Notes under the pieces: generated by a model | Told to the model about the DNA's origin: nothing | Database searches by the model: none | Seen by the model: the letters and a program-made list of their open reading frames with translations, nothing else | Origin: a virus | Strand: one strand, 5' to 3' | Length of the DNA: 21,267 nucleotides | IMG/VR virus record: IMGVR_UViG_3300021425_000226 | Coordinates: 1 to 21,267 of that record | In this document: piece by piece, positions 1 to 21,267 of the stretch | Layout: each line of letters begins with the position of its first letter | How positions within the stretch are numbered: position 1 is the first letter of the stretch | Made by a program: the position numbers and the translations under genes

Positions 1-1602
1 AATCTCGCTTGCGGATACTGCACGTCCCACAGAATATACGCTCGCACCGCTTGTAAAGCCAGATGTGCTGTCAACCAACGCACCTGCCGTCGAAGACGAA
101 ACGAAGTATTTTTTACCGGGTGTCAGACCACTAAAGCCGCCAATCACAGAACCTTCCATGACGAACAGTTTGCCAGTCGAGCCGGAAGCAATGCTTTCGG
201 CAGCAACAAGCAATTGAGCGTCAGACAGGTCGATTGTCGCAAGAGCTTTTGCAACTGTGCCATCAGCTTTGATGTATGCAATCTCACCAGCAGCAAGAGC
301 TTCGGATGCTTGCAATTCCATCTTCTTGAGATGGCTCACAACAACTTCGAGAGCATCAATTTCAGTTTGCAATCCAGCTTCCGCAGCTTCAGCACGAGCT
401 TGTTCAGCAGCAAAAGATGCAGCGTTTGCAGCCTGAGCAGCAACCAAGTCAGCCTTGGTAGCGTTCTGGATGCGGAGTTTAACTTTGCGCTTAACGCTTG
501 GCGAAAACACACCGACAGCTTCAGCAACGAACTCACAGTTTCCTGCGGAAGTTGCAGAGTCAGACCCAATGACAGCAGTCATGACCTGTTCAGCAGCGTC
601 TTGAGTTCCACGCGTGCTTACGTTGTCAGAAGACATCGTTAAGCGAGGAAGTTCAGGGTGAACCAGAGGGTCTTGGCCGAAGTACATAAGATACTTTTTG
701 CCAGCGACAGGTGTCTGGTTGGCAACGTAAACAACACGAGACTTGTACCATCCACCGATATCGTTCGAGCCAGTTGGCATGGTGTACACAGCAAGGTGAG
801 GTTTGCTTACCAAACTGTCGAAAGTGACAATCGTGTATGCTCCAAAATCACCAAGGCTAACAGTCTCAGCCGTACCATCGAAAAAGTACCAGTTAACTTT
901 CTGTCCAGAAGTTTCATTTTTGAAGTACCAACCATCACGGTCGCTAGGGTCTTGTTTACCCGGAAGGGCATCAGCATAGACAGCAGCATTGTTTTCAAAG
1001 ATTGAAGTAATCTCTGTTCCGAGGTCTGTTTCGATGTCTTCAACACGCGCATCAAGAGCGTCATCAGCAGCGATGCGAGCAGCTTCTTCAACATCCAAGT
1101 TAGCTTGTAGTTGAGCTTCGGCAGCAGCAGCTCTGATTTCTTCAGCGTCAACTTCAGCTTGAGTAGCAGCCAACGAGTTAGTGATTGTGGTTGCAAAGTT
1201 GGGGTCATCACCCAACGAAGCTGCAAGTTCTTTGAGCGTGTCAAGAATCGCTGGAGCTGAGTCAACCAGTGCAGCAACTTTCTCGTCAGTGTATTGCAGT
1301 GAGTCAGCTTTAGCTTTAGCAACAGAGCCTTCGCCACTGCCTTCAATTACATCCAAACGAGCTGACAAGCCACTGTCAGCCAATTCACGAGCAGATTGTT
1401 CTGCTGAAACAGCAGCCTGTCTGTCCGCAATCTCTTGAGCAACTGCTGCTTGTCTGTCTGCAATCTCTTGCGACAAAGCAGCTTCGATGTCAGTGAAGAC
1501 ACCGAGCTTTAATTTTCCAAGAATCAGTTCGGTCGATTCCGAATCAATTCTCTTTTGTTTACTACCATCCCAAATTAAGAGCTGATAATTTTGTACCGTC
1601 AT
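1..1602 (-). CDS. Coiled-coil tail-fibre-like virion protein (3' end cut by window)
   Basis: The reading frame is open from an ATG at 1602 to the window edge, giving 534 residues with the C-terminus missing. An SD (GAGGAG) lies about 8 bases upstream, and the ATG overlaps the stop of the upstream gene (ATGA). After a short N-terminal head come 11-residue repeats (EIADRQAAVAQ-like, residues about 44-66) and Ala/Glu-rich stretches around 140-190 and 385-420, typical of trimeric coiled coils in phage fibres. The last ~100 residues are a Gly-rich beta domain with the signature GLTPGKKYFV followed by VGRA, seen at the ends of many phage fibre and decoration proteins. The same type of domain ends the protein at 1801-3048. 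A fibre or whisker role is inferred from composition and position downstream of the head genes. Receptor specificity cannot be judged. Confidence 0.7.
   Translation of the reverse strand, partial: MTVQNYQLLIWDGSKQKRIDSESTELILGKLKLGVFTDIEAALSQEIADRQAAVAQEIADRQAAVSAEQSARELADSGLSARLDVIEGSGEGSVAKAKADSLQYTDEKVAALVDSAPAILDTLKELAASLGDDPNFATTITNSLAATQAEVDAEEIRAAAAEAQLQANLDVEEAARIAADDALDARVEDIETDLGTEITSIFENNAAVYADALPGKQDPSDRDGWYFKNETSGQKVNWYFFDGTAETVSLGDFGAYTIVTFDSLVSKPHLAVYTMPTGSNDIGGWYKSRVVYVANQTPVAGKKYLMYFGQDPLVHPELPRLTMSSDNVSTRGTQDAAEQVMTAVIGSDSATSAGNCEFVAEAVGVFSPSVKRKVKLRIQNATKADLVAAQAANAASFAAEQARAEAAEAGLQTEIDALEVVVSHLKKMELQASEALAAGEIAYIKADGTVAKALATIDLSDAQLLVAAESIASGSTGKLFVMEGSVIGGFSGLTPGKKYFVSSSTAGALVDSTSGFTSGASVYSVGRAVSASEI
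1418..1470 (-). repeat. 33-nt tandem repeat inside the fibre-like gene
   Basis: Two near-identical 20-base units start at 1418 and 1451 on the plus strand and differ at one base (TGTCTGTC, then C or T, then GCAATCTCTTG). The 33-nt period equals 11 codons. It encodes a duplicated EIADRQAAV segment of the coiled coil, so it is a protein-level hendecad repeat and not a separate DNA element. Confidence 0.7.
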
Positions 1603-1799
1603 TCCGAGGACTCCTCAAATTTGACAAGAACGGTCAACCTAGCCTTCTTGCCATGTTTTTTACACAACGCTGCAAACTTCTTATCCGCAACTCGGAATAT
1701 CTTCTCATCAAATTCCTCAAAAAAAGAAGCCATTTTTTGGTCATCTTTTATTGATTCTACGGGCATTCCGTCGATGAATATTTGCCGAGTTTTATCCAT
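1599..1799 (-). CDS. Small hypothetical protein of the structural operon
   Basis: This is a 66-residue protein starting MDKTRQIFIDG. The ATG at 1799 is preferred to an in-frame TTG at 1814, because AGAAGG sits 6 bases before the ATG, inside the end of the upstream gene. Its stop overlaps the start of the fibre-like gene (ATGA), so the three genes are probably translationally coupled. It is charged and Lys/Glu-rich, with no membrane segment and no motif I recognise. Sitting between two virion-protein genes, it could be a small structural or chaperone protein. That is position-based inference only. Confidence 0.7.
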   Translation of the reverse strand: MDKTRQIFIDGMPVESIKDDQKMASFFEEFDEKIFRVADKKFAALCKKHGKKARLTVLVKFEESSE

Positions 1800-1800
1800 A

Positions 1801-3048
1801 TCAACCTTCTGCAATCAATTGTGGGTCGATGAACAACGAGGTCGCTTCGCCTGAGTGCGCTCCACTTGGTGGCTCTGCACGACCAACTCTGAAGATAGTT
1901 CCACTGGTAGGAGCAACGAGAGTCAGCTCACCGGGAACCGTTGAAAGATAGATGGGCTGTCCAGCGACTGCGCCCATGCCAATCAGAGCATCAGGAACTT
2001 CACCGAGCTTGTGAATGATGCCATAGCCGAGGTTAGCGATTCCGTCTTGCGTGATGCCTGCGAAGTCGTCAACGCCAATTCCATCAGCATCAGCAAGCGC
2101 AACGCTGTTGTTGTCTTCCCATGCAACTGCTTTGAACGGCAGGATGAGAGAGCCAGTTGCGTTGTAAACAACTTTCGTGAGGCTCGCCATTTCTTCTTCC
2201 TCAAGATTAAAGAACTCATAACCACGCAAATAGATGTCAATCACGCCAGTGCCTTCGTCGCCATAACGCTGTGCATCAACAGTCACAAGTGAGTTTTGAG
2301 GCACTATGCGAAACGGGTCGATGTGCTGGTCACACGTCGATTGATACTTATTCACTCTAGCAGATAATGACAGACTTCCGTTAATTCGCAATGTCACACG
2401 ATAGTCTGAATCAGAAAGCACCGTGAATTGGCTAATCCGTAAAGACTTCTTGAGTTGCTGACGACGATAGACCAGCTTATGGCTGTCAGGGTCAAGATTG
2501 TCTGTATGATTGAGATGAAGTTGAGTACCTTGCGAGTCGGTAGGAATAAGGTAACCACCCTTTGAACGAACGAACTTCATCTGCCCAGTTGCTTCATCAA
2601 CGGACAAAAGCGGAATCCCACGCTCAAGGCCGTTCAATCTATAACCGTCAGCAAACAAAGACTGCTCAAGGTCACTCGTGAACGATGACACCATGGTGGC
2701 CATCAAGCCAAACGTTACGTTACCGTTCTCGATGATGACTTCGACGACAGGCTTGAAATGAACTTTGGAGACTGTGATTGTCTCTGCTTCATCTGAACCA
2801 AGCGTCTTTGGCTGATGACTAGTCAACGAAGTGCGTTCACTATCTTCATCGCCTGTCGTCGTCTGGTAATAGTTCACCGTTATTGATGCACCACGTTCGA
2901 CTTCAGTTACGAGCAAGCTCGACAGAATTGAGTTGCCCTCAATCATCAGTGGTATGACGTACTTGCCCGGACTTACCTGATTCAAAGGAAACAGGGTCGA
3001 TGTCTCGAATTGTTTAATTTGCACAAATGGCAAGTATACGGTCGCCAT
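1801..3048 (-). CDS. Uncharacterised virion protein with C-terminal beta domain
   Basis: The gene encodes 415 residues and starts at an ATG behind GAGGG. The N-terminal ~280 residues are mostly beta-strand-like and unrecognised. They include a short acidic run, FNLEEEEMA, near residue 280. The last ~120 residues (about 295-415) form a domain of the kind found at the ends of phage fibre and decoration proteins: a small-residue-rich segment, then GQPIYLST, then FRVGRA. This resembles the end of the neighbouring fibre-like protein (KKYFVSSS then VGRA). It directly follows the major capsid gene, from which it is separated by a hairpin terminator. A capsid decoration, collar or tail-associated structural role is plausible. 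The usual head-tail connector genes expected after a capsid gene are not recognisable here. Confidence 0.65.
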   Translation of the reverse strand: MATVYLPFVQIKQFETSTLFPLNQVSPGKYVIPLMIEGNSILSSLLVTEVERGASITVNYYQTTTGDEDSERTSLTSHQPKTLGSDEAETITVSKVHFKPVVEVIIENGNVTFGLMATMVSSFTSDLEQSLFADGYRLNGLERGIPLLSVDEATGQMKFVRSKGGYLIPTDSQGTQLHLNHTDNLDPDSHKLVYRRQQLKKSLRISQFTVLSDSDYRVTLRINGSLSLSARVNKYQSTCDQHIDPFRIVPQNSLVTVDAQRYGDEGTGVIDIYLRGYEFFNLEEEEMASLTKVVYNATGSLILPFKAVAWEDNNSVALADADGIGVDDFAGITQDGIANLGYGIIHKLGEVPDALIGMGAVAGQPIYLSTVPGELTLVAPTSGTIFRVGRAEPPSGAHSGEATSLFIDPQLIAEG

Positions 3049-3067
3049 TTAACATCCCTCAGCGGTC

Positions 3068-3095
3068 AAAAAAAAAGAGCAGCATTAAGCTGCTC
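3068..3095 (-). terminator. Rho-independent terminator after the capsid gene
   Basis: On the minus strand GAGCAGCTTAATGCTGCTC forms an 8-bp-class stem with a short loop, followed by nine T. It lies 23 bases after the capsid stop and 19 bases before the start of the next gene. No promoter fits in that gap, so it must be leaky to express the downstream genes. It would lower their expression relative to the capsid. Confidence 0.85.
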
Positions 3096-3118
3096 TCATT
3101 GTACCTTGCTTGAGTTCA

Positions 3119-4498
3119 TCAAGCGAGGACGTTGATTCCGAGAATCGAGCTTCTTTCTTCCGAAGTCGCTCCGCCAGCATACACTTGGCCTGCTTGCTTG
3201 TGACCTTGGAAGTCGAGGCGTTGATAGGAAACCAACTGCCAACGGTCATACTCTGCACGAGCGTCTTGCTGAACTTTGACTCGGATTGGGCGACGAAGAC
3301 CCAAGTAGAATCTGCGAATGTTAGCAAGGTGAATGACAGTCTTGTTGGTTGTCGCTCCGTCATAAACGCCAGAAGCGTTGAGGTCTTCACGAACAAACTC
3401 AGAGACGAGGATTGGAATACCACGGAACACAGCGAGTGCACCCGTGAGGATAGTTGCTTGTGGTCCGAATTTCTCGACAGTAGCAACTTCGTCAACGTTC
3501 AGCATCTGAGCGTAGCCGGATGGTCCGACAACCCAAGCCAACTCTTTCGGGTTAGTTCCGTATTTGCCCATAGCTTTACGCATAGCATCCAAGCCGGACT
3601 TAGTAACACCAGCGCCAGTGAAGCTGTGTGTGCTGCTTGCTTCGAGAGCGAGCTTACGGAGGCCTTTCCATGCTTTCTGGTTAGAAGCAGCAGAAAGAAC
3701 ATCGCTGTCCATGTGTGTGCCGCTGTTGTCACCATTGATGATTGCATCTTCAACTGCACGAATCTGAGCCTGAAGAACTTCGGCACGAGCCAGTTCCAAG
3801 ATTGCTGGAGCAGAGTCCTCGTTGAGTTCTTCTGGAAGAACATAGTACTCAACCAATTTCTTAGCATCGAACTGAATTTTTTCAGTGTTGAAGCTGGAGT
3901 CAGTTGAAGCAGCGCCTTCGCCAATCAAACGAGCTTTGGTCACACCTTGTTGCACTGGCAACTGGAATGGGTTTGTGCTCATCGGAATTTCTTTCAGAGC
4001 GCCAGCGAGCTTACGCTCCAATTGGTACTCTTCGATGTAACTAGCTGAAATTGCTGTTGGAACCCACTCATCACCCGATCCAGCGACTGTCGAACCGAAG
4101 CTCTTAAGACGAGCTTTGAGGTCAACCGAACGAGCGAAAGGAGTTTCGAGAACGCCCTTAACATGAGCAACACGCTCATCATCACGGTCGAGAGCTTCAC
4201 CGTTGAAGATTTGCGCTTGCATACGAGCAATGTCCATGTCTTTCTTGAGCTGAACGACAGCAGACTTTGCATTCTCGCTGATGTGAGCAAAGCGAGGATG
4301 AGCTGTGTTCACTTCGATGAGGCTCTTTACATTGCTAACACCGAAGCTGTTCAGCAACTTTTGCTCGTCGCTATTGCTTCTGTTGCTGAAGCTAGTAGCT
4401 CCACCAACGATGTTGTTAGCTTTCGCCTTCTCGATTTCGCCAAGAGCAGACTGCACTTTTGTTTCAAACGCAGCCAGCCGTTTTTCCAAATCTGACAT
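3119..4498 (-). CDS. Major capsid protein, HK97 fold
   Basis: The gene encodes 459 residues from the ATG at 4498. This start is chosen because GGAGG lies 5 bases upstream; an alternative start 13 codons earlier has no such site. The N-terminal ~100 residues begin MSDLEKRLAAFETKV, a charged coiled coil matching the delta (scaffolding) domain of HK97-type capsids that the prohead protease removes. The body shows hallmarks of the phage_capsid family: a P-domain helix region (LARAEVLQAQIRAVEDAIING), VVGPSGYAQML, GIPILVSEF, and a late beta segment with RRFYLGLRRPIRVKVQQDARAEYDRWQ (written here in parts: RRFYLGLRRPIRV and QQDARAEYDRWQ). The length is typical of capsids carrying the delta domain. 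It sits directly downstream of the protease-scaffold gene and is bracketed by two hairpins. The fold assignment is secure. The cleavage site is not visible with confidence. Confidence 0.93.
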   Translation of the reverse strand: MSDLEKRLAAFETKVQSALGEIEKAKANNIVGGATSFSNRSNSDEQKLLNSFGVSNVKSLIEVNTAHPRFAHISENAKSAVVQLKKDMDIARMQAQIFNGEALDRDDERVAHVKGVLETPFARSVDLKARLKSFGSTVAGSGDEWVPTAISASYIEEYQLERKLAGALKEIPMSTNPFQLPVQQGVTKARLIGEGAASTDSSFNTEKIQFDAKKLVEYYVLPEELNEDSAPAILELARAEVLQAQIRAVEDAIINGDNSGTHMDSDVLSAASNQKAWKGLRKLALEASSTHSFTGAGVTKSGLDAMRKAMGKYGTNPKELAWVVGPSGYAQMLNVDEVATVEKFGPQATILTGALAVFRGIPILVSEFVREDLNASGVYDGATTNKTVIHLANIRRFYLGLRRPIRVKVQQDARAEYDRWQLVSYQRLDFQGHKQAGQVYAGGATSEERSSILGINVLA

Positions 4499-4507
4499 AA
4501 TACCTCC

Positions 4508-4528
4508 AAAAAAGCGGCTGACTGCCGC
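4508..4528 (-). terminator. Terminator-like hairpin abutting the capsid SD
   Basis: On the minus strand GCGGC-AGTCA-GCCGC is followed by six T, and the T-run touches the GGAGG ribosome site of the capsid gene. It has the form of an intrinsic terminator or attenuator but lies only 9 bases before the start codon. It could act as a processing or stability element, or an attenuator, or keep the SD exposed. The stem is perfect but short (5 bp). Confidence 0.6.
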
Positions 4529-4562
4529 AAAGTTCAATGCACACTCATTGTGCTTCGGTCAC

Positions 4563-4589
4563 AGTGTAACACAATTAGACGAATTTCAA
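4563..4589 (-). promoter_or_regulatory. Possible extended -10 promoter for the capsid gene
   Basis: On the minus strand TTGAAA is followed 15 bases later by TGTTACACT, an extended -10 form (TGn plus TACACT). A transcript would start near 4556 and give a leader of about 58 bases containing the hairpin at 4508-4528. The spacer is short, so only the extended -10 supports it. A separate capsid promoter would fit the high demand for this protein. Confidence 0.35.
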
Positions 4590-5893
4590 GCAAGTATGGC
4601 CTTGAGCTTTGCCTCATACTCGTCCAAAAGTTTTTTCATTTGTTCCTCGGCTTCTGGCTCCATCTTCTCTTCTTCGACAGGAGCTTCGACTTCTTCTTCA
4701 ATTTTGACAGGCTCAGGTTGCTTGAGGGCTACCATAACATCTTTCAGGCCGTCGAGCTTGTGAGAGATAGCTCCAAGCAATTCGAGCTGAGACTTCATCA
4801 TCATGAGAACTGCGTTGTCATTCATGTCAAACTCGCTCGGTACTGCAACTGTTTCTTGCGACTGGCCGTTCTGTTCAGCTTGCTTTATTTTGTCACAATC
4901 AGCAAGCCACTTGGTCATCATCTCACGGCTAGGCTTAAACTCAGAGCAGCCTTTTTCCTTGCTGCACATAGAAATTGCAGCAGCAACTGCTTGCTCTTGT
5001 TCCATGCCTTCTTCAAGCAGAACTGGAATCTTTGCCGACACGCACTCTTGAACAGCTTGGTCGAGAGTTTCCATCTCAGCTTTTTCTTCTGCTGGTTTTT
5101 CTTCTTCCATTTTTTCTTCTGGTTTTTCCTCAGCGTCCATCGACTTCTGCTTCTCAACGTCTTGAGCGTTAGCATCAGCCAATTCGTTTTCCTCAACACC
5201 AAGTACCGAAACGATTGCCGACAGCACAGGTTCTGGGACAGGAGTCACGTTGCCAGCAAGCACTTCAGCAAGCTCTGCTGGTTCGGAGCCAGATGCTTCA
5301 CCGAGCTTCTCAAGCAATTCTTCTTTCTCTTGACCAGCTTCTTCGAGCTTTGCCATCGCTTCAGCAGCGAGCTTGGCGACCATTGCTCCCTTTGCTTTGA
5401 GAGTCATCGCTCTCAGGTCTTTAACTGACTTGACGTTTGCCAAGCTGAAAGTCGAGTCCGGTTGTGCTGGTATGCTCACGATTGATACCTCCTGAAGTTC
5501 CCAATCTTTGATAAGTTTTCCACCCTGAACTTCAGGGTCTTCCACAACAGTTTCATCAGCAAATCGAATTGAGAATGTGCAAAGCGTTCCGTCCTCAACC
5601 AAATCTCGGACAAACGATACTTTGTCATTCCCAGATGCTGAAACGCAGGCACGAACGAACACACCGTCTTCACGGGCTTCAACCGCAAGCACCTTGCCAC
5701 AGGGATACATCATATCATGATTGAATAGCAGAATAGGGTTTTGCTTGAAACGGTCAAGTTTCACGCTCGTCGGGTCCATTCTCTCGTTGTATGCGTCCGT
5801 GAAAAACTTGTTCGCATAACCTTCAATGATGACTCCACCCTTCGGAGCTTCATCACCGAGTGCTTTCGTTTTGTTGAATCGTTGAAATCTCAT
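4586..5893 (-). CDS. Prohead protease (S78 family) fused to a scaffold-like tail
   Basis: The gene encodes 435 residues from an ATG at 5893 that overlaps the portal stop (ATGA), with GGAGAAAG upstream. Residues 1-150 match the HK97 prohead protease family. They include NPILLFNHD with probable catalytic His58, CTFSIRF with probable Ser106, and the family motif ELQEVSIVSIPAQPDS near 130-145. The remaining ~290 residues are Glu/Lys/Ala-rich and coiled-coil-like, with low-complexity Glu runs, as in protease-scaffold fusions. Within them near 285-325 is a segment QECVSAKIPVLLEEG followed by QAVAAAISMC, a short motif seen in other phage head proteins. The role would be to guide capsid assembly, then cleave the capsid delta domain and itself. 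The separate scaffold gene normally expected is absent, which agrees with a fusion. Confidence 0.88.
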   Translation of the reverse strand: MRFQRFNKTKALGDEAPKGGVIIEGYANKFFTDAYNERMDPTSVKLDRFKQNPILLFNHDMMYPCGKVLAVEAREDGVFVRACVSASGNDKVSFVRDLVEDGTLCTFSIRFADETVVEDPEVQGGKLIKDWELQEVSIVSIPAQPDSTFSLANVKSVKDLRAMTLKAKGAMVAKLAAEAMAKLEEAGQEKEELLEKLGEASGSEPAELAEVLAGNVTPVPEPVLSAIVSVLGVEENELADANAQDVEKQKSMDAEEKPEEKMEEEKPAEEKAEMETLDQAVQECVSAKIPVLLEEGMEQEQAVAAAISMCSKEKGCSEFKPSREMMTKWLADCDKIKQAEQNGQSQETVAVPSEFDMNDNAVLMMMKSQLELLGAISHKLDGLKDVMVALKQPEPVKIEEEVEAPVEEEKMEPEAEEQMKKLLDEYEAKLKAILA

Positions 5894-8499
5894 GGGGCTT
5901 TCTCCGCAAGTTCTTGTAGCTCTGTTTGATACTCTGCCATATCTTCTGGCGAAAGCGTAATCAACGAGCACCGACAGTTGATTGTTTCTTCAGGGCGTCC
6001 GTTCGGGTCTTGCGGATACATCAAGTCCACGCTCGGAAATTTCTGATCATGTTTTACCACTGTGCCGTTCAATTGGCGGTGTGAATCTCTGACTTCATCG
6101 TCTTGAGCTGTGACCCATGCCTTTTGCAAATCGGGAATTGCCTTTGCAGCAGTCTGCATGAGTGAACCTGAACCAATTGACGTTGCTGTCAGAACTTCTG
6201 TCCGAGCAATCGTGTTTGCTCTGCTTGCAGCAATGCCTTTCTTGACCAAGTTTCTGGATACCTCATCGACTGACAGATTGTTCTTGATGCCGTCTTCGAT
6301 GACTCGCAACACTGAATTGAGAGATGTGTCTCCGATTGTTTTGAATGTTCTAAGCCCACGAGCTGAAAGTGTCGTTTCTCGTGCTGCTTTATCTGTGAGT
6401 CGAGCTGCTTCGAGCGATTGTCTTGCAGTCTTGTCGAAGATGAGTTCCAGTTGGAGACTATATCCAATGTCCATCGAGTCAGAGAGAATGCTGTCATATA
6501 ACTTGGTGTATTGCTTCTCAAGAGAATCGAACATCTTCTGCAAACGCTTGCGATATTCTGCGAGCTTCGGCAATCCTGCTTTAATTCCCTTCTTACCTTT
6601 GAGAGCTTTGACGGCCATTTCTGTTTGGTCAGCGAACAGGTCAAGGCTCCACTTGTACATCTTCGGCATATCTTTTTTGAGATGAGCCGTCATGGAGTCA
6701 TTGTTTGCTTTGATTTGAGCAGAGTACCTACCCATTTCTTTTGTTTGACTAGCATTCACTTCGAGCGGTTGCTCAACTGGCATTTCAACCGGAGCAGATG
6801 GAGGTGCTTCGTCAGCTTTTTCTTTTTCGTCAGCAGCCTTCATTTGGCCTTGAACCTTCTCGCACCAGCGTTTGCCAGCGTCACCGCCCCATAGCTTCCA
6901 AGCTATTGCACCTGCTGTCGGTTCACCGTTTTGTTCTTTGTTGTCGCCTTCTCCATCGTGTCTTGCAAAATAGCTCACCATGCGCTGGATAGTATCCGGT
7001 AACACAGTGCGACGATTCTTCAATTGAACTGCTCTAGCAACGCCGACTTCTGTTCCACCTCGACCGTATTTCTGACGCCACTCAAGCCCAAGAGCTGCTT
7101 CGTCGGCAACATCCTGTGGTGGCTTGAAATCAATATGTTCATAAGCAACGGGGATGGCTTTATATTCCAAATCAGAGCCGTCATCCTCATCGACAGCTTT
7201 CACGTCTGGGGCTGACAGTCCCATGAACGGCAAAGCTGGCATTGAACCGGGGGTTGTATCGCCTCCATCCAAGGCTGGCAGTCCGAAGATTTGTGCTCGC
7301 ACTTCATTCAATGTGTGTGTTGACAGAAGCATCGTTGCCATTTCAGCTTGAGAGCGCAAGTCTTCTTGCAAGAACGAAACTTCAGAAGTGTCGAAGCATA
7401 CCTGCTCGTCTTGCGAAAGCATTCCACATTTTCTGAAATGACGAGTCAAAGCAGAAGCAATTGCGTTCGCAGTAGGAATCAGAGCTGTTTGCCAGAAATA
7501 CTTCAAGCTCATCTTGTGTTCTTCGGAGCCGAGTGAGCCAGCTTCTTGCAGCGACACAACGTGCTTCGGAATGTGCAATGTGTTTAGTATTGTCTCACGA
7601 TTCATACGAACCAAATCGACGATGCCTTGGTCTGCAATCTTGTGGTCAGCGGCATTCCACTTCACGCCCTTCGGAAGCAACATCGTTCGACGTTGGTTGC
7701 GTCTCCCTGTGTGAGCCATCTCGAAGGAGCGGAGCAACCTGAGAACTGATTGCTCATTCGCTGCTTGATCCATCTCAAGAATACCTTGAGGCGTAGCACC
7801 TTTTAGATAGAACGAGTTCAAATAATCTTGCGAATAACGGTTGAATAGAATTGAACGACGACCGGGTACAAAGGGGCTTAAACCCCACACTGGACTTGAT
7901 GGATTCGGTCTTCGACAATGAGCCATTTCATCCAGACCAATCGAAATGCCCTTGGTCAAGCCGACGATGATTTCTTCGGAGTCGGGATAGACAATGTAGC
8001 CTTTCGGCAAATGCTGCTGGTCAAAGTCATATTGAACTCGGTCGAAGCTAATATGATAAAGCTCTTTAGTTGCTTTTGCGTGATAGATAAAAGAGTTTCC
8101 ACCGAGCACATAGTCACAAGCTAGTGAGTATTTAAGTTCGGTTCCGTCTGACCATTTGTTTGGATTGTCGAGCAAGCTCATTACTGGATGATATTGAACT
8201 GGCTTCTCAATCGACTGACCATCTTCGACCGTCTTGCGAATGACTTGAAACGGAAGCAGAGAGATTGGCTGTGCGAAAGCATCAACTGTGATGAACACCC
8301 AGTCTTCTGAGAAGAATAATGCCTTCAAGTTCTGACTGGTCATGAACGCTTTCGTCTCGACTGCCCACACGCTGTTGTATGGTTCGTCAGATGGAAGTCC
8401 GTTCGGATCGATGTACCTCAGTCCATAATCACGAGAGCTTCGCCTAGTCTTTCTTTTCGCTGGCTCTCCTGACGATGACTGCTCCTTTCGCTTTTGCAT
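5890..8499 (-). CDS. Portal protein fused to MuF-type head morphogenesis domain
   Basis: The gene encodes 869 residues from the ATG at 8499 (GAGG upstream). A TTG at 8538 and an ATG at 8514 are alternatives, and the overlap with the CsrA-like gene makes the exact start uncertain. Residues ~30-410 form an HK97-type portal, with PVMSLLDNPNKWSDGTEL, DYVLGGNSFIY, WGLSPF and the LHIPKHVV region. Residues ~450-555 are a separate domain common in phage head operons (ALGLEWRQKYGRGG, VGVARAVQLKNR, SYFARHDGE, IAWKLWGGDAGKRW). After a Pro/Glu-rich linker, ~590-869 are a MuF head-morphogenesis domain, with IARTEVLTATS, the DDEVRDSHRQLNG motif and the ending PEETINCRCSL. The portal is the dodecameric packaging vertex and MuF is a minor head protein injected or bound at that vertex. 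These are usually separate genes, so this is a natural triple fusion. Confidence 0.9.
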   Translation of the reverse strand: MQKRKEQSSSGEPAKRKTRRSSRDYGLRYIDPNGLPSDEPYNSVWAVETKAFMTSQNLKALFFSEDWVFITVDAFAQPISLLPFQVIRKTVEDGQSIEKPVQYHPVMSLLDNPNKWSDGTELKYSLACDYVLGGNSFIYHAKATKELYHISFDRVQYDFDQQHLPKGYIVYPDSEEIIVGLTKGISIGLDEMAHCRRPNPSSPVWGLSPFVPGRRSILFNRYSQDYLNSFYLKGATPQGILEMDQAANEQSVLRLLRSFEMAHTGRRNQRRTMLLPKGVKWNAADHKIADQGIVDLVRMNRETILNTLHIPKHVVSLQEAGSLGSEEHKMSLKYFWQTALIPTANAIASALTRHFRKCGMLSQDEQVCFDTSEVSFLQEDLRSQAEMATMLLSTHTLNEVRAQIFGLPALDGGDTTPGSMPALPFMGLSAPDVKAVDEDDGSDLEYKAIPVAYEHIDFKPPQDVADEAALGLEWRQKYGRGGTEVGVARAVQLKNRRTVLPDTIQRMVSYFARHDGEGDNKEQNGEPTAGAIAWKLWGGDAGKRWCEKVQGQMKAADEKEKADEAPPSAPVEMPVEQPLEVNASQTKEMGRYSAQIKANNDSMTAHLKKDMPKMYKWSLDLFADQTEMAVKALKGKKGIKAGLPKLAEYRKRLQKMFDSLEKQYTKLYDSILSDSMDIGYSLQLELIFDKTARQSLEAARLTDKAARETTLSARGLRTFKTIGDTSLNSVLRVIEDGIKNNLSVDEVSRNLVKKGIAASRANTIARTEVLTATSIGSGSLMQTAAKAIPDLQKAWVTAQDDEVRDSHRQLNGTVVKHDQKFPSVDLMYPQDPNGRPEETINCRCSLITLSPEDMAEYQTELQELAEKAP

Positions 8500-8656
8500 C
8501 TGCTTGTTCCTCATCCTGCAAGACTCCGAGTCTTTCAATCTTCACGTCTTTTGGAGCGTCAAGGACGATGCGAGCACCACGGCTTGCGCTTACGATAATC
8601 ACTTGGTCACCGACTTTGAGTGCCTCACCTTTTTTAAGTTGCACGACCAGTGGCAT
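8444..8656 (-). CDS. CsrA-like small protein between terminase and portal
   Basis: The gene encodes 70 residues from the ATG at 8656, a start chosen because its N-terminus MPLVVQLKKGEALKVGD aligns with the first residues of CsrA/RsmA. GGAG lies 11 bases upstream. An ATG at 8698 inside the large terminase end gives a 14-residue longer form. CsrA features present are the GE pair, the IGD-like VGD, a Gly before RI, and APKDVKIER, which matches the CsrA core APKDV plus the RNA-contacting Arg44 position. Differences are a gap of about three residues between beta strands, Leu/Lys at the usual Arg6/Arg7, and Leu after the final Arg instead of Glu. An extra charged tail of ~25 residues follows. CsrA dimers bind GGA motifs in mRNA leaders. 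A different small beta protein such as an FlbT-like phage protein remains possible. Confidence 0.6.
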   Translation of the reverse strand: MPLVVQLKKGEALKVGDQVIIVSASRGARIVLDAPKDVKIERLGVLQDEEQADAKAKGAVIVRRASEKKD

Positions 8657-8687
8657 CTCGTCTCTGCTCCGATTTGTAATGATTGAG

Positions 8688-10112
8688 TCAGAAGTCATCA
8701 AATTCGTCGGCAATGGAAGCGTACCACGATTCCACAGAAAGGGCAGTTTTCGGAAGGTCTTCAATGAAACGCACGTCAAACACCTTGTCTTGTGTCTCAA
8801 GGACTGCCGACCATGCGAGAAAACAAGCGGTCACAATATCGTCATGTAAACCGGGTGGTGCTGAGTACGTTGGTTTTCCGAGCACACTCATCTTCACATC
8901 GTAGTTATCATGCTCTTTTATCAACTCAGGCCAGTTCGGAAACACGAGATTGCGTGTCTCAATGGCGACCATATAAGCATCGACCATCGAAGACTTGCTT
9001 TCGTTGGTGAACACCACAGGGTCAATCGGATACGGAATGCTGGACATCATGTCATTGATAACGTCACCGATACCAGTTCGGTCATGACGAACCAGCAGCA
9101 CTTCATCGAACTGATTTCCGAATTGATAAAGTTCACGAATTGCTATCTTGTAATCAAGGCCTTGAAACCTTCTGAAGCCTACAATCTTGGGGCGAGAAGT
9201 GCCGACCTCGAATGCAATGAACACTCCGTAGTCAGTACGTTTCGCCCAGTCAGCACCAATGACGACCTTCTTTGACTTTGCATCTGGAACTGTCCAGCTC
9301 TGCATTTTTCCATACGTTTCAACCAACTCGCCTTCAACACAGTCCCGATGACCAACGAATACTGAGCCGTCATCCATGAACTCTGCAAGGTAAAGCTGTC
9401 TGAACAATCTATCCGGCAACGACAGTCGAGCTTGTTCAACGACACGCTTGTCAACATATGGCGAATCAATCGTCCGAGCGGTCGCACAGAATTGCTCGTA
9501 TGGCTTTTGATGTTTCTCTGCCCAAGTCATGTGCTCTTGGCATTGGCGATACAAGTCATAAAACCAGTTTTTTCCACGAGGAGTAGATGTGCAGGCAATC
9601 CACCCACCAGTCTGTGAGGTAGTGGACATGACAGAAGCGAACGTCTGAGATGAACACTTTGCTGCTTCATCAATCAAATTGCCATGAGTTCGTTCGCCTT
9701 CGATGCTTTTTTCTGGGTCTTGAGCGTGTACGCATTGAATCATCGCACCGTTGTGATTCCACTTCATCTTCATTCTCGACTCAGAGCGTTCGGGAGTTAT
9801 CTTCTCCCACATCTCCTGAGCGGCTCGGTACTGCTTCGGATCAAGTCCAGATTGCGGAGGCAACACCGATGGAAACAAGCGGTCAAGATACTTGAACGTG
9901 ATGCTCGCTTGCTGATATGTCGGAGCGATAATTCGATACAAAGCAGCTTGCTCTCTCGGAGCTTGAAAGCTGAAGTTCGCAATTCGTCCAGCACCACCCA
10001 AAGTCTTGCCGCACTTAGTGCCGAGAGCAAGGCACATTAGTCTAGTCTTCTCTGTGATGAGATGTTGCTGCCATGTGGCATATGGCTTCGGGAGCTTGAT
10101 GTTGAAGCTCAT
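8688..10112 (-). CDS. terL: Terminase large subunit (TerL)
   Basis: The gene encodes 474 residues, and its ATG overlaps the small terminase stop (ATGA). The N-terminal ATPase has Walker A ALGTKCGKT (residues ~29-37), Walker B NLIDE (~145-149) and the coupling motif CTSTPRG (~174-180). The C-terminal RNase H-like nuclease starts with VVIGADWAKRTDYGVF (Asp288), continues with HDRTGIGD (Asp344) and ends with GLHDDIVTACFLAW (Asp424/Asp425), which supply the metal-binding acidic residues. It drives DNA translocation through the portal and cuts the concatemer. The Walker B deviates by having Asn-Leu-Ile before Asp-Glu. The packaging mode (cos or pac) cannot be decided here. The stop overlaps the longer possible start of the CsrA-like gene. 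Confidence 0.95.
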   Translation of the reverse strand: MSFNIKLPKPYATWQQHLITEKTRLMCLALGTKCGKTLGGAGRIANFSFQAPREQAALYRIIAPTYQQASITFKYLDRLFPSVLPPQSGLDPKQYRAAQEMWEKITPERSESRMKMKWNHNGAMIQCVHAQDPEKSIEGERTHGNLIDEAAKCSSQTFASVMSTTSQTGGWIACTSTPRGKNWFYDLYRQCQEHMTWAEKHQKPYEQFCATARTIDSPYVDKRVVEQARLSLPDRLFRQLYLAEFMDDGSVFVGHRDCVEGELVETYGKMQSWTVPDAKSKKVVIGADWAKRTDYGVFIAFEVGTSRPKIVGFRRFQGLDYKIAIRELYQFGNQFDEVLLVRHDRTGIGDVINDMMSSIPYPIDPVVFTNESKSSMVDAYMVAIETRNLVFPNWPELIKEHDNYDVKMSVLGKPTYSAPPGLHDDIVTACFLAWSAVLETQDKVFDVRFIEDLPKTALSVESWYASIADEFDDF

Positions 10113-10582
10113 TCATTCTCCACAAGACGCAGTGATGGCTTTGCTACGAGTGTCGTTGCACCATCTGGTAGCACAACTGACTCGAAGTCGAAAATGGTTT
10201 GAATCATTTCTTCAGCCTTACCTTGCTCAACGGCGGCAGTTGGAATGTCTTCTATCATAAACTTCGAAGCGTATTGCAGAATCTTGTCAGCAGCCTTGAA
10301 ACGTAAATTCAAAAGCTGAAGCTCATGAGCATCTGCCGCTTTGATGTTTGGCGATGCCATTTCAAGGAGTGTCTTGAGTGCTTGAGGAGCTTGTTCTCGC
10401 AACAATCCACGAAGCAAAATGCGATGCTGACTCGCTCCCTCACGGGTTTCTCTCGCAACGTGGTCAATCCATTCCTGAGCTTGCTCAATAGTCAGCTCCC
10501 ACCTCGAAGCTATCTGATGAACGGATGCTCCATTGCGGATTGCTTTCAGTATTGACTCGCTCTCAGCGTGTGTAATTTTCAT
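10109..10582 (-). CDS. terS: Terminase small subunit (TerS)
   Basis: The gene encodes 157 residues, with an ATG behind AGAAGGA at an 8-base spacing. Residues ~1-45 carry a helix-turn-helix (ILKAIRNGASVHQIASRWELTIEQAQEWI), given here as two parts: ILKAIRNGASVHQIA and WELTIEQAQEWI. This is followed by an oligomerisation-like helical region and a short C-terminal tail. A small HTH protein directly upstream of and overlapping TerL is the standard small terminase arrangement. It would recognise the packaging start site and load TerL. It is the first gene of the head operon and has a plausible promoter immediately upstream. Confidence 0.85.
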   Translation of the reverse strand: MKITHAESESILKAIRNGASVHQIASRWELTIEQAQEWIDHVARETREGASQHRILLRGLLREQAPQALKTLLEMASPNIKAADAHELQLLNLRFKAADKILQYASKFMIEDIPTAAVEQGKAEEMIQTIFDFESVVLPDGATTLVAKPSLRLVENE

Positions 10583-10605
10583 ATCACAATCTTCCTTCTG
10601 CTCGT

Positions 10606-10634
10606 ATTTTGTGCTAGTGCCATCGAACAGTCAA
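10606..10634 (-). promoter_or_regulatory. Likely promoter of the packaging/head operon
   Basis: On the minus strand TTGACT and CAAAAT are separated by exactly 17 bases. The -35 matches five of six consensus bases and the -10 four of six. It sits just upstream of the small terminase SD and start, at the divergence point with the plus-strand gene at 10653. The transcript would begin about 17 bases before the start codon. Confidence 0.5.
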
Positions 10635-10636
10635 AT

Positions 10637-10655
10637 CATCAAGGAGGCACCGATG
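10637..10655 (+). promoter_or_regulatory. SD hairpin (AGGCA loop), bulged variant
   Basis: CATC (10637-10640) can pair with GATG (10652-10655), and GG (10643-10644) with CC (10650-10651), around an AGGCA loop; AA is bulged. The GGAGG ribosome site and the start codon are both inside. It is the weakest of the four similar hairpins in this window because of the bulge. Confidence 0.4.
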
Positions 10656-10991
10656 AACGAATTGTGGTCGTCAAAGGTATATTTAATCGACGAACAGAAC
10701 TGCCCTGAGAAGCTCGCTGCTCAATGCGGTAAAGACTTAGACATTGAACATGTTCAAGAATTGATGGGTCTTTCTAAAGAAGAAATGGAAAGCAGGCTGG
10801 CGAATGCTTTGCTGGAAGTTGAACGAGCCAAGAAAGAAGTTTCAGAGAATCCCAAGTACATTCAAGCAAAATCCGATGTGAAATATTTCGATGACGCTTT
10901 GAAAGAGAAGGTCAATCCACTGAAGGCGGTTGCTGCTCTCATGCTTTGGAAGCTGGAAGAAACTGATGGCGAATCTGATTGGGAATCGTAA
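10653..10991 (+). CDS. Small hypothetical protein, first gene of a plus-strand pair
   Basis: The gene encodes 112 residues starting MNELWSSKVYLIDEQ. The start is set by AAGGAGG five bases before the ATG. The protein is acidic and helical, with a Glu/Lys-rich stretch around residues 45-75 (MGLSKEEMESRLANALLEVE) that could be a coiled coil. It has no membrane segment and I recognise no family. It diverges from the small terminase gene and overlaps the next plus-strand gene by 26 bases, so the two are probably translated from one message. The orientation opposite to the late genes suggests early or accessory expression. Function is unknown. Confidence 0.75.
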   Translation: MNELWSSKVYLIDEQNCPEKLAAQCGKDLDIEHVQELMGLSKEEMESRLANALLEVERAKKEVSENPKYIQAKSDVKYFDDALKEKVNPLKAVAALMLWKLEETDGESDWES

Positions 10992-11364
10992 AGACATCAA
11001 AGTCTCATCCAGCGAGCGACAAGAGCTTCTGCGGCTTTCTGAAGAAGGTCGGCTTCGAGACTTTTACAAATACTTGATGGAAAGAATCAACGAATACGAG
11101 ATTGCGATTTGGGAAGACAAATTCTTCTCAGCAATGACTGGCGAAGAAATGAGCATGAACCATCTCGTGTGTATGCTTCGCAATGATTGTCGTGAGAATA
11201 GTGGCGTCATTATTAGCAGTCAGTTGTCCGGCAAGCTCACGACTTGGTTCTTAAAGGCTTTGGTTTCTTGCTGTGTGCAGTCCGGTGAACTTGAACTTGA
11301 CGCGACAGTCTTGCTAAGTCGGATTGATTCTCTGATTGAGCATAATCCTCAGCCATTGCGTTAA
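10966..11364 (+). CDS. Hypothetical protein, second gene of the plus-strand pair
   Basis: The gene encodes 132 residues starting MANLIGNRKDIKVSS. The ATG at 10966 has GGAAGAA upstream and lies inside the end of the preceding gene; an earlier TTG-type start is less likely. The protein is mostly helical, with several Cys in the C-terminal half (CMLRNDCRENSG and LVSCCVQSG) but no clear metal-binding spacing. I recognise no family. Its last 128 bases overlap, tail to tail, the winged-helix gene on the minus strand (11237-11608), and no terminator is visible between the converging genes. Confidence 0.65.
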   Translation: MANLIGNRKDIKVSSSERQELLRLSEEGRLRDFYKYLMERINEYEIAIWEDKFFSAMTGEEMSMNHLVCMLRNDCRENSGVIISSQLSGKLTTWFLKALVSCCVQSGELELDATVLLSRIDSLIEHNPQPLR

Positions 11365-11608
11365 GTGCTTCAATGTTCATCATGTAGACGTATGCGTTCA
11401 GGTCTGTCTGTCCGACCACAATCACCAGTTTGAGCGACACAAGTTCTTTCAAAGCAACTCGTACTGTCTTTGCTTCTGAGCCAATCAGGTCGGCAAACTC
11501 GCTGACTTTCCAATGTTGCTTGGCAAGATACGATGACATAGTGACCAAGCACAGCTTGGCAACTTTCCCGCAAGGTATCGAAATCGACTTCCGAACTAGG
11601 TCAAGCAT
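11237..11608 (-). CDS. Winged-helix DNA-binding protein
   Basis: The gene encodes 123 residues from an ATG with GGAAG about 10 bases upstream. Residues ~25-65 read as a helix-turn-helix followed by a wing: HWKVSEFADLIGSEAKTV, then LKELVSLKLVIVVG. This is the pattern of small phage regulators and of initiator N-termini. The C-terminal ~45 residues are polar and basic (KKPKPLRTKS at the end) and probably disordered. It closes the replication block, 28 bases after the preceding stop at 11637. It may be a regulator or a replication accessory. The coding end overlaps the convergent plus-strand gene, so transcription of one may interfere with the other. Confidence 0.65.
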   Translation of the reverse strand: MLDLVRKSISIPCGKVAKLCLVTMSSYLAKQHWKVSEFADLIGSEAKTVRVALKELVSLKLVIVVGQTDLNAYVYMMNIEALNAMAEDYAQSENQSDLARLSRQVQVHRTAHSKKPKPLRTKS

Positions 11609-11636
11609 GGTGTGTTCTTCCTTTGGAGGAAGCGTA

Positions 11637-12032
11637 TCACAAATTCTCAGAATAATGTACGCAGTGCTTTACAATGTAGCGTGGGTCTTTGTATTCCGGA
11701 TGAATGACGTGAATGAACCAGAACGGTTCATCTCTCTTTCCGTTCTCGCAAGAGACTTCCTTGATTGCAGCTTCAGTTCCGAGATGAACAAAGCCTGCTT
11801 CGACGAAGTTGTATATTCTTGTCTGAACCCATGACATTGCTTTGTCACAATCGCCAGCGTCCATTGGAGGCACTTCCAGCTTGATTGTCCACATCTGAGC
11901 GAGAGAGAGCTTCTGCTCTTGCGTCATCTCTCGAACGACATCCCAAAGTATAACCTTGCGAGGCTGACCCTTCTTGAGCTGTCCCTCGAAGTGAGCAAGC
12001 AGATTCTTCTGTTCAATCTTGTCGTGGTTCAT
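11637..12032 (-). CDS. Hypothetical protein of the replication block
   Basis: The gene encodes 131 residues from an ATG that overlaps the upstream stop (ATGA), with GGAGATGAA as ribosome site. It has a basic N-terminal third, then a mixed alpha/beta body rich in Trp and aromatic residues (PFWFIHVIHPEYKDPRY). No catalytic or metal motif is evident and I do not recognise the family. Translational coupling to the 179-residue protein before it and to the initiator suggests a replication or early-control role. Confidence 0.65.
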   Translation of the reverse strand: MNHDKIEQKNLLAHFEGQLKKGQPRKVILWDVVREMTQEQKLSLAQMWTIKLEVPPMDAGDCDKAMSWVQTRIYNFVEAGFVHLGTEAAIKEVSCENGKRDEPFWFIHVIHPEYKDPRYIVKHCVHYSENL

Positions 12033-12568
12033 TTCATCTCCAAAGAAAGCGGCTGCTGATGATTAGATGAATCGAGCTGTGCTTTATTGCTAACTGGATT
12101 CAGCAGCGTCTGGGTGCTTGTCTTTGAGCTTCTCATTGCATCTTCTGCCAAGCTCTTTAGTTCATACTTCAGGTCACGCAAGTTTCGAGGGTCTTCACTT
12201 CTCATATGCAAGTCATACCAGCGACCAGCTTTCATGAGCAGACTGTACGCTTCTGGGTCAGCTTCAGACGCTCGGTCTTGTCCGTCTCGCTGTGGAAATC
12301 GAAGCAGAGCAATTGCACGATTAGCGAGCGATTGAATCTCAGTCTTGTCGCTTCTGGTAGCTTGTTGGTTGAATGCAAGAATTTCGTTCACAGACGGCCA
12401 ATGGTTATCCAAGCTGTGATGCTTGATTGCTGTGATGATTTGCTGCTCTGACAGTTTACCTAGTAGCTCTGCTGCATAAAACTCAAGCTGACTAGACTTT
12501 AATGGTGCGGCTTGTATCAATTCTCGCCCATGCTGAAGCAAGTTCACCATTACTTCGCTGAACTTCAT
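12029..12568 (-). CDS. Possible helicase-loading or replication accessory protein
   Basis: The gene encodes 179 residues. The ATG at 12568 follows GGAGGCA with good spacing and lies inside the initiator gene end (77-base overlap). The N-terminal ~70 residues have the form of small helical replication-accessory domains: FYAAELLGKLSEQQIITAI, then HWPSVNEIL, resembling the helix bundle and (F/W)P-x-x-x-E-I pattern of phage helicase-loader or G39P-type proteins. The C-terminal half is polar and Ser-rich. There is no Walker motif, so it is not a DnaC-like ATPase. Its place right after an origin-carrying initiator matches that of lambda P. The assignment is tentative. Confidence 0.5.
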   Translation of the reverse strand: MKFSEVMVNLLQHGRELIQAAPLKSSQLEFYAAELLGKLSEQQIITAIKHHSLDNHWPSVNEILAFNQQATRSDKTEIQSLANRAIALLRFPQRDGQDRASEADPEAYSLLMKAGRWYDLHMRSEDPRNLRDLKYELKSLAEDAMRSSKTSTQTLLNPVSNKAQLDSSNHQQPLSLEMK

Positions 12569-13454
12569 CTGATGCCTCCTTTGCTGTTTGCTTGTCTTCG
12601 ATGTGCTTGATTTGCGAGTTCGTCATCGTGACTCCAGTGTGGTAGCTTCTCCTGACTTCTGTCAGGTCACGGAAGCACCACTCCAGACTGTGGCCTTTGG
12701 AAATAAACCATGCTTTGTTCATCATGACATAGTGCTGAACCAAGGCTCGTCCCTCATCGACTCCAACTTCCTCGTAAATTTTCTTTGCCCATCGGTTCGC
12801 TTCCTTTCCACGGGTAGGTTCGAATCCGTACTTGTTCGAATAGGCAAGCGCATATGCCTCAAAGATAAGCGAACCGCCTGTTGGCTCTTTGCTGGCTTTG
12901 CGGGCGTTGTCAACTTGATTCTGAGCTTTGACGGCTGGAACTCCTGTCGAGTTCTCACGTTGACAGACGACAGGAGACGCAGTGGCGTCAGCCGCTGAGA
13001 CTGTATTAAATACTAAATCTAGTTCAATTTGATCTAGTTCAATTGATCTAGTTCCATGTGCAATGGTTGCACTAGCCTCCTGCAATGGTTGCACTAGGGC
13101 TTGTGCAATGGTTGCACTAGGTGACTCGTTTTTTTGTTGTGATTGCTCTTTGCTTAACCATTGAGCAACTGCGTTGATCTTGATTAGATTAGGTTTCATC
13201 TCAGCTTTGCGAGAGCGTATTGATATAATATTAAGCGATTCGAGAGTGCCGAACGCTGAAGTCACAGACCGAGGTGAAATGTTACATGCTTGAGCAATGT
13301 TGCTTCTTGATTCGAAGCATTGTCCTCGTAGTCCAGCTCGATAGATGATTCGATTCAGCACCAAGAACTCAGTCGGCTGGAGATTCAGCTCCCAAATCTT
13401 CGTTGGAATTTGAGTGAACGAATATTCAATCTCAGAAACAAATTCATCAGACAC
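12492..13454 (-). CDS. Replication initiator carrying an internal origin
   Basis: The gene encodes 320 residues from a GTG at 13454 with a perfect AAGGAGG six to seven bases upstream. Residues ~15-100 are a winged helix (LQPTEFLVLNRIIYRAG, SRSNIAQACNISPRSVTSAF, then a wing ending IKIN). Residues ~105-190 are low-complexity and encoded by the DNA repeats described below. Residues ~200-290 are a domain found at the end of many phage replication proteins (LIFEAYALAYSNKYGFEP, KIYEEVGVDEGRALVQHY, KGHSLEWCFRDL). This three-part plan, with iterons in the linker, equals that of lambda O-type initiators. The protein would bind the iterons, melt nearby AT-rich DNA and recruit the host helicase. The SD is embedded in a hairpin holding a fourth binding-like site, which suggests autoregulation. 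Confidence 0.75.
   Translation of the reverse strand: MSDEFVSEIEYSFTQIPTKIWELNLQPTEFLVLNRIIYRAGLRGQCFESRSNIAQACNISPRSVTSAFGTLESLNIISIRSRKAEMKPNLIKINAVAQWLSKEQSQQKNESPSATIAQALVQPLQEASATIAHGTRSIELDQIELDLVFNTVSAADATASPVVCQRENSTGVPAVKAQNQVDNARKASKEPTGGSLIFEAYALAYSNKYGFEPTRGKEANRWAKKIYEEVGVDEGRALVQHYVMMNKAWFISKGHSLEWCFRDLTEVRRSYHTGVTMTNSQIKHIEDKQTAKEASDEVQRSNGELASAWARIDTSRTIKV
13017..13058. repeat. Three-copy direct repeat beside the iterons
   Basis: ATCTAGTTCAATT occurs at 13017-13029 and 13032-13044, with a third copy, ATCTAGTTCCATG, at 13046-13058. The spacing is 15 and 14 bases. It lies inside the initiator coding region, directly next to the iterons and to AT-rich sequence (12995-13020). It could be a second protein-binding set or part of the unwinding element of the origin. 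Confidence 0.8.
13059..13120. repeat. Origin iterons, three copies of TGCAATGGTTGCACTAG
   Basis: Exact 17-base copies lie at 13059-13075, 13081-13097 and 13104-13120, with periods of 22 and 23 bases, about two helical turns. Each contains the inverted repeat TGCAA-TGG-TTGCA. They sit in the variable linker of the initiator gene, as in lambdoid origins, and are followed by T-rich sequence at 13128-13137. This is the most likely replication origin in the window. Confidence 0.85.
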
Positions 13455-13458
13455 AAAA

Positions 13459-13488
13459 AGCCTCCTTGCTATGGTTGCAATGGAGGCT
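13459..13488 (-). promoter_or_regulatory. SD-sequestering hairpin with fourth initiator site
   Basis: On the minus strand AGCCTCC pairs with GGAGGCT and TTGC with GCAA, an 11-bp stem with one bulged A and a 7-base loop. The GGAGG ribosome site of the initiator gene is wholly in the 3' arm and a run of T follows. It can act as a translational block or as an attenuator. Within it, 13467-13479 (TGCTATGGTTGCA on the plus strand) differs from the iteron core by one base, so the initiator could also bind the DNA here. Confidence 0.65.
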
Positions 13489-13538
13489 CAAAGGCGGTAG
13501 TTTCGCTTTGAACATGCCACTTCAACTGGTTGTTCCAC

Positions 13539-13570
13539 TCCCGATGATTCGCAGTCAGTCGGGATTTTTT
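13539..13570 (+). terminator. Plus-strand terminator opposite the initiator leader
   Basis: TCCCGA (13539-13544) and TCGGGA (13559-13564) form a 6-bp stem with a 14-base loop, followed by six T. No plus-strand gene precedes it. In the minus direction no T-run follows, so it does not stop the initiator message. It may end an antisense or small RNA, or protect the downstream region from stray plus-strand transcription. Confidence 0.6.
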
Positions 13571-13589
13571 ATTTTGATACTGCTGCTCT

Positions 13590-13618
13590 GTTTACTATAT
13601 CGCCATCAAAATGTAAAC
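13590..13618 (-). promoter_or_regulatory. Inverted repeat with possible -10 before the initiator gene
   Basis: GTTTAC (13590-13595) and GTAAAC (13613-13618) are perfect inverted arms 17 bases apart. On the minus strand TATAGT (13594-13599) lies at one arm and could be a -10 box, but no good -35 is found. A regulator bound at the arms would cover it. The leader from here to the GTG would be about 130 bases. Confidence 0.35.
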
Positions 13619-13637
13619 TAGCTACATAATCAATCAC

Positions 13638-14399
13638 TTACACACCTTTAATCGGTGATCTCATGATTGGATTAATGTCATATAGATTCTCATTTTTGCG
13701 TTTTACCTGAGAAGCACCTGAGTCTGTTCTAATTATTTTAGAACCCCATTTTTTCCGTAATGCCTCGAGATTCTTTTTCTCACGTTCTAGTGTGCGATAA
13801 GTAGCACAACCGCCTGTATTCTTGTGCATCTTTGCAAAGTAATGAATAAAGTTGAATCTCAAGACTTTGCGATATTTATTGAGTTGCTGAAGCGTCATGT
13901 CAAAGTCTTCTTTGAGCGGAAGGTTTTCGTCATACCTTATTCCATGCTCCAGAATATGAGCTTGAAATGGACCACCTATGTACGCATTGAAAGAGAATGG
14001 AGTTGCCTCACGATATGAACCTTTGTCGTCAACGCAGTTAACGCCCCAGAATCTAGCTCCCGACTCCTTAGCCATGATGAACGCATTTTCAACGAATTGA
14101 TAGAACTCAGCTTCTGTCATATCTCTTGAGATATTTCGTTCATATCGAGCAAAGCAAGAGATGTCATCGTCTAGTAACAGCAGGTTTTTGTTCGGTGAAT
14201 TGTCGATAATCCAGTTTCTAATCCGACAAAGGTTGCCCTGTGCAGAATCAGGGGCGACCATAATTTTATGCCCTTCTGCTAAATATTCTTCAGCCTCGGA
14301 TTCGGCAACGACATATGTACACTGGGACAAATACTTTTGAGTGAAGCACCCTTTTGCTCTTTTGTAAGATGGAGCAAATATCACAAAATTATTTTCCAT
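13638..14399 (-). CDS. GT-A-like phage glycosyltransferase
   Basis: The gene encodes 253 residues. The ATG at 14399 lies inside the end of the ParB-like gene (11-base overlap), with GAGG upstream. Features of GT-A glycosyltransferases are an N-terminal FVIFAPSYKRA, a LCRIRNWIIDN helix, and the metal/sugar-nucleotide triad LLLLDDDIS near residue 77. Further on are FNAYIGGPFQ, an acidic LPLKEDFDMTL and a late HKNTGG. This order resembles the small phage glycosyltransferases associated with DNA base hypermodification (the TET/JBP-associated type). No TET/JBP oxygenase, thymidylate-synthase-like or hydroxymethylase gene is in the window. The nature of the acceptor is therefore open: DNA base, host surface glycan or protein. 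Base composition is more AT-rich than the flanking head genes, which hints at separate acquisition. Confidence 0.65.
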   Translation of the reverse strand: MENNFVIFAPSYKRAKGCFTQKYLSQCTYVVAESEAEEYLAEGHKIMVAPDSAQGNLCRIRNWIIDNSPNKNLLLLDDDISCFARYERNISRDMTEAEFYQFVENAFIMAKESGARFWGVNCVDDKGSYREATPFSFNAYIGGPFQAHILEHGIRYDENLPLKEDFDMTLQQLNKYRKVLRFNFIHYFAKMHKNTGGCATYRTLEREKKNLEALRKKWGSKIIRTDSGASQVKRKNENLYDINPIMRSPIKGV

Positions 14400-15048
14400 C
14401 TTTCAACCTCGACAAATATGTTCCACCATCAATTACCCGTCCGATGCCAGTTGACCATTTTTCGCCTGTGCGACGAGTTGACGCAACTGTCTGCAAATCA
14501 AAGTGCTCTCGTGCAGCTAACCAATCAATGTCGTTGTTAAATAATAATACAACGTAATTATTAGATTCTCCTATGTATTCAGAGAATTTTACTTCACCGA
14601 CAACTTCGTCGTCTTTCACATCATCATCTTGAACGTCATCATCAAGCTGCATTTTGTCGAAATCAAATTCATCGAATCCAGTCAGGCTCGTGTCGAAGCC
14701 GAGGTCTTTGAGTTCAGCAAATTCTAATGCGAGCAATTCATTGTCCCATTCAGCGAGTTCAGCCATGCGGTTGACAGAGATTCTGAACGCTTTGATTTGT
14801 GCGTCTGATAAGTCATCTGCCAAGACAACTGGAACTTCTTTGAGGCCAAGTTTTTGTGCGGCCTTCAATCGAAGATGACCGTCAACAACAAGTCCATCGG
14901 ACTTTGCAACAATCGGCACTCGAAAGCCGAACTCTTTGATGGCTGATGCAACTTGGTCAACTGCTTGGTCATTTTTGCGTGGGTTGCGAGCATATGGAAT
15001 GAGCTTGTCAATCGCCCAGCTCTCAACTTTCAGCTTCTTGCTGCTCAT
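14389..15048 (-). CDS. ParB/Srx-fold protein with a novel C-terminal domain
   Basis: The gene encodes 219 residues from an ATG with AAGGAG seven bases upstream. Residues ~10-100 are a ParB/Srx-fold N-terminal domain: LIPYARNPRKNDQAVDQV, GFRVPIVAKS, and the ligand-binding VDGHLRLKAAQKLG. A very acidic linker follows (DDDVQDDDVKDDE, ~135-150). Residues ~150-219 are a compact domain, SNNYVVLLFNNDIDWLAA, then IGRVIDGGTYL, that I do not recognise as a methylase or nuclease. Phage proteins of this fold act as DNA-binding or phosphotransfer enzymes and are often paired with DNA-modifying genes. Overlap with the glycosyltransferase gene argues for a shared pathway. Plasmid partition is unlikely, since no ParA is present. 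Confidence 0.75.
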   Translation of the reverse strand: MSSKKLKVESWAIDKLIPYARNPRKNDQAVDQVASAIKEFGFRVPIVAKSDGLVVDGHLRLKAAQKLGLKEVPVVLADDLSDAQIKAFRISVNRMAELAEWDNELLALEFAELKDLGFDTSLTGFDEFDFDKMQLDDDVQDDDVKDDEVVGEVKFSEYIGESNNYVVLLFNNDIDWLAAREHFDLQTVASTRRTGEKWSTGIGRVIDGGTYLSRLKDGK

Positions 15049-15185
15049 AATAACTCCTTGATTTGGATCAAACTATAAAAGAAAAATAGCAAAGTTATTC
15101 AATTGCTGCAAAATAATGCTCAAGTTTTTCTGGAATCTGTCGTTAAGTTATCATAGTTGCGATGACGCAACCAATGAGGTGTCAA
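15049..15185. promoter_or_regulatory. Divergent control region between the ParB-like and small-gene units
   Basis: These 137 bases are AT-rich and separate two divergent units. On the minus strand TTGAAT and TATAGT lie 19 bases apart (15072-15102), a somewhat wide promoter for the ParB-like gene. On the plus strand TATCAT (15150-15155) is a fair -10 with only a weak T-rich -35 18 bases upstream. No clear operator palindrome is seen. Confidence 0.4.
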
Positions 15186-15434
15186 ATGAAAATTCTTTTA
15201 ACTCGTTCAGCACTTAGTATCTGTAACCTTGCTCGTCTTGAAGCCGGAAAGGCAGATTTTATCACATTGCTTTGGAATGAAGAAACACAGGAATTGTCAC
15301 TCAATGACGCAGGAGACATAGCGATTCCTTCCGGCACAACACGCTCAATAGCATTGGAAATGCGATGGGATGACGAATGCCTTCAAAATGTAATTCAATG
15401 TTTTATTTCACAAGTCACAAAAGAGAGGTGCTGA
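15186..15434 (+). CDS. Small hypothetical protein, first of a five-gene unit
   Basis: The gene encodes 82 residues starting MKILLTRSALSICNL. The ATG at 15186 is preferred because GAGGTG lies about 6 bases upstream; an in-frame start eight codons earlier lacks one. The composition looks like a small alpha/beta protein, with FITLLWNEETQELSL suggesting beta strands. It has no membrane segment and I recognise no family. The next gene begins directly after its stop codon. Confidence 0.7.
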   Translation: MKILLTRSALSICNLARLEAGKADFITLLWNEETQELSLNDAGDIAIPSGTTRSIALEMRWDDECLQNVIQCFISQVTKERC

Positions 15435-15848
15435 ATGATTACGATTGAACAACTCAAAAAATTTGCAATCGGAACTAACATCGAGAAGAAAGTCAATGAA
15501 TTGCTGCCTATACACTGGATATATGCAAAATATCTCGTCTCGCATATGCAAGAAGATACAGAGCAGGAAATGAACAGAGTGTGGACAAGAATGCCACGCA
15601 ATCTAAAGCCAAGTCTTGATGATAAAAAGGCAAGACTGATTCCAGAACTTATAAGCAGATTCATCACTGTTCACAGAAATCAGAAAGATATGATTGAAGT
15701 TTTTATCATGTGGGTTTTGGATGACGATTCCGAAACTTGGCATCCAATTACTGTGTTGAGCAATAGACAAGACGCAGAAGAATTTATGCACGAACACGAA
15801 GAAACATACGTTTATACAAATGTGACAGTAAAAAAACCTAGTACATAA
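15435..15848 (+). CDS. Hypothetical protein
   Basis: The gene encodes 137 residues. Its ATG immediately follows the previous stop (TGAATG), with GAGAGGTG as ribosome site. It has a basic, helical N-terminal two thirds and a beta-rich C-terminus (WHPITVLSNRQDAEEF, then TYVYTNVTV). I do not recognise it. Tight spacing ties it to the genes on both sides. Confidence 0.7.
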   Translation: MITIEQLKKFAIGTNIEKKVNELLPIHWIYAKYLVSHMQEDTEQEMNRVWTRMPRNLKPSLDDKKARLIPELISRFITVHRNQKDMIEVFIMWVLDDDSETWHPITVLSNRQDAEEFMHEHEETYVYTNVTVKKPST

Positions 15849-15860
15849 AGGACAAAGAAA

Positions 15861-16073
15861 ATGAACGCATTTGATAACTTTCTCGATATCATCTTTGACC
15901 ACGTTGAAATCAATGGATTCACACTTCCGCCAAGCGAAGTGCTTTTGAAGACACGACCAGAATATTACGACTACCTGATGCAAGCGTGGCTTGCTTCAAT
16001 TGAAGAGTTGCAGGAGGAAATTCAATGCCAGCGAAAGCCAAAAGCCAAGAAGAAATACAAGAAGAAATTATGA
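15861..16073 (+). CDS. Small hypothetical protein with a basic tail
   Basis: The gene encodes 70 residues, with an ATG behind AAAGGAC. The first ~50 residues are acidic and helical (MNAFDNFLDIIFDHVEI). The last ~15 are almost entirely Lys and Arg (KPKAKKKYKKKL), which could bind nucleic acid. Its last 49 bases overlap the helix-turn-helix gene in another frame; the overlapping stretch is purine-rich in both. Confidence 0.65.
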   Translation: MNAFDNFLDIIFDHVEINGFTLPPSEVLLKTRPEYYDYLMQAWLASIEELQEEIQCQRKPKAKKKYKKKL

Positions 16074-16201
16074 CAGTCACTCAATACGCTGCAAAGCGTG
16101 GTGTCTCACCTCAGTACATTCGCAGATTGATAAAAGAAAAAAAAATAAAAGCAGTCAAAGTCAACGAGCGACTTTGGCTGATAAAGGAGGAATCGAAATG
16201 A
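16025..16201 (+). CDS. Small MerR/excisionase-type helix-turn-helix protein
   Basis: The gene encodes 58 residues from an ATG with AGGAGG seven bases upstream. After a ~15-residue charged leader comes MTVTQYAAKRGVSPQYIRRL, the classic helix-turn-helix opening (YAAKRGVSPQYIRR). This is followed by IKEKKIKAVKVNERLWLI, a short wing of two strands. This pattern is shared by HTH_17, excisionase and MerR-like DNA-binding proteins. Because of its length it is easy to miss. Its stop overlaps the start of the next gene (ATGA). It could regulate this unit or serve as a recombination directionality factor. No integrase is in the window, so local regulation is more likely. Confidence 0.85.
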   Translation: MPAKAKSQEEIQEEIMTVTQYAAKRGVSPQYIRRLIKEKKIKAVKVNERLWLIKEESK

Positions 16202-16455
16202 ATACTGCTGTGAAATTGGCGATTGAGTTCGCCAAAATTAGAATGAACGACCGAGGTTTCAAACGTGAGCCTCAGTGGTCGTTACTCGTTCAAAAGGCTC
16301 GTCTCATCGCAGCGAGGAATGACCACGAAATGGCGTGGCAGACTGGGGCATCAGACGCCAGTGAAGAGTTGACGTTTGGCGATGGAAGTCGCCTCGTCAT
16401 TCACAATCCAGCTCAAGTCGCATTCGCTGGATATGCTGATGTCTTAAATGATTGA
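16198..16455 (+). CDS. Hypothetical protein, last gene of the unit
   Basis: The gene encodes 85 residues starting MNTAVKLAIEFAKIR. The ATG at 16198 overlaps the previous stop (ATGA) and has AAAGGAGG upstream. It has a helical N-terminus, Trp/Gln-rich middle and a beta-like end (DGSRLVIHNPAQVAF). I do not recognise it. A strong terminator follows 22 bases after the stop. Confidence 0.75.
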   Translation: MNTAVKLAIEFAKIRMNDRGFKREPQWSLLVQKARLIAARNDHEMAWQTGASDASEELTFGDGSRLVIHNPAQVAFAGYADVLND

Positions 16456-16477
16456 ATTAAATACCATTAAACTGAAG

Positions 16478-16501
16478 CCGCTCCAGATGAGCGGTTTTTT
16501 T
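16478..16501 (+). terminator. Rho-independent terminator of the small-gene unit
   Basis: CCGCTC-CAGAT-GAGCGG forms a perfect 6-bp stem and is followed by seven T. It ends the plus-strand unit beginning at 15186. In the minus direction the hairpin lacks a T-run, so it would not efficiently terminate the converging lysis operon. Confidence 0.9.
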
Positions 16502-16529
16502 GTGCGTATATTGCATGTTCTTCTTTTGA

Positions 16530-16973
16530 TTACGGTTGCTTATCTGTACCTGACTTGTCGCTTGACTTCAAGTTGATCATCTTCTCCAGCGTCAGACAGT
16601 CCGCAAAAAGAAGCTCGACGTATTTCGGCCACATAAGCTCAAGCTCATCTTCGCTGTGCATTGATGGAGCCATAAGTCCGAGACTGGTGTGCTCCAGACC
16701 AAGGACGCAGTGACCCAGTTCGTGGAACACAAGCTCACGTTTTTGATATTCGCCCATGTCTTTCCATTTCGTTTCGTTCAGTAAGATGCCGAAGCTCGAC
16801 ACGCAGTATCCAGCGATGTTTTCTTCAAGTCGTGCGAAGTGCGTTCGGATTGGAAATACGAAACAACCACGCTTGTTGGCTTCTCGATAGAACTCTTCAG
16901 TCTGCTTCTCGAAGCTCGGTGCGGATTGACATGCAGTGATTAGCAAAATTAGCAAAGATGAAATAATGAGCAT
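16530..16973 (-). CDS. Lipoprotein zinc metallopeptidase of the lysis cassette
   Basis: The gene encodes 147 residues, with an ATG behind AGGAGG. The N-terminus MLIISSLLILLITACQS is a lipoprotein signal with lipobox ITAC and acylation Cys15. The peptidase motif is HELGHCVLGLEH (His84, Glu85, His88, His95), followed by a possible Met-turn in LGLMAPSMHSED. The spacing HEXXH-x3-G-xx-H is one residue longer than the usual metzincin HEXXH-xx-G-xx-H. Similar HELGHC lipoproteins occur in phages and Gram-negative bacteria. As the last gene of the lysis block it could cut envelope proteins or crosslinked peptide, or act as an outer-membrane partner like a spanin. Its actual substrate is unknown. Confidence 0.8.
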   Translation of the reverse strand: MLIISSLLILLITACQSAPSFEKQTEEFYREANKRGCFVFPIRTHFARLEENIAGYCVSSFGILLNETKWKDMGEYQKRELVFHELGHCVLGLEHTSLGLMAPSMHSEDELELMWPKYVELLFADCLTLEKMINLKSSDKSGTDKQP

Positions 16974-16986
16974 GAGGTGCCTCCTC
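16974..16986 (-). promoter_or_regulatory. SD hairpin (AGGCA loop) before the lipoprotein gene
   Basis: On the minus strand GAGG-AGGCA-CCTC is a perfect 4-bp stem with a 5-base loop ending exactly at the ATG. The GGAGG ribosome site is split between the stem and the loop. It is one of four such hairpins in the window. Confidence 0.55.
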
Positions 16987-17007
16987 TGTGCTCAAACATA
17001 ACACAAC

Positions 17008-17274
17008 TTAGAGCAGCTTCTTCCAAGTCGAAATGAGCGTTCTGTGCTCATCAATACACGCTCGCTTGTCAGCGACGATTGCCCCACCGCTCAGTCTTTG
17101 CAGCAAATACACAAGGCGATAATCAACTTGCTTTCGTTCTTCGAGCTTAATAGCAACCGTTAGCATCTCTTGTGCTAATGACTTAACGTCTTCTGGCGAG
17201 CGAGCGAAAGGACCACAACAGTAGGTCATCATCTGTGCAATATCTCTAAGCTCTTTGCTCAAGACGTGCTTCAT
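17008..17274 (-). CDS. Small hypothetical protein of the lysis cassette
   Basis: The gene encodes 88 residues from an ATG overlapping the amidase stop (ATGA), with GGTGAAG nearby. It is a helical, charged protein with a Cys pair in MTYCCGPFA and another Cys near the end. It has no signal peptide or membrane segment, so it is not a typical spanin or holin. I do not recognise it. Coupling to the amidase suggests a lysis-timing or antiholin-like cytoplasmic role, but this rests on position only. Confidence 0.65.
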   Translation of the reverse strand: MKHVLSKELRDIAQMMTYCCGPFARSPEDVKSLAQEMLTVAIKLEERKQVDYRLVYLLQRLSGGAIVADKRACIDEHRTLISTWKKLL

Positions 17275-17885
17275 CGCTTCACCAAAAAGTCTTTGATGCC
17301 CATCGCAAGACCTAGCGCATACGCTTCAGTCGTCTCTGCTGGAATGCTGCCACCGAATCGTGCAGCGTCAATAAAGAAGCCTTCCGTCAAGCAAGCTGGA
17401 ATGCTGGTCGGACAACCCTTGAGCACACCGAGCGATTGCTTTTTGATTCCTCTGTTCATAAATCCTAGACGTTCAACCAACCGAGCTTGTATTGCCTTAG
17501 CCAGAACTTCGTCGTCAGGCATTGCTTGAGAGTCGATGCAAGTCTCTGTGCCTTGAACCAGTCCGTTGAAAGCATTGTGGTGAATGCTTACAAATACGTC
17601 AGCTTTGACTCCACCAGCTCGCTTGCCTTTGTTGCGAAGCGATACCTGCTCACGTTCGTTCTCGTAATTGAAGACGTAGACCTTAGCTCCAAGCGTCTCC
17701 AGAATCTCAGCAGCTCGATATGCTGTGGCCTTGTTGAGCTTGTGTTCAGTCGTGCCATTTCCAGTTGCTCCAGCATCGAACAGTGATGTTGTGTTCCACC
17801 CATGACCAACATCAAGCGCAATCGTTTTTCCTTGCAGAACCTTTGTCAGAATCGGCTGTTCGCATAGCTCGCAATTTTCTGCCAT
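17271..17885 (-). CDS. Endolysin, N-acetylmuramoyl-L-alanine amidase (Amidase_3)
   Basis: The gene encodes 204 residues from the ATG at 17885, preferred because GGAGG lies 10 bases upstream. Longer in-frame starts lack a site or overlap the membrane gene entirely. The Amidase_3 zinc site is complete: IALDVGHGW (His28), GTTEHKLN (Glu47), VSIHHNAF (His102) and CLTEGFF with catalytic Glu168. It cleaves the amide bond between muramic acid and the stem peptide. No signal peptide is present, so release depends on a holin. An N-terminal CELC pair (Cys5, Cys8) precedes the fold and is unusual. Overlap of 74 bases with the membrane-protein gene supports one cassette. Confidence 0.92.
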   Translation of the reverse strand: MAENCELCEQPILTKVLQGKTIALDVGHGWNTTSLFDAGATGNGTTEHKLNKATAYRAAEILETLGAKVYVFNYENEREQVSLRNKGKRAGGVKADVFVSIHHNAFNGLVQGTETCIDSQAMPDDEVLAKAIQARLVERLGFMNRGIKKQSLGVLKGCPTSIPACLTEGFFIDAARFGGSIPAETTEAYALGLAMGIKDFLVKR

Positions 17886-17988
17886 GTCGGATTGCCCTCC
17901 ATTCATTGAAAAAAAGTACCGGAAGCACGATGAGAATGCAGAACACGAAACAAATAAAGATGGCGATGTCTTTGATAAGATTAAACAA
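17812..17988 (-). CDS. Small single-span membrane protein, candidate holin
   Basis: The gene encodes 58 residues from a TTG at 17988, which follows GGAGGCAC closely; GTG and TTG starts further upstream are weaker. Residues ~5-27 are one hydrophobic helix (IKDIAIFICFVFCILIVLP and neighbours), followed by a strongly basic cytoplasmic tail (NEWRAIRHGRKLRAMR). Position directly before the endolysin and one-helix topology suit a small holin or pinholin, or an inner-membrane spanin-like subunit. Start choice and function are both tentative. The end overlaps the amidase gene in another frame. Confidence 0.6.
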   Translation of the reverse strand: MFNLIKDIAIFICFVFCILIVLPVLFFNEWRAIRHGRKLRAMRTADSDKGSARKNDCA

Positions 17989-18059
17989 AGTGCCTCCAGA
18001 ATTTTGTTGCAACTGATGTTTGTTTGTGCAAAAAGCATGATTCACCTTACCACAATTCA

Positions 18060-18074
18060 ATCGGAGGCACCGAT
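18060..18074 (+). promoter_or_regulatory. SD hairpin (AGGCA loop) before the recombination operon
   Basis: ATCGG-AGGCA-CCGAT is a perfect 5-bp stem with a 5-base loop. It ends at the base before the ATG at 18075. GG of GGAGG is in the stem and AGG in the loop. It is the most regular member of the family of four. Confidence 0.65.
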
Positions 18075-18308
18075 ATGTTCGAGGATAGCATTATCACCAG
18101 CGACAACGCTGGAGCATTTCTGACCGCATTTCAACTGATTCAAGACGCTCTTATGAAATCTTGGATTGCGCTTGATTCCGAAGACTACGGAAGCGAACAA
18201 GAGATTCTGTTCGCACTAAGGCAGAACAAAAAGCTGATTGCTCAATGCAAGAAAATTATGGCTGATGACCAGCGAACGCTGGCGGTGGTGCGCAGTGAAC
18301 GTCACTGA
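18075..18308 (+). CDS. Small hypothetical protein, first gene of the recombination operon
   Basis: The gene encodes 77 residues starting MFEDSIITSDNAGAFL. The ATG at 18075 follows GGAGG in the hairpin and supersedes an earlier in-frame start at 18024. It is an acidic helical protein (FQLIQDALMKSWIAL and QEILFALRQNKKLIAQ). I do not recognise it. It overlaps the RecE-like gene by 14 bases and diverges from the lysis cassette across an 86-base gap (17989-18074). I could not find a convincing promoter in that gap. Confidence 0.7.
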   Translation: MFEDSIITSDNAGAFLTAFQLIQDALMKSWIALDSEDYGSEQEILFALRQNKKLIAQCKKIMADDQRTLAVVRSERH

Positions 18309-19056
18309 ATATCGCCAACATCCGGCTATGAGCTATTCGAAGCTCAAGCCATACCTCAAATCACCATTGCATGGACTGACTTATGAGCCGCCTGCTGAGT
18401 CAGCAGCACTGCGCTTCGGGTCAGCAGTTGACCTTGCCCTCAAAGGTCAGATTGATGAAGTGCTCGTCAATCCGTTCGAGGACGGTCGCACTAAGGCGGC
18501 CAAAGAATGGAAAGCTGAGAACGTCGGAAAGCTGGTCATGACTCAATCGGAGATGGAAAAAGTTCTCGACTGTGCTGCTGCTGTGCTCGCTCATCCAGCA
18601 GTTAAGGCAATGAGCATCGAGATGATGTACTCAGACATTCCATTGTTCGGAAACTTCAACGGAGTTGACCTGAAGGGTCTTCCAGATTGGTTCTTCGCTG
18701 GAACCGTCATCGACCTGAAGACGACTGGCAATGCGGTTGATGCCGCTTCATTTGCCAAGACTGTCGACAATTTTCACTATGACTTGCAAGCAGCAGTCTA
18801 TTGCGAGCTGGCTCGTCAAGCTGGTGAAAGTTGCGTCGATTTTTATTGGATTGTCGTTGAGTCAGACAGGCCGCATGACGTAGCCGTCTTCAAGGCGAGC
18901 GACCGCATTCTGGAAGTCGGCAAAGCAAAGATGAATCATGCTCTTGCTAACTTTGCTAAAACGAAATCTGGAGCACACCTCGGAACAAGCGAACATATGC
19001 AAGTGCTTGAAATGCCGACTTGGTATGGAAAGAGCTTTCAACTGGACGAGTTTTGA
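18295..19056 (+). CDS. RecE-like PD-(D/E)XK exonuclease
   Basis: The gene encodes 253 residues from a GTG at 18295 (GGTGG upstream). This start places the conserved opening TEYRQHPAMSYSKLKPYLKS at the N-terminus, as in RecE/exodeoxyribonuclease VIII C-terminal domains. Conserved features are the LRFGSAVDLAL helix, the metal-site Asp in LKGLPDWFF, and VIDLKTTGNA supplying Asp and Lys of the PD-(D/E)XK site. After these comes the YDLQAAVYCELA helix with the Gln typical of RecB-family nucleases. In LRFGSAVDLAL the usual His is Asp. It would degrade 5' ends of double-stranded DNA to give single strands for the annealase in the next gene. Pairing with Bet confirms the role. Confidence 0.85.
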   Translation: MNVTEYRQHPAMSYSKLKPYLKSPLHGLTYEPPAESAALRFGSAVDLALKGQIDEVLVNPFEDGRTKAAKEWKAENVGKLVMTQSEMEKVLDCAAAVLAHPAVKAMSIEMMYSDIPLFGNFNGVDLKGLPDWFFAGTVIDLKTTGNAVDAASFAKTVDNFHYDLQAAVYCELARQAGESCVDFYWIVVESDRPHDVAVFKASDRILEVGKAKMNHALANFAKTKSGAHLGTSEHMQVLEMPTWYGKSFQLDEF

Positions 19057-19087
19057 AGTAAAGCTCTCAGTCTAACAATTTCATACA

Positions 19088-19102
19088 GTAGGAGGCACCT
19101 AT
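19088..19102 (+). promoter_or_regulatory. SD hairpin (AGGCA loop) before the annealase gene
   Basis: TAGG-AGGCA-CCTA is a 4-bp stem, extended by one G-U pair, with a 5-base loop; its 3' arm overlaps the A of the ATG at 19101. It follows the RecE-like stop by 31 bases. It belongs to the same family as the hairpins at 16974, 18060 and, more weakly, 10637. Confidence 0.55.
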
Positions 19103-19859
19103 GACACAACTTGTGACACAAGAACTTGATGTCGCACTGCTCAAAAAAACAGTTGCAAAAGATGCTACGGATTCCGAGTTCGGATTGTTCTTGCAGATTT
19201 GCAAGAAGACTGGCCTTGACCCTTTCGCTCGTCAGATATTCTTCGTCAAACGTGGAGGCGTTGGACAAACAACGCTTTCGATTGATGGCTTTCGACTGGT
19301 AGCTGAACGCACTGGACGCTACGAGGGACAGACCGGACCACATTGGTGCGGGACTGATGGCGAATGGAAAGACGTTTGGCTTTCACACGAGCCTCCAGCA
19401 GCAGCAAAAGTCGGAGTGTATCGCACTGGATTCAGAGAGCCGCTGTTCGCAGTGGCAAACTTCAGCGCATACAATGCCAACTCTCCCATCTGGAAGAAGA
19501 TGCCAGCGTTGATGTTGGCAAAGTGTGCTGAGTCGCTTGCACTCAGACGTGCGTTTCCGATGGAACTTTCTGGCTTGTACACCACCGACGAAATGGAACA
19601 AGCAGACGTGCAACCGCCAATCAACGTCACACCACCAGCTCAACCAACTCGACTGCCGACTTTAGAGAATCCAATCATCAAAGCATTCATGAGCGTAAAT
19701 GTCACTCAACGTGACCTTGAAGCTGCTCTCGATAAGCCGATGGACAAGTGGTCTGACAATGACACAAAGGTGTTGCGTGACTGCTATCAAGCTATTCGTG
19801 GTGGCGTAAAAGCCGCTGATGCTCTTTCTAAACTCTCTTCTCTTGATGTGTTCAAATAA
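19101..19859 (+). CDS. bet: Single-strand annealing protein, Bet/RecT class
   Basis: The gene encodes 252 residues, with an ATG behind GGAGG. The protein carries the Bet signature in order: [20 protein letters not shown] (about 27-46), [20 protein letters not shown] (57-76), then [19 protein letters not shown] with [16 protein letters not shown] (about 131-166). A Pro-rich linker (~170-190) leads to a ~60-residue C-terminal helical domain, which in lambda Bet contacts SSB. It coats resected single strands and anneals complementary DNA. Its neighbours are a nuclease before it and SSB after it, the full recombination set. The gene is preceded by one of the SD hairpins. Confidence 0.95.
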
Positions 19860-19870
19860 GGAACTGTGAA

Positions 19871-20215
19871 ATGATAAACAAACTGACTTTGATTGGACGT
19901 GCTGGCAAAGACGCTCGTGTTGGCGTCACGCAAAAAGGAACTGAGTATGCTTCCGTGTCGTTGGCTTCCGGCTCGAAGGAGAACACTGTTTGGTTCGATG
20001 TGGTGGCTTTTGACAAACAGTCTGAATGGCTTGCTAAGGCGACGAAGGGAACGATGGTGTACGCCGAAGGACCAGTCTCACTCAGCACATACAAAGCAAA
20101 AGACGGAACCGAAAGAACCAACTTGCAAGTGACTGCATATCAAGTGCGCTTGCTTTCTGGCGCAACTCAAGAACCAGTCGTCAGTGTATCCGATGACGCA
20201 GACGTGCCTTTTTGA
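19871..20215 (+). CDS. ssb: Single-stranded DNA-binding protein
   Basis: The gene encodes 114 residues from an ATG with AAGGAAC upstream. Residues 1-95 are an OB fold: MINKLTLIGRAGKDARV, a middle VWFDVVAFDKQSEWLAKATK, then VYAEGPVSLSTYKAKDG. The tail ends in DDADVPF, the acidic tip used by SSBs to recruit partners, close to the bacterial DDDIPF. It is shorter than host SSB because the linker is short. It protects single strands during resection and replication and probably docks with Bet and host enzymes. The stop is 11 nt-close to the next gene through a TGATG junction. Confidence 0.95.
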   Translation: MINKLTLIGRAGKDARVGVTQKGTEYASVSLASGSKENTVWFDVVAFDKQSEWLAKATKGTMVYAEGPVSLSTYKAKDGTERTNLQVTAYQVRLLSGATQEPVVSVSDDADVPF

Positions 20216-20484
20216 TGGGAAGCATTATGGAACTCATGCAAGTCATGGCGACCGTTCAGCAGCGAGGAAACATGCTTCTTGCGTGTTTCCCGCATGACCA
20301 AAACTATCGACCGATATTCAGAATCGACTATCGAACTGGACAATCAACGCTCGTTGTCAAAGCTGGTGAGCGAGTGATTGAGCGCAAAGTCTCAAGCCAG
20401 CTCGTGTGCAATGCACCAAAAAAACAAGCAAGCGATGCACTCGAACTAGTGTACAGAGACATCGTTAAGGAGCTTTCAAAATGA
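20215..20484 (+). CDS. Small hypothetical protein after SSB
   Basis: The gene encodes 89 residues if it starts at the ATG in the TGATG junction with SSB. An in-frame ATG at 20227, with GGGA upstream, would give 85. It is a small alpha/beta protein with a beta-hairpin-like middle (RPIFRIDYRTGQSTLVV) and a helical end (ASDALELVYRDIVKELS). I do not recognise it. It overlaps the next gene by ATGA, so it is part of the recombination operon. Confidence 0.7.
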   Translation: MGSIMELMQVMATVQQRGNMLLACFPHDQNYRPIFRIDYRTGQSTLVVKAGERVIERKVSSQLVCNAPKKQASDALELVYRDIVKELSK

Positions 20485-20810
20485 ATACAATTCATCAGCC
20501 GTGGCTCGACTGGCAAAAGACTGGCATGCGACGAAATGGTAACGCATATGAATTGCGAGCGTGCCCGTTTTGCGATAGCTTGTCGCTCAGTTTACAACTT
20601 AGTGTCAACAACACAGCAGCTCGTGTCGAGTGTCGTGACTGTCTTGCCGAAGGACCTTGGTCATGGTCGCACGATCCAGACGCTGCTTTGCACGACTCAG
20701 TGGAGGCATGGAATGGATATTGTCGGACAACACGATCCAGCAAGAGAACTTTTGACCTTTGTCCAGAGCAGCGAAGCTCTGACGAGCCGACTGGCTCAAG
20801 AGATAATTGA
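20481..20810 (+). CDS. Lar-like zinc-ribbon protein
   Basis: The gene encodes 109 residues from an ATG overlapping the previous stop (ATGA). Residues ~24-80 match the Lar restriction-alleviation style of zinc ribbon: LRACPFCDS (first CxxC), then VECRDCLAEGPW (second CxxC), then a closing DSVEAWNGYCR as in the usual A-x-x-x-W-N-x-R. Lar proteins of phages modulate host type I restriction, but many relatives are simply small zinc proteins of unknown role. The last ~33 residues (RTTRSSKRTFDL onwards) are coded over the start of the next gene in another frame and may be a poorly conserved tail. Confidence 0.7.
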   Translation: MNTIHQPWLDWQKTGMRRNGNAYELRACPFCDSLSLSLQLSVNNTAARVECRDCLAEGPWSWSHDPDAALHDSVEAWNGYCRTTRSSKRTFDLCPEQRSSDEPTGSRDN

Positions 20811-21069
20811 CAGCCATCTTGCCTTCTACGGAATGATGCTGGCCATTTTTTCGATATTCTTCATTCTGTTCGCTGGCGTTGCAAGCACGATAAAGCCGAG
20901 CAGCACACTGACTGCTCAAGATGCAACGAAGCTCAAATCTGCTTCATATAAATGGTCATTTCTTACACTGATGTTGTGCGTCTGGCCGATGTATAAAATT
21001 GTCCAAGCATTCTTCTTTCCTAGAATCGTTGTCATTGAGCGACTCGTTGAGATGGTGGGATTGAAGTAA
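20713..21069 (+). CDS. Two-helix membrane protein
   Basis: The gene encodes 118 residues from an ATG behind GGAGGCATGGA. An earlier in-frame ATG at 20536 has no such site. Two hydrophobic helices are clear: YGMMLAIFSIFFILFAGVA (about 40-60) and FLTLMLCVWPMYKIVQAFFF (about 82-103). Both are preceded by polar stretches, and the C-terminus is basic/amphipathic. I do not recognise it; it could be a holin-like or superinfection-type membrane protein. The gene overlaps the zinc-ribbon gene by 98 bases in a different frame, unusually long for this phage. Confidence 0.6.
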   Translation: MDIVGQHDPARELLTFVQSSEALTSRLAQEIIDSHLAFYGMMLAIFSIFFILFAGVASTIKPSSTLTAQDATKLKSASYKWSFLTLMLCVWPMYKIVQAFFFPRIVVIERLVEMVGLK

Positions 21070-21267
21070 TGGTCATGGAAGCTGCACATAATAAGCGCAT
21101 GGAAAAAATGATAATCCGTCACATAGAAGTCGACGACATCGTAATGAGTACGATTCGCAAGCTCGGTGGCAATATTCACATGAGGGTCATGGACTTCAGA
21201 AAGCACATGCAACCACCACTGCGTGAAAGCGAAATCAAGCAGTCACTCAAGCGACTCGTGGAGCTTG
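21069..21267 (+). CDS. Hypothetical protein, 3' end cut by the window
   Basis: An open frame runs from an ATG at 21069, overlapping the previous stop (TAATG), to the window end and gives 66 residues. GGTGGG lies upstream. The fragment is Met-, His- and basic-rich (EKMIIRHIEVDDIVMSTI, then MRVMDFRKHMQPPL, then SEIKQSLKRLVEL). The end reads like a helix-turn-helix or winged helix (RESEIKQSLKRLV). The family cannot be judged from a fragment. Confidence 0.6.
   Translation, partial: MVMEAAHNKRMEKMIIRHIEVDDIVMSTIRKLGGNIHMRVMDFRKHMQPPLRESEIKQSLKRLVEL

Follow-up and report, generated by a model that had tools for sequence, protein, structure and literature searches.

Does a CsrA-like protein encoded among the late genes of a phage still control translation by binding RNA, or has it become a component of the virion? 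The question is raised by a gene in the window, i.e., the whole 21,267-nucleotide stretch of viral DNA analysed here (IMG/VR record IMGVR_UViG_3300021425_000226). The carrier is an unclassified tailed phage, and the gene sits between its DNA-packaging and portal genes. The original prediction had placed a CsrA-like protein inside a packaging/head operon at 8444-8656; these coordinates were right, the strand is minus (ATG at 8656, stop codon ending at 8444; translation MPLVVQLKKGEALKVGDQVIIVSASRGARIVLDAPKDVKIERLGVLQDEEQADAKAKGAVIVRRASEKKD), and both the family identification and the operon location held against Pfam, PHROG and the gene neighbours. The plus-strand reading of the same interval bore no relation to CsrA. 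At the level of sequence, we consider the 70-residue product of the minus strand confirmed as a genuine member of the CsrA family. Each of the core landmarks named beforehand (GE, VGD, RG-x-RI, APKDV, and the equivalent of R44, here R42) was found in the 70-aa translation, as were a three-residue shortening of the beta3-beta4 hairpin (the conserved Asp and Ala are separated by 17 residues, versus 20 in E. coli) and an altered N-terminal Arg pair (R6 to L7 and R7 to K8). The coding sequence comprises the beta1-beta5 core, followed by a C-terminal extension, GA[VI]IV[RK]RA.E, that is conserved among the relatives.

The protein scored 28.0 bits with the Pfam CsrA family (PF02599), for which the cut-off is 27 (E 2e-6). 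The relatives L030 and L018 also scored above this cut-off (28.2 and 31.8 bits, respectively), and some others reached 25.8-25.9 bits in a six-frame search. The best PHROG was 8397, annotated as 'CsrA-like regulator' (E 1e-5, 26 bits), which was also matched by two relatives (E 2e-6 and 6e-6), with other PHROGs scoring worse, and a profile-profile comparison with nine canonical viral CsrAs gave a probability of 93.9%. The window protein scored 18.3 and 22.4 bits against the NCBIfam equivalogs TIGR00202 and NF002469 (cut-offs 70.1 and 73), which were also missed by a canonical viral CsrA (62.7 and 65.2 bits). The portal frame gave another weak CsrA match at 6184-6300 (14.8 bits), which was attributed to chance.

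Like E. coli CsrA and P. fluorescens RsmE (2JPP), the window protein falls within PF02599 and follows the beta1-beta5-alpha order; unlike these CsrA/RsmA proteins, it carries Leu, Gln and Gly in place of R6, T5 and E46, has a beta3-beta4 region three residues shorter and an extra C-terminal strand, and lies about 50 bits under the equivalog cut-offs. In E. coli CsrA, the residues ranked by importance are R44, V42, L2, I47, V40, L4, R6 and R7 (Mercante et al. 2006, as cited in a passage of PMC6692469). The equivalents of L2, A36, P37, V40 and R44 are identical in the window protein, and four further changes in the clade are conservative (L4 to V, V42 to I, I47 to V or I, and R7 to K). Seven of the eight main positions are therefore identical or conservative, and one, R6, is lost. 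The R44 equivalent, in beta5, is invariant across the window clade; the canonical R6/R7 pair is replaced by L7-K8 in the window and in all relatives, so that position 7 stays basic. The same passage of PMC6692469 reports that R6A and E46A each weaken regulation by C. jejuni CsrA, and that R6A does so in E. coli as well.

An AlphaFold monomer model built from a nine-sequence alignment had a pLDDT of 83, with strands at residues 3-7, 11-15, 18-22, 28-32 and 40-45 and a helix at 48-56. A Foldseek search of this model against the PDB returned no CsrA, the native CsrA being an intertwined dimer and the query a monomer. Against viral models, Foldseek gave only a low-ranked 'carbon storage regulator', and in VIA-align the sole CsrA-type match listed was RsmN (4kji), a rearranged relative of CsrA, with a Z of 2.1. 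A canonical viral CsrA run as a control, also with nine sequences (pLDDT 76), retrieved CsrA structures first (E 2e-3, probability 1.0), although the control drew on a more varied alignment and was nearer in sequence to the targets. On the basis of these models, the missing CsrA match in Foldseek and VIA-align does not prove a different fold, but leans against a standard one.

Relatives of the protein were found on 14 viral contigs and were 80-86% identical to it. Within this clade, residues 20-46 contain only three variable positions, and dN/dS over codons 1-46 was 0.07-0.11 (about 0.08) in comparison with seven relatives; judging from these codon comparisons, the gene is under purifying selection. 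Divergence at four-fold sites was 0.17-0.29 in the csrA-like gene versus 0.55-0.67 in terL and portal (six pairs). In most genome pairs, the silent divergence of the csrA-like gene was also far below that of terL, portal or protease. An RNA element spanning the whole gene was first suggested by this low silent divergence and is disfavoured by mosaic patterns, c3704 resembling the L002 group in its 5' half and G002 in its 3' half. These patterns suggest recombination inside the gene and make recombination together with codon bias the likelier source of the low silent divergence.

The genomic position is equally constant. The order terL, csrA-like gene, portal was observed in all 14 contigs carrying relatives, and the full order (terL, csrA-like gene, portal, protease, capsid) in every contig, unless the contig ends. 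In a separate scan, all 13 of 13 close terL relatives lay on contigs with the csrA-like gene. In the window, all of these genes are on the minus strand: the terminase large subunit at 8688-10112 (PHROG terL; tblastn), a portal protein with a fused Mu-F-like head morphogenesis domain at 5890-8499 (PHROG portal and head morphogenesis), the head maturation protease at 4586-5893 (PHROG 80), and the major capsid protein at 3119-4498 (PHROG 10). Immediately upstream of the capsid Shine-Dalgarno sequence, at 4498-4530 on the minus strand, a GCGGC-AGTCA-GCCGC hairpin with a T run after it has a terminator-like appearance, and GCCGC or CCGC with a T-rich stretch is recognisable before the capsid gene in relatives. 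Sixty-seven contigs with terL matches of about 22-30% identity contained no CsrA-like ORF above E 0.1; since many of these matches are partial and the contigs short, a CsrA-less terL slot in such distant contigs says little. Profile searches of genome contigs with terL and the csrA-like protein, aimed at the host, found no relative.

In every relative, the csrA-like gene comes directly after terL, and its own end overlaps the portal gene. The conserved ATG at 8499 is the most likely portal start, giving a 56-nt overlap, with a probable Shine-Dalgarno sequence, GAGGA, at 8508-8512 on the minus strand, inside csrA codons 49-50. A portal ATG and a GGA-containing Shine-Dalgarno sequence are located inside csrA in every relative, and this retained position implies coupling of the two genes. 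The leader of the csrA-like gene itself (8657-8671, minus strand; CGGAGCAGAGACGAG) includes the Shine-Dalgarno sequence GGAG, and leader alignments showed that GGAGC[AG]GAGAC is kept before the start in every relative, including one with 39% GC. RNAalifold and pair counts predicted a 12-bp helix that would sequester this Shine-Dalgarno sequence, with its 5' arm at 8658-8670 and its 3' arm at about 8553-8569 on the same strand, within codons about 30-35 (ATCGTCCTTGACGCTCC). All 120 of 120 cells were paired; four pairs vary, one of which is doubly changed in the window sequence, and the duplex was found at the same site in 12 of 12 sequences. Among 500 shuffles, 49 gave a helix as good. These results are no more than suggestive of sequestration of the csrA Shine-Dalgarno sequence.

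We tentatively favour, at somewhat less than even probability, a regulator derived from CsrA that is made late and acts on the late mRNA of the phage itself; its closest counterparts are the proteins of PHROG 8397. The protein would be made from the terminase-portal-capsid mRNA and would bind the phage's own late mRNA, presumably as a homodimer. The target would be the protein's own start, at which translation would be limited, and the portal start would be limited too, through the coupled start within the csrA coding region. The outcome would be that the amount of portal is set relative to the capsid protein. Such a regulator is favoured by the Pfam score above the cut-off, PHROG 8397 as the best match, the key residues kept at seven of eight positions, the nearly invariant core and the low dN/dS, as well as by the conserved gene order, the leader with its helix, and the portal start inside csrA. 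It is opposed by the change of R6 to Leu and E46 to Gly, the lack of a CsrA match for the AlphaFold monomer while the control matched, the loss of R44 in four late relatives (described below), the statistical weakness of the helix, and the ability of recombination to explain the low silent divergence.

The strongest competitor is a CsrA fold turned virion or head-assembly protein, its RNA recognition lost or fading, which would form a small dimeric piece of the head or neck or be carried within the virion to the next cell; we regard this as rather doubtful, and it has to be judged against similar genes in other phages. These were surveyed by searching with the CsrA-like protein of BcepMigl and then reading the gene contexts. 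In Lessievirus, Parlovirus, Skulduggeryvirus, Pavtokvirus, Lastavirus and Ittyvirus, a CsrA-like gene lies between portal and major capsid; in F116 and 8P, it stands lower among the structural genes. PHROG 8397 was scored for BcepMigl, F116-late, 8P and SopranoGao (110, 118, 73 and 47.5 bits, respectively), the window protein matching it far more weakly, at 26 bits. In a small profile comparison, the window clade was nearer to the late-operon group (E 1e-9) than to canonical CsrA (E 2e-6). Proteins of the PHROG 8397 type (Lessievirus BcepMigl gp50, JC1 gp47 and CSP3; also Parlo, Skulduggery, PEp14, SopranoGao, Itty13, the late F116 gp47, and Pseudomonas phage 8P) are, like the window protein, small CsrA-family proteins of late structural operons. 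All late copies, including those of the window clade, the Bcep22-type podoviruses and F116, carry [DEQ]-[LI]-[KR] where canonical CsrA has [ST]-R-x, the window thus sharing this motif in place of the canonical T5-R6-R7. Whereas the window gene occupies the slot between terL and portal, the PHROG 8397 genes are flanked by portal and major capsid or stand lower among the structural genes; the window proteins also differ in being shorter in beta3-beta4, in keeping R44, and in having a GA[VI]IV[RK]RA extension that overlaps the portal start. Canonical phage CsrAs (F116 gp24, PHROG 5527; Vibrio phage D65, PHROG 9500; and many IMG/VR contigs) are likewise phage-encoded members of the family but have LTR or LSR in beta1 and lie outside the structural genes where this was checked (F116 and D65). 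FlbT, a regulator of flagellin mRNA (PF07378), showed a weak N-terminal similarity to late-operon CsrA-like proteins (E 0.002 for Skulduggery and 0.05 for the window); all of these matches were below the cut-off, FlbT is longer, and kinship is at most putative.

A virion or assembly role would fit the late-operon position in several phage groups, the absence of R6 from all late-operon copies, and the weak structural match to CsrA. The window clade and most Bcep22-type copies retain R44, which is lost in Parlo, Itty13, F116-late and 8P, and RNA binding is therefore not what unites the late-operon family. F116 pairs a canonical csrA outside its structural genes (gp24) with a separate late copy that lacks R44 (gp47), and the CsrA-like gp47 of JC1 was detected in CsCl-purified virions by one unique peptide, although the authors state that its presence was not definitively confirmed (PMC9144972). 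The window clade, however, invariably keeps R44, V40, A36 and the basic position 7, none of which a purely structural role needs. A broader version, also on the unlikely side, is that a distinct late-operon CsrA subfamily across unrelated phages, distinguished by the missing R6 and partly by the missing R44, has left canonical GGA regulation, acting as a head or virion-borne factor or recognising another RNA motif, with the window clade as a member that keeps R44.

CsrA genes have been recorded in 30 of 2,517 phage genomes (PMC7366521), and in publications on Bcep22-type phages they are treated as 'moron' genes (PMC9144972, PMC10269572); phage csrA and CsrA-like genes within structural operons are thus already on record (PMC7366521, PMC9144972, PMC10269572). 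What is new is the position between terL and portal, the extra lineage, the loss of R6 common to late copies, for which no description was found in the searchable literature, and the coupled start inside csrA. The window adds a further phage lineage with an almost invariant late-operon copy, whose beta1 change is common to the Bcep22-type and F116-type late copies. Judged from sequence comparison, altered CsrA copies among late virion-protein genes may represent a recurring late-phage use of the CsrA fold, and an answer in a cultured relative (JC1 or F116) would give this recurring gene a function.

Returning to the regulator, its targets were originally sought in unusual GGA-containing hairpins at the leaders near 10637, 13459, 16974, 18060 and 19088, a link that failed as stated. 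In comparison with shuffles, the leader at 13454 was clearly stabler (z -2.65), that at 16973 was borderline (-1.9), and the other three were ordinary, so that GGA hairpins were rejected as an unusual feature of these leaders. In all five, the Gs of the GGA are base-paired in a stem, and the GGA is also the core of an ordinary Shine-Dalgarno sequence; canonical CsrA favours a looped GGA, and pairing of the GGA hinders binding (PMC7652899). The stabler hairpin is located in the replication-initiator leader (13454-13490, minus strand; GAGCCTCCATTGC...GCAAGGAGGCTTTTT) and buries the gene's own Shine-Dalgarno sequence; a similar GCCTCC/GGAGGC inverted repeat occurs before rep in c3929.

A different element, GGAGGCAC, joins CAC to the Shine-Dalgarno core and recurs upstream of several non-structural genes throughout the clade; we take this clade-wide element to be real. 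In the window, it precedes the 112-aa ORF starting at 10653 (10643-10650), the 77-aa ORF upstream of the exonuclease gene (18063-18070) and recT (19091-19098) on the plus strand, and a 147-aa ORF (16977-16984) and a 58-aa membrane-like ORF (17990-17997) on the minus strand. A promoter or transcript start was rejected as its nature, there being no conserved -10 pattern upstream. The element could mark the targets of an early-to-late translational shut-off, similar in outline to that of T4 RegA, in which the late-made protein would bind the element and block translation at the starts of early or recombination genes; we consider this improbable. Across the clade, CAC follows GGAGG at 19 of 75 start sites versus 7 of 156 other GGAGG sites (Fisher p 8e-6, the sequences being related and not independent), and recT and the 112-aa and 77-aa ORFs are among the genes preceded by the element, which is not found before the capsid or protease genes. 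Such a shut-off is nevertheless hard to reconcile with G004, a relative that carries the csrA-like gene yet lacks GGAGGCAC in its 28 kb, with the stem-paired Gs of the named leaders, with GGAGG as an ordinary Shine-Dalgarno core, and with the occurrence of the element before a few genes of unknown timing.

Still less probable is interference with the host Csr system, by competition for host Csr RNAs or by mixed dimers of the phage and host proteins. In the intertwined CsrA dimer, the RNA surfaces are shared between subunits (PMC7652899), and a variant subunit could for this reason poison the host protein. Competition with host Csr is weakened as a general role, however, because the Burkholderia hosts of related csrA-bearing phages of the Bcep22 type lack a chromosomal csrA (PMC7366521), and the late operon is expressed when such a take-over would be least useful. 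A degenerate, non-functional remnant or a chance resemblance to CsrA, as modest bit scores near the Pfam cut-off might suggest, is highly improbable and already contradicted by conservation, i.e., by the near-invariant core in 14 contigs, the strong purifying selection, and the conserved leader and position.

Leaders were also inspected in the Bcep22-type phages, where canonical GGA control was rejected as a general feature of the csrA-capsid leaders, GGA being kept in only some of them. In several of these phages (L034, L119-L123, L125 and L126), the operon is compact except for a leader of roughly 100 nt (191 nt in CSP3) that separates the csrA-like gene from the capsid gene and is predicted to pair near the capsid start.

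What the first reader, a model, noticed from the sequence alone, without database searches (positions are those of the whole stretch)
10637..19102. A family of start-site hairpins with invariant AGGCA loop and varying, complementary stems
Seven genes (starts 10653, 12568, 16973, 17988, 18075, 19101, 20713) share GGAGGCA as ribosome site. In four of them the CC after it pairs with GG before it and the outer pairs differ yet remain complementary: GAGG/CCTC at 16974, ATCGG/CCGAT at 18060, TAGG/CCTA at 19089, and bulged CATC-GG/CC-GATG at 10637. The 3' arm ends at or inside the start codon. The CACC following GGAGG does not extend pairing to the usual 16S anti-SD (which would favour GGAGGTG), so ribosome binding alone does not explain its conservation. 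Changing both arms together is the classic mark of selected RNA structure. Three of the four are on plus-strand (probably early) genes, including the first genes of two operons. This could be a translational operator for a phage or host RNA-binding protein.
Basis: partly seen in the sequence, partly recalled or inferred. Interest (0 to 1): 0.75.

Follow-up and report, generated by a model that had tools for sequence, protein, structure and literature searches.

The report
Phage start-site motif, hairpins doubtful

Summary
The repeated ribosome site is real. GGAGGCA occurs nine times in the window (1.8 expected). In 14 related contigs (TerL 84-92% identical) plus two more, GGAGGCAC is a lineage-specific start motif: 34 of 37 sites lie at a start at ribosome spacing, and 18 of 55 distinct GGAGG starts are GGAGGCAC against 3 of 231 elsewhere. 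Those whose genes could be placed lie in recombination, lysis, restriction-alleviation and unknown genes, none in a firmly identified virion gene.

The hairpin family is only weakly supported. Stems at 16974, 18060 and 19089 exist, and the recT leader changed both arms together (TAGG/CCTA to ACGG/CCGT). Family-level tests give P about 0.01-0.09, post hoc.

Best reading: a start-associated sequence analogous to the SAS of cluster K mycobacteriophages, acting mainly as a strong Shine-Dalgarno site. All 15 contigs also encode a CsrA-like protein between terminase and portal, a candidate, untested regulator.

The parts
10643..10650 (+). GGAGGCAC start motif of gene 10653-10991 (unknown function); TCATC 10636-10640 can pair with GATGA 10652-10656
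   Evidence: motif kept in nearly all homologous leaders read, pairing kept only in G001
18063..18070 (+). GGAGGCAC start motif of gene 18075-18308, inside ATCGGaggcaCCGAT (18060-18074)
   Evidence: motif kept in G003, G006, G010, G012; outer pairs shortened in three and lost in G012
19091..19098 (+). GGAGGCAC start motif of the RecT-like gene 19101-19859, inside TAGGaggcaCCTA (19089-19101)
   Evidence: relatives G010 and G012 have ACGGaggcaCCGT with GTG start
16977..16984 (-). GGAGGCAC start motif of a putative phage metallopeptidase (16973-16530), in a hairpin of 10 pairs spanning 16994-16967
   Evidence: no homologous leader found, so conservation untested
17990..17997 (-). GGAGGCAC start motif of short gene 17988-17812 just upstream of the lysin gene
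   Evidence: relatives keep the motif with a different stem register
12573..12579 (-).
20702..20708 (+).
8444..8656 (-). CsrA-like protein, 70 aa, between TerL and portal: candidate RNA-binding regulator
   Evidence: PF02599 28.0 bits against cut-off 27
8660..8670 (-). GGAGCAGAGAC, near-invariant ribosome site of the CsrA-like gene

Best explanation
GGAGGCAC is a start-associated sequence of this phage lineage: a strong Shine-Dalgarno core (GGAGG, five pairs with the standard 16S tail) followed by a fixed CAC, placed so that GGAGG usually ends 4-8 bases before the start codon, mainly at non-virion genes. It most likely works by recruiting the ribosome strongly, with the non-pairing CAC ending the rRNA duplex at GGAGG and setting the spacing. 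Short stems around it arise from the fixed GG and nearby C and start-codon letters and are not, as a set, selected; one leader (16973) may be truly structured. Shown: motif, placement, orientation, restriction to this lineage in the collections searched. Inferred: ribosome recruitment, role of CAC, gene class.
For: 34 of 37 distinct GGAGGCAC sites lie at a start, against 5 of 36 for GGAGGCGG/GT/GC. 18 of 55 distinct GGAGG starts carry CAC against 3 of 231 in other phages and genomes, and GGAGGT is rare. The motif stays while bases around it change in homologous leaders at 10653, 17988, 18075 and recT. It is asymmetric and follows gene direction, so it is probably read in RNA. In nine sampled genomes GGAGGCAC near ATG occurs only a few times per megabase. 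GGAGG stays about 0.6 unpaired in predicted folds.
Against: Family-level pairing tests are not flat: the GG/CC register gives P = 0.015 and SD-in-loop stems 0.009-0.076; GGAGGCAC starts fold somewhat more stably than shuffles (mean z -0.78) while two control sets do not (-0.09, -0.02). The strict conservation of CAC is not explained by pairing to a standard 16S tail. The host is unknown, so its 16S tail and its own preferences are unchecked.
Confidence: 0.6

Rival explanations
1. Translational operator hairpin: GG pairs with CC around an AGGCA loop and a phage or host protein binds the loop to block the start.
For: Stems of 4-5 pairs at 18060, 19089 and 16974; recT arms changed together between sub-lineages; permuting arms among nine leader states gives P = 0.004-0.01; family-level P = 0.015.
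Against: Stem lost with the motif kept at 10653 (four other states), in G012 at 18075 and in the phrog_6028 family; window four alone P = 0.085, one per gene family 0.05-0.09; predicted stability of recT and 18075 hairpins equals that of shuffles.
Confidence: 0.1
2. The phage CsrA-like protein, encoded in the terminase-portal operon, binds the GGA of these starts, partly in stem-loops with the start codon in the 3' arm, and turns early genes down late in infection.
For: CsrA-like gene in 15 of 15 contigs, core nearly invariant; five strands then a helix in the model, as in CsrA; stems of 5-6 pairs with the Shine-Dalgarno in the loop in 10 of 18 leaders, 3.1 expected, not in controls; its own leader GGAGCAGAGAC is near-invariant.
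Against: With families weighted equally the stem excess is P = 0.009-0.076 and by energy not significant. CsrA prefers A(N)GGA; A at -2 is 8 of 18, no clear excess. GGA is in nearly all strong ribosome sites, so it does not explain CAC. The family match is near the cut-off, and the PDB fold search did not find CsrA.
Confidence: 0.15
3. GGAGGCAC is simply the preferred ribosome site of the unknown host, borrowed by the phage.
For: It has the spacing of an ordinary Shine-Dalgarno site; host unknown.
Against: Nine sampled genomes and 58 genomes of one phylum show only a few sites per genome, though none is known to be the host; the phage's own capsid and other clear structural genes use GGAGGA or GGAGGT.
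Confidence: 0.15

Closest known systems
Start-associated sequences (SAS, GGGATAGGAGCCC) of cluster K mycobacteriophages (PMC3203893, PMC12699233)
   Same: Short asymmetric sequence holding a Shine-Dalgarno core, just upstream of starts of many unrelated genes, mostly outside the virion module, with conserved letters that cannot pair with 16S rRNA; function untested.
   Different: Other sequence (GGAGGCAC), other and unrelated phages, no 17-bp extended-SAS inverted repeats found upstream.
CsrA/RsmA translational repression at GGA in or near Shine-Dalgarno sites (PMC4066749; phage homologues PMC7366521)
   Same: GGA in the ribosome site; CsrA-like protein encoded by the phage.
T4 RegA and RegB control of early mRNA starts (PMC3014915)
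   Same: One phage factor acts on many early start sites; RegB cuts GGAG in Shine-Dalgarno sites.
   Different: No RegA or RegB family match in the 15 contigs (the controls also did not ring, so absence is not proven); RegA sites are A+U-rich and unstructured.

Membership tests
Start-associated sequences (SAS type) | Repeated sequence immediately upstream of starts of many unrelated genes | tested here: met
   34 of 37 GGAGGCAC sites at starts, about eight gene families
Start-associated sequences (SAS type) | Cluster K consensus GGGATAGGAGCCC | tested here: not met
   The motif here is GGAGGCAC; so it works like SAS but is not a cluster K SAS
Start-associated sequences (SAS type) | Extended SAS: 17-bp imperfect inverted repeats upstream | tested here: not met
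   Only one 15-nt, 73% pair at 17975-18017 in four upstream regions
Covarying translational operator hairpin | Stem kept by compensatory change across homologues | tested here: not met
   Kept in recT only; lost at 10653, 18075 (G012), phrog_6028
CsrA family (protein) | PF02599 match, five strands plus helix, conserved Arg of strand 5 | tested here: inconclusive
   28.0 bits against cut-off 27, seven of 15 contigs above it; R42 invariant and strand order fits; fold search did not return CsrA
CsrA target RNA | A(N)GGA, best in a hairpin loop | tested here: not met
   A at -2 in 8 of 18 leaders, 13 of 37 other starts of the lineage

The most novel reading that the evidence does not exclude
A phage-encoded CsrA-like protein made with the virion genes recognises the GGAGGCAC start class, helped by leader stem-loops that hold the start codon, and switches off early and lysis genes late in infection: a global translational switch in a phage.
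Probability: 0.12. Interest if true: 0.75.

Novelty: new variant of a known kind. Interest (0 to 1): 0.4.

Why it matters
Start-associated sequences have been described from one mycobacteriophage cluster and their function is open. A second, unrelated lineage with its own motif, and with a CsrA-like gene in every member, gives an independent and simple case in which the question (ribosome preference or regulator) can be tested.

Tried and rejected
Rfam: no match in the window. Searches for relatives by the 18075 protein and by the replication protein found none. Pattern scan of viral contigs for CAATTNAT...GGAGGCACY...RTG returned only this lineage plus coding or chance hits. Ribosomal protein S21 (PF01165), RegA and RegB families: no match (RegA/RegB controls did not ring). 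A shared upstream TTTTGTGCTA element is present at two kinds of leader only, and TTTGTGCAAA at the 17988/18075 divergent region. No known host: genome scan by TerL gave at best 38% in a freshwater proteobacterium bin, whose contig lacks the motif. A DNA-level operator was set aside because the motif is asymmetric and follows gene direction. I tried several structure statistics after seeing the folds, so their P values are post hoc.

Full report
What the window is. A 21,267-base viral record, a tailed phage with TerL, portal and capsid-type genes on the minus strand, a lysin, and RecE-like, RecT-like and single-strand-binding genes on the plus strand. It has no near match among isolated phages; the closest TerL there is 30% identical. 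TerL and RecT scans found 14 contigs of the same lineage, fetched in pieces, and a further scan added two.

The observation. Two of the seven do not belong: 12568 lies in codons of the overlapping replication gene and is AAAGGAAACCGCAG in relatives; 20713 lies in the VEAWNG codons of a Lar-like gene. The 16974 hairpin is larger than described, with TGAGCA/TGCTCA outside GAGG/CCTC, and is the only window leader clearly more stable than its shuffles (p about 0.003-0.01).

What is conserved. In homologous leaders GGAGGCAC stays and its neighbours change. At 10653 the states are CACCG (window, G001), CACTC (G003, G004, G012), CACAAAC (G006, G008, G010), CACTAAC (G007) and CACTCA (L120, L121); only the first can form the stem. 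At 18075 the left/right arms are ATC/GAT, TTC/GAT and ACA/GAG. In the phrog_6028 family both leaders have CACCC with no simple pairing; in one of them the upstream gene may also be read through. RecT is the exception: TAGG/CCTA with ATG in the window, G003 and G006, ACGG/CCGT with GTG in G010 and G012.

How strong is the pairing. Swapping arms among nine leader states gives P = 0.004-0.01, one per gene family 0.05-0.09, the window four 0.085. Ungrouped, 10 of 18 leaders have such a stem of five or more pairs against 3.1 expected, while other starts of the lineage (2, 6.1 expected) and other genomes (26, 28.1 expected) do not. These tests were chosen after seeing the folds and some leaders are homologous or overlap coding sequence. 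I read them as a weak hint that this start class is somewhat structured, in differing registers, not as one hairpin family.

What the motif is. 34 of 37 distinct GGAGGCAC sites are at starts at Shine-Dalgarno spacing. CAC follows GGAGG in 18 of 55 distinct starts of the lineage and 3 of 231 elsewhere (Fisher 8e-12), and T follows rarely. Clear structural starts such as capsid use GGAGGA or GGAGGT. That is the pattern described for start-associated sequences of cluster K mycobacteriophages: a Shine-Dalgarno core, extra conserved letters without 16S partners, placed outside the structural module, function unknown (PMC3203893; PMC12699233). The sequence differs and extended repeats were not found, so it works like SAS but is not that family.

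A candidate regulator. All 15 contigs carry a small CsrA-like gene between TerL and portal. In the window it is 8656-8444 minus, 28.0 bits against a cut-off of 27, and matches PHROG 8397, CsrA-like regulator. Its core is nearly invariant and its own ribosome site reads GGAGCAGAGAC. The model has five strands then a helix but the fold search did not return CsrA, perhaps because CsrA is a domain-swapped dimer (my knowledge). A link to GGAGGCAC is a hypothesis: A(N)GGA is not enriched and GGA occurs in nearly every strong ribosome site. Phage csrA alleles were surveyed earlier (PMC7366521).

Verdict. A real, lineage-specific start motif of known type in a new place; the hairpin operator is unproven and in most families contradicted by relatives.

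Noticed in passing
8444-8656 minus: CsrA-like gene between TerL and portal in all 15 contigs of the lineage, with a near-invariant leader GGAGCAGAGAC.
   Followed up: partly
17998-18062: Divergent region between the 17988 and 18075 genes holds TTTGTTTGTGCAAA, also present in relatives; possible shared promoter or operator.
   Followed up: partly
10607-10616 and L062:7059-7068: TTTTGTGCTA about 30 bases upstream of two otherwise different GGAGGCAC starts.
   Followed up: partly
L063:13560 minus, L063:17551 plus: Start leaders with perfect stems around the Shine-Dalgarno in other registers: AAAAGTG[GAGG]CACTTTT and ATCACA[AAGGAGGCAC]TGTGAT.
   Followed up: yes
13040-13120: Repeated GATCTAGTTC and GCAATGGTTGCACTAG units inside the replication gene (12492-13454), possibly origin-like repeats.
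   Followed up: no
L074:13288-15069: In G010 the RecT match is split into two pieces about 1 kb apart in one long open frame, suggesting an insertion such as an intein.
   Followed up: no
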